Source: a virus
Reading direction: 5' to 3' (one strand)
DNA: 64,000 bases
Virus record (IMG/VR): IMGVR_UViG_3300009506_000002
Coordinates: 1-64,000 of that record
Positions 1-64,000 of the stretch are shown in pieces. Every line of letters starts with the position of its first letter. Within the stretch, counting starts at the first letter, position 1. The notes under the pieces are model-generated. The model saw nothing but the letters and a program-made list of their open reading frames with translations. It did not search any database and was not told the DNA's origin. The translations under genes were made by a program, and so were the position numbers.

Positions 1-63
1 TAGCAAAAATGACGCATAAAACCAGCATTGACGGTTTTAAGCTGCATTTCTGCAACATTAAAC

Positions 64-137
64 TGGTCTGGATGGGAGGAATCGAACCTCCATACCGTGG
101 TTCCAGGCCACAGCGTTTACCATTAACCTACATCCAG
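64..137 (-). tRNA. tRNA-Pro (UGG), probable
   Basis: The minus strand folds as a cloverleaf: acceptor stem CTGGATG/CATCCAG, T-arm GGAGG-TTCGATT-CCTCC and encoded ACCA. The anticodon arm TGTGG-CCTGGAA-CCACG places UGG at 34-36. C1-G72 and A73 fit proline tRNAs. Position 33 is C instead of the near-universal U, so the identity is likely but not certain. Confidence 0.8.
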
Positions 138-138
138 A

Positions 139-213
139 TGGTGCCGCCGGTTGGTATCGAACCAACCTCTTGGGTATTTCACACCCACGCTAATCCATCT
201 CAGCTACAGCGGC
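139..213 (-). tRNA. tRNA-Phe (GAA)
   Basis: The minus strand gives acceptor GCCGCTG/CGGCGGC with encoded ACCA, anticodon arm TGGGT-GTGAAAT-ACCCA (anticodon GAA, U33 present) and T-arm GTTGG-TTCGATA-CCAAC. It lies 1 nt from the neighbouring tRNA, as expected for a co-transcribed, processed cluster. Confidence 0.92.
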
Positions 214-214
214 A

Positions 215-288
215 TGGTGGTCAGGGGAAGAATCGAACTTCCACTACGCGGTTATCGGCCGCGGGTCCTACCGTTAAACGACCTGACC
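215..288 (-). tRNA. tRNA-Ile (GAU)
   Basis: The minus strand shows acceptor GGTCAGG/CCTGACC, encoded ACCA, T-arm GGAAG-TTCGATT-CTTCC and anticodon arm CGCGG-CCGATAA-CCGCG, which reads GAU at 34-36. As in the proline tRNA of this cluster, position 33 is C instead of U. Confidence 0.85.
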
Positions 289-297
289 AAATTTTTC

Positions 298-374
298 AGC
301 GTTGCCTTGGATTCGAACCAAGCTGGGTTCCGTCGAACCGTCTCATCTAGAATAGTTGCCATCACGTACAACGC
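298..374 (-). tRNA. tRNA-like element without a canonical anticodon arm
   Basis: A 7-bp acceptor stem (GCGTTGT/GCAACGC) and a perfect T-arm (CTTGG-TTCGAAT-CCAAG) are clear. No 5-bp stem with a 7-nt loop exists in the middle. Instead there is a hairpin GGTTC-GACG-GAACC that resembles a long variable arm, preceded by unpaired sequence containing TTCTAGA. CCA is not encoded, unlike the other members of the cluster. It may be a decayed class II tRNA or a repurposed tRNA-like RNA; no amino acid can be assigned. Confidence 0.5.
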
Positions 375-378
375 TATC

Positions 379-455
379 TGGTGCGCCCGGAGAGATTCGA
401 ACTCTCACTGTCAGGAATCTCGGTCCTGTGCCTCTTCCAATTGGACTACGGGCGC
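379..455 (-). tRNA. tRNA of uncertain identity (anticodon loop CCGAGAT)
   Basis: Acceptor GCGCCCG/CGGGCGC, encoded ACCA and T-arm GAGAG-TTCGAAT-CTCTC are clear. The anticodon arm CAGGA-CCGAGAT-TCCTG would read GAG (Leu), but leucine tRNAs have a long variable arm and this one has only 5 nt. The acceptor and D-arm (GTCCAATTGGAAGAGG) resemble arginine tRNAs. Position 33 is C. The gene is secure; the specificity is not. Confidence 0.8.
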
Positions 456-464
456 TCTCTAAAC

Positions 465-805
465 TGGTGGAGTCGAGGGGAATCGAACCCCTGTCTTGAA
501 ACCTTGTTTCATGCTTTCTACACGCTTAGTTCGTTTCTATACTCGGTGTTCACGTAAAACGAACAAACCGTGGTTGCCGAGTTGGCTAAATTTTCGTCTG
601 ATGACGCGCCAGTTCATCAGCTTATCCCTTCTAAGTAAACTCTCTTGGAACCGCCGAAGGGCGAGCAATTCCTGAGAGTGATTACGCTACAGCGCTAATC
701 GGAGTATCGTCGTTTGCGACTATTTACATGCCAACGTTTAACGTGGTCAGCCTACGTGCGTGCTTACGATGCCGTCCGTGTCTCAATCGAAACCTGTACG
801 ACCCC
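465..805 (-). ncRNA. ssrA: tmRNA (ssrA), phage-encoded
   Basis: tmRNA rescues stalled ribosomes and appends a degradation tag. The ends form an alanine-type tRNA domain: GGGGTCG pairs with CGACTCC including the G3-U70 pair that specifies alanine, followed by ACCA and a T-arm AGGGG-TTCGATT-CCCCT. Internally, AAATAGTC is followed by a resume codon GCA at 717 and a reading frame of 11 codons plus TAA. The tag is ANDDTPISAVA; charged alanine precedes it. The length of 341 nt is near the bacterial norm. It lies between tRNA genes and is probably driven by the promoter at 998-1026. tmRNA genes are known from some phages. Confidence 0.93.
682..717 (-). other. tmRNA tag reading frame (ANDDTPISAVA-stop)
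   Basis: Resume codon GCA, then AAC GAC GAT ACT CCG ATT AGC GCT GTA GCG TAA. The N-terminal AND matches the adaptor-binding part of typical proteobacterial tags (E. coli ANDENYALAA). The C-terminus AVA differs from the usual LAA that ClpX recognises. Confidence 0.9.
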
Positions 806-812
806 TGAAAAT

Positions 813-888
813 TGGTGGAACCGAAGGGAATCGAACCCTTCACAGTATGGTTGCAAACCACTCTCACCCCCTTGGTACATGCGGCCCC
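813..888 (-). tRNA. tRNA-Ala (UGC), or less likely Cys (GCA)
   Basis: Acceptor GGGGCCG/CGGTTCC contains G3-U70, the alanine identity pair; ACCA is encoded. The arm AGTGG-TTTGCAA-CCATA reads UGC with one mismatch at the stem base. Shifting by one base would read GCA but breaks two inner pairs, and A73 argues against cysteine. It starts 8 nt upstream of the tmRNA. Confidence 0.8.
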
Positions 889-997
889 ATTTGACACTAT
901 GTAAAGGCGCTTGCGCGCTCTCGCGGAGGAGTAAAAGCTCGTCGGCCGCGTTAAACATACTTTCCTTGACTAGCTAAAGTCAATTTCTTGTTGCGCA

Positions 998-1026
998 ACT
1001 CTAGCATATCGAAACCGAGTTGTCAA
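998..1026 (-). promoter_or_regulatory. Early-type promoter for tRNA-Ala/tmRNA cluster
   Basis: Minus strand TTGACA, 17-bp spacer, TAGAGT. It sits between tRNA-Val and tRNA-Ala and points into the tmRNA. It matches the promoter class repeated throughout the window. Confidence 0.75.
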
Positions 1027-1040
1027 CATCTTTTTTTAAC

Positions 1041-1114
1041 TGGTACTCACGGATAGAATCGAACTATCGTCTTCGCCTTGTCATGGCGGCGTTCTCCCAT
1101 TGAACTACGCGAGC
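1041..1114 (-). tRNA. tRNA-Val (GAC)
   Basis: Acceptor GCTCGCG/CGTGAGT with encoded ACCA, D-arm GTTC-AATGGGA-GAAC, T-arm GATAG-TTCGATT-CTATC. The loop ATGACAA closed by CGCC/GGCG gives anticodon GAC with U33 present. The acceptor ends with a G1-U72 wobble. Confidence 0.85.
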
Positions 1115-1115
1115 A

Positions 1116-1189
1116 TGGTGGAGTCCCGGGGAATCGAACCCCGATCTTCGCCTTGCAAGGGCGACATAATCCCATTATACTAGGACCCC
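1116..1189 (-). tRNA. tRNA-Ala (UGC)
   Basis: Acceptor GGGGTCC/GGACTCC with G3-U70, encoded ACCA, anticodon arm TCGCC-CTTGCAA-GGCGA (UGC) and T-arm CGGGG-TTCGATT-CCCCG. A second UGC alanine tRNA candidate lies at 813-888. Confidence 0.9.
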
Positions 1190-1198
1190 AGTCGATAT

Positions 1199-1267
1199 GT
1201 GTTTTGGTTGTTTGTTGTGCGCTTGCTCCTTTTCAGTTTTGAAGGGCAAGCTGATTGGGCTTAACCC
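1199..1267 (-). other. Gene-free stretch with a strong hairpin
   Basis: Between the tRNA cluster and the small late ORF. The minus strand contains GCTTGC-CCTT paired with AAGG-A-GCAAGC around a short loop. No U-tract follows, so it looks like an RNA-processing or stability element and not an intrinsic terminator. Confidence 0.4.
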
Positions 1268-1432
1268 TTAAATGTCAGTGGGATCTCGTTGAATATCGCC
1301 TGACTTAGGTCGATATGGCAATTCCTGCCAATTGGTCACGAGGCCATCCACTTCTGCGCCAAAGGCGGCGAGAGCGAGGCACGCCGATTCAGACGAATGG
1401 TTAAACAGACTTTTCATTGTGCGTGTGCCCAT
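1268..1432 (-). CDS. Small late protein (54 aa), unknown
   Basis: ATG at 1432 follows AAGGAG with 9-nt spacing, and the frame stays open to TAA at 1268. The product begins MGTRTMKSLFNHSSES and ends GDIQRDPTDI; no signal, membrane segment or known motif is visible. A good CATAAATA late box lies at 1481-1488, and the leader between forms a hairpin CAGGAC/GTCCTG. No family is recognised. The start signal and dedicated late promoter are the evidence that it is real. Confidence 0.6.
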   Translation of the reverse strand: MGTRTMKSLFNHSSESACLALAAFGAEVDGLVTNWQELPYRPKSGDIQRDPTDI

Positions 1433-1480
1433 TTGAATCGGCTCCTTTAGTTGATCAGGACTTGTAGACGTCCTGTGTTA

Positions 1481-1488
1481 TATTTATG
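1481..1488 (-). promoter_or_regulatory. Late promoter box CATAAATA
   Basis: Minus strand CATAAATA, the same variant as at 39139 and 55481. It would start transcripts about 43 nt upstream of the ATG at 1432. Confidence 0.6.
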
Positions 1489-1538
1489 CACGAAAACTTC
1501 TTCCTAGGGAAAATATTTTCATCCACTTGATATTGCGT

Positions 1539-1567
1539 ATTATAGCAACATCTGAAGGGCTTGTCAA
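1539..1567 (-). promoter_or_regulatory. Early-type promoter
   Basis: Minus strand TTGACA, 17 bp, perfect TATAAT. It points towards the small ORF and the tRNA cluster. Confidence 0.75.
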
Positions 1568-1615
1568 GAACTTTTTCTCAACTGCATTGAATGAATCAAT
1601 CCCTTCAATGGCGCA

Positions 1616-1644
1616 AGTCTAGCACAGCGGCAAGGACTTGTCAA
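1616..1644 (-). promoter_or_regulatory. Early-type promoter
   Basis: Minus strand TTGACA, 17 bp, TAGACT, placed directly after the stop of the gene at 1648-2259. It is tandem with the promoter at 1539. The leader between them holds a hairpin CATTGAA/TTCAATG. Confidence 0.75.
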
Positions 1645-1647
1645 GAA

Positions 1648-2259
1648 CTATTTATACGGGTTCGCTTTGATTGAATCTCGCGTTCCTGGAGGCATGTCCT
1701 GTAACTGCTTCACCAGGTTGCGTAGATTGACCACGGTGGCAGGGAAGAACTTGTCAGGTATGTCCATAATGCCCTCAAGCATTGGAGCAGCCATTTCAGC
1801 GATCTCAAGCGCTCTCAGATGGCTGTTTGCCATAATCATGTCGTGCCACTTAGGCGTGATTTCATCACCGTCTGGCGTGCGCGTGACAATCTCTGCGCCA
1901 GAATCACGGAATGCCCGTATGATTTCATTCGCATGAAACGCCGAGTTGCCAGAGTTGTAGGTCACAATACAGGTCTTCTGCATGTGAGGCGGTGTGCGCG
2001 CACCAAACATCGGATGGATGCTCAATACCCTACGCGAGTGTCTCAGACAAATCTTGGTTGAATCATCCTGAATGGAGCAAACGTTCACAAGGTACTTTCC
2101 TGCGTACTTTGCTGCCACATCGTCATAGGCTGAAAATGGCACCGCCAATACAACGATCTCTGCGTCATCTGCCAGCTCGATTCCCTTCACTTGACTGAAA
2201 AGCCCCATGAGGAAAGAGCCGAATGCGCCATCACCTACAACGTTAATCTTTGTCATCAT
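1648..2259 (-). CDS. Prephenate dehydrogenase-like NAD(P)-binding protein
   Basis: A 203-residue protein that starts with a Rossmann nucleotide-binding motif (VVGDGAFGSFL, about residues 7-17) and continues with an acidic strand and a LSIHPMFG segment (about 80-87) typical of TyrA/prephenate dehydrogenases. It is shorter than cellular TyrA (about 280 residues) and lacks an obvious chorismate mutase or ACT part. The role in a phage is unclear: aromatic amino acid supply is possible but the substrate is inferred. Its start overlaps the end of the upstream gene by 17 nt, so it is probably translationally coupled. Confidence 0.75.
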   Translation of the reverse strand: MMTKINVVGDGAFGSFLMGLFSQVKGIELADDAEIVVLAVPFSAYDDVAAKYAGKYLVNVCSIQDDSTKICLRHSRRVLSIHPMFGARTPPHMQKTCIVTYNSGNSAFHANEIIRAFRDSGAEIVTRTPDGDEITPKWHDMIMANSHLRALEIAEMAAPMLEGIMDIPDKFFPATVVNLRNLVKQLQDMPPGTRDSIKANPYK

Positions 2260-2752
2260 AAACCCATGTCTTCATAAAATTTGCGCACGCGTTCGCGTAG
2301 TACTCGTCACTATCTTCCCATGCAGTCATGCAACCTTCATAGACCGCAGGATGCAATAAATTCGTTTCGATGACCGTAGGAAGAACCTTACCTACGTCAT
2401 CATTCTTTCCGATCTTCATGTAGGTGATCGGGATACCCAACTCATGTGCTCTACCGATGCCTTCATACATTCCGGGTCCTATTCCGTAGTCACAGAAAAC
2501 AAGAACGCGTTCTGCTTGTGGTAGCCAAGCAAAACCGGCGCCCATGCCAAGTTTTCGCTCTGCTGGGATATTGTCATCCAGGATACCCTCTTGGGTGAAG
2601 AGCAAATGGCTGGCAATGGGCGCCATGCCTTGATGTACACAAAAGGAGACCGCTCTGCGCGCGTAGGTTACGTTGCGTTCAATTTCACCATCGAGCGCAA
2701 AGGGGCTCTCAATTACGACACGCTGCATAAGAGTCATTCCGTTTCCAAACAT
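2243..2752 (-). CDS. Conserved phage protein, nucleoside deoxyribosyltransferase-like fold
   Basis: About 169 residues. The pattern RVVIESPFALDGEIERNVTYARRA near the N-terminus and GIGRAHELGIPITYM later resembles small phage proteins related to nucleoside 2-deoxyribosyltransferases (DUF4406/DUF7768 type). The ATG at 2752 is preferred because GGAG lies 8 nt upstream; the longer frame back to 2818 overlaps the previous gene without a clear ribosome-binding site. Substrate unknown; base or nucleotide salvage is an inference from the fold only. Confidence 0.65.
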   Translation of the reverse strand: MFGNGMTLMQRVVIESPFALDGEIERNVTYARRAVSFCVHQGMAPIASHLLFTQEGILDDNIPAERKLGMGAGFAWLPQAERVLVFCDYGIGPGMYEGIGRAHELGIPITYMKIGKNDDVGKVLPTVIETNLLHPAVYEGCMTAWEDSDEYYANACANFMKTWVYDDKD

Positions 2753-2786
2753 TTCCTTATCTCCACATTGTGTATTTTTGTTGAAA

Positions 2787-3254
2787 TTAAGCCGCAGCTT
2801 CTGCTGGGGCAATGTCACTCACCTCGAGAACCGGACGCAAGGTACCGTTTCCTTCATACTTTGAGCGATCTTGTAGGCGGCGAGACTGCATGGCAGTTTC
2901 AGCAGTCGGCTTGACCTTTGGCTTGCTGGTCAAGCGTGCGATCATCGCGCGCATGTTCAATCCCTGGACGTACTCAACCCAGGCACGCTTCGCCTTTGGA
3001 AGCGTATAGTTCGAGCCGCGCGGCTTCTTAGGCTGTTGGCCGGCAGCAGGCGCCTGCGCCTGATCCAGGATTTTTTGTGCAGCATCACCCTGACCGGGAA
3101 AGGTCACCTGTGTCGGTTGCTTCATGAATTTCAGGTCTTCGTCCATCTGAGCCTGATCAGCGGCGGCAGCAATCTTTGCAGACAGAGCTTCGGCCTCGCC
3201 AGAGTTCTTCATATCTTCTGCGGCCATTGAAGCCACTTCTTTGTCGTCCATCAT
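2787..3254 (-). CDS. Hypothetical protein, Ala/Gln-rich
   Basis: A 155-residue protein starting MMDDKEVASMAAEDMKNSG after AGGAGA. The N-terminal half is acidic and helical, the middle is rich in Ala, Gln and Pro, and the C-terminal half is basic (KKPRGSNYTLPKAKRAW). No membrane segment or known domain is recognised. The stop of the upstream gene at 3257 is 2 nt away, so the two are co-translated. Confidence 0.7.
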   Translation of the reverse strand: MMDDKEVASMAAEDMKNSGEAEALSAKIAAAADQAQMDEDLKFMKQPTQVTFPGQGDAAQKILDQAQAPAAGQQPKKPRGSNYTLPKAKRAWVEYVQGLNMRAMIARLTSKPKVKPTAETAMQSRRLQDRSKYEGNGTLRPVLEVSDIAPAEAAA

Positions 3255-3256
3255 AA

Positions 3257-3484
3257 TCAATCTTCTCCTAGATAGTATTCTTGGTATTCTTCTGGCAGTG
3301 ACGCAGGGTTGATAACTTTCTTGCCCACGCACCACTCAAATTCGACGGGTATCAATTTGTGTACACGCTTCTTGTCGATCCCGTTCAGTCGATCAAGAAT
3401 CTGGGCGTTGTCAACATAACGTAATTCTTCACAAAACGGCCCTTGAAACGTGCCATTCTCGTTCTGAATTATCCAGCCCTTCAT
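3257..3484 (-). CDS. Hypothetical protein (75 aa)
   Basis: Begins MKGWIIQNENGTFQGPF. A soluble, acidic small protein without a recognised motif. Its ATG overlaps the TGA of the upstream membrane protein (ATGA), which supports translational coupling. Confidence 0.7.
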   Translation of the reverse strand: MKGWIIQNENGTFQGPFCEELRYVDNAQILDRLNGIDKKRVHKLIPVEFEWCVGKKVINPASLPEEYQEYYLGED

Positions 3485-3921
3485 GCGGTAGCAGTCTCCT
3501 TAGCCTGTTTGACTTCGGTACGAATGACGTACTTCACGCACTCGAGGATTGCACAACTGATGATCAGACCGATCATGGTAGCAAACCAGCCGTAGAACAT
3601 GGCGAAGCCGATAAGTGAAGCATACCAGGCGCGCGACCACAGATAAGTGTACCACTTGCCAACCCGATCCAGCTTCTCTGGATTCTTCTCGTAAACCTTG
3701 CGGAGACCTTCAGCCATCTTCTCGCCATCAATGGCATATCCGACCATGAACAGTGCGCCGGTGATAATGCTCATGATTGCGCCGAACCACACCCAGGTCA
3801 TGAAGAGGTTACCGGACCAATCGACGCCCTTGATCATGGCAAAGTAGCCCAGCGTCCAGATGGTGGCAGACAGTGCGTAGGCAGCAGCCGTTTTGAGGCC
3901 TGTTTTCAGAGACGCTTTCAT
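3481..3921 (-). CDS. Predicted membrane protein with about four TM segments
   Basis: 146 residues. Hydrophobic stretches appear near residues 10-30, 40-63, 97-112 and 113-130, separated by a charged segment (EGLRKVYEKNPEKLDRVGKW). No family is recognised. It lies in a tight run of small genes with overlapping starts and stops. An early accessory inner-membrane protein is the most that can be said. Confidence 0.7.
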   Translation of the reverse strand: MKASLKTGLKTAAAYALSATIWTLGYFAMIKGVDWSGNLFMTWVWFGAIMSIITGALFMVGYAIDGEKMAEGLRKVYEKNPEKLDRVGKWYTYLWSRAWYASLIGFAMFYGWFATMIGLIISCAILECVKYVIRTEVKQAKETATA

Positions 3922-4166
3922 TACGCACCTACCTCATCGGCTACTGCCTCGTCTGAATAGTCCTGCTCAGGTTGCAGGTGCTTGGTCTGGAAATACCAGG
4001 ACTCGCCGTTGGTCAGTTCAACGCCAAAGTAGACGTGATTAGCCTCTTCCATGATCTCTTCAACGACGCCAGAAAGACCTTCGACGTCTGCCGGCGTCAT
4101 ACCGACGTAATCTTCATTTGTTGGGGCAGCTACAACGACTACCTTATCACCTTTTGAATAACTCAT
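3921..4166 (-). CDS. Small SH3/KOW-like hypothetical protein
   Basis: 81 residues starting MSYSKGDKVVVVAAPTNEDY after a good AGAGGAG site. The pattern of a GD(K) turn followed by VVVV, then GLSGVVEEI and VYFGVELTNGESWYF, is what small SH3-like barrels look like. The function is unknown. Confidence 0.7.
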   Translation of the reverse strand: MSYSKGDKVVVVAAPTNEDYVGMTPADVEGLSGVVEEIMEEANHVYFGVELTNGESWYFQTKHLQPEQDYSDEAVADEVGA

Positions 4167-4167
4167 T

Positions 4168-4338
4168 CTATACTCCTCTTGTTAGTTCCATTATTTCTTG
4201 TACCATGCCATCCAGGACGGCATATTCGTTTTGATCAGGCGTCATCGTGGTAAGGCGATGCACCTCGCGTATGATGGCCTTCAACTTCTTGTTTTCGTCA
4301 TCGTAGGCATTCTGCGCTTGCAAGTCGTATCCTATCAT
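4168..4338 (-). CDS. Small helical hypothetical protein (56 aa)
   Basis: The frame runs from ATG at 4338, which overlaps the TGA of the SspB-like gene (ATGA), to TAG at 4168, 1 nt before the next ATG. The product starts MIGYDLQAQNAYDDENKKLK and is mostly charged helix. The stop-start overlaps on both sides are the main support. No family is recognised. Confidence 0.6.
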   Translation of the reverse strand: MIGYDLQAQNAYDDENKKLKAIIREVHRLTTMTPDQNEYAVLDGMVQEIMELTRGV

Positions 4339-4357
4339 ACTTCGGACCCCTTGTCAA
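4329..4357 (-). promoter_or_regulatory. Possible early-type promoter
   Basis: Minus strand TTGACA, 17 bp, TAGGAT. It overlaps the end of the SspB-like gene and the start of the 56-aa gene, so its transcripts would begin inside the 56-aa frame and serve the genes from 4166 downward. Confidence 0.5.
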
Positions 4358-4910
4358 CATCTTTCTTGAACACGCCCTCTTTGAACATGCGGACAGGTTC
4401 CTTCTTGCCATTGTCAACAACAAGCTCCAGTGGTGCCTCAGACTTCTTACCTTCAGTCGGGCCGTTGTCGACCACGAGTTTCAGTTCAGCCTTCTTAGGT
4501 GCCTGCTTTGCTGGCGCTTTCGGTGCTGCCTGTACTGGCTTAGGAGCTGGCTGCTCGGTAGCCTCAGGCGCAGCGTTTTCCTGTGACAGGTCATGGAAGG
4601 AAATACCCTCCTCCTGATAGGAATCTACGATTGAGATGATTGCATGGGATGGCACGACAACGGTATAACCCACGTGGTTGAACTCGACGTACCAAGACAG
4701 CTCCTGCTTGTCAAAGTCAAACTCAGGGTCTGGGTATGCGTCATTACGGATTGACAGCATCATGACCGGGTTGTTGGCCTGCTTGTACTGCTCCCGGATA
4801 TGCTTCGGGATCTGTACGTCATCAGTGATCAGGAAGTAGACTTCGTAGCGGAATTGGTAGTTGCCAGCGTTGACAGCTTCGCACAGAGAGTTAAGGAAAA
4901 TGTCTTTCAT
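4335..4910 (-). CDS. sspB: SspB-like ClpXP proteolysis adaptor
   Basis: SspB tethers ssrA-tagged proteins to ClpXP. Residues 1-110 follow the order of the E. coli SspB domain: an N-terminal helix, then VQIP (E. coli VQVP), VMMLSI (IVLNI), an F-rich strand pair, YTVVVPSHAIISI (VSVPLAAVLAI) and GISFHD. A Pro/Ala/Lys-rich linker (about 110-145) follows, as in SspB. Instead of one C-terminal ClpX-binding motif (E. coli ALRVVK), this protein has two similar segments, LKLVVDNG and LELVVDNG, followed by a basic-acidic tail. Length is 191 against about 165. The same phage encodes a tmRNA, which makes the role plausible. The assignment rests on remembered family sequence and not on a search. Confidence 0.65.
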   Translation of the reverse strand: MKDIFLNSLCEAVNAGNYQFRYEVYFLITDDVQIPKHIREQYKQANNPVMMLSIRNDAYPDPEFDFDKQELSWYVEFNHVGYTVVVPSHAIISIVDSYQEEGISFHDLSQENAAPEATEQPAPKPVQAAPKAPAKQAPKKAELKLVVDNGPTEGKKSEAPLELVVDNGKKEPVRMFKEGVFKKDVDKGSEV

Positions 4911-5134
4911 TGTGCGAACTGAACCTCAAAGGTATTGGTGGCAACTTTGTAGTCTACAATGATGGTGACTACCTCGCCGTTGGTAAGCTCGATGTCTGCA
5001 GAGTAGAACGCGCCCCGCGTGCCGCTTTTGCAGATGCCCTTGATGACATCCTGACGTTGTGCAATAACAGAAATTGCCATCCGGCAAGCTTCGACGTCAT
5101 GCGCCGATTTGATCATAATATTTGGATATTTCAT
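4907..5134 (-). CDS. Hypothetical protein (75 aa)
   Basis: Begins MKYPNIMIKSAHDVEACRMA. Two beta-rich segments (AFYSADIELTNGEVVTIIVDY) follow a helix. Starts and stops overlap both neighbours by 4 nt, so it is part of the same translationally coupled string as the SspB-like gene. No function recognised. Confidence 0.65.
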   Translation of the reverse strand: MKYPNIMIKSAHDVEACRMAISVIAQRQDVIKGICKSGTRGAFYSADIELTNGEVVTIIVDYKVATNTFEVQFAQ

Positions 5135-5334
5135 AGGTACCTCAATTCAGCTTCATAGCGATAATTTTCGTCGTCCCAGCGCATACGGATTTCATAGCCA
5201 AGATCCCTGAAAGTATGAACCCACACTTTGTCGGGATGCAGACCATCAAGGATGTTCTGACATTTGACGATGCTGGCAAAGACTTCTTTGGCCTGCAGCG
5301 CATTGCCTACATTCTTGAGAAGTACGTCAGCCAT
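5131..5334 (-). CDS. Hypothetical protein (67 aa)
   Basis: Begins MADVLLKNVGNALQAKEVFA. Soluble, mixed alpha/beta, with a Tyr/Glu-rich C-terminus. It overlaps the next gene by 4 nt. No family recognised. Confidence 0.65.
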   Translation of the reverse strand: MADVLLKNVGNALQAKEVFASIVKCQNILDGLHPDKVWVHTFRDLGYEIRMRWDDENYRYEAELRYL

Positions 5335-5576
5335 TATTCGATGCCCCAGGATGCGTTAAAGTAAGTCGGGTAGTCTGCTGGGTCAACGCTTTCTTCATGC
5401 ACAAACTCCTCCAGATTAACCCTGTTGTAAACGGTGATTGCCTGACTCAATGAAAGTCGGTGAACAAGATTGAGCGCATACAAAACGCGCTCTGCCTTTT
5501 CAGGCTCATCGTGATTCTCATGGTAATTGATAGCCTCGATGCATTCTTCAATCAGCTTCTCTTTGCAAGTCAACAT
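5334..5576 (-). CDS. Hypothetical protein (80 aa)
   Basis: ATG at 5576 lies 6 nt after AAGGAG and begins MLTCKEKLIEECIEAINYH; an earlier in-frame GTG lies within the ribosome-binding site and is unlikely. The sequence is helical and acidic. First gene behind the promoter at 5607-5635, so it heads the small-gene operon that includes the SspB-like adaptor. Confidence 0.65.
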   Translation of the reverse strand: MLTCKEKLIEECIEAINYHENHDEPEKAERVLYALNLVHRLSLSQAITVYNRVNLEEFVHEESVDPADYPTYFNASWGIE

Positions 5577-5591
5577 TGACAACTCCTTCAC

Positions 5592-5605
5592 TCACTCAAT
5601 AATGA
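5592..5605 (-). promoter_or_regulatory. Promoter-proximal palindrome (TCATTATTGAGTGA)
   Basis: Imperfect inverted repeat TCATT-ATTG-AGTGA placed immediately after the -10 box, at the very start of the transcript. The same element follows four other early promoters. Confidence 0.6.
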
Positions 5606-5606
5606 A

Positions 5607-5635
5607 AGTCTACACGAAAGCGAAGGAGTTGTCAA
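5607..5635 (-). promoter_or_regulatory. Early-type promoter
   Basis: Minus strand TTGACA, 17 bp, TAGACT, upstream of the small-gene operon from 5576 down. Confidence 0.8.
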
Positions 5636-5651
5636 GTTCTTTTTCACCTTT

Positions 5652-6965
5652 TTAGATGGACGCCAGTTCCCTGATGCGCTCGAAGTTGGTCTTCAGCAGC
5701 AACTTGCCATCACGGAACACAACGTTCTCCAGGTTGAAGCGGCCTGCCTTTGACGCCTTGCTCGGATCAGTTTTCGGCGATTTATATACGTCTTTCCAGA
5801 CTCCATCTATACAAATTGCGCTTGCTTTTTGGGCAAATCCGTAAGTATCACGGTTGCAGTGTTGCAGCAGACCGCCACCCATGCCGAAGGCGATGTTGTC
5901 AATAGACAGCTTCTCCTCCATCATTGCTTCCAGCACCAGTGGCAGCGTATCGACGTCCATACCATCACCCTGAATCACGCGGATGCAGTCTGGCAGGACC
6001 TTGTAGCCCTTGCTGTTCACGGTGTAGCCATATTTGTCCATCAGTTGGTTGATGGTACGGCACACGATGACGCGCGGCTCACCAGAGTCAGGACGGACGA
6101 CTATAGTCTTACCCGAACTGACAACTTCTGCCTTCAGTTCACCGGCCCAGCCGTTGACCACGGCGTTGTCCAGATCGTACGAGTCTGAAACTACAGCAAC
6201 CAGAGGAGAATCCGGGAATGCCTTGATCATGTTGCGGTAGGCGTCGAACTCTCGCTCCTTGCCCCATGAAGTGATGGTGCTGTGCTCTGCAGCCGGGATT
6301 GAGTACGCCGGCATATCTGCGCCATAGTAGCGACGCGCGTACATGAGCGCAGAGACCGTGTCAGTTCCCTTGAAGTTGACCAGGTGAGCCATACCACCCA
6401 GACCAGCGGACTCTTCAGATGAAACGCCACGTGCACCGAAGTCGTGCAGCTTGAAGTCCAGAGACTCGATTGGTGCGTCAGATGACTGCTCCCAATACTT
6501 CTTCATGATCACCTTCAGGCGGTGGCTGTTTGTTGCCACAGTGGTCGGATACCAGATGGCGCGCAGGAGCGCGGTTTCCATGTAGTTGGTCAGCCACGGA
6601 ACATTCGGGTCAGTGTTCACCATTGTTGCGATGACTTGACGCAGAGGTACCTTTGAGCCTTCCTCTACCATGCGGATTTCCAGTGGCAGATAGCCGCCGT
6701 GCTCTTTCAGGATGTACTCCCAGCCCTCACGATTGAAAGGTACACCGTGTGCCTTGAATACTGCATCGGCTTCCTCGATGTCAGCCTGAGTGAATGGCTT
6801 GGTCAGGTACTCCATGCCGAATGCCTGCATGCCGAGTACAATCACATACGGGTTCATGCCGTAGCGCGCCTCGATGTAGGAATAGACGTATTCGGTACCT
6901 GGCGGGTACTGTTTGAAGTGGCTCGTCTTGTACGAGTCGGTGTTTAAGATCAGATTGTGTGTCAT
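5652..6965 (-). CDS. nadV: Nicotinamide phosphoribosyltransferase (NAMPT)
   Basis: Converts nicotinamide and PRPP to NMN. The 437-residue sequence opens with NLILNTDSYKTSHFKQYPPGTEYVYSYIEAR, the NAMPT signature, and contains the DFGARGVSSEESAGLGG and PAAEHSTITSWG active-site regions, VVSDSYD and VVRPDSGEP (phosphate/ribose binding), and the FGMGGGLLQ loop. Length is close to cellular NAMPT, somewhat shorter. It lies downstream of the NMN adenylyltransferase gene, so the pair makes a two-step route from nicotinamide to NAD+. Such pairs occur in vibriophage KVP40-like phages and in the NAD+ reconstitution pathway NARP2. Confidence 0.95.
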   Translation of the reverse strand: MTHNLILNTDSYKTSHFKQYPPGTEYVYSYIEARYGMNPYVIVLGMQAFGMEYLTKPFTQADIEEADAVFKAHGVPFNREGWEYILKEHGGYLPLEIRMVEEGSKVPLRQVIATMVNTDPNVPWLTNYMETALLRAIWYPTTVATNSHRLKVIMKKYWEQSSDAPIESLDFKLHDFGARGVSSEESAGLGGMAHLVNFKGTDTVSALMYARRYYGADMPAYSIPAAEHSTITSWGKEREFDAYRNMIKAFPDSPLVAVVSDSYDLDNAVVNGWAGELKAEVVSSGKTIVVRPDSGEPRVIVCRTINQLMDKYGYTVNSKGYKVLPDCIRVIQGDGMDVDTLPLVLEAMMEEKLSIDNIAFGMGGGLLQHCNRDTYGFAQKASAICIDGVWKDVYKSPKTDPSKASKAGRFNLENVVFRDGKLLLKTNFERIRELASI

Positions 6966-6989
6966 GTTAGACTCCCTAACTTCTTGAAT

Positions 6990-7394
6990 TTACTGGTCTA
7001 AGCCCAGTACGGCTTGTTCTTCGGGGCTCAATTTTGCGAGTGCTGCCTGACGCAACTCTTCTTCCGCGCGCTCTTTGGCTTCGCAGGCTTCACGCTTGCG
7101 ATCAGCCTTTTCATGGCGTTCCCACCATGTTGCCAGCTTGCGCGATTCCTTGCTGTGAGCGTTGTAGACAACACGCTCAAAGTCATCTGGTGACATTGCT
7201 CGGATGGTAGAGCAAAGCATGACGACAGCTTCGTTGATACGGTTAACGTCACCGTAAGAGCTAGATGCTGCCAGCTTCACCCAGCGAGGGATTGGTTGAC
7301 CAGTATCGTTGAGGGCATAGAGTAAGCGCTGGCAAGTATCCTTGCTCTCACGCTCGTATTCGGTTGGTTCCATGTAGTCACATCTGCAAGGCAT
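6990..7394 (-). CDS. Hypothetical protein between the NAD salvage genes
   Basis: 134 residues from ATG at 7394, which follows GGGAGG. Begins MPCRCDYMEPTEYERESKD and ends with a charged helix (EAKERAEEELRQAALAKL). The cysteines near the start (CRC) are the only notable residues. It is 2 nt from the stop of the NMN adenylyltransferase gene and therefore in the NAD operon. Function unknown. Confidence 0.65.
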   Translation of the reverse strand: MPCRCDYMEPTEYERESKDTCQRLLYALNDTGQPIPRWVKLAASSSYGDVNRINEAVVMLCSTIRAMSPDDFERVVYNAHSKESRKLATWWERHEKADRKREACEAKERAEEELRQAALAKLSPEEQAVLGLDQ

Positions 7395-7396
7395 AA

Positions 7397-8467
7397 TTAT
7401 TTCCTCCCTTTGCTTCGAGCAATCATGTGTTTGGCAAGGTGCCAGTGATCTTCGTACATCTTGAATGACATCTGTTCGAACTCGGCAAACGTGAACCATT
7501 CGACTTCTTCAAAGTCATCCGCAGCTTTCACACGCGGCAGCTTCTCGTTCTTCAGTTCAATCAGGTATGCGTGCGTGATTGTACGACCACGCTCTGAACG
7601 TGCAGGAGAATCAAAGACCTCCTTGTGCGTCATTGAACCACGCAGAACTTGCTCGGGTACCTTGATACTTGTCTCTTCGACCAGTTCACGGAATGCCCCA
7701 TCAATGATGCGCTCGTTCTTCTCAATGAAGCCACCTGGCAGTGCCCAGAGTCCTTTACCTGGTGAGAACTTGCGCTTGCCAAGCAGGATATGTCCTGACT
7801 GAATGACCACGGCGTCGGTTGTCACGAAGGTTGGGGGATACGGAGCAGACTCCCATGACTTCTTGTAGTCTTGAATGAAGCACCACTCTTCCTGAATGGT
7901 GTTGAACACCGGAGAGCTTGCAAACTCCTTCATGACGTTCAGAGTCGTCTCAGGAAGCATGTCGATGTAGTGGCTTCTGAAGAACTTGCCAGGATGATCA
8001 AAGAACGCATCACGGATTTCTGTGCCATTGATCGGCGCGTTGTAGTGGTGGTGCTCGCATGAGAAGTAGGTGTGCCAATTCGGGAAATGGCTCAGGTAGT
8101 AGCTGCTCTCATCTCGGTTGAAGCCCAGCAGGACAACTTCACTTCCCTTGTAGCCAGTGAGCGCGACCTTGTGTTGGATTTGCTCAATCCACTTGTTTTC
8201 GTCATAGGTATAGTCGAAAATGCCCGTGGTAATGACGCGGTTCATGTACCCAGGAGGCGGATTGATAGGATTGAAGATCGGCTCAATCATTTTCGAGCGC
8301 TCGAGTTTTGTGTATGGGTTCTTTGCAGTGCGCGGGGTGTTGTATGACCCCAGCATGACCAGCACACGATCGGCTATCTCGAGACCGTCCTCGATTACCT
8401 TTTTGTGCCCGTTGTGAAATGGTTGGAAACGGCCGATGTAGACGGCCAACTTGTATTTGCGTGACAT
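7397..8467 (-). CDS. nadM: Bifunctional NMN adenylyltransferase / Nudix hydrolase
   Basis: The N-terminal half carries the NadM nucleotidyltransferase signature GRFQPFHNGH (about residues 12-21) and a later C-terminal nucleotide-binding region (GTEIRDAFF). The C-terminal half is a Nudix domain with the box GGFIEKNERIIDGAFRELVEET, matching Gx5Ex7REUxEExGU apart from the final residues. It adenylates NMN to NAD+; the Nudix half may hydrolyse ADP-ribose, as described for KVP40-like and bacterial relatives. 356 residues, normal for the fusion. The leader AGGGAGTCTAA before ATG is nearly repeated before the NAMPT gene. Confidence 0.92.
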   Translation of the reverse strand: MSRKYKLAVYIGRFQPFHNGHKKVIEDGLEIADRVLVMLGSYNTPRTAKNPYTKLERSKMIEPIFNPINPPPGYMNRVITTGIFDYTYDENKWIEQIQHKVALTGYKGSEVVLLGFNRDESSYYLSHFPNWHTYFSCEHHHYNAPINGTEIRDAFFDHPGKFFRSHYIDMLPETTLNVMKEFASSPVFNTIQEEWCFIQDYKKSWESAPYPPTFVTTDAVVIQSGHILLGKRKFSPGKGLWALPGGFIEKNERIIDGAFRELVEETSIKVPEQVLRGSMTHKEVFDSPARSERGRTITHAYLIELKNEKLPRVKAADDFEEVEWFTFAEFEQMSFKMYEDHWHLAKHMIARSKGRK

Positions 8468-8504
8468 CGTATTAGACTCCCTAACTTTGATGGTATGTAA
8501 ACTT

Positions 8505-8533
8505 TATTTAGTGCAACTCTAGCATATTGTCAA
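8505..8533 (-). promoter_or_regulatory. Early-type promoter of the NAD salvage operon
   Basis: Minus strand TTGACA, 17 bp, TAAATA, 38 nt upstream of the nadM-like start. A TAGAGT lies inside the spacer, but at the wrong distance from the -35 box. Confidence 0.65.
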
Positions 8534-8537
8534 GACT

Positions 8538-8936
8538 TTATTTTGCTTCCATGCTCTCAACCTGCTCAAGAGCAACTTTTTCCAGCTCTTCAAGGAATGA
8601 GAAAATCTGCTTGGCATCATCATTGCTAATAATGACTGCATGAGCGCGGCGCTCTATACGTTTACCAAACGGACTTGTCTGCATCTTGCAAGGCAGCTCG
8701 GAGGTAGACACCTTGCCTTTCTCCTTTGCTGCCTGTGCCAGATTCCAGATCAGTTCGTTGTCAACTGACTCGAGGTACTCTGGGTTTTGGTGGAGTAGGT
8801 GCTGCTCCGAAGTGATATAGGTCGTGATCGTTGACAACCTAAAGATCTTCTTGCACGCACGAACCTGCTCCAGAAACTGTAGAACGTTTCCGTTATGGTT
8901 GACCATGCGAGTCAGCACTTCACCACGATTAGCCAA
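8538..8936 (-). CDS. Hypothetical protein downstream of DNA polymerase
   Basis: About 132 residues. Start is uncertain: TTG at 8936 sits 6 nt after GGAGG inside the end of gene 43 and is the best choice; the ATG at 8966 has no such site. The product is helical with a basic middle (PFGKRIERRAHAVIISNDD) and an acidic helical tail. No family recognised. The overlap suggests co-translation with DNA polymerase. Confidence 0.6.
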   Translation of the reverse strand: MANRGEVLTRMVNHNGNVLQFLEQVRACKKIFRLSTITTYITSEQHLLHQNPEYLESVDNELIWNLAQAAKEKGKVSTSELPCKMQTSPFGKRIERRAHAVIISNDDAKQIFSFLEELEKVALEQVESMEAK

Positions 8937-11532
8937 AGAAATCCTCCAGTGATACGGTGTTCTCACTCTTCCAACCTACAGCGTCCAGGATGGCGCGCAA
9001 AGGCTGGAAAAATGCCTTGTCAAACTGTTCATCGTAGTCCACGTATTTCGCCAGTTCGAACTCTGGTGGGAGTGTCGTGTGAGACGGGAATGCGATGATA
9101 TTGTCATGCAGCGGGTTAGGCTGTTTCAGCGTTAGGAACTTGATCTTCTCGCCTTCCTGAATTGGTGCGTCTACTTTGTTGCCTGACTTCTTCAGCAGGT
9201 AATTGTAGTTGAGAGCACCCTTCACGTGTCTTGGTGTTCCTGTTCTGTAACGGGAATCATCGTTGACGCCGTACTTGCGCAAACCAGCCACAGAGCGAGG
9301 GAATGCCACGTCTGCAGGATCGAGCCTTGTGAACTCACCACGAGTCTTCTCAATGAAGTCAAGGACATGGTTGTTGTCGCCAGTCAGAACAAGTTTGATC
9401 GCATCCTTCAGCTTGTTACGGCAGAACTCTGGCGTTGATGACTTCACAACCTCAAGTCCCATGATCTTTGGCTTTGGCTCTGCATAGCGCACGCCTTCTG
9501 AGTCGTAGACCATCAGCGCATAGCGCTTCTTGGCAGTCCAGAAACCACGGGATGCGATTACTTCTCGCTCCATGACCATTGCGTTCCTGTAAGAGTGCAT
9601 GTACTCTGCCAGTTCCTCATAGCCCTTGGTGATAACTGGTTGAATCTTCTCCTTAACCACCTGATCGAGGAAGTCCACAATCTTGGTGTGGTTAGCAGGA
9701 TCCTTCGCGCGTTCACCAAACGCAACCTGCACAATGTCGTTGAGATTCACGTACACCGAGTCGGTATCGCAGTAAATCACGTAGTCCACGTTGCCCGTAC
9801 CAATGATCTTGTTGAGATACTTGTTGATGCGTGCCTGAATCCATTTGATTGAAAGCTGACCTGAAAGCGTCACGGCTTCCGCAACGCGCGGATCGAAGAA
9901 CTGGAAGTAGGCGTTCGCAATAGCGCCATAGCCAGAGTTCATCAGAATCTTGTAGGCAAGCTGCTTGTTATTCAGTGCCGCAATCTCCTTGGTCAACTCT
10001 GCGCGCTTTGCAGGATCCTTGGTGTTTTCCTTCTCCTGCTGCTTTGCCAGCATCAGCTTCTTGGTCTTCTTTCTGTCAGCGTACAGCATCTCCATGAGGC
10101 ATGAGAACATGCTCTGGTGATCCTTACGGTAGTAGGTCTCGTTTGCTGCCATGCAGCGTTCCATCTCGACCAGCTCTGACGTATCAGCGGTGCCCTCAAC
10201 ATAAGGAGTCAGTCTGCGCGCATTCTGCGCATCCTTAGAGGCCTTGTCGGGGTGGCTCAGGTACTGTTCAATATAGGACTCAACCGAACAGGTCAGTTCC
10301 TCATCCAGTGTGTCGGGACCCAGATTGTACTGCATGATCAGGTGAGGATACAGCGAGTTCAAGTCACAGGAGATAATCCAATCGTGTACGCTTGGATCAA
10401 TTTCCTTCACATACGCGCCAGCGATCTGCACCTTTTTGTTGCCAGATACATTCTTGACCTTGGTAAAGATGCTCTGATCATAGAACCAGTTGTAGATGAG
10501 CGCTTCCCATGTACGCACAGGAGAGAACGTATCTGTAAAGTTCTGGTGCGTCATGAAGGCGATGGTGTAGACCAGATACAGCAGGAGCATCTTTTCATCA
10601 ATGCGCTTGACCAGCTCCACGTCCTTGATGTTGTAATCAATGAACTTCTGGAAGTCCGTCTTGTAGAGACTGTGCAGCGTGCCAGCTTCTGAGTAGTCGA
10701 GCTTTCTTTCCTTCAACTCCACGTAGGCGATGTGATCCAGTGAGTAGGACTCCTGTGCCGAATAGGTGTACTTCTTGTACAGGTCAAGATAGTCAAGCGT
10801 TGAGATGCCTACAAATTCGTAGGACTGGTGGTCGCGTCCGTAGTTGTCACGGATGTTCTTGTTGTTGACCATGCCCCACGGAGACAAGCGCTTGACTTCT
10901 GCCGCGCCCAAAACGATCTCAATTCTGTTGACCAGATATGGGATATCGAACATCGCAATGTTCCAGCCAGTGATAACGTCAGGGCACTCCTTGTTCCAAA
11001 AGTCAAGGAACGCGCGCAGCATACCTGCTTCTGTCTGGAAGCCGTGATAGTTCACGTCCTCGCGCTGGTTGTCATACTCACCAACTGCCCAGACGTAGTA
11101 GCGGTCTGTCATGCTGTCATGCAGAGCAATTGAGATTACAGGATACTTGGCATCTTCTGGATAAGGGAATCCCTCATCGGATGCAACTTCGATGTCGAAA
11201 TTGAACAGGCGAATCTTGGTTACGTCATACGCGAATTCGCCAGGATACTTGTCTGTGATATATTGGGATGTCCAGTTTGAACTTCCGTAGATTTGGAAAC
11301 CAGATACATCTTTGTACTGGTCAATGAACTCCTTGGCATCAGCAACGGAGTCGATCTCGAGCTTTTCGAGATTGTTACCACGTTCGTCATGGAACTCTGT
11401 GTGGGTGTTGGAAGTGGGAACCAGAAGTGTAGGAGCAAATTCCTTGGCGCGGAAATTAGCGCGAGACCCATCACGGATCTCGCGCACTAGCAGAGTGTTG
11501 CCTCTACAATAAACGTTTGTGTAAAATCTCAT
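8929..11532 (-). CDS. 43: DNA polymerase, family B (T4 gp43-like)
   Basis: Replicative polymerase with proofreading. Exo I motif FDIEVAS near residue 110, exonuclease region DYLDLYKKY, polymerase motif A CDLNSLYPHLI, motif B KILMNSGYGAIANAYF and motif C YCDTDSVYV are all present in order. The C-terminal end SLEDFFG is typical of the clamp-binding tail. 867 residues from ATG at 11532, which overlaps the TGA of the upstream gene. Close in length to T4 gp43 (898). Confidence 0.97.
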   Translation of the reverse strand: MRFYTNVYCRGNTLLVREIRDGSRANFRAKEFAPTLLVPTSNTHTEFHDERGNNLEKLEIDSVADAKEFIDQYKDVSGFQIYGSSNWTSQYITDKYPGEFAYDVTKIRLFNFDIEVASDEGFPYPEDAKYPVISIALHDSMTDRYYVWAVGEYDNQREDVNYHGFQTEAGMLRAFLDFWNKECPDVITGWNIAMFDIPYLVNRIEIVLGAAEVKRLSPWGMVNNKNIRDNYGRDHQSYEFVGISTLDYLDLYKKYTYSAQESYSLDHIAYVELKERKLDYSEAGTLHSLYKTDFQKFIDYNIKDVELVKRIDEKMLLLYLVYTIAFMTHQNFTDTFSPVRTWEALIYNWFYDQSIFTKVKNVSGNKKVQIAGAYVKEIDPSVHDWIISCDLNSLYPHLIMQYNLGPDTLDEELTCSVESYIEQYLSHPDKASKDAQNARRLTPYVEGTADTSELVEMERCMAANETYYRKDHQSMFSCLMEMLYADRKKTKKLMLAKQQEKENTKDPAKRAELTKEIAALNNKQLAYKILMNSGYGAIANAYFQFFDPRVAEAVTLSGQLSIKWIQARINKYLNKIIGTGNVDYVIYCDTDSVYVNLNDIVQVAFGERAKDPANHTKIVDFLDQVVKEKIQPVITKGYEELAEYMHSYRNAMVMEREVIASRGFWTAKKRYALMVYDSEGVRYAEPKPKIMGLEVVKSSTPEFCRNKLKDAIKLVLTGDNNHVLDFIEKTRGEFTRLDPADVAFPRSVAGLRKYGVNDDSRYRTGTPRHVKGALNYNYLLKKSGNKVDAPIQEGEKIKFLTLKQPNPLHDNIIAFPSHTTLPPEFELAKYVDYDEQFDKAFFQPLRAILDAVGWKSENTVSLEDFFG

Positions 11533-12548
11533 TCGGTAGTTTCGTCCTCGTCCAATTCTACCACAAAGCCTTCGGGATTGCAAGCCTTCAGGCCGTAAAC
11601 GTCAGTGTAGATTTCCTCAAGCAGACCAAGCCAGAACTGACGGTCAACCTGATCAGGGTAAGCTGATACAGCAGAAAGCTTCTCAACTTCATCAACCAGA
11701 CGATCGAGTTCACCCTCAACCTCTTCCTTGAAGTTAAGCGAACCAGACTTGACCTTTTTCAGGAACTCGGTCTCGGCGAGTGGGTAAGTGAAACCACCCT
11801 CCTTGAAGATTGCGCGTGCCTGATAGCCAGCGCGCAACGCATGAGAGACCGCTTTCCAGTCAACGCCCACGCTGCTCTCGGCAGCTTCGGCACGCTTGCC
11901 ATAGGACTTGAGGATCTTGTTCAGACGATCTTCAAACTCCTGGAAGCTGATTGTGTTCTGGAACTTGCGGCCACAGACCACGTAGAAGTATTGAGTGCCA
12001 AGCTGCTCGTGCTCGGTGGTCTCAAACTCGGTGTGTTCTGTAACTGGCAGGAATTCCCAGTAATCAGCCAGCCGGTCTTCTTTGTCACGGATGTGTTCAC
12101 AAACCTTCAGGCACATCTTGACAGTTGCCAGACGGCGACCTTTTTCACCATACTTGTTGGCCTGCGTGCGGACGTAGCCCACAAAGGACTGCATACTCTT
12201 GGTGTATGCTCGTGCGCGCGCGGCCTGCAGCTTCTCCCAAACAGGAGAAGATGAAAGCAAGGCGCTCTCTGGTGCGTGCAGCATATCCAGGACGGTGGTG
12301 TTGCCCTTGATGACTTCATGCACGAATTTTGGCAGTGAGTAGAATACGCGGTCTACGTCATCTGCTGTGTTCTTGCTCTTACTGTCGCCAGTTGACAGGT
12401 TGACGCAATCAACCACCTGACCAGTTAGCACTTCTGTGAGAGATGGCATGTAGACGCCCATGAAGTCCAGGTCGGACTCAGGAGTTGCCAAACCATACAG
12501 GTGGCTACCGTACTGCATCTCACAAACTAATGTTCTTTCAAAACTCAT
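11529..12548 (-). CDS. Nucleotidyltransferase-like protein (COG3541 type)
   Basis: The N-terminus YGSHLYGLATPESDLDFMGVYMP contains the GS...D.D pattern of minimal nucleotidyltransferases of the polymerase-beta fold. The rest (339 residues) is helical, with an acidic C-terminus. Relatives are common in T4-like and other large phages; the target is not established. It lies between the dNMP kinase and gene 43 and is transcribed from the promoter at 12572. Confidence 0.85.
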   Translation of the reverse strand: MSFERTLVCEMQYGSHLYGLATPESDLDFMGVYMPSLTEVLTGQVVDCVNLSTGDSKSKNTADDVDRVFYSLPKFVHEVIKGNTTVLDMLHAPESALLSSSPVWEKLQAARARAYTKSMQSFVGYVRTQANKYGEKGRRLATVKMCLKVCEHIRDKEDRLADYWEFLPVTEHTEFETTEHEQLGTQYFYVVCGRKFQNTISFQEFEDRLNKILKSYGKRAEAAESSVGVDWKAVSHALRAGYQARAIFKEGGFTYPLAETEFLKKVKSGSLNFKEEVEGELDRLVDEVEKLSAVSAYPDQVDRQFWLGLLEEIYTDVYGLKACNPEGFVVELDEDETTE

Positions 12549-12571
12549 GGGTATCTCCTCTTACGGATGAA

Positions 12572-12600
12572 AGTCTAACACGAAAAGGTGCCGTTGTCAA
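12572..12600 (-). promoter_or_regulatory. Early-type promoter
   Basis: Minus strand TTGACA, 17 bp, TAGACT, 24 nt upstream of the nucleotidyltransferase start; it drives that gene and DNA polymerase. Confidence 0.8.
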
Positions 12601-13250
12601 GCAGATTCCTGACGTAGTGGGTATGAGCGAATCACCGTCTTGGCAACGTTCTGCTTTTCAAAGCCGAGATCCTTCATGCGCGAATCAACCAGTTCGTGTA
12701 GGTCTTCGAGTGTGCCAGTGTTGAAGAATACGACATCCTCGTTTGCAGCTTCAACGCCCTTCTCAGATACATGGTCGCGGATGACTCCATTGCCAAGCTC
12801 TGGTCTGATGACATGCCACATTTCGCCACCCATTGCACGAATCCATTCCACTTCATTCTCAAAGCGGATATCTGGAATCACAAAGATGCTGTGATCAGCG
12901 CCACGCAAGCGAGTGTGGATGCCGTTGTGATTCAGGCCCTTTTCAGCCAGAACCTTCATGTATTCAAGCTCTGCACGTTTCAGCCAAAAGTCCTCTCGGA
13001 ACTGCTGTCTCATACACTCGGTGCCGAAGTGCTGTGCAAAGTGGCGCGGCGACAGTCCCCAGAACGGGTTATCAACTTCCTTGGTATCCTCATTGTAGAA
13101 GTCATCGAGTGGGATACCCGTTGCAATTGCAATCGCTTCTTTCAGTGGGTCAGCCAGCGCATAACGGTGACCGTTGTAGTGTCCTACCAGATGGGATGCG
13201 ATTGAGTCTTTTCCTGAGCGAGCCTTGCCCGCAATACCGATCAGTTTCAT
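12597..13250 (-). CDS. 1: Deoxynucleoside monophosphate kinase (T4 gp1-like)
   Basis: Phosphorylates dNMPs to dNDPs for replication. The P-loop GKARSGKDS starts at residue 8, followed by the family regions YALADPLKEAI, WGLSPRHFAQHFGTECMR and FVIPDIRFENEVEW. 217 residues, similar to T4 gp1 (241). The end of the gene overlaps the -35 of the next promoter. Confidence 0.93.
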   Translation of the reverse strand: MKLIGIAGKARSGKDSIASHLVGHYNGHRYALADPLKEAIAIATGIPLDDFYNEDTKEVDNPFWGLSPRHFAQHFGTECMRQQFREDFWLKRAELEYMKVLAEKGLNHNGIHTRLRGADHSIFVIPDIRFENEVEWIRAMGGEMWHVIRPELGNGVIRDHVSEKGVEAANEDVVFFNTGTLEDLHELVDSRMKDLGFEKQNVAKTVIRSYPLRQESA

Positions 13251-13259
13251 CGTTTCTCC

Positions 13260-13673
13260 TTAGGATATATCTTTGACTCGGATGTTACCCGCAATTGATC
13301 TGTCGAGGCAGAGTGGAATCAGCCAATCAAGGTTTGGCATGGTGCGCTCGAATTCGATGTCTGCAACGTTGTACACTGCAACAACCTCCTCTTCCATTGT
13401 CTCTACGTCAAACACGATGTCTGAGAATGCTCGGAAGAAGTGGCACTCAAAATGCTCGTTGTACAAGCAAACCATGTGCTCCCAGTCGAAGTGCAGTACG
13501 CCAGCCTCTTCGAAGAACTCACGACTCATAGCCTCATGTGGTGGCTCGTCTCCTTCGATCTTGCCGCCGATGGCATTGAGTTTACCTGCCTGCCAATCTG
13601 GTTTAATTTTCCTGATCAGGGCGACCCTTGAGCCGTCCTCTGAGAACATGAATCCAGCGGAGTATCTGATCAT
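13260..13673 (-). CDS. Nudix hydrolase
   Basis: 137 residues with a complete Nudix box: GGKIEGDEPPHEAMSREFFEEAG (about residues 37-59). AAAGGAG precedes the ATG. Nudix enzymes hydrolyse nucleoside diphosphate derivatives; cleansing of damaged dNTPs is likely but the substrate is not visible. The gene start overlaps the end of the upstream membrane-protein gene by 71 nt. Confidence 0.88.
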   Translation of the reverse strand: MIRYSAGFMFSEDGSRVALIRKIKPDWQAGKLNAIGGKIEGDEPPHEAMSREFFEEAGVLHFDWEHMVCLYNEHFECHFFRAFSDIVFDVETMEEEVVAVYNVADIEFERTMPNLDWLIPLCLDRSIAGNIRVKDIS

Positions 13674-13935
13674 ACTTTGTTGCTCCTTTGATAATTTTCA
13701 TTGCCCATGCCTGGGCAAGTTTGTGAGCGCCAGCGTTGAAGAAGCGGCGCCAGAAATAGCTTCGTGAAATAGATAGCACAGTGAAGAAACAAGTGATTCC
13801 AAACGCGGTGCTATAATTGAATGGGAGATGATAGATCGGAACAATGACAAGCATCCATCCAATATATGAAAGCAAGAAGCCGCTTAGAGTATTCAGTGCG
13901 GCTTCAATGAAACTTTCTAGACGGGATTGTTCCAT
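13603..13935 (-). CDS. Small membrane protein, DUF7220-like
   Basis: 110 residues. MEQSRLESFIEAALNTLSGFLLSYI, a second hydrophobic segment and TVLSISRSYFWRRFFNA match the small phage membrane proteins I know with the pattern QSRL..LIEA..N...GF and ISI.RSY..RR.FN. The hydrophilic C-terminal 25 residues are encoded in the overlap with the Nudix gene. Function unknown. Confidence 0.7.
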   Translation of the reverse strand: MEQSRLESFIEAALNTLSGFLLSYIGWMLVIVPIYHLPFNYSTAFGITCFFTVLSISRSYFWRRFFNAGAHKLAQAWAMKIIKGATKYDQILRWIHVLRGRLKGRPDQEN

Positions 13936-14903
13936 ACGATGTACCCTCTTCCTTTCTCGCCATTGAGGCTATCTTTGAAGCCACGACGGACATCTTTGAT
14001 ATCCTCGCGGTCATAGCGACGTGACCATGTTGAATCGAGCATTCCAGGATACTCGAACGCAAACTCTTCAGCCCTCTTCATTGCGTCTTCGAATTTGAAG
14101 TGACCACGAGGTGACGGGAACAGCCAGACCATTGATTTCCACAGCGGGTAACCAAAGTTGCTCTGGAACGGCTCAGACTGCTGTGCAGCCATGACCATGA
14201 TTGCTCCATCTGTCAGGAGGTTGTAGTCAAACAGTGAGCCAAGGTAGGCAGGATTGCCCTTCAGGTCGATGACGACATCAAACGGCTCATGAGATCGATT
14301 TGATGCAAATGGATCATGAGATCGATTTGATGCAAACACCGCATCCTTAACAGAATCAAACTGATTGATGCCCAAGTCAGCGAAGAACTCTGGGTTTGCT
14401 TTGCCAATGACAACCGTCTCAATATTTGAGTCGGCCAAGCATTGCGCGCAAATCTTTGCGAGGAAGCCAGTGCCCAGAATCATGACACGATCAACAGATT
14501 TTTCAAGCGAGCGTGAAGTCACATCTGCATATTCCAGGATGTTCATTGCGCAACCCACTGGCTCCAGAATGAAGCGAGGGAAAGGCTTGTCAACAGGAAT
14601 GAACGTGCCGACGGGCGCGTTGTAGTAGTCAGCGAAGCAGTTGTCTGCGTTCGTGGCAACATAGTCACCAACATCCACAGTTTCTACATCCTCACCGACT
14701 CGAGTGACCACGCCAAGACCCTCATGGCCGTGCATGTGAATAGGTAGTGTCATCTTGCCAGTGAATAGATCAACGTCAGAGTTGCAGATGCCAGCAAACA
14801 GAGTTTTGACTTCAATCTCATTCGGACCCGGTGCAGGCTTGTTGAAGATCCCCTCAACAACGTTTTCCTTGCCATCAAGGTAGAATCGTCTAACAGCCCG
14901 CAT
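13917..14903 (-). CDS. Zinc-dependent medium-chain dehydrogenase-like protein
   Basis: 328 residues from ATG at 14903 (GGAGG upstream). The GroES-like half has the catalytic zinc pattern GICNSDVDLF, HGHEGLG and LEPVGCA; the Rossmann motif is ILGTGFLAKICAQ. The structural-zinc Cys cluster of classical alcohol dehydrogenases is absent. A 27-bp tandem duplication gives FASNRSH twice near residue 200. It belongs to the cluster with the DpdA-like enzyme, Gfo/Idh-type oxidoreductase and glycosyltransferases. Likely oxidises or reduces a polyol or sugar; substrate unknown. Confidence 0.85.
   Translation of the reverse strand: MRAVRRFYLDGKENVVEGIFNKPAPGPNEIEVKTLFAGICNSDVDLFTGKMTLPIHMHGHEGLGVVTRVGEDVETVDVGDYVATNADNCFADYYNAPVGTFIPVDKPFPRFILEPVGCAMNILEYADVTSRSLEKSVDRVMILGTGFLAKICAQCLADSNIETVVIGKANPEFFADLGINQFDSVKDAVFASNRSHDPFASNRSHEPFDVVIDLKGNPAYLGSLFDYNLLTDGAIMVMAAQQSEPFQSNFGYPLWKSMVWLFPSPRGHFKFEDAMKRAEEFAFEYPGMLDSTWSRRYDREDIKDVRRGFKDSLNGEKGRGYIVWNNPV
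14287..14336. repeat. 27-bp tandem direct repeat inside the dehydrogenase gene
   Basis: A 23-bp identical core, starting TCATGAGATCGATTTG, occurs at 14287 and 14314. The period of 27 bp keeps the frame and duplicates nine residues (FASNRSHDP/FASNRSHEP). Confidence 0.9.
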
Positions 14904-15813
14904 CTTTGATGCCCTCCATTGTTTCATATACCCAGTCATCGATCTCTGAGAAGACCTCATGCTGTCCTTCACTCATGTTGAGGAATGTTTCGAACATGCG
15001 CTCGTATGCCTTCTCAGGACACAAGCCAAGTTTCTCGCGGTGGATGCAAACCGGCAGCTCCAGCTCTGCAATGTCATCCTCGAGGCGCAATGTCTGCGCG
15101 CGCCGCTTGAAGAATGAGATGCTAATGTCATCAGGGTTACCAGTTTCCCAGTCTGCAATCAACATGTCGTCACCGCTCAAAAGGCAGCAGTAGTCGTCCA
15201 CATTGTATCTGCCCTTGCGGTTGATCTCACCATAGTCGGTGTATTTGATGTTCTCGAGAAGGTGGTGCTGCTCTTTGATTGACGAATCAAACGTACTGAA
15301 ACCCTTGATCGCATAGTAGATGTGCAGCAAGTGAGGCATCAGATCACGAGAGACCCCGCCGAAAGCTAGGTCTTTGTCAGTGAACCATGACCCAGGATGT
15401 GGGATGCGATTCTCATTCTGCCACGAAAGCACAATGCTATCTGCAGAGATGTTCTGCCATAGTGCCAAGCTGTCACGGAACAGATTGTTCTTGACCATCT
15501 GCAAACGGATGTTCGGATAGTGGCGCTTGAAGTTCTTCCACGAATAGTGATCGCGGAAACCTGGCTTGTCAACCACGATGAGGTCAGTCAGACACATATT
15601 GGCAACGTCATAGGCCACAGGCTCATGCAGGTAGTTTGGTGTGGCAATTACGACGATGTCGTAGTAGTCCCACTTGACATCGCTCACATACTTGTAGGTT
15701 GCCTCTTCCTTGTTTGGGTCAACCGTGTCAACATGGTATCCCATATCTGACAGGATGTAGGCGTACATCTGACCGATACCGAGACCGATGACCAATGCGT
15801 AACCTCTAACCAT
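14890..15813 (-). CDS. Gfo/Idh/MocA-type oxidoreductase
   Basis: About 307 residues from ATG at 15813. N-terminal Rossmann motif VIGLGIGQMYA, then DIVVIATPNYLHEPVA and VDKPGF, the hallmark EKP-like motif of the family (here DKP). The C-terminal half (GGVSRDLMPHLLHIYYAIKG) fits the substrate domain. NAD(P)-dependent sugar or sugar-derivative oxidoreductase is inferred. It overlaps the neighbours on both sides and is part of the modification cluster. Confidence 0.8.
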   Translation of the reverse strand: MVRGYALVIGLGIGQMYAYILSDMGYHVDTVDPNKEEATYKYVSDVKWDYYDIVVIATPNYLHEPVAYDVANMCLTDLIVVDKPGFRDHYSWKNFKRHYPNIRLQMVKNNLFRDSLALWQNISADSIVLSWQNENRIPHPGSWFTDKDLAFGGVSRDLMPHLLHIYYAIKGFSTFDSSIKEQHHLLENIKYTDYGEINRKGRYNVDDYCCLLSGDDMLIADWETGNPDDISISFFKRRAQTLRLEDDIAELELPVCIHREKLGLCPEKAYERMFETFLNMSEGQHEVFSEIDDWVYETMEGIKDAGC

Positions 15814-17002
15814 TGTCGTCACCACCAAAGAAGTTTTCTAGGGAGGACATTTCTGACTCTGTGTCCTTGGTTGTAAACTCACGGTCGATGATCTCATACG
15901 CTCCCTCAAGGTTCTGGAATGCCTTGTAAATGGTGCGCACGTTCTTCTTCACCTCTGCAGGGAATGAAGCATCAAACACCTCAGGCATGTCCATGTTGAT
16001 CAGGCTGTCGATGGTGTTCTTGTAGCGCATCATGAGATACAGGTTATGCTCAAGGCCAAGCATGTAGAAGTCACGCGGACTCTTCAGCCAAGCCTTCACG
16101 CTGCCAACGTCACGGCATACAGGACAGTCGCATGGCATACCTAGATCGTCAGGAACATTCTTGTAGTCATGACGGTTTGAGTAGTAAATCTGCTGGATGC
16201 CAGTGTAGCCTGGGAAGATGAAGTATCCACCAAAGGCCAAGTTGCGCTGGAAGTATGACGAGTCAAAGATGATCTGAACGTCAACACCCAGGCGATTGAG
16301 GTTCTTCTGAATGGCAGCGAAGTAGATCATCGCGTCCATACGTGACACGCCGAAGATGTGGTGATACTTGACGTTTGGCTTGTCGTATTCACCCTTCTTG
16401 AGCAGGAAGAAAATGCCTTTCAGTGTGGCCTTGAAGTTGCGGTTTGTACCACCGTGTGCCCAGCCATCAAACTCGAAGTCCGATACAGCCTTGTACCAAC
16501 GTTCCATTTCTGGCACGTTCTTTGCTGATAGCACATTTAGGATAGAACAGTCCGATTTCGATCTGTTTTCGTGATAGTAGCGAGCAGCCTCATGTGACAG
16601 GTCAAGGCAGCGCTGAATTTCACCCTCACTACCTGCATTGGTAACAGGGCGATCGAGGATCGGGAAGATGTTGCCATTGCGCTCTGACCAATCAAGGGCG
16701 ATCTTGTTGTTCCAGTTCTTTTCAGACAGCGCGCCAGTTGAAAGCTGATACCCGCCTGAGTCCACAAAGATGCAAGCATGTTCATCGATGCTCAAATCCT
16801 CACGGATGTTGGGATACTTCTTGGCATGATGCGCAGCAGAGAACAGAACATCGGGATGGTAGAAGTAGTTATCAGCGTCCTTGTTGAAGAAACGCAATGA
16901 TTTGTGGATGCAATCAGACGTGCTGATAATATCCTGATCTGACTTCTTCAGGTAGCTGGTAGTTGCGCAGCTAAGTGAAGCAAAATATCGGGTAGTTCTC
17001 AA
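15806..17002 (-). CDS. dpdA: DpdA-like DNA guanine transglycosylase (TGT family)
   Basis: TGT-fold enzymes exchange guanine for 7-deazaguanines; the phage DpdA branch acts on DNA. FVDSGGYQLSTG (about residues 76-87) is the TGT substrate-binding signature, FDGWAHGG and a conserved Asp region (IIFDSSYFQ) follow, and the zinc site CDCPVC is present near residue 290. 398 residues. Translation probably starts at TTG 17002, 6 nt after AGGAG that overlaps the previous stop codon. With FolE, QueD and QueE nearby it implies 7-deazaguanine in phage DNA. Confidence 0.88.
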   Translation of the reverse strand: MRTTRYFASLSCATTSYLKKSDQDIISTSDCIHKSLRFFNKDADNYFYHPDVLFSAAHHAKKYPNIREDLSIDEHACIFVDSGGYQLSTGALSEKNWNNKIALDWSERNGNIFPILDRPVTNAGSEGEIQRCLDLSHEAARYYHENRSKSDCSILNVLSAKNVPEMERWYKAVSDFEFDGWAHGGTNRNFKATLKGIFFLLKKGEYDKPNVKYHHIFGVSRMDAMIYFAAIQKNLNRLGVDVQIIFDSSYFQRNLAFGGYFIFPGYTGIQQIYYSNRHDYKNVPDDLGMPCDCPVCRDVGSVKAWLKSPRDFYMLGLEHNLYLMMRYKNTIDSLINMDMPEVFDASFPAEVKKNVRTIYKAFQNLEGAYEIIDREFTTKDTESEMSSLENFFGGDDNG

Positions 17003-17004
17003 AC

Positions 17005-18108
17005 TTATCTCCTAGTGAGGACAGTTGCGTAGAATTTCGTGCCAGTGAAGAACTTCTCAAAGATCTCCTGAGCATTGCCCTCTAGCAGGTCAGTGTAGTG
17101 ATCATAACCGAGAACCATATTCTCAATGTGGTCAACCAGATCGTTCTTGTAGAACTTGTACAACTCAAAGTTCTCAGTCCACAGGGACGGATAGTTGAAA
17201 GTTGGGTCATACATTTCGGTATATGACAGGCGATTCGGCTGCAACGGAATTGCACCATGCAACATGCCTTCGAACTGTGCAATGCCAAGAGTCTCTTGCC
17301 ATGAAGCAGAGAAAACAACTTTGGCCTGTGCAAGTTTAGCATGATACTCGGTAGTTGTCAAGCCTTTTCCTTGGCAGATATACATCTCAATGCCTTTTTC
17401 AGCCAGTGCTTCTGAAAGGTCTTCGGCAATATCGTGCTGCTTTTCAGGTGACTTGCGGTGAGGGAAGATCACCATGTTTTCTTTGCGCGCCTGAATTGCA
17501 AACTCCTTGAGTGAGCCATTCTGCATGTACTCCATTGGGAAGCCACATACAACGCTCTTCCACGGCGTAATGCTCTCGCCAGCCTTACGCATGACATCCT
17601 CAAACATATTTCTGTGGAATTCGGTTGCAAAGATGTTGGTGTCATAGGCCTCGTACATTGAAGCCTCTACCTTGTATGACCACTTCTTGTTCGGGAAGGT
17701 CTGACCCAGGATGTCCCAACGGTCATAGCTGCCAGCGTGCCACACGCCTACAATGCAGATATCCACACCTGTCAGGTCGGCCATGTAGCGCAGTTGGTGA
17801 ACAGCAGGATTCCATGCGTCAGTGATCAGGAAGACGTCACCGTCACGCACTCCACCCGCAGCAAACCAAAGAGCAACCTGCTTCATCTGCTCTGACTTCC
17901 AGACGTTGGTGTCGATGAAGTTGAGGAACGCGCTGGTTCCAGAGTTGCTCTTCTTGTACTCGCCGTTGATGTTGTAGACTTCGAATGGCAGATCGTTTTC
18001 ATCAATGAAATCGATGAACTGCTTCTGCATGAATTGATGCCAGTGACCTGGGTAGCGGTTCTCGATTGGCTCAATTGGTAGGATGTAGAGTGAATTGCGT
18101 TCTGTCAT
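17005..18108 (-). CDS. Glycosyltransferase-like protein (GT-B fold)
   Basis: About 367 residues from ATG at 18108. The C-terminal region ETLGIAQFEGMLHGAIPLQPNRLSYTEMY is the typical nucleotide-sugar-binding E..G...E.M..G..P pattern of GT4-type enzymes. The N-terminal half has Rossmann-like strands (DVFLITDAWNP, DICIVGVWHAG). Placed between the PTPS-like gene and dpdA, it may glycosylate modified DNA, but no direct evidence shows the acceptor. Confidence 0.75.
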   Translation of the reverse strand: MTERNSLYILPIEPIENRYPGHWHQFMQKQFIDFIDENDLPFEVYNINGEYKKSNSGTSAFLNFIDTNVWKSEQMKQVALWFAAGGVRDGDVFLITDAWNPAVHQLRYMADLTGVDICIVGVWHAGSYDRWDILGQTFPNKKWSYKVEASMYEAYDTNIFATEFHRNMFEDVMRKAGESITPWKSVVCGFPMEYMQNGSLKEFAIQARKENMVIFPHRKSPEKQHDIAEDLSEALAEKGIEMYICQGKGLTTTEYHAKLAQAKVVFSASWQETLGIAQFEGMLHGAIPLQPNRLSYTEMYDPTFNYPSLWTENFELYKFYKNDLVDHIENMVLGYDHYTDLLEGNAQEIFEKFFTGTKFYATVLTRR

Positions 18109-18109
18109 G

Positions 18110-18499
18110 TTAGTCCATCCACGGCATGTACAGCCCGATTGCGCCATTCTCGCCGTCCTCTGAAACTTCAACAGAGAAGCCTCCGCGCTTAGGGTAGTGC
18201 TCGAGGATGTAGTCAGCGATGTCGTCGCAGATCATTTCGCATGATTTGCCGTTGCATTGGTTTTGGTCTTTGAAAAGCGAAAGCAGTTCGCGCTTGAACA
18301 AGATGAACTCGATGTCCCTGTCATCATGGAACACTTGGAGCTCCACTTTCACGTGGAACATGTGCCTGTGAGGGTTGCGCAAGAACGCTACCTCATCTGG
18401 TGCATCTGCCCAGTAATGCTCACCTTCGAACTGAAATTTGACGAAAATTGACTTGCGTACAATCAGGTCTTCGTTTTTGATTCTATCTGGAATACTCAT
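18110..18499 (-). CDS. QueD/PTPS-like small protein
   Basis: 129 residues. FEGEHYWADAPDEVAFLRNPHRHMFHVKVELQV and the DDRDIEF segment resemble a 6-pyruvoyl-tetrahydropterin synthase fold with a histidine cluster (HRHMFH), but the usual catalytic Cys and HGHNY are not seen. A canonical QueD lies at 22334, so this copy may be a divergent paralogue with another substrate. The ATG is exactly 6 nt after the -10 box and has no Shine-Dalgarno site, so the mRNA is predicted to be leaderless. Confidence 0.6.
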   Translation of the reverse strand: MSIPDRIKNEDLIVRKSIFVKFQFEGEHYWADAPDEVAFLRNPHRHMFHVKVELQVFHDDRDIEFILFKRELLSLFKDQNQCNGKSCEMICDDIADYILEHYPKRGGFSVEVSEDGENGAIGLYMPWMD

Positions 18500-18505
18500 A
18501 CGCGA

Positions 18506-18534
18506 ATTATACCACCTTCAGAAGAAATTGTCAA
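18506..18534 (-). promoter_or_regulatory. Early-type promoter giving a leaderless mRNA
   Basis: Minus strand TTGACA, 17 bp, TATAAT, then TCGCGT and ATG. The predicted +1 is the A of the start codon at 18499. Confidence 0.8.
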
Positions 18535-19387
18535 GGGAAAATGCGCCCTCAAGTGGCACGACAACCTCGTTTGGTGCGCGCCAGTATCGGAAGATAAACT
18601 TGCCACGTTGTACATTTCCTTTCGAGTTAAGTACAACCAGATCATCCTTGTACTTCTCCGCGATGTAGTTCTTCCATTCCTGGACATCCTGCATACGGTC
18701 TTGATCAGAGAACAGAACGGAGTAGTCACCATTCGCCATCTCATTGAGGACAATGTTTTCACACTTGTAGAAGTGCAGGCCGTGTTTCAGCATCTGCATG
18801 GCGAACTCATCGTCCTCCATCTGGAACATGGCTTCATCGAAGAAGATAGTCACGCCATCATACTTCTTGAAATTGCGGATTGTGAAGAATGATCCTTTCA
18901 GGTGCATGTTGCGGCGGAATACGAAGTTATTGTCACGCAAGTCCTTCTCCGCTTTGTAGTCACCAGTGAAGGGCTCGTGGCGCGGGATGATCGGACGGAA
19001 GCCAGCTACAGACGATTTCTGTAACTCATCCCATACATTTTCGAGATTTGTAAAGAATGAGCTACCAAAAATGTGCTCGTAGAGGATCGAGTCATTGTCG
19101 ATGAAGTGAGCCACATCGTAATCCGAGTCATAGAAGTGGCGTAGCAGAGTGTTTCGACCCTTACCTGGGTGTTGTGGTACGTCAGAATGAATGAAGCAAA
19201 TCTTCTCAGATTCATAGAGGGAGATTTCATCTTCGTTATAGCCCTGAGAGTACACGAAAACCCTGTCAATTGATTCTTTCGAGCAGAGCCACTCCAACTG
19301 TCGTCTGTGGTACTCCAAGCGCTTAGAATAGAGCTTAGAGCTACGATCAGCTCCCAGGTATGATACGATGAATACAGCCTGCTTCAT
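18518..19387 (-). CDS. Glycosyltransferase-like protein (GT-A type, DND motif)
   Basis: 289 residues. The N-terminus AVFIVSYLGADR and the later HFIDNDSILYEHIF segment resemble a GT-A fold with a metal-binding DxD-type motif (DND near residue 97). A second acidic stretch (MEDDEFAMQML) sits near residue 190. It lies directly downstream of folE with AAGG before the ATG. Possible roles are DNA-base or surface glycosylation; the neighbouring dpdA favours the first by context only. Confidence 0.65.
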   Translation of the reverse strand: MKQAVFIVSYLGADRSSKLYSKRLEYHRRQLEWLCSKESIDRVFVYSQGYNEDEISLYESEKICFIHSDVPQHPGKGRNTLLRHFYDSDYDVAHFIDNDSILYEHIFGSSFFTNLENVWDELQKSSVAGFRPIIPRHEPFTGDYKAEKDLRDNNFVFRRNMHLKGSFFTIRNFKKYDGVTIFFDEAMFQMEDDEFAMQMLKHGLHFYKCENIVLNEMANGDYSVLFSDQDRMQDVQEWKNYIAEKYKDDLVVLNSKGNVQRGKFIFRYWRAPNEVVVPLEGAFSLDNFF

Positions 19388-19388
19388 C

Positions 19389-20075
19389 TTAGCCCTTCAT
19401 ATCAATGAGGGACAGGAACTCTGCTTTCAGGCTTGGCTCATCGCGGAACTCACCACGCATGACCGAAGTCACCATGTCGGACTCGTGCTCTTTCACGCCT
19501 CGGTGAGTCATACAGTGATGCTCTGCGCGCACTACCACGGCGATGCCCTTAGCTTCTGTCAGCTCTTCGATGATGTCAGCAATCTGCTCTGTCATCTCTT
19601 CCTGGATGGTAGGACGCGAAGCGACCCAATCAACCAGTCGGTTGAACTTGCTCAGACCAATGACCTTCTCACCTGGCTTTACGCCAATCCAACATTTACC
19701 AGTGATATTCTGGAAGTGGTGCGCACAGGTAGAGCGTACAGTGATAGGCCCCACAGTGTAGATCTGGTCGTACTTTTTGGCATTTGGAAACGCGGTAACG
19801 TCGGGCATAGGGTAGAAGCGACCACGGAAGATCTCGTCGACGTACATTTTGGCAATGCGTTTAGCAGTGTCTCGAGTGTTATGGTCGTGTTCTGTATCGA
19901 TGCAGAGGGCATCAAGAACTCCCTGGAAAGCGAGTTCAACGTTTGTTCTAATCGCTTGGCGATGAATATCCGCAAGTTCAGGGATATTGTCATTGCATGA
20001 CATAGGCTCTTTGTCGAGCTCGCAAACCTTGATTCGTTCACGCAATCTTTGCTGTGCATAAGCATTGTCTTCCAT
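19389..20075 (-). CDS. folE: GTP cyclohydrolase I
   Basis: First step of folate and 7-deazaguanine synthesis, GTP to dihydroneopterin triphosphate. 228 residues with the zinc and active-site elements STCAHHFQ, GLSKFNRLVDW and EHHCMTHRGV. The normal length of FolE is about 220. TAAGGAG precedes the ATG and the promoter at 20095 drives it. It supplies QueD. Confidence 0.95.
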   Translation of the reverse strand: MEDNAYAQQRLRERIKVCELDKEPMSCNDNIPELADIHRQAIRTNVELAFQGVLDALCIDTEHDHNTRDTAKRIAKMYVDEIFRGRFYPMPDVTAFPNAKKYDQIYTVGPITVRSTCAHHFQNITGKCWIGVKPGEKVIGLSKFNRLVDWVASRPTIQEEMTEQIADIIEELTEAKGIAVVVRAEHHCMTHRGVKEHESDMVTSVMRGEFRDEPSLKAEFLSLIDMKG

Positions 20076-20084
20076 CTGTTCTCC

Positions 20085-20513
20085 TTAAATCCGTATGCTA
20101 TCAAAATTTAGATGACTTGTCAAGTCGGTTGAAGGGCCTTGGCCTTCATAATACCACAACCTTTGAATCTTCTGATTCCACACCCAGAGCGGTCTACAAA
20201 ACTGCATTGAGATGTGAATCATGCTCTTCGTGCCTCGTGACTTACCATCCCAAAACACTGCCGCCGCCTCAGAGTTCTTTGACATTTTCTGGTTGCGCAA
20301 GAACCCTGCGCGCTTGCCATGTAGGTCCCACTTTGCTGGCATGCGCACGCACTCGTGACCGTAAACCTCTGCCCACTTTTCACCAAGTTTGTCTGCGCCC
20401 TCGGCTGTACCAGAAATAATGGTGCAACAACGATGTACCAATAACCAAGATGAGGATTTCAAAGTCAAAATATCTATCCCATGAAATACACTCATCTTGG
20501 ATCGGAAAAACAT
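20085..20513 (-). pseudogene. SLOG/DUF2493-family remnant with shifted N-terminus
   Basis: The C-terminal two thirds read SGTAEGADKLGEKWAEVYGHE, KRAGFLRNQKM and AVFWDGKSRGTKSMI, the DUF2493 (SLOG-like nucleotide-binding) signature. The expected N-terminal strand appears instead in another frame as DRYFDFEILILVIGTSLL, which joins only after one frameshift. That frame has no start codon, and an intrinsic terminator covers the region just upstream. The gene thus looks truncated and frameshifted, unless a sequencing error explains it. Confidence 0.5.
20095..20123 (-). promoter_or_regulatory. Early-type promoter for folE
   Basis: Minus strand TTGACA, 17 bp, TAGCAT, 20 nt upstream of the folE ATG, overlapping the end of the DUF2493 remnant. 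Confidence 0.75.
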
Positions 20514-20537
20514 CCTACCAAGTTGGGTTTGGTAGGA
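20506..20537 (-). terminator. Intrinsic terminator after queE
   Basis: On the minus strand TCCTACCAA-ACCCAAC-TTGGTAGGA forms a 9-bp stem followed by TGTTTTT. It begins right after the queE stop codon. Confidence 0.85.
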
Positions 20538-21407
20538 CTAAGTAGACCACGAATTTCCGAACAGATGACAGTGAAGACGCGGACTGAAGAAGTAGCCGTG
20601 GCGCATAGCCAGTTCTGCAACCCCACGCTCGGTTAGTTTGAGTCCTTCAATGGTTGCACCTTCCGGCATCAGGTAGATGTCTCCGATGAAATTGGTGTAG
20701 GTGGCTTCTACCTTTTCAACTTCCTCAATGTCCTGCTCGTCACGGATAACGAACTTGAGGTAAACATCAAAGTCCTCAGGGCTCCAGTCGTACAATTCAA
20801 CAACGTACTGGTCAACAGCTTCTGCCACAATTGCTTTCTGGAATGGTTCGCCAGAGATGCTCAATTTTGGCGAGACCGAGAACGTTACCTTGCCTCGTCC
20901 GTTGGTAGTATAATCTCGCAACGCCTGAACGAATTCTGGCAAGAGAGTCTGCGTACCATTTGTTTCGAACGTCAGGTCCATCTGGAAGTTGGTTCCTGCA
21001 AAGAACTCGACCCAGAACTTCTGATACTTCTTGAGCAATGGTTCGCCACCAGTGATAACGAGGTCTGGTGTATTCCACATATCCGCGTCGGTGAAGTAAC
21101 TCTGAATCCGGTTGTTAAGTTCGTCGACAGTGAAATCCTCTGAGAGATGGCGGTAACGCTTGCTCCATGCTGCGGAACTGTCACAACCGAAGTTGAAAAC
21201 TGGCAAGTCCTCAATGCTCTCAACCTGAGATACGTCGAATGTGTTATGGGGCATTTCCTCAATTGGAATCATATTGCCACGCGGCTGACCAAAGCCCGGA
21301 CAGTTCAGATTACAACCAAACACCCGGACAAAGACTGAGGGAACTCCAACCCGACGTCCTTCGCCCTGTACTGAATAGAATGCTTCTGTAATTTTAATCT
21401 TGCGCAT
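20538..21407 (-). CDS. queE: 7-carboxy-7-deazaguanine synthase (radical SAM)
   Basis: Converts 6-carboxytetrahydropterin to CDG. Starts MRKIKITEAFYSVQGEGRRVG, the QueE signature, at ATG 21407 with AAGGAG upstream. The cluster motif is unusual: FGCNLNCPGFG supplies two cysteines and the third is probably in GCDSSAAW 38 residues later, giving CX3CX38C. That segment matches the CDTxYAW that normally follows directly. ITGGEPLL is the SAM-binding GGE motif. 289 residues, longer than usual. The frame is open upstream into the HNH region with no stop between. Confidence 0.88.
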   Translation of the reverse strand: MRKIKITEAFYSVQGEGRRVGVPSVFVRVFGCNLNCPGFGQPRGNMIPIEEMPHNTFDVSQVESIEDLPVFNFGCDSSAAWSKRYRHLSEDFTVDELNNRIQSYFTDADMWNTPDLVITGGEPLLKKYQKFWVEFFAGTNFQMDLTFETNGTQTLLPEFVQALRDYTTNGRGKVTFSVSPKLSISGEPFQKAIVAEAVDQYVVELYDWSPEDFDVYLKFVIRDEQDIEEVEKVEATYTNFIGDIYLMPEGATIEGLKLTERGVAELAMRHGYFFSPRLHCHLFGNSWST

Positions 21408-22316
21408 TTGTTCTCCTTGCCTTTCAAGAAATAGTGCAACCTTCTTGTGGTGTTCCAGAACTTCACTGTCCAAAGAGTCACCTTTCATTCTGTTGCACAT
21501 TGCGCACAAAGGCTGGATGTTTGTGAAAGTGTATCCAAAATCGGAGTTCTGTGAAGGCTTAGAAAAAATGCGGTCAATAGACATAACATTATGCTGTCCG
21601 ATATTTGACTTAACCTTACGAGAAAGTTCCATTCCACAATGCTGGCACATAAGGAATCCGTCCTTCATAACATAATAATGCATCTTTCTATTGATTCCCT
21701 CAATAGAAAGTTCCATTGGAATATTACGCTCTTCTGCCGATGAAACAACCTTCTTGTAGAAATGTGCATCAATGAAGGTGGTTTCTTGAAATTTTCTATT
21801 GTCGAGAGATTCATCTGCGCCAGCGGTGCCGAACTCATTTGCGCCACGAGCCGAAGATTCATTCAGATGATGAACCTTAAATCCGAACACGTGGTCTGAA
21901 ATATCTTTGCTGTAAGAATCTGAATAGATAGCAGACAGCACACGACGAGGATTGCCACTTTCATCATCGTAGACAGTAACTCCTAGAATTTTGAAAACGT
22001 TTCCTCTCAGCTTTGAAACAAAGACACGTCCTGCAAATTTACTCTTTCCTGCGCGAGGATTTGACAACTTCTGGAGTGAAACATCTTCCGAACCCTTTAC
22101 AAGTTCCCACGATTTCTGAACAGATGAGCGTGTAATGGAACCAGTCTCTCCTGTGCCAATAACGGTATATTCTATACGAACATCACGAGATGGGCGACCC
22201 ACTCCCGTCACACGATCAACACGAATAAGGCGGTTGTGAGAACTGCGGTTGTCGATTTTTGGTGTGTAGATGTTTCCTTTATATTTGGAATTAATCTCAT
22301 AGCGTTCTTCTATGAT
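21408..22316 (-). CDS. HNH endonuclease ORF fused in frame to queE
   Basis: Homing-type nuclease between queD and queE. CQHCGMELSRKVKSNIGQHNVMS, DRIF, then FTNIQPLCAMCNRMKGD gives the HNH core with two CxxC zinc knuckles near its C-terminus. About 200 residues without a recognised domain precede it. There is no stop codon before queE. AGGAG at 22323-22327 is followed by ATT ATC ATA GAA; the first conventional start is GTG at 22211, so a non-standard start or a truncated product is likely. The given start assumes ATC. Confidence 0.75.
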
Positions 22317-22333
22317 AATAAACTCCTGTTCTC

Positions 22334-22918
<585 letters not shown>

Positions 22919-22935
<17 letters not shown>

Positions 22936-23200
22936 TCAAAAATGCTTCTAGCTGTGACTCTAGCACACGCAGTCGCTCTTCGAGTTCAGGAAGTTGGCCT
23001 TCAAGCAAGTGACCATAGAGATCCCATGGTACGTTGACAGTCAGCGGCGGGCCTGAATATCCGAGGTGTGAATAGTCCTGCACGTAAATCAGCAGTTCCT
23101 TTTTCTCCTCAATGTCGTGTTTGATCTGTGTGATGATACCACGCAGGCGCTCGTACTCACGTCCTGCATCGTGTAGCTTTTCTTTGTCGAGGATTCTCAT
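22919..23200 (-). CDS. Hypothetical coiled-coil protein (93 aa)
   Basis: MRILDKEKLHDAGREYERLRGI and the C-terminal LEERLRVLESQLEAFLI are heptad-like charged helices around a short Pro-containing middle. It overlaps the upstream membrane-protein gene by 4 nt. No function recognised. The promoter for queD overlaps its 3' end. Confidence 0.65.
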
Positions 23201-23430
23201 CGTCTATCTCCTGGGATTGATGTTGCCCACGCGATCCACACATCTAAGAAAATCCACATGAAACTAGCAGAAGCAGCGATTGCGCCAGTGTAGTATCTCC
23301 AAGTGTATTCATCCATCTCGGTAGGGTAGTAGGCATAGAAGGCGTATTGGGTTAAATAGAACCCGGCCACCATTACGATAAATGCAATGGCGACGCGGGT
23401 TCTTAGTTGACTAAAAAGTCTGGTGATCAA
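23197..23430 (-). CDS. Small membrane protein (77 aa, two TM segments)
   Basis: Hydrophobic segments at about residues 12-32 and 47-68 around an acidic linker (YYPTEMDEYTW). It overlaps dut at its start and the coiled-coil gene at its end. No family recognised. Confidence 0.65.
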   Translation of the reverse strand: MITRLFSQLRTRVAIAFIVMVAGFYLTQYAFYAYYPTEMDEYTWRYYTGAIAASASFMWIFLDVWIAWATSIPGDRR

Positions 23431-23987
23431 TGGGTGCCTGTTGAACCAAAGCCGCCTACGCGGTCGGTCTTCTGAGTAGGCGCATCAACGATCTCTGTGA
23501 TGTGGCAGCGATTAACAGGGACGAGCTCTGCTTGCGCAATACGCTCGCCGTGTTCGATGACGGCATACGTACTCGAGAAGTTGTACAGCATGACGAACGT
23601 CTCGTGATAGTAGTCGTGATCGATGATGCCCTCACTGTTTGCCAGCATGAGACCCTTTTTCCATGCCAGACTACTGCGCGCGTGCAAGCGCAAAGAGTAG
23701 CCCTCAGGGATGTCAAAGATCAAGCCAGTTGGTACGAGTACACGTCCGCCGGGCTCAATTGTGATCGTCTCAGGGCCATCTGCAGGCTCGATGTAGTGAT
23801 ACGGCACCTTAAGGTTGCACATATCATAGCAGTTGATTGTCTGGCCGGGAACGATACACGCCGAAATATCAAAGCATGCCGCGCCCTGTGTTGCTTCCTT
23901 TGGCATTACCGCCTCAGGATGGATCTTGTAAACACCCAGTATTGGGTGGAGGGGCCCTTCAACCCCACCGAATTCGTTCTTTGCCAT
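23427..23987 (-). CDS. dut: dUTP pyrophosphatase
   Basis: Hydrolyses dUTP to dUMP. The five trimeric dUTPase motifs are visible in 186 residues: AACFDISA (I), LHARSSLAWKKG (II), NSEGIIDHDYY (III), GERIAQAELVPV (IV) and RVGGFGSTG (V, the C-terminal lid). ATG at 23987 overlaps the regA stop codon (TGATG). Confidence 0.94.
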   Translation of the reverse strand: MAKNEFGGVEGPLHPILGVYKIHPEAVMPKEATQGAACFDISACIVPGQTINCYDMCNLKVPYHYIEPADGPETITIEPGGRVLVPTGLIFDIPEGYSLRLHARSSLAWKKGLMLANSEGIIDHDYYHETFVMLYNFSSTYAVIEHGERIAQAELVPVNRCHITEIVDAPTQKTDRVGGFGSTGTH

Positions 23988-24385
23988 CAGTGATTTGCTC
24001 CGATTGTGTACTTCGAGATCAGCTTCCATTGTGGCTTCTCCCAGTGTTTCAGCACAAACACCTTGACGCGATTCTCACCTTCGAGCACCTCGACAGGGTG
24101 AGTCAAGTTGACCAGTCCCCAGTCTTCGAGCAGCTTGGCGATGTGATTGCGACGGAAGATGTCTTCCTCAGAAATGTTTGCTGGCTTGCCATCCAGCGCG
24201 AACATCTCCTTGAAATGCACGACGTAATACTTGCCCTTCTTCTGCAGAATGTGGCACGACTGATAGAGCTCGTGCTTCTTGAAGTTGGCAATACCGACTC
24301 GCTCCAGTGTTTCCTTCACCTGCAGAAACGAGTCATCCTTTGGAAGTGTTACTTCCAACATATCATTTGGAGTCCATTCACTCAT
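23987..24385 (-). CDS. regA: RegA translational repressor
   Basis: Binds early phage mRNAs near start codons. 132 residues; the segment LYQSCHILQKKGKYYVVHFKEMFALDG and LLEDWGLV are nearly the T4 RegA sequence, and the end KLISKYTIGANH matches too. Gene order 62-regA is as in T4 (44-62-regA). Confidence 0.96.
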   Translation of the reverse strand: MSEWTPNDMLEVTLPKDDSFLQVKETLERVGIANFKKHELYQSCHILQKKGKYYVVHFKEMFALDGKPANISEEDIFRRNHIAKLLEDWGLVNLTHPVEVLEGENRVKVFVLKHWEKPQWKLISKYTIGANH

Positions 24386-24834
24386 GTTTTTCCACCTTTA
24401 TTCATACGTTGTCTTAACGTTTCGATTTCTTCTGGCTTGAGGATTCGCAGTGCCTCGAGCGCTTTTGATTCGTTGTAACCATAGTAGTCCATGATCAGTT
24501 TCACGTCTGCTACATTGGTTTTCTTTGCCCATCCATACCGTTTGCCCTTGCGAATTGAGTGGATATAATAGTCATAGACCATCTGCTTTGTCATGGTTGG
24601 GCGACGGTTGACTTCATTGGCGTACAGGACGCAATCAAGATGCATAGACATTGCCCTGTTGATAATGAAAGCCTGAAAATCCTTCTCCGCTTCCGGATCC
24701 TGACGCAGCAAGTTAACCTTGTGCTGGGTCAGGTCTGGAAGGAAGTCCTTGAATAGGTCAAGGCGTTTGCGCTTTGCTGGCGCAACCTCTTCTGGCTCGA
24801 CGATGTCGTTGCCAAAAAGATCAATGCCCGACAT
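24382..24834 (-). CDS. 62: Clamp loader small subunit (gp62)
   Basis: 150 residues. MSGIDLFGNDIVEPEE and the helical region KDFQAFIINRAMSMHLDCVLYANEVNRRP fit T4-like gp62. It lies between the clamp loader large subunit and regA, but a small pilin-like gene is inserted between 44 and 62. Starts by a TAATG overlap with that gene. Confidence 0.88.
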   Translation of the reverse strand: MSGIDLFGNDIVEPEEVAPAKRKRLDLFKDFLPDLTQHKVNLLRQDPEAEKDFQAFIINRAMSMHLDCVLYANEVNRRPTMTKQMVYDYYIHSIRKGKRYGWAKKTNVADVKLIMDYYGYNESKALEALRILKPEEIETLRQRMNKGGKT

Positions 24835-25016
24835 TACCGAGCCTGCAAGCGATTATCATGGTACTCAATACCTGGCACTTTGCCTTTCTTGATCATCTCG
24901 ACACGCTGCTCTTCTTTGTACTTCTCATATTGACCAGCGCCAATCGAGAACAGGATGCCGATAATGGCGATCGCGATCATCAACTCAATGAGGGTAAATC
25001 CTTTCTGCTTTTTCAC
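24834..25016 (-). CDS. Type IV prepilin-like peptide (60 aa)
   Basis: GTG start at 25016 behind AAGGAG. Sequence MKKQKG|FTLIELMIAIAIIGIL has the full class III signal: a 6-residue basic leader, Gly at -1, Phe at +1, Glu at +5 and a hydrophobic helix. Only about 30 hydrophilic residues follow, so there is no globular pilin head. Host prepilin peptidase could process it and insert it into type IV pili or a type II secretion pseudopilus. Stop overlaps the gp62 start (TAATG). Interference with host pili is an inference. Confidence 0.8.
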   Translation of the reverse strand: MKKQKGFTLIELMIAIAIIGILFSIGAGQYEKYKEEQRVEMIKKGKVPGIEYHDNRLQAR

Positions 25017-25028
25017 TTCATATTCTCC

Positions 25029-25973
25029 TTATTCGAAATCACAATTCATCATAATTTCGACGCAGGCAGCAACGGTATTGATTTCTGCGTCGGCCACAAA
25101 GGCAGCCTTGTACTGTGCATCGTTCAGTATCAGGTCAGCCTGTGGAATGCTTGAGGGTTTGAGGTACTCGTAAGCGCCATCATATATCTTGCGGAAAATG
25201 GTGGCTGGGTCAAGGTCAGAGTTCTGAGCGACCCACTTGCGCATATCGGAGTACTTCTTGGCTTTCAGGAATCTCATCAGCTCGTCAATTGAAACGTCGC
25301 CAATGGTAGCCAGAAGGCCTGTGTCAATACTACCAGAAGTAGAGTACCTTTGCAACTCATTTATTGCACGTCGGAAGTCTGGGTAGAACTTCTTGACAAA
25401 TTCAGCCAGTACCTTTTCGTCATACGTCACGCCCTCTTCTTCAAGGATGTGGCGCAAGCGCGCCCAGAAGCCAGCCTGCATCTTCATCTTTTCATCTGGT
25501 GTGAATACGAATTCGATGACTGCACAGCGGCTATGAATTGGCTCAATCAGTTTGTTCTTGAAGTTGCAGGTCAGAATGAACTTGCAATTGCTCGAGAACT
25601 CTTCCATGAACGCGCGCAAAGCAGGCTGGAAGCTCTGAGCGTTTGAGTAGTCCGCCTCGTCAAGGATGACCACTTTCTCATTACCCATCATCGAGATGGA
25701 TGACGCGAATTGTTTGATCTTGTTGCGCAGTGTGTCGATGTTACCCTCAATAGAGGCGTTGATGAACAACACGTCTGCACCAATCTCAGAACAAAGCGCG
25801 CGAGCAATTGTGGTCTTACCAATGCCAGCGCCACCCGTCAGAAGCAAGTTCTGAGGAAGGCGCCCACCGGCTACGAATTGCTTGAATACGTCCTTGATTC
25901 GCGTTGGCAGAATACAATCTGAAATCGTCTGTGGGCGATATTTTTCAACCCACAAAAACTCTTCACGGCTCAT
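25029..25973 (-). CDS. 44: Clamp loader large subunit ATPase (gp44)
   Basis: AAA+ ATPase that loads gp45. Start at ATG 25973 (AAGGAG upstream), MSREEFLWVEKYRPQTISDC; Walker A GGAGIGKTT, Walker B VVILDEADY, sensor 1 FILTCNF and arginine-finger-type SRC region (IHSRCAVIEF). 314 residues, close to T4 gp44 (319). Confidence 0.96.
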   Translation of the reverse strand: MSREEFLWVEKYRPQTISDCILPTRIKDVFKQFVAGGRLPQNLLLTGGAGIGKTTIARALCSEIGADVLFINASIEGNIDTLRNKIKQFASSISMMGNEKVVILDEADYSNAQSFQPALRAFMEEFSSNCKFILTCNFKNKLIEPIHSRCAVIEFVFTPDEKMKMQAGFWARLRHILEEEGVTYDEKVLAEFVKKFYPDFRRAINELQRYSTSGSIDTGLLATIGDVSIDELMRFLKAKKYSDMRKWVAQNSDLDPATIFRKIYDGAYEYLKPSSIPQADLILNDAQYKAAFVADAEINTVAACVEIMMNCDFE

Positions 25974-25983
25974 GATCTGCTCC

Positions 25984-26667
25984 TTAGGCTTCGTATGTAG
26001 AGCTCTTCTCGAGGGCAATGAAATACTCGGCGTTGTTCTCTTTGCCAACCCAGTGAGTGATCAGCTTTGAGGATACCTCGACGGTATAGTCGCCTGGCAG
26101 GACCTTCATGTTTTCAGCGCGGATGTAGAAGGTGAAGTTGGCATCGCCATCGTAGTCTCCTACATGCTCGGCATAGCCATTGGAGTCGTCGTTGCCCTTG
26201 TCGGTGACTCCGAGCATCAGCTTGTTACCCTCACGGCGAATGACCACATCTGGCAAGCCAAGCACGGATGCCGACTTGATGATACGATCGAACTGCTTCT
26301 GGGTGATGCTGAATGATACGTCGGGAGAAGGCATCTGAATCTGCTTCTCAGGCGGTGAGACGATGATTGATGGGTCGGCGTAGTTGTAGACCAGTGTTGC
26401 GTTGGTCTTGCCTGACGCATCAGAGATGGTGACGAAGTTCTCGCCAAAGTTGAATTCTGGTTCGTCGAACAGTGAGATTGCGGCGATGAATTCGTTGAGG
26501 TCATAAATGCCAAAGTCCTTCGGCAGCTTGTCGTCAATCTCGATATAGCCGAAAACGTTTTTGGCTACCGAGATGGTCTTCTGCGCAGTGCCCTTTCGGA
26601 ACAGCAGGCTCTGGTTGATTGTAGCAAAGTTCTTCAATGCTGCAATCGTGCTATCACTTAGATGCAT
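25984..26667 (-). CDS. 45: Sliding clamp (gp45)
   Basis: 227 residues, same as T4 gp45 (228). Starts MHLSDSTIAALKNFATINQSLLFRKG, the gp45 N-terminal pattern, with AAAGGAG upstream. Besides replication, gp45 activates gp55-dependent late promoters in T4-like phages; gp55 is encoded here at 35376. Confidence 0.95.
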   Translation of the reverse strand: MHLSDSTIAALKNFATINQSLLFRKGTAQKTISVAKNVFGYIEIDDKLPKDFGIYDLNEFIAAISLFDEPEFNFGENFVTISDASGKTNATLVYNYADPSIIVSPPEKQIQMPSPDVSFSITQKQFDRIIKSASVLGLPDVVIRREGNKLMLGVTDKGNDDSNGYAEHVGDYDGDANFTFYIRAENMKVLPGDYTVEVSSKLITHWVGKENNAEYFIALEKSSTYEA

Positions 26668-26694
26668 AGGTACTCCTTTCAGATATAATTGCGT

Positions 26695-26723
26695 AGTCTA
26701 TACGAAACAGACTACCTTGTCAA
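26695..26723 (-). promoter_or_regulatory. Early-type promoter for the 45-44-62-regA operon
   Basis: Minus strand TTGACA, 17 bp, TAGACT, 28 nt upstream of gene 45. Confidence 0.8.
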
Positions 26724-27253
26724 GTGGTTATTCGTTGGAACTTGACGTTCGGGTATTGCTTGGCATATTTATCCAGCAATTCCGCTGCCTTGTCGTCAGT
26801 CATGACGTTGATCGAAGCGCAGCAACCAACCAGTTTCGGAAGCATTGCCTCAATCTGCTCGAGGTCAAGAGCGGTGGTTTTGAGATACAGGTTGATCTTG
26901 CCGACAGCGTTCACTCCCCACATTGTTTCGCGGAATGTGCCATCAGTCACGCAAGAGCGGAGATTTACGATTGACGAATACTGGATTCCTTTGTCTGCAA
27001 GGTAGCTGACAAGCTCTGAATCAATCTCTGGCGCGTTTTCGAGAACCAAGTTGCTTGTAGAGTAGTCGATATTGACGCTCTTGGTGATAGGGACTTCGTC
27101 AACTTCACACTCGGATTCGATGTTGTAGACGCTCGGGTCGAATTGTGAGTAGCCAAACCTCGAGGAGAAGCAGATGCTTCCATGCTGACCAAAGACTGTC
27201 CGAGCAGTGTCAAGGTAGCGCTCGAGCGCGTTGTCAACGAACAGGTCGATCAT
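26720..27253 (-). CDS. Hypothetical protein upstream of the clamp gene
   Basis: 177 residues from ATG at 27253, which overlaps the TGA of the upstream gene (ATGA). Mixed alpha/beta, no membrane segment; INLYLKTTALDLEQIEAMLPKLVG hints at a regular fold. No family recognised. Its last codons overlap the -35 of the gene 45 promoter. Confidence 0.65.
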   Translation of the reverse strand: MIDLFVDNALERYLDTARTVFGQHGSICFSSRFGYSQFDPSVYNIESECEVDEVPITKSVNIDYSTSNLVLENAPEIDSELVSYLADKGIQYSSIVNLRSCVTDGTFRETMWGVNAVGKINLYLKTTALDLEQIEAMLPKLVGCCASINVMTDDKAAELLDKYAKQYPNVKFQRITT

Positions 27254-27489
27254 GTGTGGCACTTTTCAATGCCGAGCATAATGGCAGAGCCCTTCTCCAA
27301 ACAGGAGATAGGACTGCGCCCGTGGTAATGCTGCAGGTTGTATGAATCAAAGCCACGGTAGATTTTCTGCTCCTCGCGCGTCAGCTTCTCGACGTATGCA
27401 AGGATTTTCTCAAGGTCGCAAACGGCATACGCCACGAGCAAGTCGTGGCGTTTACCTAGGTGATCAGGCTTAGTGGTGATCAGTTTCAC
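27250..27489 (-). CDS. Hypothetical protein (79 aa)
   Basis: Begins MKLITTKPDHLGKRHDLLVAY. Overlaps the MoxR-like gene by 4 nt at its start, so it is co-translated with the ATPase. Basic and helical. No family recognised. Confidence 0.65.
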   Translation of the reverse strand: MKLITTKPDHLGKRHDLLVAYAVCDLEKILAYVEKLTREEQKIYRGFDSYNLQHYHGRSPISCLEKGSAIMLGIEKCHT

Positions 27490-28637
27490 GCTTCGGCCTC
27501 GTCAATTTCAACCTTGCGGAGGCCTGCGTCGATCTGCTGGTACAGCTCTACGAAGCTTTCCTTCACGTCATCGTTGAAGCGGTTGGTCGCGTAGTTGACT
27601 GACTTCTGGATGTCCTTGCCAAAGATGAAGTAGGACTTCACAGTGTCAACCAGTCGGCGAGTAGAGATCAGCTCGTCAATTGCGCCTTCCAGGAAGGTGT
27701 CACGGGTGATCTTGCCCCACTGTACGAGGTTCTGAAGGACCTCTTCAGTGCGATCGTCAACAGTGCCGAAGTCCATTGCGTAGTTGCGCAGGATCTTGAG
27801 CTCGGTTGCAGCGGACGGGTATGGCTGCTCGATGGTGATTGAGAAGCGGTCGAGGAAGGCTTCGTTCAGGTTGTTGGTGCCCATGAAGCGGCCATCGTCT
27901 GAACCCTTACCCTTAGTGTTGGCAGTTGCAAACACCTGGAAGCCTGGTGTTGGCATCAGCTTCTTGCCCAGCTTCTTGATGAAGATCGGCTTGCCCTCAA
28001 GTACAGCCTGCAGAACCACGACCTTGTTAGAGTCAGCCAGATCAAGCTCGTCAAGGATCAGCACAGCGCCACGGAGGTAAGCCTCGGCAACCGGACCATA
28101 CTGGAACACAGTGTCACCTTCAATGAGTCGCATACCGCCAAGCAGGTCATCCTCATTGGTTTCGCGCGTGAAGTTTACGCGGATGACTTCACGGACAGAG
28201 CTGGCGCAAGCCTGCTCGATTGAAGTGGTTTTACCGTTACCGGAGAGGCCAGTAACGAAGGTCGGGAAGAACATGCGGGATTTCACGATCATGTTGATGT
28301 CGGTGAAGTTGCCCCACTTGATGAAGTGTGGGTCAATCTGCTGAAGGTAGGTTTCATCGCTGTTACGCACAGCCTTGATTGAACCAATCATCTCAGACTG
28401 CATGGCTGGCGCTGGCGTATCTTCTTCGGAAGTGGCAGCGGTAGCAGAAGGAACGTTGACAGTTTCGCCAACAGAGAACATGCCCTCGCCTACTTTCTCT
28501 TTCCAAATCTCGCCTGGGATGAAAACGTTATTCTCGGCAGCTACTGCCTTGATCTGAGAGTCACTCAGAATGGTGGTTTTGAACATGGCCTGAGCCAGGG
28601 TGCTGAACTCCAGCATTGTTACACGACGTTTAGACAT
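27486..28637 (-). CDS. MoxR/CobS-like AAA+ ATPase
   Basis: 383 residues. Walker A GLSGNGKTTSIEQ, then the MoxR-type NFTRETNEDDLLGGMRL, Walker B AVLILDELDLAD and sensor/arginine-finger regions VFATANTKGKG and FLDRFSITIE. The N-terminal 130 residues carry a Ser/Ala/Pro-rich linker. It is paired with the VWA protein at 29048, as MoxR ATPases and CobS are with VWA partners. Probable protein-remodelling machine; target unknown. Confidence 0.85.
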   Translation of the reverse strand: MSKRRVTMLEFSTLAQAMFKTTILSDSQIKAVAAENNVFIPGEIWKEKVGEGMFSVGETVNVPSATAATSEEDTPAPAMQSEMIGSIKAVRNSDETYLQQIDPHFIKWGNFTDINMIVKSRMFFPTFVTGLSGNGKTTSIEQACASSVREVIRVNFTRETNEDDLLGGMRLIEGDTVFQYGPVAEAYLRGAVLILDELDLADSNKVVVLQAVLEGKPIFIKKLGKKLMPTPGFQVFATANTKGKGSDDGRFMGTNNLNEAFLDRFSITIEQPYPSAATELKILRNYAMDFGTVDDRTEEVLQNLVQWGKITRDTFLEGAIDELISTRRLVDTVKSYFIFGKDIQKSVNYATNRFNDDVKESFVELYQQIDAGLRKVEIDEAEA

Positions 28638-28652
28638 AATTAACTCCTCTAA

Positions 28653-28666
28653 TCACTCAATAGTGA
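28653..28666 (-). promoter_or_regulatory. Promoter-proximal palindrome (TCACTATTGAGTGA)
   Basis: Perfect inverted repeat TCACT-ATTG-AGTGA just after the -10 box at 28668, at the predicted transcript start. Confidence 0.65.
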
Positions 28667-28667
28667 A

Positions 28668-28696
28668 ATTCTAGCATAATTCGGCGCCTTTGTCAA
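28668..28696 (-). promoter_or_regulatory. Early-type promoter (proximal) of the MoxR-like gene
   Basis: Minus strand TTGACA, 17 bp, TAGAAT. Confidence 0.8.
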
Positions 28697-28737
28697 GAAC
28701 TTTCTTTGAGCTCTTTTTGACCAGTGCGCCTGCTCAC

Positions 28738-28751
28738 TCACTCAATGGTGA
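28738..28751 (-). promoter_or_regulatory. Promoter-proximal palindrome (TCACCATTGAGTGA)
   Basis: Same inverted repeat with one change, next to the -10 box at 28753. Confidence 0.6.
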
Positions 28752-28752
28752 T

Positions 28753-28781
28753 ATTCTAGCAGAAACGTGGCCTTTTGTCAA
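28753..28781 (-). promoter_or_regulatory. Early-type promoter (distal) of the MoxR-like gene
   Basis: Minus strand TTGACA, 17 bp, TAGAAT, 85 bp upstream of the proximal promoter. Confidence 0.8.
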
Positions 28782-28862
28782 GCAAAAGATTGCTAGTCAG
28801 GAACCTATTCACAGTGACCAGATTCCTGATTGTTTCTAGTAAGTTACGCAAGAAAAATCTAT

Positions 28863-29051
28863 TCAGCGAAGCGCAGGAACCTGGTTCCAGTTCTTCTCGG
28901 CGAGTGCTTCTGCCTTGATGATCAGCTCTTTCGTCAAGGTCACATTCAGGTCACCTGCAGAGATACGCAATGTCTCGTTGACATTGATGGCGTAGATCCA
29001 TGAGCAGGTGATAGCCCATGCCAGTTCTTCAATGATCTTATCTTGTGTCAT
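28863..29051 (-). CDS. Hypothetical protein (62 aa)
   Basis: Begins MTQDKIIEELAWAITCSWIYA. Mostly helical; overlaps the VWA gene stop by 4 nt, so it is co-translated with it. No family recognised. Confidence 0.6.
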   Translation of the reverse strand: MTQDKIIEELAWAITCSWIYAINVNETLRISAGDLNVTLTKELIIKAEALAEKNWNQVPALR

Positions 29052-31162
29052 GCCATAGTCTCCATGAATAGTGAGATGAATACCTTGCTTCCAGCACGCG
29101 CACGCGCCAGTCGACGGAATGATGCCGCTGCGTCCTTGCCCTCTTTTACTTCCAGGCCATCGGCTACAGAAAGCTTGTCACGGTTTGCCATAACCATGTA
29201 GAGGTCAACCACGCCCTCAAACATGCCACGCAGAGGAGCAACGGTGTTCTTTGAAGATGCTGCAATTGCATCATCCAGACCATCTTTGCTCCAGTGAGCG
29301 TGACGGATCTCTTTTGGTGAACCCATGAAGAGCACAGTCATACGCGAACCAGTCCGTGACTTGTAGATGTCGTAAGCGGTCTGGGTGTGGTTTGAGTAGC
29401 CAAACTTGTAAGCCTTGCGAGTCACAGTGTCAAGCAGACGTGGAGTCGGAGACCGAGAACTTGCGCCGCCGATAGTGTTAATGTCTGAGGAAGCGCCATC
29501 AGTCAGGAACACGCTGTTCAGGATTTCAATGCCGTTCTGGACGCGCCACTTTGCAACAACAGATGACAGGACGATTGCCGTTGAGGTCAGCGGAGTTGTG
29601 CCGCTGATGTAACGGAACCATCTATCTACATCGTACATGGTTTCCAGTGCGCGATGGAAGTCCTTGTTGCTCTTGGTATCAACCAGCTCCAGGATGATGG
29701 TGCCTGACTCGGCTACAACGCTCTTCACAGAAGAATCAACGAAGCGCTCGCCACGCTTGTCTTCGATGATCTTGTTGAAGCGGTAGGACGAAGTGAAGCC
29801 ATACACCTTGAGCGGGATGCCTGCCTGCTTGGCAAACATTGACAGCAGGATAGCTTGCTTCATGACGTTGGAGATCTGCTTGTGCATTGAGCCGGACAGG
29901 TCAATGGTCAGTACCAGGCCATGATTCTTGCCCTGCGGAGCACGATCTTCGCGGATGAAGATGTCATCGTTGAACTTGTACTCGGAGAGACGTGAAACGT
30001 CAAGCTCGCCAGTCTTGTGAGAGCTAGTGCCAACCCACTCAGAAGCGCGGCGCTTGGCTTCGAACTGTTTTACCATAGTCATGACCTGAGGACGCAGTGA
30101 AGCAATGAAGTTCTGTGCCTTTGCGCCGCCAGACATAACCCATGACAGGTTCTCGTCAAGGTATGCTGCCCACTCTTTGTAGGTAATGATGTTTGCGTCG
30201 TCAAGGTGACCGCAAACTGCATCTTCTGCCATGTTTTCACCGTCAACCAGTGACTCTGCCATCTTCTCAAAGTGGTCGTAGGTCTCAGACTCAAACTCTT
30301 CGTCATCCTCGTCCTGCTCTTCTTCGTCGGTGTCAGGAGTCTCGTCAGTTTGTACAGTGGTCTCTTCCTCAGTCTCAGACTCATCCTCGTCCTTCTCTTC
30401 TTCAGTCTTTTCAGACTTGTCAGTGGCAGTATCTTCAGACTCTTCTGCATCACCCTCATCGGATTCAGTAGTGATCTTTGAGGTCTCTTCATCAGCAGGA
30501 GGAGTTGCATCTTCCTCGTCGTCCTCGTCAGCCATTGGGACAGGGCGGATTACGCTGTCTTCATCTTCAGGCATTGGTGGCAGTACAATCTCTTCCTGCG
30601 CTTTCTTCTGAGCCTTCAGGAATGCTTTGACTTCCTTACCCAGGGTCAGTACATCTTCGAAGGATGAAGTCAGGAATGCTTTGTCAACAAGCTTCTGCTC
30701 TTCATCGCTGAACTTGACATCGAGGCCTGGAACAGCGTCACGGCACTTTGCGTAAACGTTCAGGCGATCAAGGAAAGGACGGTTGTTGATGCTGATCTTG
30801 TCAACACCGAAGAAGTTGTCATTGAACAGGTGCTCGCACATCTCAATCATGTACAGAGCGGAACCCTTGTACTTGCGCTTGACGAGCTTCTCGATGCGCA
30901 CGTCTTCCAGGATGTTGAGGATTGAAGTAGGCTTAGTGCCAGCCGGGGTGTAAATGGCGTGGCCGATCTCATGAGCGTTGAAGCCAAAGCGCACGCACTC
31001 TGGAGCTTCTTTCACGAAGTTTGGTAGCGTCAGGACGCGCGTATCAGGATGAAAGGAAGCAGTCGCCGTGTTGGCAAAGCGCACAACCAGGTTTTCCTGC
31101 GCCATCATACGCGCCAGGGTTGCTGCTTTCTGCTGATATACTGTGTCTACGTTGTGATTCAT
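29048..31162 (-). CDS. CobT-like VWA-domain protein with HExxH motif
   Basis: 704 residues. The N-terminal domain contains FGFNAHEIGHAIYTP, an HExxH metallopeptidase-type motif near residue 85. An extremely acidic stretch (about residues 215-300, Glu/Asp/Thr-rich) follows. The C-terminal domain has the MIDAS motif DLSGSMH and a later T-containing loop (SGTTPLTSTA), as in von Willebrand A domains of CobT. It is the likely partner of the MoxR/CobS-like ATPase downstream. Proteolytic activity is not established; the HExxH may be structural. Confidence 0.85.
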   Translation of the reverse strand: MNHNVDTVYQQKAATLARMMAQENLVVRFANTATASFHPDTRVLTLPNFVKEAPECVRFGFNAHEIGHAIYTPAGTKPTSILNILEDVRIEKLVKRKYKGSALYMIEMCEHLFNDNFFGVDKISINNRPFLDRLNVYAKCRDAVPGLDVKFSDEEQKLVDKAFLTSSFEDVLTLGKEVKAFLKAQKKAQEEIVLPPMPEDEDSVIRPVPMADEDDEEDATPPADEETSKITTESDEGDAEESEDTATDKSEKTEEEKDEDESETEEETTVQTDETPDTDEEEQDEDDEEFESETYDHFEKMAESLVDGENMAEDAVCGHLDDANIITYKEWAAYLDENLSWVMSGGAKAQNFIASLRPQVMTMVKQFEAKRRASEWVGTSSHKTGELDVSRLSEYKFNDDIFIREDRAPQGKNHGLVLTIDLSGSMHKQISNVMKQAILLSMFAKQAGIPLKVYGFTSSYRFNKIIEDKRGERFVDSSVKSVVAESGTIILELVDTKSNKDFHRALETMYDVDRWFRYISGTTPLTSTAIVLSSVVAKWRVQNGIEILNSVFLTDGASSDINTIGGASSRSPTPRLLDTVTRKAYKFGYSNHTQTAYDIYKSRTGSRMTVLFMGSPKEIRHAHWSKDGLDDAIAASSKNTVAPLRGMFEGVVDLYMVMANRDKLSVADGLEVKEGKDAAASFRRLARARAGSKVFISLFMETMA

Positions 31163-31174
31163 AATAACCTCTAT

Positions 31175-31188
31175 TCACTCAATAGTGA
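31175..31188 (-). promoter_or_regulatory. Promoter-proximal palindrome (TCACTATTGAGTGA)
   Basis: Perfect copy of the inverted repeat, immediately after the -10 box at 31190. Confidence 0.65.
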
Positions 31189-31189
31189 T

Positions 31190-31218
31190 ATTCTACACGA
31201 AACGGCACCGTTTGTCAA
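31190..31218 (-). promoter_or_regulatory. Early-type promoter of the VWA gene
   Basis: Minus strand TTGACA, 17 bp, TAGAAT. Confidence 0.8.
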
Positions 31219-31239
31219 GAAAAAGATTTCATCTTTTTC

Positions 31240-31458
31240 TCAAGGCTTGATGTGCTTATGAGACTCCTCGATACCGGGCATGGCAAACTCACAGAGCTTG
31301 CGGTAGACATGCGCAGGGATCTTGATAGCCACGCGCTGATCCTGATCATCCCAGCAACCCAGAACAACGTAGCGAGCAGGGTTGATGTTGTCGTCGGCGA
31401 TCTCGCGCAGCAGGTCCTCTGCTTTGGCGGTACGTGCGTCGATGGTTCTTTCGTTCAT
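31240..31458 (-). CDS. Hypothetical protein (72 aa)
   Basis: Begins MNERTIDARTAKAEDLLREIA after a good GAGGAG site. Soluble alpha/beta protein with a His-rich C-terminal end. No family recognised. Confidence 0.65.
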   Translation of the reverse strand: MNERTIDARTAKAEDLLREIADDNINPARYVVLGCWDDQDQRVAIKIPAHVYRKLCEFAMPGIEESHKHIKP

Positions 31459-31468
31459 GATAAACTCC

Positions 31469-31687
31469 TCAGAACTTCAATTTGCCTTCGTAGAAGCGTT
31501 TGTGAACCACGCAAGAACGCACGAAGCGAGAGCGATATGGCTCTACCTGCGTATGGTTGAACTTCTTTGAAAGCAAAGACTTCTTGTAAATGGTATAGGT
31601 GCGACGGGCAAAGTCTTTTGCGTATTCCTCACCATGCTTTTCAGTCAAGAATTTCAGTCGCTGTCCGTCTTGGCATAATGTAGTCAT
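31469..31687 (-). CDS. Hypothetical basic protein (72 aa)
   Basis: Start chosen at ATG 31687 (GAGG 5 nt upstream), MTTLCQDGQRLKFLTEKHGE. Strongly basic in the second half (RRTYTIYKKSLLSKKFNH, RSRFVRS), so nucleic-acid binding is possible. No family recognised. Confidence 0.6.
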   Translation of the reverse strand: MTTLCQDGQRLKFLTEKHGEEYAKDFARRTYTIYKKSLLSKKFNHTQVEPYRSRFVRSCVVHKRFYEGKLKF

Positions 31688-31694
31688 CTTTACC

Positions 31695-31709
31695 TCACTC
31701 AATAAGTGA
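31695..31709 (-). promoter_or_regulatory. Promoter-proximal palindrome (TCACTTATTGAGTGA)
   Basis: Inverted repeat with TCACT/AGTGA arms and a 5-nt loop, adjacent to the -10 box at 31710. Confidence 0.6.
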
Positions 31710-31738
31710 AGTCTACACTAAACGGGACCTTTTGTCAA
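31710..31738 (-). promoter_or_regulatory. Early-type promoter
   Basis: Minus strand TTGACA, 17 bp, TAGACT, upstream of the 72-aa genes at 31469 and 31240. Confidence 0.8.
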
Positions 31739-31740
31739 GT

Positions 31741-32553
31741 CTAGATTTCAACAACCCGTGATCGGTCAAACAGATTAACCGCTGGCTCAAAACCAAGGTA
31801 TCCGTGAGGGTTACAGACAACGCGAGTATCGTAGACAGTGTAGTCGAGCTGCTCGTGAGTGTGCCCGTGAATCCAGAGCTTGACGTTGTACATATAAGGA
31901 AGCATGTCCGTGCAGTAGTAGCCGTTCATGAACGTGTCGTGCTTGTACTTTGCATGAATCGATTTCGTGCATGGCAGGAAGTGACTGACCACAACGTCGA
32001 TGTCGCGCTCGCGTGATTTGTTCAGCAGTCCGTTACAGAACTTCTTATGCTCACGTCGCATGTCATCAGGACGGAACAACTTGATTTTCTTGAAGTCGTT
32101 TAGCTGGCGCTGATAGAGGAAATCCCATGCAGGGTCAAGGCGTGACCACTGGGTGCCTCCGTAGAAATTGACACCATCAATCTCCGCAATCTCATTGTAG
32201 AGAATGTGGATGTTGGGATTTGATGCGTAGCGCATCTGTAGCTCGTGAACTTTGCACAGGCGAGAGCGCCAGAAATCGTGGTTTCCAGGAACGAACAGAA
32301 CATGGCGTGCCAGTGTGAGTGCTTCGTTGAAGATCACATCGTAGTCCTCGAATCGGCGCATGTATTCAATGTCGCCAGCAAGAACCAAGACATCGATGTC
32401 ATCGCCTGCATAGTCGAAGTAGAAGTGCGCGCCAGTGCCAAAATTGTCTGCACGCATTTGAGCCTCAGGACTCAGGCGTGGGTAGCCACGAACTCCTTCG
32501 ATGCTGTTACGTAGAAACTCTCGATGTAGGTCGGATCCGAACTGAATTTTCAT
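31741..32553 (-). CDS. Metallophosphoesterase
   Basis: 270 residues with the calcineurin-like metal motifs in order: GSDLH (7-11), VLAGDIEY, FVPGNHDFW and WIHGHTHEQLDY. Substrate unknown; a phosphodiesterase or nuclease role is typical of the family. The ATG at 32553 has no Shine-Dalgarno site and lies exactly 6 nt after the -10 box TAGAGT, so a leaderless mRNA is predicted. Confidence 0.88.
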   Translation of the reverse strand: MKIQFGSDLHREFLRNSIEGVRGYPRLSPEAQMRADNFGTGAHFYFDYAGDDIDVLVLAGDIEYMRRFEDYDVIFNEALTLARHVLFVPGNHDFWRSRLCKVHELQMRYASNPNIHILYNEIAEIDGVNFYGGTQWSRLDPAWDFLYQRQLNDFKKIKLFRPDDMRREHKKFCNGLLNKSRERDIDVVVSHFLPCTKSIHAKYKHDTFMNGYYCTDMLPYMYNVKLWIHGHTHEQLDYTVYDTRVVCNPHGYLGFEPAVNLFDRSRVVEI

Positions 32554-32559
32554 GGCGTA

Positions 32560-32588
32560 ACTCTACACGATTTCATTCGGTTTGTCAA
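32560..32588 (-). promoter_or_regulatory. Early-type promoter giving a leaderless mRNA
   Basis: Minus strand TTGACA, 17 bp, TAGAGT, then TACGCC and ATG; predicted +1 is the A of the start codon at 32553. Confidence 0.8.
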
Positions 32589-34309
32589 GACTCCATCATC
32601 ACCGAAAAGTCATCTACCAGTTTGTACTCGAGACAGCGCGCGAACTGATCGGTGATTGTGTTGTCATGAGTGATGACAAAGATGTTCGAATTGTCTGTTG
32701 TCTCTTCAATGATGCGCATAAAGGCTTCTGTTCCTGCAGCGTCAAGCGAGCTCGAACCAATTTCGTCCAGAACCAGCAGGTTGCAGGAAGCAGAGTTGCG
32801 CAAGCGTGCCAGCTCGCGCCAGGTGAAGAGTAGTGCCAAGTCAATTCGCATCTTCTGACCTTCAGAGAAGTTTGCATAGCTGAATTGGTCGCGGTGGCGT
32901 GACTTCAAGGTCTCGTTGAAGCTCTCATCGAATGTGAACTCACAAGGGAACTCTAAGATTTCCAGATACTTACGGATCAGGCTATTGATTGTTGGCAGAT
33001 AGTTCCTGATGATCTGACTCTTGATGCCGCTGTCCTTAAGCAGTGATGAGATCAAGGAATAATACTGACCAGTATCTGCCAAGCCACCCTTGTCCTTGAT
33101 CATTTTCGACAAATCATCACCGAGGCCCTGTATCTCTTTGTCTACGTCGGAAGCGCTCTCGTTGGTGTTTTCATCCTGAATCTTCTTATTCGCAGTCTCC
33201 AGGGCTTTTACGTGCTCTGAGATGGTCCGAATACGAGTATTGTTGCTCGCAACCTTTCTTTCATTCTCAGAAATGTATTTTTGTACTTCTGAGATGTGAC
33301 CCAAGCGCGCTGACAGTGAAGACAGTCGGCTTTCAGCCATATCGATAGCCTTAGAGCACTCGTCAACCTTCTTCTGGCATGAATCAATTGATTCTGCCTT
33401 GAACTCTTTGTGGATTGGCTGGCTACACGTAGGGCACTCATCGTTCTCCTTGAAGAAGACGATCTCACGCTCATTCTTGTTCTGGTTCTTTTTGATGGTT
33501 GAGATAAGTAGCGATAGCTCGGATGATGTCTTGTTGACCTTTGTCTCGTCAGTCACTTCCTCAAGAGCTTCATCAATGGCAGCATGAATGATCTCACTCT
33601 CTTTCTCAATGGCTTCAATATCGGCACGATACTGGGCGATCTGGCGCTCGTTTTCAGCAACCTGCTCACCTTTGGCAGCGGCCAATTCGTCACGGTGCTG
33701 TTCCTTGAGTTCGATCTTGGTGCGCACCATCTTGATCTGGTTTTGCAGTTCGGAGTATTTGGTTGCCAGCGTTGCGCCGCGCGTCTTGAGGATTTGGTTC
33801 ATCAGTGAGAAGACCTGAATGTCTAGGATCTCCTCAATCACCTTGCGGCGATCATTGGTGCATAGGCGCATGAAAGGCACGAAGGTGGTTGAACCCAGGA
33901 AGACGATCTGCTTCATTGTGGTAGAGTTCATCTTCAGGATTGAGTTTTCAAGGTAGTCTTGGTAGTCCTTCAACCCTGCAGAGTTTTCCTTCAGAACACC
34001 ATCAATGAAGATGTCAAAGATGTTGGGCTTGATACCACGGCGCACCTTATATTTCTTCTTGTCGATGGTGAAGTCAAGCTCTACAAGACAGTTCTTCTGG
34101 TTGATGCTGTTCACAACCTGCGCCTGTTTCAGCTTACGATACGGCTTGCCATACAGAGCAAAATAAACCGCATCGATGATGCCAGCAGACTTGCCTGCGC
34201 CATTGTCTCCAATGATCAGTGTCGTGTTGGTCTTGTCTAACTGGATTTCAATGAAACGATTACCGGCTGATAAGAAATTCTTATACCTAACCTTGTTGAA
34301 TACGATCAT
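32585..34309 (-). CDS. 46: Recombination endonuclease subunit gp46 (SbcC/Rad50-like)
   Basis: 574 residues. Walker A IGDNGAGKSAGI near residue 36, a long coiled-coil middle with the zinc hook CPTC, signature ANFSEGQKMRIDLAL and Walker B NLLVLDEIGSSSLD near the C-terminus. With gp47 it resects DNA ends for recombination-dependent replication. ATG directly follows the gene 47 stop. Confidence 0.96.
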   Translation of the reverse strand: MIVFNKVRYKNFLSAGNRFIEIQLDKTNTTLIIGDNGAGKSAGIIDAVYFALYGKPYRKLKQAQVVNSINQKNCLVELDFTIDKKKYKVRRGIKPNIFDIFIDGVLKENSAGLKDYQDYLENSILKMNSTTMKQIVFLGSTTFVPFMRLCTNDRRKVIEEILDIQVFSLMNQILKTRGATLATKYSELQNQIKMVRTKIELKEQHRDELAAAKGEQVAENERQIAQYRADIEAIEKESEIIHAAIDEALEEVTDETKVNKTSSELSLLISTIKKNQNKNEREIVFFKENDECPTCSQPIHKEFKAESIDSCQKKVDECSKAIDMAESRLSSLSARLGHISEVQKYISENERKVASNNTRIRTISEHVKALETANKKIQDENTNESASDVDKEIQGLGDDLSKMIKDKGGLADTGQYYSLISSLLKDSGIKSQIIRNYLPTINSLIRKYLEILEFPCEFTFDESFNETLKSRHRDQFSYANFSEGQKMRIDLALLFTWRELARLRNSASCNLLVLDEIGSSSLDAAGTEAFMRIIEETTDNSNIFVITHDNTITDQFARCLEYKLVDDFSVMMES

Positions 34310-35383
34310 TTACTGGTCTCGTCCTAGCGCAACTGCTTCGGTGTAGAGCTCTTGTACGAGCTCTAGCATCTTATCTTCATTCAATTCCTCGTTTTCAGCA
34401 ATTGTTGAAACTGCTGCCTTCAGTACGGTCAAGGTGTCAAGTGCCTCAAAAGCCTCAACGTCTACGCCATCAACCAGCACAACATCGGACTCGACAATTG
34501 TGTAGTCGTGTGGCATTGCTGCCGCGATTTGGTCAAGGAACCAATCGTATTTCTTGGTATCCTTACGGTCGCGCACAATGACCTTGACGATTGCATCCTT
34601 CAGCTCTGTGAAGTCAAACTCGTCGTAGTCGACATCAGAGCAAAAGAATGCTTTGTGAAACATTCTATACGGATTCTCAACAAATGTCAAGTCTCCCGTT
34701 TCAGTGTCAAGGACATGGAAGCCGCGAGGGTCATCGTAGTCGCTCCAGGTGATTTCGTATGGCGTGCCAACGTAATCGATATTCTTCTGAGAAGATTTGG
34801 TGTGGTAGTGACCAGTGATAACCCTGTCGTAATGGCCGAACACGTTTGACTTGAGGCCACCATGTCCTGGGATGCCAGCGTACATATCGAAGCCCACAAT
34901 TTCAAAGTGGCCGACGCAGTAGTGGCTCTTGCTGTTCTTCATGAACTTGACAATCTCTTTCGAGTTGTACTTGTTGATCCATGGAATCATATCAATCGGG
35001 ACGCCATCAATGTCGATGGTTGTAGGCCCCGCGTCATGCACGTGGACGCAGTCACGCCACGCGAACAGCTCTTGCAGTGAGTTGATTTCGTTTGTGTAGC
35101 GATAGTAGATATCGTGATTGCCTGGGATGACGTGGAATTGCAAGCCATCAGCCAGCGTAGGCAGAACATCCATAAATCTGCGGTTGACTTCATGCAGCGT
35201 CTTGAAATTGACGCTCTTACGTCTGTCTATGAAGTCACCCGTCTGGATAACGTGGGTGATACCATGCTCTTTGATGTACGGGAAGACCACGCGCTCAAAG
35301 AACTTGAAGAAGTACTCTAGGAATACCTCAGAATCATTTCTCGCACCAAAATGGGTGTCGCCAATGATCACGACTTTAGCCAT
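34310..35383 (-). CDS. 47: Recombination endonuclease subunit gp47 (SbcD/Mre11-like)
   Basis: 357 residues. Metallophosphoesterase motifs IIGDTHFGAR, QTGDFIDRR, VIPGNHDIYYR and ITGHYHTKS. It is the nuclease partner of gp46. The start overlaps the end of gene 55 by 8 nt. Confidence 0.96.
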   Translation of the reverse strand: MAKVVIIGDTHFGARNDSEVFLEYFFKFFERVVFPYIKEHGITHVIQTGDFIDRRKSVNFKTLHEVNRRFMDVLPTLADGLQFHVIPGNHDIYYRYTNEINSLQELFAWRDCVHVHDAGPTTIDIDGVPIDMIPWINKYNSKEIVKFMKNSKSHYCVGHFEIVGFDMYAGIPGHGGLKSNVFGHYDRVITGHYHTKSSQKNIDYVGTPYEITWSDYDDPRGFHVLDTETGDLTFVENPYRMFHKAFFCSDVDYDEFDFTELKDAIVKVIVRDRKDTKKYDWFLDQIAAAMPHDYTIVESDVVLVDGVDVEAFEALDTLTVLKAAVSTIAENEELNEDKMLELVQELYTEAVALGRDQ

Positions 35384-35933
35384 CGCATACCTCGGTCAGA
35401 TCAACAGTGTCAGAGGTTGCCCTCTTCTTTCGTGGTGTTTGTTCCTCGTCCTTTTCATCCAAGTCGACTTCATAGAAGTCGCGCATGTAGTCAAGATATT
35501 GGTTGGAAAAATCGCAGTCATCATCGTGGGACTGGGTAGAAGCCTGCTGTAGCATTGCACCCGAGCGCTGCACGTAGCGCACCTTGGTGAAAAACAACTT
35601 CTTCTCTTTTTGGATACGGCGGATAAAAGCGAAGTAGCAAATCTGCGTGAAGTACCCGAACGGATTGTTGCTCTTGTCCGGGTCAAAGTTGTCAGCGTAC
35701 ATGACGCAATTCTCAATCGCGTCATCTACCATCTCATCCCTATAAGAATAGTTGATGAAATTAGGCTTGTATGAGAGTCGTTCGGCGATGAGCATGATTT
35801 TCTTGCCAATTGCGTCAGATAATCTTGGCTTTGGCTTACCAGCAGCTTCTGCCTCTTTCGCTAGGCGCTTGTATTCGACGAAATCAGAGAGGAACTCTTT
35901 GTTCGAAACGTAATGCGTTTTCTTCTTGCTCAT
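35376..35933 (-). CDS. 55: Late sigma factor gp55
   Basis: 185 residues, as T4 gp55 (185). YVSNKEFLSDFVEYKRLA, IGKKIMLIAERLSYKPNF, then NNPFGYFTQICYFAFIRRIQKEKK match the T4 gp55 core that recognises TATAAATA. Its C-terminal tail is acidic then basic. The TATAAATA boxes found upstream of head, lysis and tail genes are its expected targets. Confidence 0.92.
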   Translation of the reverse strand: MSKKKTHYVSNKEFLSDFVEYKRLAKEAEAAGKPKPRLSDAIGKKIMLIAERLSYKPNFINYSYRDEMVDDAIENCVMYADNFDPDKSNNPFGYFTQICYFAFIRRIQKEKKLFFTKVRYVQRSGAMLQQASTQSHDDDCDFSNQYLDYMRDFYEVDLDEKDEEQTPRKKRATSDTVDLTEVCDG

Positions 35934-35971
35934 GATTCTCCTAAATCATTGTATAGTACCTCACGGTGCAA

Positions 35972-36000
35972 ATTGTACAACATATTGGGGCACCTGTCAA
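35972..36000 (-). promoter_or_regulatory. Early-type promoter for 55-47-46
   Basis: Minus strand TTGACA, 17 bp, TACAAT, 39 nt upstream of gene 55. Confidence 0.8.
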
Positions 36001-36062
36001 GTCATATTTTTTCCTTATACCTAATTGCCCTTCCTATAAGAAATTGTTATGGTTATTTGGAC

Positions 36063-36091
36063 TTGACACGCGCTAAATATTCATGTATCAT
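36063..36091 (+). promoter_or_regulatory. Plus-strand sigma-70-type promoter
   Basis: TTGACA, 17 bp, TATCAT on the plus strand: the same architecture as the minus-strand promoters, but reading into the gene-free gap. It is the only convincing plus-strand promoter seen. Confidence 0.6.
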
Positions 36092-36097
36092 TACAAC

Positions 36098-36600
36098 CTT
36101 GAAGAACACATCCATGATCTTGACGGTTATCTTTCAGGACCGATCATGGCAACAACTGAGAGCTCTCTGATCAGTCAAACGTGATGAGACCGCAACCATT
36201 TGACCCCTTGGTTGAATGCGAGCGCTTAATGAAGTCCTTGTGTTGGGACTAGAGGTTAAGCGGCAGCCAATATAAGTATCGCACGAAGTTTGGTTAGTCG
36301 TCAAAAAATGCCCTTGCCTAAGTCTTTTGATATGGTGAGGGATCGGCCGTGGGATTGAGGAAACAAAAAGTCACATCGTAGTTGAACGCCAGCTATGATC
36401 CCAGATGACGGAATGGCAATCGGTAATTCGTAAGCCGATACTGTCACGTCTATGTTCAATCAACAATTACAAAAAGCACCACGAGCTTCGAAGAAGCGAG
36501 ACCTGAGCAAAGCGAAGGTTAGATGGTTCACCACAATGCAAACCATTCAGGTTTGCTCCGCAAACCAGCTCGCTTCGCTCGCTACGCTCTCCCTCTGCGC
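36098..36600 (+). ncRNA. Candidate structured plus-strand RNA in a gene-free gap
   Basis: About 670 bp between gene 55 and uvsW hold no convincing ORF on either strand. Downstream of the plus-strand promoter the RNA could form several stems: CCATGATC/GATCATGG (36112-36149), ACTGA/TCAGT, CAACCA/TGGTTG (36193-36214), AGTCC/GGACT (36233-36250) and ATCGG/CCGAT near 36420-36440. The 3' end is unknown; no clear plus-strand terminator is seen. It could run on as antisense to uvsW. No RNA family is recognised. Confidence 0.45.
36538..36566. repeat. Three-segment inverted repeat with alternative pairings
   Basis: GCAAACC-ATTCA-GGTTTGC-TCC-GCAAACC on the plus strand. The middle GGTTTGC can pair with either outer GCAAACC, giving two mutually exclusive 7-bp hairpins in either transcript orientation. 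It lies about 40 bp beyond the uvsW stop codon. Confidence 0.8.
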
Positions 36601-36606
36601 ACATTT

Positions 36607-38103
36607 CTATATTTTGATTCGCTTCAAAGAGAATTCAAACTGCTCTCTGTTGTAGTAGTCAACGCGCACCAAGAAGTGCTCCATCGCATAGTTCTTATGT
36701 CTCTTCCAAGTCAAATCATCAGCAATATCGTACAGGATGAATGAATCCTTTTCTGAATTGATTCTCAAGCCGCGGCCAATCGACTGGAGCGTGCGGATTT
36801 TTGACTTCGATGGTGATGCAAAGATGCCCCAGTGCAGGTTCTTGATTGAAACGCCAGTAGAGAACGTTCCAAACGAAGCTACAATGATCGAGTCCTTTTC
36901 CTTTTCGACCCAATGACGGATTTGTTCGCGCTGGTCAGCAGGTACTGAACCGTCAACGAAGTGAACAGTGCGGTTAGGGTCAATATCTTTGATCCGCTTG
37001 TAGATATCCTTACCATGCTCGATGTTGTTGAACAGGATCAGTCCGTTCTGAGTTTGAGCCAGAGCCAGTTTCGCAATGAAGTCTGTTCGACGCGGGTGTT
37101 TGATCAGCCACTTAACCTCATCTTGATACTTGGCCTTCTTCATGAACTGCTTTTCCTCATCCGTGTAGATGAGAGACAGCGCCTTGATATTCAAACGCGC
37201 TACCTTCTTTCTGTCCATCAATTCCTTGGTTGTGATGGTTCTCTTGACAGGGCCGAGCAATCCCTCGATCACAAGGCGAGAGGTCTTTGAATCGTCAAGC
37301 GTACCAGTGAGTCCGATCTTATAAGGGCATTCAGTCATCTTCTCACAGATTCCGCGCAGCGATTCAGATGTTGCCAAGTGAACCTCGTCAATCATCAGGG
37401 TGCCGAACTTCTCAAAGTAGCCCTTGTGCTTACGGAAAATAGACTGCCATGTTGAAACGTAGATACCGCACTCAGAATCCTTTTCGCGGCCACCCATGAT
37501 CATGTGAACCTCGTCATCTGCTGTCCAGTGGACGTGAGATGAGTAGTCCGCCATGTCACCTGCCATCTGCGCAACCAGTCCGGTTGTTGGCACGACGACA
37601 AGTACCTTTTTGCCTGGGCGAGTGAGACGCAGCCAGCGCGCCAGCGCATAGATCATCAGAGACTTACCCGAAGAAGTAGGAGACAGCAAGATGCATCGCT
37701 TGTATTTGAGCGCGCACCAGATGCCGAAGAGCTGGTAGTCATGTGCCTCAATCTTTTCGCCATTTGAGTGGACGTTGAGAGTTTCAAGGAACTTGACCAC
37801 ATCCTCAGGCTTGACGTTTGTTTGTGGCATAACGTCATCATCGATGTGGATGCTGTATTTGTGTTGCTCCGCGAACTGCTTGACGTATGAAGTCAATCCA
37901 GAGTAGAGCTCGCGATTGCGAATTGAGAACAGGTGGATCTTACCATCCCACATCTTGTTCTTGAACTTTGGCATGAAGCGGTAGCCAGGAACGAAGAATG
38001 TGAAGAACTCGTCCAGTGAGAATGCAATGTGTAGCTCGCACTCAATCCAAACGTAGACGTCGTCAACCCTATGTACGGTGATATCTGCTTTTCTTTCAGC
38101 CAT
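36607..38103 (-). CDS. uvsW: DNA/RNA helicase UvsW
   Basis: 498 residues. An N-terminal domain (FFVPGYRFMPKFKNKMWDGKIHLF) is followed by superfamily 2 motifs: SPTSSGKSLMIYALARW (I), MIDEVHLA (II, DEVH), GLTGTLDD (III) and a C-terminal QSIGRGLR (VI). Resolves branched DNA and R-loops and helps the switch to late replication in T4. No Shine-Dalgarno site is obvious at the ATG. Confidence 0.95.
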   Translation of the reverse strand: MAERKADITVHRVDDVYVWIECELHIAFSLDEFFTFFVPGYRFMPKFKNKMWDGKIHLFSIRNRELYSGLTSYVKQFAEQHKYSIHIDDDVMPQTNVKPEDVVKFLETLNVHSNGEKIEAHDYQLFGIWCALKYKRCILLSPTSSGKSLMIYALARWLRLTRPGKKVLVVVPTTGLVAQMAGDMADYSSHVHWTADDEVHMIMGGREKDSECGIYVSTWQSIFRKHKGYFEKFGTLMIDEVHLATSESLRGICEKMTECPYKIGLTGTLDDSKTSRLVIEGLLGPVKRTITTKELMDRKKVARLNIKALSLIYTDEEKQFMKKAKYQDEVKWLIKHPRRTDFIAKLALAQTQNGLILFNNIEHGKDIYKRIKDIDPNRTVHFVDGSVPADQREQIRHWVEKEKDSIIVASFGTFSTGVSIKNLHWGIFASPSKSKIRTLQSIGRGLRINSEKDSFILYDIADDLTWKRHKNYAMEHFLVRVDYYNREQFEFSLKRIKI

Positions 38104-38104
38104 A

Positions 38105-38164
38105 TCAATAATTTATGCGTTTCTTAAGAGTGATTTCTCCAAGAAAAACATACCACTTTTTCAT
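38105..38164 (-). CDS. Possible 19-codon leader ORF before uvsW
   Basis: MKKWYVFLGEITLKKRINY with its TGA 1 nt before the uvsW ATG. Such tiny ORFs occur near uvsY/uvsW in T4. No Shine-Dalgarno site is visible, so this is only a candidate for coupling translation of uvsW. Confidence 0.25.
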   Translation of the reverse strand: MKKWYVFLGEITLKKRINY

Positions 38165-38240
38165 GACAGAATCGCGCCATAATGACGCAATAAATGGTGG
38201 AATTCGGCCTAGAATCTCTTTTCGTCGGAGAATCGCGCCA

Positions 38241-38642
38241 TTAGTAGGCTCCTGCTTGGAACTTGCGCCATTCGATGGCGTCGCGTATGTTGAATGAAAG
38301 ACCTGAGATGATCTTCAGTACAGTTTCGAGGTATTCAGCTTTGCGCTTTTCGTAGTCGAGTTTCATGCGTGACTCTTGGAGCTCTCCGTCTCCGTCAATC
38401 ATAATCTCGATCTCACCACGATTCTTGAAGATGACGTTATGATCATTTCGATAGTGAAGGAATTTCTGGCGATATATGAGGTCGTAGTCGCCCTTGAGTT
38501 TCGCGCATTTCAGTTGTGACTTGTGCAGCAGGTCAAGGTACTTGACATACAGCATAGGGATATTGACCGCAGTACGATCGAGATTTGCTTCATCGATCTT
38601 TACGTCACGCGCTACTTGTTTCTTAAGGTCTTCTAGAGTCAT
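38241..38642 (-). CDS. uvsY: Recombination mediator UvsY
   Basis: 133 residues (T4 137). MTLEDLKKQVARDVKIDEANLDRTAVNIPMLYVKYLDLLHK has the pattern of the T4 N-terminus, and the end RDAIEWRKFQAGAY matches the T4 C-terminal region. Helps UvsX load on ssDNA. Adjacent to uvsW as in T4. The -10 box ends 8 nt before the ATG, so the leader would be about 2 nt. Confidence 0.85.
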   Translation of the reverse strand: MTLEDLKKQVARDVKIDEANLDRTAVNIPMLYVKYLDLLHKSQLKCAKLKGDYDLIYRQKFLHYRNDHNVIFKNRGEIEIMIDGDGELQESRMKLDYEKRKAEYLETVLKIISGLSFNIRDAIEWRKFQAGAY

Positions 38643-38650
38643 AGAATGGT

Positions 38651-38679
38651 AGTCTACCAGAATCCGAGAAGCCTGTCAA
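38651..38679 (-). promoter_or_regulatory. Early-type promoter for uvsY-uvsW
   Basis: Minus strand TTGACA, 17 bp, TAGACT; only 8 nt separate the -10 box and the uvsY ATG. Confidence 0.8.
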
Positions 38680-38680
38680 G

Positions 38681-39133
38681 TTATTCTACGAACTGGAATT
38701 GAGTGTACGCGAAGGTGATGTTGCAAATGTGTTCTGTTGGCTCTGCGTCCTGTGTGGTAAACTGCGCTTCTGCTAGGATGACGGGGAAGACACCCTCGAA
38801 TCGAATCTTCTTCAGTGGTTGCTTGTTGTTAGACAGAATTGTCAGTGTGGCATCGGACCAGATATCTTGGAAGTCGTTGCCTTTGTATGCTCGGCATTTC
38901 TGCATCCAGTCAAAGAGCTCTTTGTAGTTGTCGAACTGCTCGTCAATCAGGAACTCTACGTTCAATGGGTCGTAGGTCATCTTGTTGCCTGGAGTGGCAA
39001 TGTCATGTGATGGCGTATGCCACGGAACGTTCGTGATTGAGTGAGTAGGCAGAGAGCATCCTGTAACCGTGAAGTTGGTCTTAGGGATTCTGCTTAGGAC
39101 AAATTCAAAGTTGCTTCTGAGTGCGAAGTTCAT
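38681..39133 (-). CDS. Tail tube-like protein (gp19 paralogue or tail completion protein)
   Basis: 150 residues. MNFALRSNFEFVLSRIPKTNFTVTGCSLPTHSITNVPWHTP, FNVEFLIDE and the WMQKC segment resemble gp19-type tube folds. A canonical gp19 is at 44923, so this is a second, divergent tube-like protein, perhaps a tube initiator or terminator. ATG at 39133 is 5 nt after the late box CATAAATA with no Shine-Dalgarno site, predicting a leaderless mRNA. Confidence 0.7.
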   Translation of the reverse strand: MNFALRSNFEFVLSRIPKTNFTVTGCSLPTHSITNVPWHTPSHDIATPGNKMTYDPLNVEFLIDEQFDNYKELFDWMQKCRAYKGNDFQDIWSDATLTILSNNKQPLKKIRFEGVFPVILAEAQFTTQDAEPTEHICNITFAYTQFQFVE

Positions 39134-39138
39134 ACTTT

Positions 39139-39146
39139 TATTTATG
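39139..39146 (-). promoter_or_regulatory. Late promoter CATAAATA giving a leaderless mRNA
   Basis: Minus strand CATAAATA-AAAGT-ATG; T4 late transcripts begin 6 nt after the box, which is the A of the start codon at 39133. Confidence 0.75.
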
Positions 39147-39153
39147 GCTAGGC

Positions 39154-39180
39154 AAAAAGAAAGGCGCCCAAGAGGGCGCC
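39154..39180 (-). terminator. Intrinsic terminator after the major capsid gene
   Basis: Minus strand GGCGCCC-TCTT-GGGCGCC followed by TTTCTTTTT. Confidence 0.92.
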
Positions 39181-39206
39181 CTTCAGGTTGTTATGAAACT
39201 GGGTTA

Positions 39207-40478
39207 TTAAACGCCAGTTACCAGGAAGTCACGGTAGTAGTCGTTCTGACCAGCAATACCTGATACGAATGGGTTGTATGCGATTGCATAACGGGTCTTC
39301 ATACCGATACGTGGCTGGAAGTCTTCCTCGCCGACGGCCTTCATCATCTGCAGAGGTACGTATGGGCAGTAGAACATACCAGCGTCGTAGACGTTAGCGC
39401 CCTTGTAACCCACAGTCACGAAGTCTGCAGCAGCATACGGATCGACGTACACCTTGAATCGACCACCCAGGATACCCGCGAAGGTTGCTCCTACGAAGTC
39501 ACTGTTCAGAGTGCCGCTGATTGCAGCGGTGTCGAGCTTGGTAGCCTGCTCGAGTGCAGCCATGACGATTGGCGAACATACAATGAAGTTACCAACACCA
39601 CGGCGGGTAGTGGTAGCAATCAAAGATGCTTCACGGACGATCTGCATGTACAGGTTCTTGTACTTTTCAATCTCCCAACGACCATCAGTGTCGTCGTTTG
39701 CGCCACCGGTCATGTCGAATGTACCAGCTACGTTGGTGTTCTGCGCGCCAGTACGAGCCTGAGAACGCATGGTTGCGATGATTTCACGGTTGATTTCACC
39801 CACAACTTCGGTTGACAGGATGTTTGCCAGTTCGGCTTCTGCATCCATACCGTGGATTGCCTTCAGGTCCTGGGCCAGTTCAATGGTGTACTTAGCCTTC
39901 AGAGCACGAGTGCCAGCTTCGACTGACTTCTTATCGATGCTGAATGACATCTCAGCCCATGGGTTGGTCTGAGCGATGTTGGTTACATCGGTGAAGGCAG
40001 TACGCGCGGTAGTGCCATCAGTTGTACCGTCACCTTGGATGTCAACGCCAAGTGCTTCACCTGCCGCAGTTGTCATTGCTGCGCCTGCGCCGTTACCAGA
40101 GTGGTTGACGTCTGGTGCCGAAGTACCGAACGCTTCTGCGCCAGTCTGTGGGTCGCCAGTGTAGCGAGCACGCATTGCAAAGATGAGGCCGGTTGGGCCG
40201 CTCATTGGCTGAACACCGACGATGTCATGCGCAATCAGCGATGGCATGGTACGGCGAACCATTGAGATCAGGATAGGGTCAAAGCCCTGTCCGCCACCAG
40301 AAACCATGTTGCCGGTGTTTACGCCCTCTTCAAGGGCAGCTTTTTCTGTGTTTTCAAGCAGACGGATGGTTGTGTTTCGAACGTCGCGGTTCTTGATCTC
40401 ATCAACGCCTTCAGCAGTGATGACAGGTTCCCACTTCTGCTTTACTTCTTCAGACAATAGTGGCTGATTAGTAGTCAT
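39207..40478 (-). CDS. 23: Major capsid protein gp23
   Basis: 423 residues. The N-terminus (MTTNQPLLSEEVKQKWEPVI) resembles the T4 scaffold-facing delta region that gp21 removes; FDPILISMVRRTMPSLIAHDIVGVQPMSGPTGLIFAMRARY is the conserved gp23 core; the C-terminus has RIGMKTRYAIAYNPF. Shorter than T4 gp23 (521). Strong SD (CTAGGAG) and TATAAATA late promoter upstream, terminator downstream: a high-expression unit. Confidence 0.97.
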   Translation of the reverse strand: MTTNQPLLSEEVKQKWEPVITAEGVDEIKNRDVRNTTIRLLENTEKAALEEGVNTGNMVSGGGQGFDPILISMVRRTMPSLIAHDIVGVQPMSGPTGLIFAMRARYTGDPQTGAEAFGTSAPDVNHSGNGAGAAMTTAAGEALGVDIQGDGTTDGTTARTAFTDVTNIAQTNPWAEMSFSIDKKSVEAGTRALKAKYTIELAQDLKAIHGMDAEAELANILSTEVVGEINREIIATMRSQARTGAQNTNVAGTFDMTGGANDDTDGRWEIEKYKNLYMQIVREASLIATTTRRGVGNFIVCSPIVMAALEQATKLDTAAISGTLNSDFVGATFAGILGGRFKVYVDPYAAADFVTVGYKGANVYDAGMFYCPYVPLQMMKAVGEEDFQPRIGMKTRYAIAYNPFVSGIAGQNDYYRDFLVTGV

Positions 40479-40526
40479 ACCTTTTTATTCTCCTAGTTAA
40501 TTTTGAACCAGATAAACTTGTTCAAT

Positions 40527-40534
40527 TATTTATA
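40527..40534 (-). promoter_or_regulatory. Late promoter TATAAATA for gene 23
   Basis: Perfect T4-type late box; leader about 43 nt with a ribosome-binding site. Confidence 0.88.
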
Positions 40535-40553
40535 GAATTGCAATTCTTGCGAA

Positions 40554-41468
40554 TTACTTTTCAGATTTCAGCAGACGCAGGGTCTGTTCGATGAGTCCGC
40601 TTGGAGAACCTTTGTTCTCCTTACTTCCTGCTTCTTCCTCAAGCTCTTCAGCAGGCTTGCCGCCGCTGGTCTTCTTGAAGTAGCTTTCCTTCAGCGTTGA
40701 TACCTTAGACTTGTAGTCCTCGATATTGTCTGCGTCAACGCTTTCGGCAAGCTCTGTCAGTTTCTCGACCTGAGTGTCAGCAAGACCCTCGGCGAGTTCT
40801 GCAAATGCCGCCTTCTTTTCAGACTCAAAAATGGTGGCAGTTGCTTGGATGTTCTTCTCGATCTCTTCGTCGAGCTTGGTAGAAAGGTCTTCAACCTTGT
40901 TAGCCAGCTCTTCAACGAGGTCCCAACGGTCATCCGGAACCTTAACGTAGTGCTCTTTCAGCAGTGTAGCCAGACCGTCAAGGAACTCTTCGTTCATCTT
41001 GGCCTTGATACCATTTTCTACCGTAGGCTTGTTAGCCTCGAGCCACTCGTTGACAACGTGAGCGAGGTAGCCATCAACTTTCTTCTCGAGCTCTGTACGA
41101 GCATCGGCGATAGCCTCATCCAGCTTTTCAGCGTAGGCTTCCTCGATGCGCTTCACCTCGGCCTTGACGCGAGATTTTACAGCGGTCTCGATGATAGTTG
41201 CGGCTTTTGACTTGAACTCTTCTGAAAGCTCTTCACCTTCAGTCAGTGCAGCGATGTCTTCGTCGAGATTGCTCACAACGATTTCACCTTCATCATGCTC
41301 TTCTTCAAGCTTCTTGACTTCTTCCTCTTCGGCAATACCAATCAGTTCGCCTTCCTCGAACAACTGGGTAGCTTCATCTAGAGAAAGAGTCTTCTTGCAA
41401 GATTCGCATACGTGCTGCTCTTCCTGAAGATTCATTGTAGCTTCACATTCAGGGCACATAAAGCGCAT
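40554..41468 (-). CDS. 22: Prohead core scaffold gp22 with N-terminal zinc ribbon
   Basis: 304 residues. Residues 1-30 contain CPEC and CESC, a zinc-ribbon pattern not present in T4 gp22. The rest is acidic, helical, coiled-coil scaffold: EEFKSKAATIIETAVKSRVKAEV, YLAHVVNEWLEANKPTVENGIKAKMNEEFL, as in gp22. Order 23-22-21 as in T4. The late promoter is at 41506. Confidence 0.88.
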   Translation of the reverse strand: MRFMCPECEATMNLQEEQHVCESCKKTLSLDEATQLFEEGELIGIAEEEEVKKLEEEHDEGEIVVSNLDEDIAALTEGEELSEEFKSKAATIIETAVKSRVKAEVKRIEEAYAEKLDEAIADARTELEKKVDGYLAHVVNEWLEANKPTVENGIKAKMNEEFLDGLATLLKEHYVKVPDDRWDLVEELANKVEDLSTKLDEEIEKNIQATATIFESEKKAAFAELAEGLADTQVEKLTELAESVDADNIEDYKSKVSTLKESYFKKTSGGKPAEELEEEAGSKENKGSPSGLIEQTLRLLKSEK

Positions 41469-41505
41469 ATCTTCTCTCCTTTTTAGAATACCTTAGTATT
41501 TTTTA

Positions 41506-41513
41506 TATTTATA
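41506..41513 (-). promoter_or_regulatory. Late promoter TATAAATA for gene 22
   Basis: Perfect late box 38 nt upstream of the gene 22 ATG. Confidence 0.85.
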
Positions 41514-41536
41514 AATCTTGATCTTTAGATCGCCAT

Positions 41537-42187
41537 TTACAGCTTGTTTACGAAGTCTTGGAAGGCTGCAAGCTGTGTTTCTTCCAAACGCGCCTTTGGT
41601 GTGCGCTTGATCAGCTTGTAGATCTTCTCAGCTTCTTGCTCAATCAACTTGCCATTGTCCCATACCCATTCATGGCCTTCCATGATGCCATTTACAAAGG
41701 CATCTGGCGCTGACGGGTCGGAAACAACGTCAACACAGACAAGGCGGAAGTCAGACTGAACCTCGTTAACGCCTCGACTGTTTTGTCTTACAGTACCAAG
41801 GCCACGCGATGAAACACCCATCTGGGTGCCGCCCTCGATCAAACCACGAACCAGGTTGCCCATTGGTGTGTTGAGAACGAGTGCCTTACCCACAAAGTTG
41901 TTGCCCTCTGATGTCAGCTCGACGATGCGATGGCTGGCGCGCTCAGGATTGACGACAGGGCTCTGTGGGTGATTGAGTTCTCCAAGAGCGCGATTCGTGC
42001 GCACATACTCGGTCACATAGCGATTGACCTGTGCTTCAAGAATCGATCTTGGGTAAATACGTCCGTTGCGGTTTCTCTGCTCTGCTTGCATGAAGATACC
42101 CTGCAGATACAGGTCCTTGCTACCGTTCTTGCCTTCTTCAATGTAGGCTCTGGTAGTATCTTCGAGATATTCGGTGATCAGTAGCAT
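41537..42187 (-). CDS. 21: Prohead protease gp21
   Basis: 216 residues (T4 212). Herpes-type serine protease motifs: NRNGRIYPRSILE, the catalytic His in GELNHPQSP and the Ser in MGVSSRGLG. Cleaves prohead core and capsid proteins during maturation. Confidence 0.95.
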   Translation of the reverse strand: MLLITEYLEDTTRAYIEEGKNGSKDLYLQGIFMQAEQRNRNGRIYPRSILEAQVNRYVTEYVRTNRALGELNHPQSPVVNPERASHRIVELTSEGNNFVGKALVLNTPMGNLVRGLIEGGTQMGVSSRGLGTVRQNSRGVNEVQSDFRLVCVDVVSDPSAPDAFVNGIMEGHEWVWDNGKLIEQEAEKIYKLIKRTPKARLEETQLAAFQDFVNKL

Positions 42188-42200
42188 TTCAATTTACTCC

Positions 42201-42452
42201 TTAGGAAGCTACGTAGACCACGTAGAGGCCTTTTCCGTTAGCCCACTTTGCAGCCTGTTTTGCAGCCTTTGCATAGGTATCGGTGATGATAACGTAATCC
42301 TCACCTTCGACAGCTTTTGACCAGTTTTCAATACCCCACTTCTCTTTGGTGAACATCCAACGTCCAGAGCCCTTTGGCTTTTTGCCGTGGGCTCCTTCGA
42401 ACGTTGACGTATCAACACGAGCAGCTTCCTTGAGCATGGTCAGGAATCTCAT
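42201..42452 (-). CDS. Small hypothetical protein in the prohead core position
   Basis: 83 residues, MRFLTMLKEAARVDTSTFEG; a Lys/Gly-rich middle and a short alpha/beta C-terminus. Located between gene 21 and the core protein gene, where T4 has gp67/gp68, but no similarity is seen. Overlaps the upstream gene by 1 nt. Confidence 0.65.
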   Translation of the reverse strand: MRFLTMLKEAARVDTSTFEGAHGKKPKGSGRWMFTKEKWGIENWSKAVEGEDYVIITDTYAKAAKQAAKWANGKGLYVVYVAS

Positions 42453-43138
42453 TAGATTCTCTTAACCTGTCTCTTACCGTATGCTGTCTGACCAATACGA
42501 GACTTGATCTTTGCACGCTTGCGCCATCTCTTGTAGTGAGAGGTCTTACGGAAGCGCTTCTGGCGAAGTTTGATGGTGGCCTTGTTCTTACGGTAGGCCT
42601 TCTGGTGTGCCAGCTTGTCAGCGGCGGCAGTGTGTACTCGCTTGCGTGATGAAGCAGCGACCTCGTCAAGGTCTTCCTCATTCATCTTCTTTTTGCGCTT
42701 GCCCTTGCAGACTTCGCAAAGCTCGAGTTCTTCACCCTCTTGCATCTTTTTCTTCTTGGTCTTGCAAACTTCACAGAGCTCAGACTCGTCTAGGCCCTCT
42801 TCCATTTCCATCTCGCCATCCATCTCATCTTCCGACTCATCGCTGTATGAGATCTCTTCATCGTCAAGTGCCGCAAAGAATGCGTCCAGCTTGTCTTCAT
42901 CGTCTTCGAGAATTTCAATGCTGGTTCCTTCGTCATCGAGCTTGTAGGCGATACCAACTTTGTTCGCGACCTGAATGACCTTGTGCATGTCTTCTTTCGC
43001 AAAGCTGATTTCTACCTCTGAGTCCGCCATGTCAGCAGCCATTTCGTCAATAGCTTGCTCTACCATCTCACAAAGCTCTTTGCTGGCTAGTTCGGTAAAC
43101 TTACCAGCGCTTTCGAGTACTTCTTTAGTCAGTTCCAT
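42452..43138 (-). CDS. Prohead core-type protein with twin CxxC knuckles
   Basis: 228 residues from ATG at 43138 (CAGGAG upstream). Acidic N-terminal half, then two repeats of ELCEVCK each followed by a Lys run, and a very basic C-terminus (RKNKATIKLRQKRFRKTSHYKRWRKRAKIKSR). It occupies the gp68 position between 67 and 21. The charge distribution suits an internal core protein bound to DNA or scaffold; zinc binding by the two CxxC pairs is inferred. Confidence 0.7.
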   Translation of the reverse strand: MELTKEVLESAGKFTELASKELCEMVEQAIDEMAADMADSEVEISFAKEDMHKVIQVANKVGIAYKLDDEGTSIEILEDDEDKLDAFFAALDDEEISYSDESEDEMDGEMEMEEGLDESELCEVCKTKKKKMQEGEELELCEVCKGKRKKKMNEEDLDEVAASSRKRVHTAAADKLAHQKAYRKNKATIKLRQKRFRKTSHYKRWRKRAKIKSRIGQTAYGKRQVKRI

Positions 43139-43274
43139 CTTCGTTTTCTCCTGATGGTTCACCGTTGGTCAAGCGCTCTCTTTCAGCATCGATTGCTTCC
43201 TCACGCTTTTGGTCAAGGAACTCGGTCACGCTTGAGGCGAAGTTAGACGGTGAGTTGAAATCTAAATCCTTCAT
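43125..43274 (-). CDS. 67: gp67-like small acidic prohead core protein (49 aa)
   Basis: ATG at 43274 follows GGAG, and the frame ends at TAA 43125, 14 nt inside the next gene. The product starts MKDLDFNSPSNFASSVTEFL and is acidic and helical (REEAIDAERERL). Position directly after gene 20 matches T4 gene 67. Similarity is by position and composition. Confidence 0.6.
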   Translation of the reverse strand: MKDLDFNSPSNFASSVTEFLDQKREEAIDAERERLTNGEPSGENEDGTD

Positions 43275-43286
43275 ATTGTGCTCCAA

Positions 43287-44864
43287 TTATTTATTTTCTT
43301 GATCGTTTTGGTTATCAGGCTCTACGATCTTGACTGGGGTAGGCGCTGGCTCACCGCCAGGTTGATCTTGCATATCAAAGTCACCCTCACCCTCACCAGG
43401 TTTGATCTTTCCGTCAGCCTTTTCCTGTTCGATGCGATCATTCACCTCTTTGATCTCATCATCGTTACGCTTCAATACCTGCTTGTGAACGTCCTCGATT
43501 GAGTAGTAACGTCCTACATACTGGTCAATTGTTGCCAGCAACTCGAGACGTCCACGCAAAATTTCATTCTCCTTCAGCTCTGTGAAGTGTGAGTCTGAAT
43601 TGAAACGGAACTGGATTGCTTCATTGATATCGAGCCAATCGTCCTCAGTGATGATATTCTTGAGGAGCAGTTGTGTCTTGAGTGCCTGACGGAACAGGCG
43701 CGAGAACTTCTTGCGCAGCTTGTCAATGAACTTCGAGAACTTGATCTCGTTACGCGAAATTTCCGCAGATACACCCATGTTGAACACTGCTTCGGTGTCG
43801 ATACGCGATGCTGGGATGCGGAGTGCTTTGTACAGCTTCTTGACGAAGTATAGGACATCATCCATGTCGCCCAATGAAGTAGCGCCTGGGAGTGTTGAAA
43901 CCTCAGTACCTCGGTTGCCTTCACGTCTTGGTAGCCAGATATCCTCAAGCATAGACATGATATGACGGTTGTCTTTGACTGTGCCAGTTGTGGCATCATA
44001 GACCATCTTGTTCTTATGCTTGTTGATGATGCTCTTCATGTACTGCTCTGCCTTTGTCTTTGGCAGGTTACCAGTATCGATGTAGAACACACGGCGCTCT
44101 GGCGCGCGCGAGATTCGGTAAATTACTAGCGAGTCTTCGAGTGCGACAAGCTGATTCAGTGGCTTGATCGCAGCGTCAAGGTATGAGATTACCTCTTTGC
44201 CTTCCGAGTCCATGAGTCCTGACGGAACATACAGGACGGCCTCTTTCGGAATCTTGACTGCTTCTTTTTTGACATAGTGCTTTGAGCCGGGATCGTTGTA
44301 AACGAAGTATTCCTCAACGCTCTTGACAATTTCGACTCCGCCTGGGCCCTTTTCCTTTTTGACATCGCGTACTTTCTTGATGAAGCGCGGATCGATGTAA
44401 CGTAGCTCTGCCACGCCATCCTTCTGGGCCTTCTTGTCGATGATAACGTGGTAGAAGATACGTCCGTCTACGTACCACTTGCGGAACAGGTCGTCTCCGA
44501 TCTCATTGAAATTGAGCAAGCGGAGAACTTCTTTGAACTCTTCGGAAATCTTTTTCTTGATGCTGGCTGAAACGTCTGCGTCATCTGAGAACATGATGTC
44601 AACAGGTGTCTCTTCAGCGTCAAACACGATGGCATCGTTGATGATTTCGTCTAGAGCGTCATCAACGTCCGAATTGGCGGCAGCCTTGCGATAAAGCTCG
44701 ATCTGCTCTTTCGTGTTCTTGTATGACGCATCGAAGTCGAAACCAATCGTGTTGGTTATTGCAACTTCTACAGCGCCATCTGTGTCTGTCGGAGGTACGA
44801 ATGAAGGAGAGAGCTTCTCATCCTTCTTCTTGCTTCCGATTTCGATGCTTCCAAAGAATTCCAT
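43287..44864 (-). CDS. 20: Portal protein gp20
   Basis: 525 residues (T4 524). DDALDEIINDAIVFD, RKWYVDGRIFYHVIID, EDSLVIYRISRAPERRVFYIDTGNLPKTKAEQYM and WLPRREGNRGTEVSTLPG are hallmark gp20 segments. The start codon is 5 nt after the TATAAATA box, with a terminator upstream and no Shine-Dalgarno site. Confidence 0.97.
   Translation of the reverse strand: MEFFGSIEIGSKKKDEKLSPSFVPPTDTDGAVEVAITNTIGFDFDASYKNTKEQIELYRKAAANSDVDDALDEIINDAIVFDAEETPVDIMFSDDADVSASIKKKISEEFKEVLRLLNFNEIGDDLFRKWYVDGRIFYHVIIDKKAQKDGVAELRYIDPRFIKKVRDVKKEKGPGGVEIVKSVEEYFVYNDPGSKHYVKKEAVKIPKEAVLYVPSGLMDSEGKEVISYLDAAIKPLNQLVALEDSLVIYRISRAPERRVFYIDTGNLPKTKAEQYMKSIINKHKNKMVYDATTGTVKDNRHIMSMLEDIWLPRREGNRGTEVSTLPGATSLGDMDDVLYFVKKLYKALRIPASRIDTEAVFNMGVSAEISRNEIKFSKFIDKLRKKFSRLFRQALKTQLLLKNIITEDDWLDINEAIQFRFNSDSHFTELKENEILRGRLELLATIDQYVGRYYSIEDVHKQVLKRNDDEIKEVNDRIEQEKADGKIKPGEGEGDFDMQDQPGGEPAPTPVKIVEPDNQNDQENK
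43288..43295 (-). promoter_or_regulatory. Possible late promoter AATAAATA for gene 67 region
   Basis: One mismatch to TATAAATA, overlapping the gene 20 stop codon; would give a short leader that retains the GGAG site of gene 67. Confidence 0.35.
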
Positions 44865-44869
44865 ATTTG

Positions 44870-44877
44870 TATTTATA
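44870..44877 (-). promoter_or_regulatory. Late promoter TATAAATA giving a leaderless portal mRNA
   Basis: Minus strand TATAAATA-CAAAT-ATG; predicted +1 is the A of the gene 20 start codon. Confidence 0.85.
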
Positions 44878-44880
44878 GAA

Positions 44881-44911
44881 GAAAGAAGGGGCTAGTTGAA
44901 AACCAGCCCCT
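44881..44911 (-). terminator. Intrinsic terminator after gene 19
   Basis: Minus strand GGGGCT-GGTTTTCAACT-AGCCCC, with inner GTT/AAC pairs, followed by TTCTTTCTTC. It separates the tail tube gene from the portal promoter. Confidence 0.75.
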
Positions 44912-44922
44912 ATGTTTCCAGA

Positions 44923-45417
44923 TTACTGAATTCGAGTCCAGTAGTCGTATGCGATAGTCACAGAGTATTCCATGACCGTGTCGTTTGAATCAAACGCCAA
45001 CTCTACTGAACCGATTTCTTGTGGGAAGCAGCCAACCAGCTTGTATGAAGCAATGACCGATTCGTCATTGCCAAGCTGCTCTACGATCATGTCGTACTTG
45101 TAATCCTCTGCCGCAGCAGGTCCTACGTTCAGAACGTGATCATTGATTGAGTTTGACCAATCCTCGAGTTGCTTGCGGATGGTGAATGTCTCGTCCTGCT
45201 GAATGGTAAGTGTCCACTCGACGAATACACGGTCACCAGCGATCTTGATCTTGCGACCAAGATATGGCACTTCGATGATTCCAAGCTGTGAAGAAGGAAG
45301 CTGGGCGCCTTTTGCAAGGAACTGCAACTTACGATCTAGTACAGCAGGAGCAGATACTCGGAACAGCGTAGGGCGAGCAAATTGTGCGACTTCTGCTTTG
45401 AAATTGTCAACTGACAT
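44923..45417 (-). CDS. 19: Tail tube protein gp19
   Basis: 164 residues (T4 163). RPTLFRVSAPAVLDRKLQFLAKGAQLPSSQLGIIEVPYLGRKIKIAGDRVFVEWTLTI is the gp19 pattern; the C-terminus YSVTIAYDYWTRI also fits. AAGGAG precedes the ATG. Confidence 0.95.
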   Translation of the reverse strand: MSVDNFKAEVAQFARPTLFRVSAPAVLDRKLQFLAKGAQLPSSQLGIIEVPYLGRKIKIAGDRVFVEWTLTIQQDETFTIRKQLEDWSNSINDHVLNVGPAAAEDYKYDMIVEQLGNDESVIASYKLVGCFPQEIGSVELAFDSNDTVMEYSVTIAYDYWTRIQ

Positions 45418-45428
45418 TTACTTACTCC

Positions 45429-47015
45429 TTATCCGATTACTTCTTCAAACTGTACAGCGGTCTTGACAGCCACGAAGTTGAGGTAGATGTAGTTGATTGA
45501 ACGAGCAGGCTTGATGTAGATATCACCAACGAACTCGTTTCTGTCAATCACTTCACCTGTGTTGTTTGTTTCGTCACATACAACACGGAAGTCGTAGATA
45601 CCACGACGACCCTGAACTTCACGCAGGAATGGCTCAACCATCTGAACGAAGCGGTTACGTGTGAACGAGTCATTGAACTCGAACAGTGTGTACTTCGCAG
45701 CGGTTGCAATTGCCTTCTCAAGGACAATGAACAAACGACGCACATTGATGCGATCGAATGCGCTTGGCTTGGTCTGCATGGTCTTGTCACCATACAGAAC
45801 TGTTCCTTCACCTGAGAACGCAACAACTGGGTTGATGCCTCTCTTGTAAAGCTCGTCGCGCTGTGCCTTGTTCGGGTTGAACGCCAGCTTGACAACGTTC
45901 TTGATCTGACCACGGTTGAATCCACCCGGAGACCACCATGCGTCTGCCACGTTGTCGGTACGAGCACACAGACCAGCAATGTCGCCGTTCAACGGTACCC
46001 AACGGTAGACGTCGTTATAGCGGTCGTACTGGTATTTGTAGTTGCCGTCCATTACACCGTAGCTTGAAGAGAAGTTGTAGTCGCCAGTGTCACGCAGAGT
46101 AGCAAGCTCCCCTTCAGGTGTAGTTGCTGGGTTGACGACGTCAGCCTGATCAGGCGAAACGAACGCCACGCAGTCCTTACGTACTTCGGCGATGCTCTGC
46201 ACGATGTACGCACCGGTTGCAGTTGGTGAGCCACCCTGCATAATCAGGTTGACATCGATCGATTCTGCATCCAGGAACAGGTCAAAGCCAGTGCGGTAAT
46301 CTGCGTCGACCAGAGCAGCGCCGTCAGCGCCAGAGCTCAAGGTGTAGACGACAGGAGAACCTGCGTTGTCAGTGACCAGTGCAGCAGAATTGATACACCA
46401 GACGTACTTCGATGCTCTTGCGAGGTAGTCTTCGCAGTATTTTGTGTCTCCCTGGAAGTTCTTTGTGCCAGCAGTCTTGTCTACGATGTGTGTTTCAACA
46501 ATCGTACCTGCTTTCAGAACTACCACGAAGAATTCTGTACCTGTAGGCGCATAGTCAAACTGTCCTTCGTAAGTCCAGCCTACGAAGTTGTTGACGTCTG
46601 CGACATGAACCACGATATCGTTGCCTTCCACGCCTGGGTACTTGGCGATGAACGCATCAGTCGCCGCGGTCTGCAGGGTTGGTAGCTGGGCTTCGTAGTC
46701 TGCAAAATTCTTGATTAGTACGCCAGTGCCTGAATCCGCAGCGTTGAGAGCTCCGGCGCCTACGACACGAACGAGTTTAGCGTTTCGTGAGTAAGACAGG
46801 AAGTTAGCGATAGTGAACCAATCCTTGTAATTTGCATCAGTAGGGCCGTAGAAACGGGTGACAATATCAGCTTCTCGAGCCAATAGAGTTACTTCTTCGA
46901 CCGGACCCCATGAGAATGCGCCAGCCATAGCACCAATAGAAGTTGCTACTGCAGGAACAGATGTGGTTAGATCTTGTTCATTTACATCTACAATAGCAGA
47001 CAATGAGAATCCCAT
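45429..47015 (-). CDS. 18: Tail sheath protein gp18
   Basis: 528 residues (T4 659). GAMAGAFSWGPVEEVTLLARE near the N-terminus, VNLIMQGG in the middle, and WWSPGGFNRGQIKNVVKLAFNPNKAQRDELYKRGINPVVAF with FRVVCDETNN at the C-terminus are standard contractile-sheath features. The missing length maps to the outer, non-conserved domains. Confidence 0.96.
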   Translation of the reverse strand: MGFSLSAIVDVNEQDLTTSVPAVATSIGAMAGAFSWGPVEEVTLLAREADIVTRFYGPTDANYKDWFTIANFLSYSRNAKLVRVVGAGALNAADSGTGVLIKNFADYEAQLPTLQTAATDAFIAKYPGVEGNDIVVHVADVNNFVGWTYEGQFDYAPTGTEFFVVVLKAGTIVETHIVDKTAGTKNFQGDTKYCEDYLARASKYVWCINSAALVTDNAGSPVVYTLSSGADGAALVDADYRTGFDLFLDAESIDVNLIMQGGSPTATGAYIVQSIAEVRKDCVAFVSPDQADVVNPATTPEGELATLRDTGDYNFSSSYGVMDGNYKYQYDRYNDVYRWVPLNGDIAGLCARTDNVADAWWSPGGFNRGQIKNVVKLAFNPNKAQRDELYKRGINPVVAFSGEGTVLYGDKTMQTKPSAFDRINVRRLFIVLEKAIATAAKYTLFEFNDSFTRNRFVQMVEPFLREVQGRRGIYDFRVVCDETNNTGEVIDRNEFVGDIYIKPARSINYIYLNFVAVKTAVQFEEVIG

Positions 47016-47061
47016 GTTATTAACTCCTTATTTATTTGCCGTATGACATCTATATTTGTAT

Positions 47062-47069
47062 TATTTATT
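47062..47069 (-). promoter_or_regulatory. Possible late promoter AATAAATA for gene 18
   Basis: One mismatch to TATAAATA, 47 nt upstream of the gene 18 ATG. A second AATAAATA at 47029 would remove the ribosome-binding site and is less likely. Confidence 0.4.
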
Positions 47070-47085
47070 AAAGTCCGTCTTTCAT

Positions 47086-48672
47086 TTAAGCAGACGACCA
47101 GACCAGTCCGTCAGTATCAACCTCATAATGAGGTTCGTCGGAATCTAGTCCATCCTCGATGAAGCCGAATGGTGAAAGATCCTCTTCAATTTGTTGCAAT
47201 TCGTTGGCGAAAATCATCTGGCTAAGGTTGAAGCCAGCACGGAGTTCGTCAAAGAACGTGCGTGTGGTGAGCCATGCAAAAAGAACAAGCGTCATTACAA
47301 GGTCGTCGTGGAATCCAACGTCCGCCTCGTATGACGTTCCCTTCTGAATGAATCCGCCAAGCTCGAGGATTGTGTTCTTGTCTTTGATGATCAGTTTCGA
47401 GTTCTCGAGCAAATCTCGAAGTGTTGAACATCCAAGCGCTTTAACAGACTTGGTTGTTCGTATTCCAAGTGAATATTTCTTGTCCCCACCAATAGAAACA
47501 AGATTTTCGTACTCGTATTCATAGTTAAGGATATTGACAACTTGCTCGCCAATGTCATTCGTTTCTACCAGTACGTAGGCATCATTGTACTTCTTACCTA
47601 CTTCGTTGATGACCTTAGGGTAGATCAATGGTGAAATAAGGCTGTCGTAGAATGTTGCAACTTGCACAAACGGGTACTCTGTGACATCTATCACAGAGAA
47701 CGCTGAATTGTCTAATCCCTTACCGCGTGAAGTGTCAACAACCAAACAGTAAGAATGTCCTAGGATAGGATTAATGTAGGTGCGTAGATTGCCATCGCGC
47801 AGCTTGTATTCTGGTTCTTCGACAAGCATCTTGCGCAGGTAGCCTGATGAGATCAGCGTATTAGCTGAACCCAAGAAGTGGTTTTCGTGTTCCTGCAGGA
47901 ATGCTTCGTACGAGGTGTTCGCAATTGTTTCAGTGCGCCACTCCTCATCTCGTCCGGGTACGTCGCGCCAGTTAACCTCAAACGGGTGGAATGAACTCTT
48001 GCCATTGATGGCATCCTGCCACATTCGGTAGTAGTGGTTCATGCCGTTAGCAGTTGACACTAGAACGATTCGTGATGTCTTACCTGACGCAATTGTCGGA
48101 TAGGTTGAAGCGTAGAACTCCTCCCAGATGTCAAGGAACGCGCACTCATCCACGAATAGATAAGCAACTGGCAAACCACGAATTGAGTCTGTTGACGTAC
48201 CAGCGGTGATTATCTTTGAGCCGTTCTCAAGTTCAATTGATCCTTTGTTCCACTCGATTACGCCCTGTTGCAGCCAGTACGGCAGGTTCTCGTAGGCCAT
48301 TTGGATACGAGACAAGATTTCGCGCGCGGTTGCACCCTTGTTAGCAAGGATTGCGCATGTCTTGTGATCATTGAAGAGGATATAGTGGAGCATATCCACA
48401 GTGATCGTGGTTGTTTTACCAGACTGACGAGACTGCAAGATGATATTGAAGCGATGGTCGCCCAAGTGTTGCAGCAGGTTCTTCTGATATTCATAGAGCG
48501 GAATGTTGATCAGTCCGTGGTCGACGTGGACGATCTTCATGTACTTCTCTGCGAAATACACCTTATCATTCATGCAGCGCTCGTACTCGAGCACCTGCTC
48601 TTTTGTGAAGTTGATTTTCTGACCAGCGCGCTTTAGGTTAGGATTGCCTAGGTAGGTCTGGTAGACAGTCAT
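47086..48672 (-). CDS. 17: Terminase large subunit gp17
   Basis: 528 residues (T4 610). ATPase: Walker A LQSRQSGKTTT, Walker B YLFVDECAFLD, coupling STANGMNHYY. Nuclease: VVDTSRGKGLDNSAFSVIDV and the late DDLVMTLVLFAW. Packages DNA through gp20. Starts by overlap with gene 16 (TAATG). Confidence 0.97.
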   Translation of the reverse strand: MTVYQTYLGNPNLKRAGQKINFTKEQVLEYERCMNDKVYFAEKYMKIVHVDHGLINIPLYEYQKNLLQHLGDHRFNIILQSRQSGKTTTITVDMLHYILFNDHKTCAILANKGATAREILSRIQMAYENLPYWLQQGVIEWNKGSIELENGSKIITAGTSTDSIRGLPVAYLFVDECAFLDIWEEFYASTYPTIASGKTSRIVLVSTANGMNHYYRMWQDAINGKSSFHPFEVNWRDVPGRDEEWRTETIANTSYEAFLQEHENHFLGSANTLISSGYLRKMLVEEPEYKLRDGNLRTYINPILGHSYCLVVDTSRGKGLDNSAFSVIDVTEYPFVQVATFYDSLISPLIYPKVINEVGKKYNDAYVLVETNDIGEQVVNILNYEYEYENLVSIGGDKKYSLGIRTTKSVKALGCSTLRDLLENSKLIIKDKNTILELGGFIQKGTSYEADVGFHDDLVMTLVLFAWLTTRTFFDELRAGFNLSQMIFANELQQIEEDLSPFGFIEDGLDSDEPHYEVDTDGLVWSSA

Positions 48673-49118
48673 TAGTTACTCTTCAGCTCTTTGATTGTCT
48701 TACGCAGATCCTCGGTAGTCCCAACGTGGATGTGGTTGTGCTGCTCTTTCGGCGCATTAGGGTCCGAGTTCTTTTCAGAATCAATCTTGGCAGCTTTGCT
48801 TGACAATTCAAGTAGGTCTTGTGATAGTTCAGACATCTGCTTCAAGATATTGGCAGCAACCTCAAGCGCGCGCGGGTGCTTTGATTCTTGAGCGACGAGA
48901 ATCGCATCATTCAGCACTTGACCACCCTTCTCGATCAAATCGTGAAGAGTGCCGCGTGCGTAGTTGTAATCGTCAGTGATGTCCTGATCTGTAGGTCGAA
49001 GCGTACCCTTCTGTCTCTTGTGCATCTGCTTGAGAGCAGGCTTTGCGTCCTTCACTTCAACAAGGAAAGAATCGGAGATTTCAAGTGCTTCTACAATTGC
49101 TTCATCTGTACCAGACAT
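48672..49118 (-). CDS. 16: Terminase small subunit gp16
   Basis: 148 residues (T4 164). Helical: DYNYARGTLHDLIEKGGQVLNDAILVAQESKHPRALEVAANILKQM is the family signature (YARxxL..LI..G...L...). Recognises DNA for packaging with gp17. Confidence 0.92.
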   Translation of the reverse strand: MSGTDEAIVEALEISDSFLVEVKDAKPALKQMHKRQKGTLRPTDQDITDDYNYARGTLHDLIEKGGQVLNDAILVAQESKHPRALEVAANILKQMSELSQDLLELSSKAAKIDSEKNSDPNAPKEQHNHIHVGTTEDLRKTIKELKSN

Positions 49119-49135
49119 AGTTTAATATGTAGCGT

Positions 49136-49915
49136 TTATCCTAATTGCGATGGGTCGATTGTGATGACAGTTACCGGAGTCCAGATGTCCTCTTTGTTAG
49201 CTGCCAGCGGATCAACCTGAACATTGATGTCTTCGAGCAGGTTGGTCATCGAAGGATCATTGTACATATTGACAATCGCAGTTTTAATCGGCTTGCTATC
49301 CACTGTACGGTGGTAGATGTAGCCTTTGGCAACAATGTCAAACGACCAAGAGATGAGACGATTCTTTACAAATCCGTCTTGGTAGTTGTCATCCTTTACC
49401 ACGTTTGAAATTGAGATCGGAACGTCCTGAGTTACCAGCGCGCCATTCTCATCAATCATCTTGATGACGAGGTTATAGCTCGGCGCGAAGTATGGAAGAA
49501 TCTGTTCCATCATCTGCAGACCATCCTCTACACGGTTTGAGTAGACGGATAGGTTGAACATGAAATTATACGGAATCGGCTGGTACATCTGCGTGCGCAG
49601 TGTTGAACCAGTAGCCGAAGGCATGTTGATTTTCTGTGTCGTATTAAGCTGGCGAGTCGGATCGTACACAGGACCCTCAAAGTCAAACGACATTCTTGGT
49701 AGCGTTTTCTGAACCCAGTCTTCAGTCATACCACCTACGTCATCGCGCAGCTTTGACCAGTAACCTGTTCGTGGCGCAAACGCCAGCGGGACCTTGATGT
49801 CTTTGATCAGTGTACCCACGGCATCCTTCTGCAAGACGTGGACATCGTTGAACAGTGTGCCGATTGCAACTGTCAGCTTTCTGATGGTTTCATGATAGAA
49901 CGGTGTTCCGAGCAT
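49136..49915 (-). CDS. 15: Tail terminator / sheath stabiliser gp15
   Basis: 259 residues (T4 272). NLSVYSNRVEDGLQMMEQILPYFAPSYNL matches the T4 gp15 segment around EQILPYF; the N-terminal FYHETIRKLTVAIGTLF and PRTGYWSKL also align in order. Caps the tail after sheath assembly. Confidence 0.9.
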   Translation of the reverse strand: MLGTPFYHETIRKLTVAIGTLFNDVHVLQKDAVGTLIKDIKVPLAFAPRTGYWSKLRDDVGGMTEDWVQKTLPRMSFDFEGPVYDPTRQLNTTQKINMPSATGSTLRTQMYQPIPYNFMFNLSVYSNRVEDGLQMMEQILPYFAPSYNLVIKMIDENGALVTQDVPISISNVVKDDNYQDGFVKNRLISWSFDIVAKGYIYHRTVDSKPIKTAIVNMYNDPSMTNLLEDINVQVDPLAANKEDIWTPVTVITIDPSQLG

Positions 49916-49925
49916 TTATTTCACC

Positions 49926-50546
49926 TTATGGTTGACCAAATGGATTACTCTCACTAAAGTCGAGAATTGTGATAGCCTCATTCTCAATATTTACGTTGTC
50001 AGCATACGGATCAAGAGCGTCAAGATTTGTCTCGACATCGTCAACGGCAGGAATGCCAGTATTGAGTCTCTCGCCAGAGTAGTCAAACAGCTCGCATCTC
50101 AAGCGATATGTAGGTAGCGTTCCGTTAGGGTAGAACTGATTTTCGTGCTCTACGAATTTGATTTCAAACAGTGAGCCAGACAGCGGGAAGTGAATAAGGT
50201 CACCTTCAAGTGGCTTCGACATACCAGTGGCCTCAACAAAGCGCTCTCTTGAAACTGCCAGCTCCACTTGGTCGTTGATGCTGAAACCGAAGTTCATCAG
50301 CATATCGCCATCGCCCTCAAAGCCATCGAATGACTCGATGTACATTTCAAGCGGATAGTTGCTCTCGAATGATGAGATTATATCCTCATGAAAGAGCGTG
50401 TCTTCCTTTTGCAGTGTACGAGGTAGGTAGTTGCACTCAATACCAAACATCTGGATTGACTCGGTCACCCATCCTTGCACAAGGGCACGCTCGTTGGCAT
50501 TGCCAGCGTCTTGGCCGTGTAGCTTGAAATATGGATTAACAGCCAT
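49926..50546 (-). CDS. 14: Neck protein gp14
   Basis: 206 residues (T4 256). LVQGWVTESIQMFGIECNYLPR and the FEIKFVEHENQFYPNGTLPTYRLRCELFDYSGE segment are typical. It joins head and tail with gp13. The end FSESNPFG is also conserved. Confidence 0.9.
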   Translation of the reverse strand: MAVNPYFKLHGQDAGNANERALVQGWVTESIQMFGIECNYLPRTLQKEDTLFHEDIISSFESNYPLEMYIESFDGFEGDGDMLMNFGFSINDQVELAVSRERFVEATGMSKPLEGDLIHFPLSGSLFEIKFVEHENQFYPNGTLPTYRLRCELFDYSGERLNTGIPAVDDVETNLDALDPYADNVNIENEAITILDFSESNPFGQP

Positions 50547-50549
50547 CTA

Positions 50550-51716
50550 TTATCCCCACATGAAGTCAATTGGGAGTTCGTAGTCTAGGCTGAAGGCCTC
50601 TTCGAGTTTGGTGATCTCTTCCTCAGCCTCATCAAAGATGTCCTTACCGTTCATGGTGATTCCACCTGGAAGCTGTACGCCATCAAATTTCTTGATGTTG
50701 CTTCCCCACTGCTTCTTGATCAGTGCAGTCGCATACTTCTTAACCCAGCGCTCGTTGTAGACGTTCGTTGATTCAATCGGATCGAGAGCCTTGTAGCCAT
50801 GCAAGATGAGCATTGAATTGAAGTAGAGGTATGGGTTGTAGACGAAGAATGTTTCGCCAGCGCTAGCGGCTGTACCTTCAACAATGACCTGAATGTCGTC
50901 GACGTGACCATCTGCGAATGTAGCAGTCACGTACTCGCCCTTCCATACATTTGACGGAGTGACAATCTTCGAGCCAACGATAGTTCCTGCAGAGTCCTTC
51001 AGGGTGATTGTGACGGGCCCTGTGTATGTGCCCGCACGCAATGACACCCAGATAGTGGCAACGCCACGAACGTAGGAGTCAGTTAGATAGGTTTGTCTCA
51101 ATCCAAACGCACCAGCAGCCCCAGACGCCACCGTATGCGCTTTTTCTGCGCCCAGAGGGTCTGTGGTATCATTAGACGTCAAAACAGCGTTAATGGCTGT
51201 CCAGTTAGCCGTTGTGATGTCAGTATTGTCCTTGAGAAGATTCTGTGTACCAACATCTGAGAGCTTCCAACGTGGCAGCAAGCGGTTAGATGCTGAATTG
51301 AACGAGAACGATCTTTCAGGTGTGAACAGATTGCGCAGCAATGCGATATGCTGCATTCCGATGTAGTATTCGGAAAGCTGTGAACGCATCAGATCCTTGT
51401 GGTTTTCCACCATGAACTGATATTGAACATCGGCCATAGCCTCAGATGAAAGTTGCTGGTTCTGGCTCATGATGTCAATTACCGCAACAAACTCATCTGG
51501 AACGTTCAGGTAGCCGCGCTCGATGTCTGGACGACGTACGACGTATCTATAGTAGACTTCTTCAACGCCGTTGTAGTGGCGCTCGGTGAAGTATTCGATT
51601 GCCTCATCGATTCTGTCGTAGGCCTGCGTGTCGTCAATTTCAATGTTGATGACAGGTGAGCCTAGCTTTCTCAGGCAATAGTTTTTAAGGTCTTCTGCAG
51701 ACTCAATGATAGCCAT
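50550..51716 (-). CDS. 13: Neck protein gp13 with an inserted beta domain
   Basis: 388 residues (T4 309). N-terminal part: LKNYCLRKLGSPVINIEIDDTQAYDRIDEAIEYFTERHYNGVEEVYYRY; C-terminal part: YKALDPIESTNVYNERWVKKYATALIKKQWGSNIKKFDGVQLPGG and YELPIDFMWG, both gp13-like. Between them about 125 residues (encoded about 50840-51250) look like a carbohydrate-binding or jelly-roll module (WVSLRAGTYTGPVTITLKD, WKGEYVTATF). The start overlaps the upstream small gene. Confidence 0.92.
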   Translation of the reverse strand: MAIIESAEDLKNYCLRKLGSPVINIEIDDTQAYDRIDEAIEYFTERHYNGVEEVYYRYVVRRPDIERGYLNVPDEFVAVIDIMSQNQQLSSEAMADVQYQFMVENHKDLMRSQLSEYYIGMQHIALLRNLFTPERSFSFNSASNRLLPRWKLSDVGTQNLLKDNTDITTANWTAINAVLTSNDTTDPLGAEKAHTVASGAAGAFGLRQTYLTDSYVRGVATIWVSLRAGTYTGPVTITLKDSAGTIVGSKIVTPSNVWKGEYVTATFADGHVDDIQVIVEGTAASAGETFFVYNPYLYFNSMLILHGYKALDPIESTNVYNERWVKKYATALIKKQWGSNIKKFDGVQLPGGITMNGKDIFDEAEEEITKLEEAFSLDYELPIDFMWG

Positions 51717-51865
51717 TATTCTACCTCAGTTAGACTTTGTAGCGGTGCGCCAGTATTTATCTCTATCAGCGCGAACGTATCTTGTGTGTCGGTTATCGTT
51801 GGTGCGTCAACGACCTCCGTCATTACGGCACTGACCGAAACCTCAGACAGTGTGAACGTGATCAT
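51716..51865 (-). CDS. Small protein (49 aa) between gp13 and an Ig-like protein
   Basis: The frame ATG 51865 to TAA 51716 overlaps both neighbours by TAATG. Product MITFTLSEVSVSAVMTEVVD...TGAPLQSLTEVE. The Thr/Val-rich, beta-prone composition resembles short virion accessory proteins. No family recognised. Overlaps on both sides support reality. Confidence 0.55.
   Translation of the reverse strand: MITFTLSEVSVSAVMTEVVDAPTITDTQDTFALIEINTGAPLQSLTEVE
51754..51761 (-). promoter_or_regulatory. Possible late promoter GATAAATA for gene 13
   Basis: One mismatch to TATAAATA, inside the 49-aa gene, 37 nt upstream of the gene 13 ATG. Confidence 0.35.
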
Positions 51866-52221
51866 TAAGGAGCAACCGAAACAGTGATATCCTGCAGCAC
51901 CTTAACTTTACCAGAAAGCAGTGTCTCGACGTCTGCCGGCGCGCCATCAATCACGCGCTGGAAGTCATAGTAGTAGGTGCCTTCTGGGATATACTGGGTT
52001 TGATTTGATGGCAGGGTAATGTGCATGATGCCAGTTGCAGGACTATCGGCAGCGTCATCGCCAGCCAGTGCCCACACTTGCAGAAGTGCAGCATTATCAT
52101 GGTCTGTCTTGTTTGTCTTCAGTGTGCAAACAATTCGCCAGCCAGTGATGTCGGTGGTTGCGCCGAAGTCAAACTTGTACTTCTTGGTGTCACCACGGTA
52201 AAAATTTGAGATTCCTGCCAT
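51865..52221 (-). CDS. Ig-like/BppU-N-like structural protein
   Basis: 118 residues. MAGISNFYRGDTKKYKFDFGATTDITGWRIVCTLKTNKTD..., then MHITLPSNQTQYIPEGTYYYDFQ, has the pattern of small beta-sandwich proteins found next to phage tail or neck proteins (GDT...F......DITGW.I..TLK). AAGGAT precedes the ATG. Probably a virion decoration or adaptor. Confidence 0.65.
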   Translation of the reverse strand: MAGISNFYRGDTKKYKFDFGATTDITGWRIVCTLKTNKTDHDNAALLQVWALAGDDAADSPATGIMHITLPSNQTQYIPEGTYYYDFQRVIDGAPADVETLLSGKVKVLQDITVSVAP

Positions 52222-52231
52222 CAGTCAATCC

Positions 52232-53608
52232 TTATGTTCTGATTTCTCTCCAAGTGATTGCCGCATACATTACACCAACAAGACCAGTGTCGCTGGTTGC
52301 AGCGATGGTGATTGAGTCGTGGTGTCCGTCTGGGTTAATGATCATCTTGAAGCCAATTTCTTGTGAGCCTTGTGTCTGGGCCTTGACAACGCCACCTGAA
52401 GCCAGATAGCCTTCGAGAATCTCACGACCCTCTTCTCCTGGAGTGGTTGAACGTTCAGCAGTACCGCCTGTGTTGATATGGTATTCTGCAACAGATTCAG
52501 TACCGTTGTCTGTGTAGCTGACAATCGCACCTTGGCCTGCTGCTCGGATTATCGCATCCTCAAGGATAGCCCAGTGAACGGTGTTGTTTTCTGCCATGAT
52601 ATTGATATCGAGTGCAATCATGGTTGACTTGTTCGTAACGCCCTTGAACAATGATTTAGGACGGATACTGAGAACTGGTGTAAGAACACCAGGAGTTTGA
52701 GACAGAGGAACTGAAACAAGCTCGGTAGAGCGTGACTTCAAGAATCCTCGCTTTTCATATCCTCCCTCTGAGAATGCAGAGCAGCAGATTTGGTTCAACG
52801 TGCCAGTATTTGCACCTGTGACGTTCTCAATCTCGTATGCCATGAACAGACTTGGGTTGCTCATGTAGACTGTATCAATGTTGTTTGCGTTGAGAATTTC
52901 ATGCACGTAGATGAACTTGCCGTCGATGTTCAGACCAAAGCGGATACGACCAGCACCGAGCCACTGGAAGTCAATCAAAAAGATTTGTGACTTAGCTGGG
53001 TTTAGTAGAATTCCAGACTCATTCACTGTTTCGACTGAATTTGTGCCGTCGAGTCGATCAATGTTCCATGATGACTGCGGGATCTTTGTTTCAAGCGGCG
53101 CACCTGATACTGACGAGCGCAAGCAAACGCCCATCTCGGTACCGTCAGAATAGAAGTACAAACCATCATCGTCATCAAACAGACCAATACGCTTTGTGAT
53201 GCCAGCGGTATGGCCGTTAAAGTTGCCAGTGAAAATCGTCAGCAAAGAACGTCCTGGCTGGTAGTGGATTCGCTCTGAAGAGTAGTTGCCAGCTTTTGAA
53301 CCAACGGCAGCAGTTACCGAAAGAACCTGAGAGGCATTTGGTGTATCGTTTGTGACCGCACCGCCGTTGGCAACAACCTCAGTAAAGAGGTGTGTCTGCT
53401 TACCGTAAACGAATGAGGCGTCAAAGATCGCGTATGGGTTTGATGTTCGTAGACGTGAGAACGCATCAATTGCCGCGCCATCACCTAGACCAATATAGAA
53501 CGGTCTGTCGAGTATGCCGTTTTGTTCGCCTCGGTCATCAACAGTGGCTACCGCATTGAAGAGTTCACCGTCGGTATTTACATCGTGTTGCTTAATTTTT
53601 GGTGGCAT
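52232..53608 (-). CDS. Virion structural protein (DAFSRLRTSNP family)
   Basis: 458 residues. DAFSRLRTSNPYAIFDASF near residue 48 is a signature I know from phage structural proteins; the rest is beta-rich with a jelly-roll look (RIGLFDDDDGLYFYSDGTEMGVCLRS, RIRFGLNIDGKFIYVHE). Its exact place in the particle is unknown. CAGGAG precedes the ATG. Confidence 0.7.
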   Translation of the reverse strand: MPPKIKQHDVNTDGELFNAVATVDDRGEQNGILDRPFYIGLGDGAAIDAFSRLRTSNPYAIFDASFVYGKQTHLFTEVVANGGAVTNDTPNASQVLSVTAAVGSKAGNYSSERIHYQPGRSLLTIFTGNFNGHTAGITKRIGLFDDDDGLYFYSDGTEMGVCLRSSVSGAPLETKIPQSSWNIDRLDGTNSVETVNESGILLNPAKSQIFLIDFQWLGAGRIRFGLNIDGKFIYVHEILNANNIDTVYMSNPSLFMAYEIENVTGANTGTLNQICCSAFSEGGYEKRGFLKSRSTELVSVPLSQTPGVLTPVLSIRPKSLFKGVTNKSTMIALDINIMAENNTVHWAILEDAIIRAAGQGAIVSYTDNGTESVAEYHINTGGTAERSTTPGEEGREILEGYLASGGVVKAQTQGSQEIGFKMIINPDGHHDSITIAATSDTGLVGVMYAAITWREIRT

Positions 53609-53629
53609 GGTATTCTCCTGCTATCCGAT

Positions 53630-53637
53630 TATTTATT
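53630..53637 (-). promoter_or_regulatory. Possible late promoter AATAAATA
   Basis: One mismatch to TATAAATA, 21 nt upstream of the ATG at 53608, overlapping the stop of the previous gene; the ribosome-binding site is kept. Confidence 0.4.
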
Positions 53638-54533
53638 TAGAACACTGAGGTTAGTGTTGCAAAAGGCTTCTTGTCAAGCGTAATACCCGCACCTAGGTGA
53701 AGGTCTTTAATCAATGGCAAGTATTCACCAAGATTGACCGAACCAATTTCCAGACCGACATTGTAGCTGCTAGGAGCTGTGAGCATGAACGTAGGCGACA
53801 AAATCTGGAACACAGGCAACTGCTTTTCGTAGCCGTAGTTCATAAAGTTGAATTTGCCGATGATGCCATACTCTGCAGGTATTGCAGTGTACGCGCCAAG
53901 AGACACGGTAGGGTTCCACCATGACCAAACAAGCGGCTTATCCTGCAGTTCCTGGAATTGTGCGTCTTTTATGTTGAGGCGTAGCTTGACATCTTCATAA
54001 CCCTTTCTGCTTGGCGATGATGCCCATACAGAAACAGTATTGTGAACGCCTCCGTCGTAATCCTCAGATCGGACTATTTGTGCAGTGTAGTCAATCTGAT
54101 ATGTCTTTGAGAGCCAAGGATCAATTCCCTTTGCATCCTTGTTTGGTGAGTACAACGCGACACCGATTGGCAAGCGCGCGCCAGTTTCATCCTGCCAGTA
54201 GAGCTCTTTCTTCTTTACGCCATATTTCTCAACGTTTGTGCCGCCTTCATTGGATCGCTCTTGCCACTTGGCATCGATGGTGGCCTTGATTTCACCACGA
54301 GCCTTGATCATGTGAGAATTTACGCTCTTGGCGATGATCTCATCAATGCCAGCCATGTCAATCTTGTGAACAATCTCTGTTCGTCCTTGAACCACGCCTG
54401 GGGCAATATTCTGGAAATCCGTTCCGTGCTTTGTGCCTGCTCCTTGATCAGTGAACAGTGAAAAGGCGATGAAAGCCGCCATTGCTACAAGAAGGATGTC
54501 CTTAAGGTCAAATGACTTGCTGAAGAGTTCCAT
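53637..54533 (-). CDS. Membrane-anchored hypothetical protein in the lysis region
   Basis: 298 residues with one N-terminal membrane anchor (about residues 12-27, ILLVAMAAFIAFSLF) and a large periplasm-type domain. The charged region DEIIAKSVNSHMIKARGEIKATIDAKW is helical; the C-terminal 100 residues are beta-rich and repeat short GxY/GxN strands, ending LGAGITLDKKPFATL, which could be a membrane-associated or barrel-like part. Overlaps the holin-like gene by TAATG. Function unknown; a spanin-like or envelope role is speculative. Confidence 0.65.
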   Translation of the reverse strand: MELFSKSFDLKDILLVAMAAFIAFSLFTDQGAGTKHGTDFQNIAPGVVQGRTEIVHKIDMAGIDEIIAKSVNSHMIKARGEIKATIDAKWQERSNEGGTNVEKYGVKKKELYWQDETGARLPIGVALYSPNKDAKGIDPWLSKTYQIDYTAQIVRSEDYDGGVHNTVSVWASSPSRKGYEDVKLRLNIKDAQFQELQDKPLVWSWWNPTVSLGAYTAIPAEYGIIGKFNFMNYGYEKQLPVFQILSPTFMLTAPSSYNVGLEIGSVNLGEYLPLIKDLHLGAGITLDKKPFATLTSVF

Positions 54534-54895
54534 TATTTACCTGAGAGCCAATCCGCAAGACCTTGCTTGAATCCGCCTTCGGGGCCCTTGCGCAGCCATT
54601 TGATAGTCGGCACGTAGAGTGCAGAGATGGCAACTGAAAGCGCAAGACCAAGTCCTACACCTGACTGCCAATCCGTACCTTCGGTGAGCAAGATAAAACC
54701 ACCAAGAGCACCAATCGAACCAGAGATAAGGCGAGTGATCAGTCGGTGTGTCTTGTCTTGGAGCTTACCGCCAAAGTACATCTTACCGATCTGGGTTACA
54801 GACACAATCATCAACACAACCCAGAGAGGCTTGTAGGCTATGATCTCTTTTGCAAAAGTCCAGCCTTGATCTAGATACTGAAAGAATTCTTCCAT
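54533..54895 (-). CDS. Holin-like membrane protein
   Basis: 120 residues with three hydrophobic segments (about 26-38, 57-74 and 80-96), KPLWVVLMIVSVTQIG, GSIGALGGFILLTEG and GVGLGLALSVAISALYV, and a charged C-terminus. Adjacent to the amidase gene, so a holin is the likely role; other small membrane proteins nearby compete for that assignment. Confidence 0.6.
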   Translation of the reverse strand: MEEFFQYLDQGWTFAKEIIAYKPLWVVLMIVSVTQIGKMYFGGKLQDKTHRLITRLISGSIGALGGFILLTEGTDWQSGVGLGLALSVAISALYVPTIKWLRKGPEGGFKQGLADWLSGK

Positions 54896-54896
54896 G

Positions 54897-55475
54897 TTAT
54901 GCCTCGAATGCTCGGACCGCTTCTACGAGGCTTTCGGCAACTTTAGTGAGTCCTTCCTTCGTTGTCAAGAACTTCTTGGCGAATCCGTTGTTATCAATGT
55001 ATCCTGGCTCAGGAATGAACGCAGGACAATTGGTTTTGTCAGTGAAATAGTCAGGTTTTGTTCCGGGGTCAGAACCACCCCAATAGAGCCCTTTGCGGCC
55101 GCCTAGATCCCTTTCTCCAAGCTTCTTTGCGATTGCAGCCGACATTTTATCAGCTTGACTCTTTCGAGCGGCACTGGTCGGATAGTGCATGACCATTACG
55201 CCATAGCCCTTCTTATCATCAGTGTCCTCGAGCTCTGCATCAGCATTGAAGTGGAGGTCGAATGCAAGATCGAATTTTGGCACGGTAGCATTGATGCGCT
55301 TGACCTTTTCAGATAGCTTGCCAGCGAAGACCTGAACGGTATGACCGTCAGCTCGCAGCAATTCCTCCGCTATCTTGATGATCTCGATAGCGACGTCGTT
55401 TTCAGTCAGCTTGTGCTTCTTGTTTTCCGCGCCTTTCGCGTTTGTGTGGTGTCCTGGACAAATTGCTATTCTCAT
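54897..55475 (-). CDS. N-acetylmuramoyl-L-alanine amidase (endolysin)
   Basis: 192 residues. Amidase_3 pattern: ICPGHHTNAKGA with the first zinc His, E in LTENDVAIEI, LAFDLHFNAD with the second His pair and the late catalytic E in IPEPGYIDN. Cleaves peptidoglycan for lysis. ATG at 55475 is 5 nt after the late box CATAAATA and has no Shine-Dalgarno site: predicted leaderless mRNA. Confidence 0.9.
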   Translation of the reverse strand: MRIAICPGHHTNAKGAENKKHKLTENDVAIEIIKIAEELLRADGHTVQVFAGKLSEKVKRINATVPKFDLAFDLHFNADAELEDTDDKKGYGVMVMHYPTSAARKSQADKMSAAIAKKLGERDLGGRKGLYWGGSDPGTKPDYFTDKTNCPAFIPEPGYIDNNGFAKKFLTTKEGLTKVAESLVEAVRAFEA

Positions 55476-55480
55476 AATGT

Positions 55481-55488
55481 TATTTATG
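55481..55488 (-). promoter_or_regulatory. Late promoter CATAAATA giving a leaderless endolysin mRNA
   Basis: Minus strand CATAAATA-ACATT-ATG. The box overlaps the stop codon of the upstream membrane-protein gene. Confidence 0.75.
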
Positions 55489-55894
55489 AGAGATTGTTAT
55501 GTGACTCCGGGTAGATAGTTTCGTGGTATCTGCCACTATCAGACTCTTCTTGGTTCATGTGACGGATTATCCATGCGTATGCAACCAGCATGAAGGTCTC
55601 GAAGATCTTACCAGTGACGTTGACAAACTCACTGACCTTGTCGAGGTGCACGGGTGCGTGAGCAGACAGCCATAGGTGAGCGCCGTATGAGATGACAAGG
55701 AAGAATGATACAATAGATGTCAGCAATGAGAAGGAGATGTGGTCGGTGTTATGCTGCTTCTCAGTCTGCGAAACGACCTTTTTAGCGTTCCGAATTGAGA
55801 CGAAAGACAGCTTTGTTGAGATTGCGAAGATGTAGATCGTGATCAGCAGTTGCACGAGATCTTCAAGATGGCTATTGATTAGATCAATCCACAT
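55484..55894 (-). CDS. Membrane protein, lysis region (136 aa)
   Basis: Three hydrophobic segments (about residues 12-27, 55-75 and 92-108), His-rich loops and a hydrophilic C-terminus. It starts by TAATG overlap with the next gene. Possible holin or antiholin partner; no family recognised. Confidence 0.6.
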   Translation of the reverse strand: MWIDLINSHLEDLVQLLITIYIFAISTKLSFVSIRNAKKVVSQTEKQHNTDHISFSLLTSIVSFFLVISYGAHLWLSAHAPVHLDKVSEFVNVTGKIFETFMLVAYAWIIRHMNQEESDSGRYHETIYPESHNNLS

Positions 55895-56313
55895 TATTTC
55901 TTATCCTCCGGTGATGGAGCCTCCTCAGACTTCCAGCGTATCCATGACAATCCTTTCTTCTCAGCCAACTCGAGAATATCTTTGGTCAACATACCAGTGA
56001 GAACCATCAACGCGCTTTCGGCGCGGATGTTCATTGCTGGCTCAATCCATAGAGCGATGTTGTCGACCAGAAAAGCTATGACAAGTGCCAGAGCAATGTT
56101 AATCAACCAAACAGAGAATACGAAAGTTCCCGCGAGCTTACTTTTTGCCAGCGACACAATCCCGTTGGAGATCATTGCAATCGTGAGCATGACGACAGTC
56201 TTGAACCATTCGGGAAAGACTGCGTCTAGAGTCGCCGGAATTTGATCATGAGGCATCCTGCTCAAATCTCCGTTTTTTAGTAGTTGTACATCGTCCCATA
56301 TTGCTAGAAGCAT
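55894..56313 (-). CDS. Membrane protein, holin candidate (139 aa)
   Basis: Three hydrophobic segments (about 36-53, 63-82 and 100-115) with an amphipathic N-terminus and a charged C-terminus (KKGLSWIRWKSEEAPSPEDKK). It has its own late promoter at 56385. Similar in plan to phage holin families, but assignment is by topology and position only. Confidence 0.6.
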   Translation of the reverse strand: MLLAIWDDVQLLKNGDLSRMPHDQIPATLDAVFPEWFKTVVMLTIAMISNGIVSLAKSKLAGTFVFSVWLINIALALVIAFLVDNIALWIEPAMNIRAESALMVLTGMLTKDILELAEKKGLSWIRWKSEEAPSPEDKK

Positions 56314-56384
56314 TTCATATCACCTGGCCTTTTTATCCGGTGGGTGCTTCCTGCACTACTTGGATATTCTCAACGGCTTAGTAA

Positions 56385-56392
56385 TATTTATA
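56385..56392 (-). promoter_or_regulatory. Late promoter TATAAATA for the lysis genes
   Basis: Perfect late box; leader about 65 nt before the ATG at 56313. Confidence 0.82.
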
Positions 56393-56413
56393 GAAAATGT
56401 GCTCTAAGTCACA

Positions 56414-56956
56414 TTAAAGTTCGTGCGGCATCAGATATGGGGTATCGATGAAGAAATCTTTGCCGCTGGTTTCACAGTCAGCGCGTGCAGAGAACATGCC
56501 TTGATAGGTCAACCACATATCGTCGATGATCAGTTGAAGAACATCGAGAGTTACGTTGTGGTGCGCATTAAACGCATCTCTCAGAGAAACCGATGTCTGG
56601 CTTGTTCTCTGAGCCCACGCAAGAAGTGATTCGAAGATAAGGATGGTCTTTACTCCACCATTGAAGATGATGTCTTGGGCTTTGATGAAGTTTGAAGCAA
56701 GACCAAAGTCTTCAGAGATCTTCTTCTTCTGTGATTCCTTCTCATTCTCATCAATCATGATGGTGTCAAGCGCGATGACCTTGTTTATTTTGTCGAAGCA
56801 AATTTGCTCAAGAGTTGATCCTGTTCTCAGAAGCAGCATGATCTCTTCGTAGGTTTGCTGAGAGATCTTTGTTGATCCTTTCTCGCGCTTCTCTGAGAGA
56901 CGGTCGATGTGAGAACCGTCTTCAGAAAAGATGATGTAGTATGTTGTATCTGCCAT
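56414..56956 (-). CDS. Hypothetical protein after the fibre gene, possible assembly factor
   Basis: 180 residues, MADTTYYIIFSEDGSHIDRLSE; mostly helical with SQQTYEEIMLLLRTG and a C-terminal helical part. Position right behind a large fibre gene is where phages keep fibre-assembly chaperones, but no known motif is visible. AAGGAT before ATG. Confidence 0.6.
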   Translation of the reverse strand: MADTTYYIIFSEDGSHIDRLSEKREKGSTKISQQTYEEIMLLLRTGSTLEQICFDKINKVIALDTIMIDENEKESQKKKISEDFGLASNFIKAQDIIFNGGVKTILIFESLLAWAQRTSQTSVSLRDAFNAHHNVTLDVLQLIIDDMWLTYQGMFSARADCETSGKDFFIDTPYLMPHEL

Positions 56957-56966
56957 CTAATTATCC

Positions 56967-59900
56967 TTATGAAACGCTGTAACCTACAGGGCCAGAACAA
57001 GCAACCTGCGCGTAGCAGTGGTAGTAAGAAGTCGTGTTGTATGTGTAGTTGTAGTACGGACCATATCCATATGCCTGCAACTGGAATGAGTCGCCATTTG
57101 CAACATCTCGTACAGCCCAAGCTGACCACCCTGTCGTATTCGTTACCTGTGCAACGTTAACGCCGTTGTGAAGTAGACGTGTGTACGTTGTGGATGCCTG
57201 CTGGAAAGCCTGATAGCATCGTGCCTGAACTTGACCATTAGATCCTGCGTAGTACCATGTGGCAACAGTCTGCCAAGCAATAGCAGTGTTCTTTCTGTAG
57301 TCCGGACCGTAGTAGAGCAAGTTGTATGCAGTACCAGACACTGGTCCACTGATCTTGTCAGTTGTGATAGCACCAGCGGCAATCTTATTGGTTACAACTG
57401 CGCCGTTTGCAATCTTCGCAGATGTCACGTTGAGATCAGCGATATTGGCGGCGCCTACAACACCTGCGCCGAGTTCAGCAGTACCGATAGAGCCGTCAAT
57501 GATGTGGCTTGCGCCAATTGAGTTAGCCGCGATCTGAGAACCACCGATTGCGTTTGCATCAATACGTACCCATGCCTGCCATACGCCGGCTAGCAGAACA
57601 CGTGACCATGATGCCGCGTTGTTGAAGTCAGTCATCTTCTGAATGACGTAGGTTGAAGAGTGACGAATTACAGTCACAAATCTCCACCAGTGAGCGCCGG
57701 CAAGAGCAGGAGCATTTAGCAGATCATTGCCGCGGTAGAATCCGGTGTTGACGTAGTTATTCCAGTCGCCAGTAGCGAAGATAGCCTCACCATTGACCGC
57801 ACCTTCAGTTGTCAGCAGAATCTGGTGATTTGCTGGAACATCGTGCGCCGCAAGGTCACTAACAACGGTGTCGATGTTTGACTGCAAGGTTGTGTCATTT
57901 GCCGAACGAGTATTTGCCTCTACAATGTCGCGTTCGATGTAGTCAGCATCTTCGATCTTGAAGTAGTCGAGCTGAATCGTACCGCTACCGTCACCGCCGG
58001 TTGGGTAATTAACGTGCATGAACGGACGGAAGAACTTGACGTTATCATGTACGCCTGATGGTGCTTCTGGGTCGGTTGCGTTTGGAACATAAGCACCGTA
58101 ACCCTTGAAGTATGCGACCAGTTCGACCCAAGTGTTCAGGCCATCAGTTGCCAGGTCTCTGCCGTTTGCCAAGACGTAGTATTGGTTCGCAGGAGAGTTA
58201 GCGCCTGCGGTATTGCAGTAATTGTAGTCGCGATCCCAACCTGCGAAGCCCATGTAGATGACTGCCTGACCAGCAGAGTCAAGTGCAGTCGCTCGCACGC
58301 GCGCAGTTACCTTGTAGAGCTGGTGAGGGTTGAATGGAATCTTAGTCTTGTACACATCTGCACGGTAGCCAGTGACCTCACGGACACCCCAAGCAGATGA
58401 GCCAGCAACAGTAGGTGATCTTGGGTACGATACCGCACCAGAACCACTAACATTATCCCACTTGAAGTCCATATCATCGTCAAAATTGGTAATCCAGTCA
58501 GCGCGTTCGTGGATGAAGTCTTCCTGCAGGTGGATGTTCTTGTCAAGTTGTGCAGTGTTATCAAACGCGTCCTGACGCAGAGACTTTCTGTATCCAAGCT
58601 GGATGTATTCCATGTCGTTCGGGTCGTTGGTGCGAAGCGCGAACGGCTTGGTTCCGTAGAACTTCCACATACGGTATGGCGCTTTGGTGAGTGTGCATGT
58701 CGCACCCGAAGTTCCACCAGTTACTACGTTCACAGTGTCGAATGAGCCAGAGATTGAAGTCAGTACCAGACGGTTTGGGTAAACTTCCTTGATGACTGCG
58801 GTTGCACCTGTTACAGCCTGTGTGATGGTTTCGTCATCAACGAAGGTGCCTGTTGCAGTAGATGTGTCGAAGTCAACGTAACCAACGGTAGGGAACAGTG
58901 AAGCGACAGATGGTGCGCCAGAAGCATTGTTACCGACTGCATGGTAGACTGGATTAGTTCTTGATGCCGCAGTCAGATCAATGTCAGCATACAGATTGTC
59001 TGCACAGAACACGCGGATGTCGCATGGCTCAATTGCAAGAATCTGGAAGCCAGCAATGTCGTGCTCGAACATGTATGAATCACCACACATCGTATATGGA
59101 ATACCGGTGTGACCAGAAGAACCTACTCCATCATCGTTTGCGAATGCCTGCATGACATCGTCACAGACATAGTAGCCGTTTCCGACGTGGGTTGGTGTCA
59201 AGCCAGTGAATGAAACTGCCTGTTCTGCTGCCAAGCCGCTCCATGGAATGAGGATTTCGCGTGACATTGGGTACACGCACATATTATCGGCAGCGGCACC
59301 TTCCTTTGAGATGACCATAGGGCCATTTGAGTGGAAGTAGTGATGACCAATTTCTGATGCGTTTGCAGATGGAGGTGAAACACCTGGAGTAGATGCTGGG
59401 TCGTACTGTACGAAGACGGACTTTGTCTTGCCCTTTGGTACGTGAATGACGTTTGTCTCACCGCCACCTGAAACAGCAGGGTCCCAGACATTTTCTGAGA
59501 CAGCGAAGTTGGTGTCAGTAGAGTAGATGACGTCGATGTCCTGCTCTGGTGCGTAGATGGTTACTTCGTGAGGAGCAGAACGATCTGAGTAGAACCAGAA
59601 GTGTTCAGCCGCAGCAATGAGCGCAGGCACAACGTTACCGTCGAGCTTGTCTTTCAGTGCAATTGGCTTGTTAGATGATACGATGTCACCTGCAGATAGA
59701 ACCATTTCGCCAACGCTATCATCTGGCAATCCTGACAGTACGGTCTGACCATTCACCACAATTGAGGTATCGTCTTCGAATGTACCGTAGACGACGGTCA
59801 TGTTGTAAGGGATAACACGGCGTGAAAGCGCACCCATTGATGAGAAGAGCTTAGGTTCGTCATGCTGCTTCTCAATGTCGTCAAGAACGGCGATTGTGCC

Positions 59901-61244
59901 ATGCTTGTTCGGAATCTTCAGAATACGCTCTGTGCCAGTGTCAACCGGTGATACGTCGAATGACGCCTTCTTTGAAACGTCAACGTCGTTGTAGATCTGG
60001 AAAGCGTTGTCTGAGAATGTGGTTGCACCAGATGACGCAAAGTTCTGAGCGTTCAGAACAGATTCAAGTGATACGATGTTCGCATTGCCTTGCTGTACGA
60101 TAACGCGTCCAATCAGAACGCCAAGGTAATCGAGTGGCGATGGAAGATTCTGTGGTGGGGTTGCAGTTGCAGCCTCAGCCTGAGTTGCATATTCTGCATC
60201 GCCGTAGATTGTGTACAGAGTGGTCTTGTTTGAACCAATCTTGAGGTACAGCCAGTCCGTCTTGTAGTAGGTGGCTGTCATTGCAGCAAGACCTACACCG
60301 AAGTTATTGTACTGGGTGTTGTCGAACTTGTAGCCAGCGTTTTCCTTCCAAGTACCGTCGTTGTAGTAATACTCGAACGAAGCGGTAGTGGTTTCCCACG
60401 AAGCAGACGCAGTTGATGTGCCTAGGGTTCTGTCTAGAACCATCGTGTCATTTGTGCTTGTGGTAGTCGCGAACGAAGCGACCTTAGCGTGCTGGCCGTT
60501 GGTGATGTCCCACACATCGTCACCTACTGAAATACCAAGAACAACAAGGTCTCGGCTTGCAGAGTCGATGATTTGAGTTGTAGTTGAGGCAGCAGTAGCA
60601 GTACCGCTCTGATCAAGAACGGTGCTCTGTGATGGTGTCAGGTATTCACCTACACCGTAGTAGAATTCACCGCCAGTGATAGAGAAGCGGAGCGGAGATG
60701 GCTCACCAATCTGCGCGCCAGTTGCGCGCTTGAAGCCGTCAGTATCGCGCAGTCTGTGAGTGATACGGCGCTCGAAGTCGCCTGACTCGCCAGCAATCTG
60801 CAGGATGGTCAGCTTCACACCGTTCTTCTGAACGATGGCGATCATTGCGCGGTCTCGGTCATTTACGTCACTCTTGATTGTGGTTGCCACAATCTGAGGA
60901 GTACCTGAGTTGTAGTCGGCGTAGACGAAGTTGGTTGTCTGATCAGTCAGCGCCAGTGATGCAACCGCAGCAAAGCCAACCGAGCGAATCGGTGCAGATA
61001 GTGAGTTGCTCTCACGTAGCAGTGCCTCACCAGAAGTGAGGGCGATAGTGCCGTCGCCGTTGTCAGAGACCGTACAACCAATGTGGACACCAGCCGATTC
61101 GGTGATGTTGAACGTTTCAACACGGGTGCCCAACGTTACAACGGTACCGGTGGTAGGCATGTTGAAGACATTGATCAGATCATTAGTGATCAGTCTCCAT
61201 GTCTTAAAGGTGTCTGTTCCAAGAACGGTTTGAATCTGTGCCAT
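56967..61244 (-). CDS. Large tail fibre protein (1425 aa)
   Basis: Repeats of beta-rich modules and a C-terminal receptor-type region. N-terminal TVLGTDTFKTWRLITNDLINVFN is the attachment pattern of many phage fibres. The middle has helix-poor carbohydrate-binding-like segments and one GxTxxxTGAT repeat shared with the next tail protein (about 58680-58850). Near the C-terminus come repeating IAANSIGASHIIDGSIGTAELGAGVVGAANIADL units, typical of triple-helix fibre shafts, then a Tyr-rich tip (YYNYTYNTTSYYHCYAQ). Receptor unknown. Confidence 0.85.
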   Translation of the reverse strand: MAQIQTVLGTDTFKTWRLITNDLINVFNMPTTGTVVTLGTRVETFNITESAGVHIGCTVSDNGDGTIALTSGEALLRESNSLSAPIRSVGFAAVASLALTDQTTNFVYADYNSGTPQIVATTIKSDVNDRDRAMIAIVQKNGVKLTILQIAGESGDFERRITHRLRDTDGFKRATGAQIGEPSPLRFSITGGEFYYGVGEYLTPSQSTVLDQSGTATAASTTTQIIDSASRDLVVLGISVGDDVWDITNGQHAKVASFATTTSTNDTMVLDRTLGTSTASASWETTTASFEYYYNDGTWKENAGYKFDNTQYNNFGVGLAAMTATYYKTDWLYLKIGSNKTTLYTIYGDAEYATQAEAATATPPQNLPSPLDYLGVLIGRVIVQQGNANIVSLESVLNAQNFASSGATTFSDNAFQIYNDVDVSKKASFDVSPVDTGTERILKIPNKHGTIAVLDDIEKQHDEPKLFSSMGALSRRVIPYNMTVVYGTFEDDTSIVVNGQTVLSGLPDDSVGEMVLSAGDIVSSNKPIALKDKLDGNVVPALIAAAEHFWFYSDRSAPHEVTIYAPEQDIDVIYSTDTNFAVSENVWDPAVSGGGETNVIHVPKGKTKSVFVQYDPASTPGVSPPSANASEIGHHYFHSNGPMVISKEGAAADNMCVYPMSREILIPWSGLAAEQAVSFTGLTPTHVGNGYYVCDDVMQAFANDDGVGSSGHTGIPYTMCGDSYMFEHDIAGFQILAIEPCDIRVFCADNLYADIDLTAASRTNPVYHAVGNNASGAPSVASLFPTVGYVDFDTSTATGTFVDDETITQAVTGATAVIKEVYPNRLVLTSISGSFDTVNVVTGGTSGATCTLTKAPYRMWKFYGTKPFALRTNDPNDMEYIQLGYRKSLRQDAFDNTAQLDKNIHLQEDFIHERADWITNFDDDMDFKWDNVSGSGAVSYPRSPTVAGSSAWGVREVTGYRADVYKTKIPFNPHQLYKVTARVRATALDSAGQAVIYMGFAGWDRDYNYCNTAGANSPANQYYVLANGRDLATDGLNTWVELVAYFKGYGAYVPNATDPEAPSGVHDNVKFFRPFMHVNYPTGGDGSGTIQLDYFKIEDADYIERDIVEANTRSANDTTLQSNIDTVVSDLAAHDVPANHQILLTTEGAVNGEAIFATGDWNNYVNTGFYRGNDLLNAPALAGAHWWRFVTVIRHSSTYVIQKMTDFNNAASWSRVLLAGVWQAWVRIDANAIGGSQIAANSIGASHIIDGSIGTAELGAGVVGAANIADLNVTSAKIANGAVVTNKIAAGAITTDKISGPVSGTAYNLLYYGPDYRKNTAIAWQTVATWYYAGSNGQVQARCYQAFQQASTTYTRLLHNGVNVAQVTNTTGWSAWAVRDVANGDSFQLQAYGYGPYYNYTYNTTSYYHCYAQVACSGPVGYSVS

Positions 61245-61250
61245 TTATTC

Positions 61251-61508
61251 TTAATCCTTAGCCGCTGGCTTTGTTGCCTTCTTCTGCGATGCCTTCACTT
61301 GCGCTTGGAGGTCTTCTACTGTGCGCGTCAAAATTGCGACCTGACGCTCCAGAGCAATGAGGCGATTTTCCTGAGCAGCCTGCTTCTTGACTTGCTGCTT
61401 TCGCTGCTTGGCTTGCAAATATTTATTGTGATCTGTAGAAACTAAGGCGCCCGATTTTGGATCGCGCGCCAAAGCTCTACCTTCTACTGGAATGAGGTCA
61501 GGTCTCAT
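61251..61508 (-). CDS. Small coiled-coil protein (85 aa)
   Basis: LIALERQVAILTRTVEDLQAQV forms a clear leucine-heptad coiled coil; the N-terminus contains DPKSGALVSTDHNKYLQAK and the C-terminus is Lys/Ala-rich. It sits between two large tail genes, so a trimerising or bridging role is possible. No family recognised. Confidence 0.65.
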   Translation of the reverse strand: MRPDLIPVEGRALARDPKSGALVSTDHNKYLQAKQRKQQVKKQAAQENRLIALERQVAILTRTVEDLQAQVKASQKKATKPAAKD

Positions 61509-61518
61509 TTACACCCCC

Positions 61519-64000
61519 TTAGATGACTGCAATTGCTCGGAAGTTGGTGATCTTTGGAATGTCGACCACTGACAAACCACGCATTTCGACCTTGATCGCG
61601 AATGTGTTGAACTCTTCGTTCGCGTTTTCATCAGGAACGTAGGTGTACTCACCAACGCCCTGCAGGTCGATAGTTGGGGTCTTCTCCAGCTTCATTGGTC
61701 TCCAAACAATCGCATCCTCTTCAACCAGAACGTCGTTGGTGAACACGCCAGGAACCTGTGACCAGTCGGTGCCGTTCTTGGTTGGCTCTGCGGTTGTTGC
61801 AGAAGTTACGTTGCTCTTCCACAGCAGGTCCTTATGCTTGACAAGGTCGCCTACTGTACGTGCTGTACCTGACTCCCAAACAGAGTCGATGTGGTCAGCC
61901 GCTGGCAGCGCGCCAACGTACTCGGTTGTGAGCAGAACGCTGTTCGCACCGTTAGGGAAGATGGTGACATTAGAGATTGCCTTCAGGTAAACCTTACCAG
62001 TGTCATCAATCTTGGTTACGACTGCCTGCGCAGGCTCTGTTCCGCCAGTTGGTGAAACAAAGTTCTGGAACTCACCGGTACCAGCAGTCAGGTAGTAAAC
62101 AAACACTTCCTGACCTACAACGATCTGCTCCAGACCAGCGTAAGCGCTCGTTGGAACTAGCCATTCTGCAGCGCCAGCCTGTGACTCGGTGACGTACTTA
62201 GGCACGTAGGCAGTTGATGAGTAGAACACGTTGAAGAATGCGTTCTGTGGTGTGTACGCATCAAAGATGACACGCAGGTCATCTGCCGGGTTGATGATCT
62301 CAACTGGGATGGTTACGTAGGTACCCAGATCGCGGTCTTCAGCCGCTGAACCCGGCATGTTGACGTTTGCAGTAACGCCAGATGACACGTTACCAGTGAT
62401 CTGCTCGTTGTTCTGGAATGCAATGTCATTGTGCCATGCCAGAGTGAGAACAGTTCCGTCATCAGCAACAAGAACGCCGGTTGCGCCAGATGTTCCGCCA
62501 GTGATTGTCTCACCAATGATGAACACGCCGCCAGCCAAAGTATCGTAAGGAATCAGCTTACGGTCAGAGTTGTTCACCATCGTTACGCTAGAGCGCTCGA
62601 GTGAAATCACAGGTGAGATGTTGCTGTCAGTGGACGCAATGGTCATCTTCACATCTAGTGGGCTGGTGTCTGAGTCGACTGTCTTACGGACATTTGTGTT
62701 GATGTTTGTGCTGTTCTCGAAGCTGGTGTATGCCGCGTCACCGGTGAACTTGTATTCTGCGGTGATTGTGGTATCATTCAGCGCAAGCGCATCAATGCCG
62801 AAGTTGACTGTTGTTGCCTTTGCATTGACCTCAAGCGGAGTTGTGTATTCCACAGAGTTTGCAGTAGCAACCGACGCGCTGCTCTGACCTGTCAGTCCTT
62901 CGCCATTCTGGAACGCAATTGCGTTGCGAGTGCTGAAAGTCAGCGCTGTACCGCTGTCGTTGATGACCACACCGGTTGCACCTGAGGTGTCACCGACCAC
63001 GGTTTCACCTAGCTCGAATGAGTTAGATGGGCTTGTGTAATCAATGAACGAAGCCTTAGTGGTCAGGTCGTAGATACCTGGAGCAGCGGTGTCGAATACA
63101 CATTGCTTGATCTTGAACTTGATGTCTGAGTTCTGGTCAGCAGTCCAAGTAGATGCATTCTGTGAGGTGAACATTACACCTGCGTATGGCTGCTCGGCAA
63201 TACCCTTACCGTCAATCAGGTCAACTGCACCCATCTCTGCGCGGAACACTTTGTAGTTGGTGCTGTTCGTCATGACGACAAACGCATACTCGGTGCCTTC
63301 CTGTAGGTAAACAGGGTCAGAGAAGTCGAACACAGTTGCAGCCGAACCGTTGGTTGAAACGTTTACGTCGACTGGATTTACTGTTACTTTAGAGAATGGC
63401 AAGATTCTCTGAGTTGGGTATCCGTTCTCCATCTCAACGAGGTGGACTGAAACTGGCAGGCTTGCATCCTTTGTCTCAAAGTAGAGAGTGATGCTTGACA
63501 GGAACACGCCGTTCTTGCTTGGTGTGCTGACAAGGAATGACTGCGCAAGTGGGTCAGACCATGTGGTACGTACCCATGGAGTTGTTACAGTCTGGCTCTC
63601 AGAGACAGGTGTACGAGTGACCTTTGAACCGTAGATTGTGGTGATGGTAGCCTGATGTGTCTCAGTAATACCCTCAGCGGTGTAGGTCGCAGTTGCGCGT
63701 GAGATGTCCTCACCCAGCTCGTTGTCGTACAGCAAGAATTCCTTCGCGCCTACTGTGAATGTACCACCCGGGAGGTCGAAGTAGCCGACACATGAACCGA
63801 TGCTGTCTGTGGTCAAGTTGGTGCAGTATCCTGATACGTTCACACCGTCGAACTTAGCTGCCAAGCCGATACCTGGACGCATGTTGACCGCAGAGTACCA
63901 GATTCTACGCGCGCGCATGAATGGAATGACTTCGCGTGAAACGATCTTGTCTGAACGCTCGGTACGAACTGTAGGAATAACGTCAGTACGAACACCAGAA
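61519..64000 (-). CDS. Large tail structural protein, 5' end beyond window
   Basis: Partial: the frame is open to the window edge (upstream residues SGVRTDVIPTVRTERSDKIV). Over 820 residues seen. DPLAQSFLVSTPSKNGVFLSSITLYFETKDASLPVSVHLVE and NGYPTQRILPFSKVTVNP belong to a well-known phage tail/structural family. Two copies of a GETxTGxTSGATGVxxxDxGT module occur (about 62880-63030 and 62370-62530). The C-terminus binds no obvious motif. Probably part of the baseplate or fibre attachment. Confidence 0.75.
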   Translation of the reverse strand, partial: SGVRTDVIPTVRTERSDKIVSREVIPFMRARRIWYSAVNMRPGIGLAAKFDGVNVSGYCTNLTTDSIGSCVGYFDLPGGTFTVGAKEFLLYDNELGEDISRATATYTAEGITETHQATITTIYGSKVTRTPVSESQTVTTPWVRTTWSDPLAQSFLVSTPSKNGVFLSSITLYFETKDASLPVSVHLVEMENGYPTQRILPFSKVTVNPVDVNVSTNGSAATVFDFSDPVYLQEGTEYAFVVMTNSTNYKVFRAEMGAVDLIDGKGIAEQPYAGVMFTSQNASTWTADQNSDIKFKIKQCVFDTAAPGIYDLTTKASFIDYTSPSNSFELGETVVGDTSGATGVVINDSGTALTFSTRNAIAFQNGEGLTGQSSASVATANSVEYTTPLEVNAKATTVNFGIDALALNDTTITAEYKFTGDAAYTSFENSTNINTNVRKTVDSDTSPLDVKMTIASTDSNISPVISLERSSVTMVNNSDRKLIPYDTLAGGVFIIGETITGGTSGATGVLVADDGTVLTLAWHNDIAFQNNEQITGNVSSGVTANVNMPGSAAEDRDLGTYVTIPVEIINPADDLRVIFDAYTPQNAFFNVFYSSTAYVPKYVTESQAGAAEWLVPTSAYAGLEQIVVGQEVFVYYLTAGTGEFQNFVSPTGGTEPAQAVVTKIDDTGKVYLKAISNVTIFPNGANSVLLTTEYVGALPAADHIDSVWESGTARTVGDLVKHKDLLWKSNVTSATTAEPTKNGTDWSQVPGVFTNDVLVEEDAIVWRPMKLEKTPTIDLQGVGEYTYVPDENANEEFNTFAIKVEMRGLSVVDIPKITNFRAIAVI

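Follow-up and report, generated by a model that had tools for sequence, protein, structure and literature searches.

SspB hands ssrA-tagged proteins to ClpXP by binding the N-terminal part of the tag. The residues bound by E. coli SspB are the AND of the tag, and its C-terminal LAA is the signal for ClpX. The tail of E. coli SspB docks on the zinc-binding domain of ClpX, and the engineered weak tag DAS+4 is stable when SspB is absent (PMC8138137). Phage tmRNAs and phage SspBs (those of pf16, phiKZ and Erwinia jumbo phages) are each already known. tmRNAs were found in 402 of 18,146 phage genomes (~2%; PMC9004378). The Methylophilales phage Melnitz (PMC9004378) has a complete tmRNA in a T4-like genome, as does the phage described here, but the Melnitz tmRNA is in two pieces and comes with no SspB, whereas ours is in one piece and is accompanied by an adaptor gene. 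SspB from Pseudomonas phage pf16 (gp18), also a T4-like phage, was presented as the first phage protein of its kind, and no tmRNA was found (PMC5587285). It is 53% identical to E. coli SspB and is therefore a fairly recent host capture, in contrast to the deeply diverged line to which our protein belongs. The SspB-like proteins of jumbo phages (phiKZ PHIKZ232, Psa21, RAY gp039 and other agricanviruses, LucasX) have a diverged SspB domain, as ours does; most have a tail of the PxLxVVK/PKLTVIK type, and the records tested are without a tmRNA above the Rfam cut-off. Gp039 of Erwinia phage RAY has been named a putative ClpXP adaptor (PMC10299810).

The DNA analysed here (the window) covers the opening 64 kb of the IMG/VR record IMGVR_UViG_3300009506_000002, which has 142,377 bp. 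The record has a direct terminal repeat of 144 bp, and the genome is therefore probably complete. It is that of a complete-looking T4-like myovirus, with the portal, terminase, major head, sheath, helicase and DNA polymerase all of T4-like families; the portal is nearest to those of cyanophages and Melnitz (about 47 to 50%). A DNA-level similarity search against phage records returned none resembling it, and the defence-system library searched gave no match.

The window contains a tmRNA gene and an sspB-like gene on the same strand, separated by 3,529 bases, in agreement with the ~3.5 kb of the first-pass annotation. According to that annotation no described phage was known to have both a tmRNA and an adaptor. 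Our literature search, made in freely accessible journal papers, agrees: SspB was not mentioned in the phage-tmRNA literature searched, and the pair appears to be new, no report having been found. The features of the locus are as follows.

465–805, minus strand: one-piece tmRNA gene (ssrA), 341 nt (ARAGORN and Rfam RF00023)
682–717, minus strand: tag reading frame ANDDTPISAVA with stop, GCAAACGACGATACTCCGATTAGCGCTGTAGCGTAA (ARAGORN and sequence inspection)
998–1026, minus strand: sigma70-like promoter TTGACA-17-TAGAGT, ~190 bp upstream of the tmRNA (pattern scan)
4335–4910, minus strand: putative SspB-like ClpXP adaptor, 191 aa (Pfam PF04386, AlphaFold2, Foldseek)
4410–4430, minus strand: tail motif 2, LELVVDN, residues 161–167 (motif alignment)
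4464–4484, minus strand: tail motif 1, LKLVVDN, residues 143–149, candidate ClpX-docking motif (motif alignment, NCBIfam)
4907–5134, 5131–5334 and 5334–5591, minus strand: three small ORFs overlapping head to tail with sspB (ORF table)
5607–5635, minus strand: sigma70-like promoter TTGACA-17-TAGACT, upstream of the sspB-containing gene run 5591–3257 (pattern scan)

The tmRNA gene and the SspB-family protein

The tmRNA, called complete in the first-pass annotation, was recovered by ARAGORN and by RF00023, which matched it over the full length of the model (positions 1–374 of 374; 143.3 bits, E 3.8e-56; cut-off 47 bits). Its acceptor stem is fully paired, has a CCA end and carries the G3-U70 pair that is the mark for alanine. 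The tag frame opens with GCA and is closed by TAA. With the first alanine of a tag being supplied by the charged tmRNA, the mature tag would be A-ANDDTPISAVA. No SmpB gene was found in the phage record, and the tmRNA would therefore need host SmpB. The gene is located within a tRNA cluster, with a tRNA-like sequence at 813–888 directly upstream. A permuted tmRNA (ARAGORN 591–909; RF04321, 53.5 bits) was rejected against the one-piece model at 143 bits, because RF04321 combines the T-arm of this tRNA-like sequence with the 5' portion of the true tmRNA. The DNA pattern of the exact tag had no match in viral and bacterial collections, and the tag therefore points to no host. A stricter tmRNA pattern was likewise unmatched in IMG/VR; it is so tight that even a known relative would escape it.

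The 191-aa protein matches PF04386 with 36.2 bits (E 7.9e-9; curated cut-off 27 bits). AlphaFold2, given a four-row alignment, returned a confident core at residues 1–108 (block mean pLDDT mostly 76–93) and a disordered tail at 109–191, which is the layout of SspB. In a Foldseek comparison with the PDB, ranks 1–2 were two chains of the Agrobacterium protein 2nys (E 2.4e-6) and ranks 3–19 were SspB chains throughout, the first unrelated match having an E of 0.069. Among the SspB matches are the ssrA complexes 1ox9 and 1ou8, the RseA complex 1yfn and the ClpXP delivery complex 8et3; the likeness to 1ox9 and 1ou8 is one of overall fold. The reading of this protein as SspB-like in the first-pass annotation, for which structure prediction against SspB had been proposed as a check, is thus borne out.

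The core fold, a tail predicted to be disordered and a hydrophobic docking-like motif are common to the protein and bacterial SspB (PF04386, PRK11798), but identity to solved SspBs is only about 17% in the core and the score of 23 bits with the PRK11798 equivalog models of NCBIfam lies below every cut-off (135 bits and above). Neither phmmer with the single sequence nor the four-row profile retrieved any SspB from the PDB chains, and the kinship is visible only via Pfam, NCBIfam and fold comparison. A tblastn search of phage records with the protein gave no match. No relative was found in the 84,980 species genomes searched from bacteria and archaea, and therefore no donor was identified. Because of the core fold, the tail motif and an NCBIfam alignment far below the equivalog cut-offs, the protein is classified as a diverged member of the SspB family and not as an equivalog of bacterial SspB. 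The identity of both parts, tmRNA and SspB, is near certain.

The tail contains the motif LxLVVDN twice. LxLVVDN is unchanged across the window and all related lineages described below. It takes the position of PALRVVK in E. coli SspB, PTLRVVK in pf16 and PKLTVIK in phiKZ, and the NCBIfam SspB profiles reach their C-terminal end here (residue 146 corresponds to profile position 142 of 143). The two motifs resemble the ClpX-docking (XB) tail of SspB, with a putative role in docking. LxLVVDN differs, however, from the LRVVK of the known XB motif, and while the bacterial motif ends the protein, the motif here is duplicated and followed by 24 further residues, i.e. it is not at the extreme C-terminus.

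Relatives carrying both genes

Fifty IMG/VR contigs selected by terminase similarity were scored for SspB and tmRNA. The closest of them, IMGVR_UViG_3300003873_000004 (G003; terminase 59%), alone gave an SspB match, and it alone had an RF00023 tmRNA above the cut-off. A scan with the aligned SspBs returned G003 and two further contigs, 3300003542_000081 and 3300028827_000091 (L107/L108), which are 99.96% identical to each other over 20.5 kb. SspB of L107/L108 is 44% identical to that of the window and SspB of G003 28%. With PF04386, L108 scores 34.5 bits, above the cut-off of 27, and G003 19 bits, below it; the AlphaFold2 fold of the G003 protein matches that of the window protein, and Foldseek returns the same PDB set.

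Every SspB relative found is accompanied by a tmRNA gene, on the same strand and downstream of the DNA polymerase. In L107/L108 the tmRNA (112 bits) is located 7.4 kb downstream of sspB and, as seen in L108, again within a tRNA cluster. The gene order DNMP kinase, DNA polymerase, sspB, tmRNA is identical in the three lineages. Of the window's stretch from the DNA polymerase to the tmRNA, nothing but sspB and the tmRNA has a detectable counterpart in the 17 kb of G003 examined. The separation of the two genes ranges from 3.5 to 7.4 kb across the lineages, and they do not form one operon. Between lineages the tmRNAs are 50 to 62% and the SspBs 28 to 44% identical, and both have therefore been kept over a long divergence. 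The tmRNA covariance matches are full-length, G3-U70, tag frame and stop are intact, and the SspB frame is unbroken in each of the three lineages; the T-loops of the relatives' tmRNAs are non-canonical.

The tags are ANDDTPISAVA in the window, ANDDAPIAQAA in L107/L108 and AANASNILRAAA in G003. ANDD is common to the first two lineages; in G003, AAN is kept but AND is not. The tag ends AVA, QAA and AAA vary by lineage, and none is the usual LAA. That the pair recurs, in unchanged order, in two other lineages strengthens the earlier proposal that tmRNA and SspB belong together. The lineages, three in number, are all related, and in this small sample part of the pattern is accounted for by shared ancestry of a conserved region.

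Coupled or separate roles

The first-pass annotation had proposed that the pair could let the phage direct tagged proteins towards host ClpXP or away from it. We infer that tmRNA and SspB are likely to be functionally coupled, at about an even chance. In the form that we propose, a tag and an adaptor both owned by the phage would feed host ClpXP, and to this we give about as much belief as doubt. Host AlaRS would charge the phage tmRNA and host SmpB would escort it; the tmRNA would rescue ribosomes stalled during infection and append A-ANDDTPISAVA. Phage SspB would then hold the N-terminal AND(D) of this tag and dock on host ClpX, at its zinc-binding domain, via the two LxLVVDN motifs, and host ClpXP would degrade the tagged chains, independently of host SspB or in competition with it. 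The unusual tag ends may make degradation dependent on the adaptor, as with engineered weak tags such as DAS+4 (PMC8138137). The G3-U70 pair in all three lineages, the joint retention of both genes, the ANDD common to two tags and the similar promoters of the two units speak for this reading; the distance between the genes, the missing AND of the G003 tag, the low identity of the core to solved SspBs and the T-loops of the relatives speak against it.

The chief alternative has the two acting separately, and we consider it possible but somewhat doubtful. The tmRNA would then be part of a tRNA and translation kit, rescuing ribosomes when infection cuts mRNAs, in keeping with its place inside a tRNA cluster in both the window and L108. 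SspB would serve ClpXP substrates of other kinds, for example ssrA-tagged proteins of the host, RseA (with release of sigma-E, as proposed for pf16 SspB; PMC5587285), or a host defence or phage protein. Phages with one part alone speak for such separate roles. SspB is present with no tmRNA over the Rfam cut-off in pf16, phiKZ, Psa21, LucasX, pEa_SNUABM_54, Ea35-70, AH06, Vibrio D181, pPa_SNUABM_DT01 and PS119XW, and a phage SspB therefore needs no phage tag; conversely, Melnitz and the T4-like contig G032, whose tmRNA is permuted, have no SspB. Pairing is therefore a property of the present lineage and not a general rule. Within this lineage, however, the pair is kept in all lineages found with the present SspB subfamily while the surrounding genes turn over, and this against a base rate of tmRNAs in phages of ~2% (PMC9004378).

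A role as decoy or brake appears quite improbable. Here the phage SspB or the tag would keep tagged proteins from ClpXP, phage SspB rivalling host SspB for docking on ClpX. In its favour, the tag end AVA, in place of LAA, would be a poor ClpX signal, the ends differ between lineages and from the usual LAA, and the tail motifs lie short of the extreme C-terminus. Docking-type motifs are nevertheless kept, even duplicated, and a sponge needs none to hold substrates, though it could occupy ClpX with them. That one part is a non-functional passenger, i.e. a decaying tmRNA or a repurposed SspB fold, is very improbable: the non-canonical T-loops of the relatives would fit decay, but in three lineages whose tmRNAs are only 50 to 62% identical the covariance matches are full-length, and G3-U70, tag frame, stop and SspB frame are preserved in each.

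Coupling of tag and adaptor could also take a more specific form, an adaptor-gated orthogonal circuit in which a weak ClpX end is combined with a strong SspB handle and degradation would occur only with the phage adaptor. This is suggested because the ends AVA, QAA and AAA, without the usual leucine, would be weak for ClpX; we regard it as rather unlikely. Such a circuit would be a naturally occurring equivalent of engineered DAS+4/SspB degron systems (PMC8138137), and by its means the phage could time the clearance of aborted chains or chosen targets during infection.

A tmRNA kept with a dedicated adaptor bears on the question why some phages carry a tmRNA at all. A lineage that retains both suggests that selection acts on what becomes of the tagged protein and not on ribosome rescue only. 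A single purified protein and three short peptides would suffice to test this. The lineage is also a possible source of tag-adaptor pairs without host cross-talk for controlled protein degradation in bacteria.

Several apparent phage occurrences of SspB were set aside. The SspB of 'Acinetobacter phage MD-2021a' sits in a bacterial rplM-rpsI-sspA-sspB operon, and Salmonella SspB matches look bacterial too. Aeromonas phiA8-29 and Vibrio VAP7, matched in a viral-fold comparison, have no PF04386 match and no tmRNA over the cut-off.

Promoters of the two units

The two sigma70-like promoters of the locus belong to a family defined by TTGACA-N16-18-TANNNT, of which there are 57 sites genome-wide against 3.35 expected from a Markov model. 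The sites share an extended sequence and are nearly all on the minus strand. The three small ORFs that overlap with sspB are probably on one transcript with it; a Pfam search of those at 4907–5134 and 5131–5334 gave no family over the cut-off. Similar promoters are present in L108 ahead of sspB (9933) and of the tRNA-tmRNA cluster (17509), and in G003 at 4910 and 10627, upstream of sspB and the tmRNA. The promoters ahead of both units are of the same early-looking type. Together these sites suggest that host RNA polymerase may transcribe the tmRNA and sspB units with the same timing.

tRNA-like sequences and tmRNAs

Close to the one-piece tmRNA of the window lies a tRNA-like sequence to which ARAGORN assigned no tRNA, and it is because of this sequence that the program falsely called a permuted tmRNA there (591-909).

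813-888 (-): tRNA-like sequence whose acceptor stem has 7 bp, G3-U70 among them, and whose anticodon loop is TGC-like

A possible further tRNA-like sequence, read by eye and likewise not called by ARAGORN, is located at 289-366 (-) between tRNA-Ile and tRNA-Leu.

The T-loops of the tmRNAs in the lineage with the 44% identical SspB (L108:17947-18294) and in the remote relative G003 (L105:11510-11867) deviate from the usual TTCRA, with the stems retained; by eye, they read AGGCAGAG and TGCAAAT, respectively. A permuted tmRNA was present on G032, a T4-like contig of 160 kb in which no SspB was found.

L106:4148-4485 (G032): permuted tmRNA, tag ANDDSYYGDYALAA

The SspB-like protein of phiKZ

An NCBIfam SspB model matched phiKZ PHIKZ232 (L011:1971-2879) at 49.7 bits (E 3.9e-13). 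The protein ends C-terminally in PKLTVIKGGKK, and its annotation in the phiKZ record carries no product name.

Other genes and promoters

Two adjoining genes of the window form an NAD salvage pair, and both have counterparts in L108 with identities of 67 to 73%. NAD salvage pairs of this kind have been linked to countering NAD-depleting defences.

5652-6965 (-): nicotinamide phosphoribosyltransferase
7397-8467 (-): fused nucleotidyltransferase/Nudix protein

Three further genes probably constitute a 7-deazaguanine DNA modification cluster:

15806-17002 (-): TGT-like
20538-22211 (-): QueE-like
22334-22888 (-): PTPS/QueD-like

An HNH/endonuclease VII-like segment was seen on the N-terminal side of the QueE frame.

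Across the whole record (G000), an extended TTGACA-N17-TAGACT promoter recurs at 57 sites, of which nearly all are on the minus strand; its spacer and the downstream ATTATTGAG are conserved as well.

Interrupted DNA polymerase gene in G003

In the remote relative G003 a group I intron, scoring 106.7 bits with RF00028, splits the DNA polymerase gene, which is also interrupted by an opposite-strand ORF that may encode a homing endonuclease.

L105:686-4682: DNA polymerase gene
L105:3426-3640: group I intron
L105:2195-3196: opposite-strand ORF
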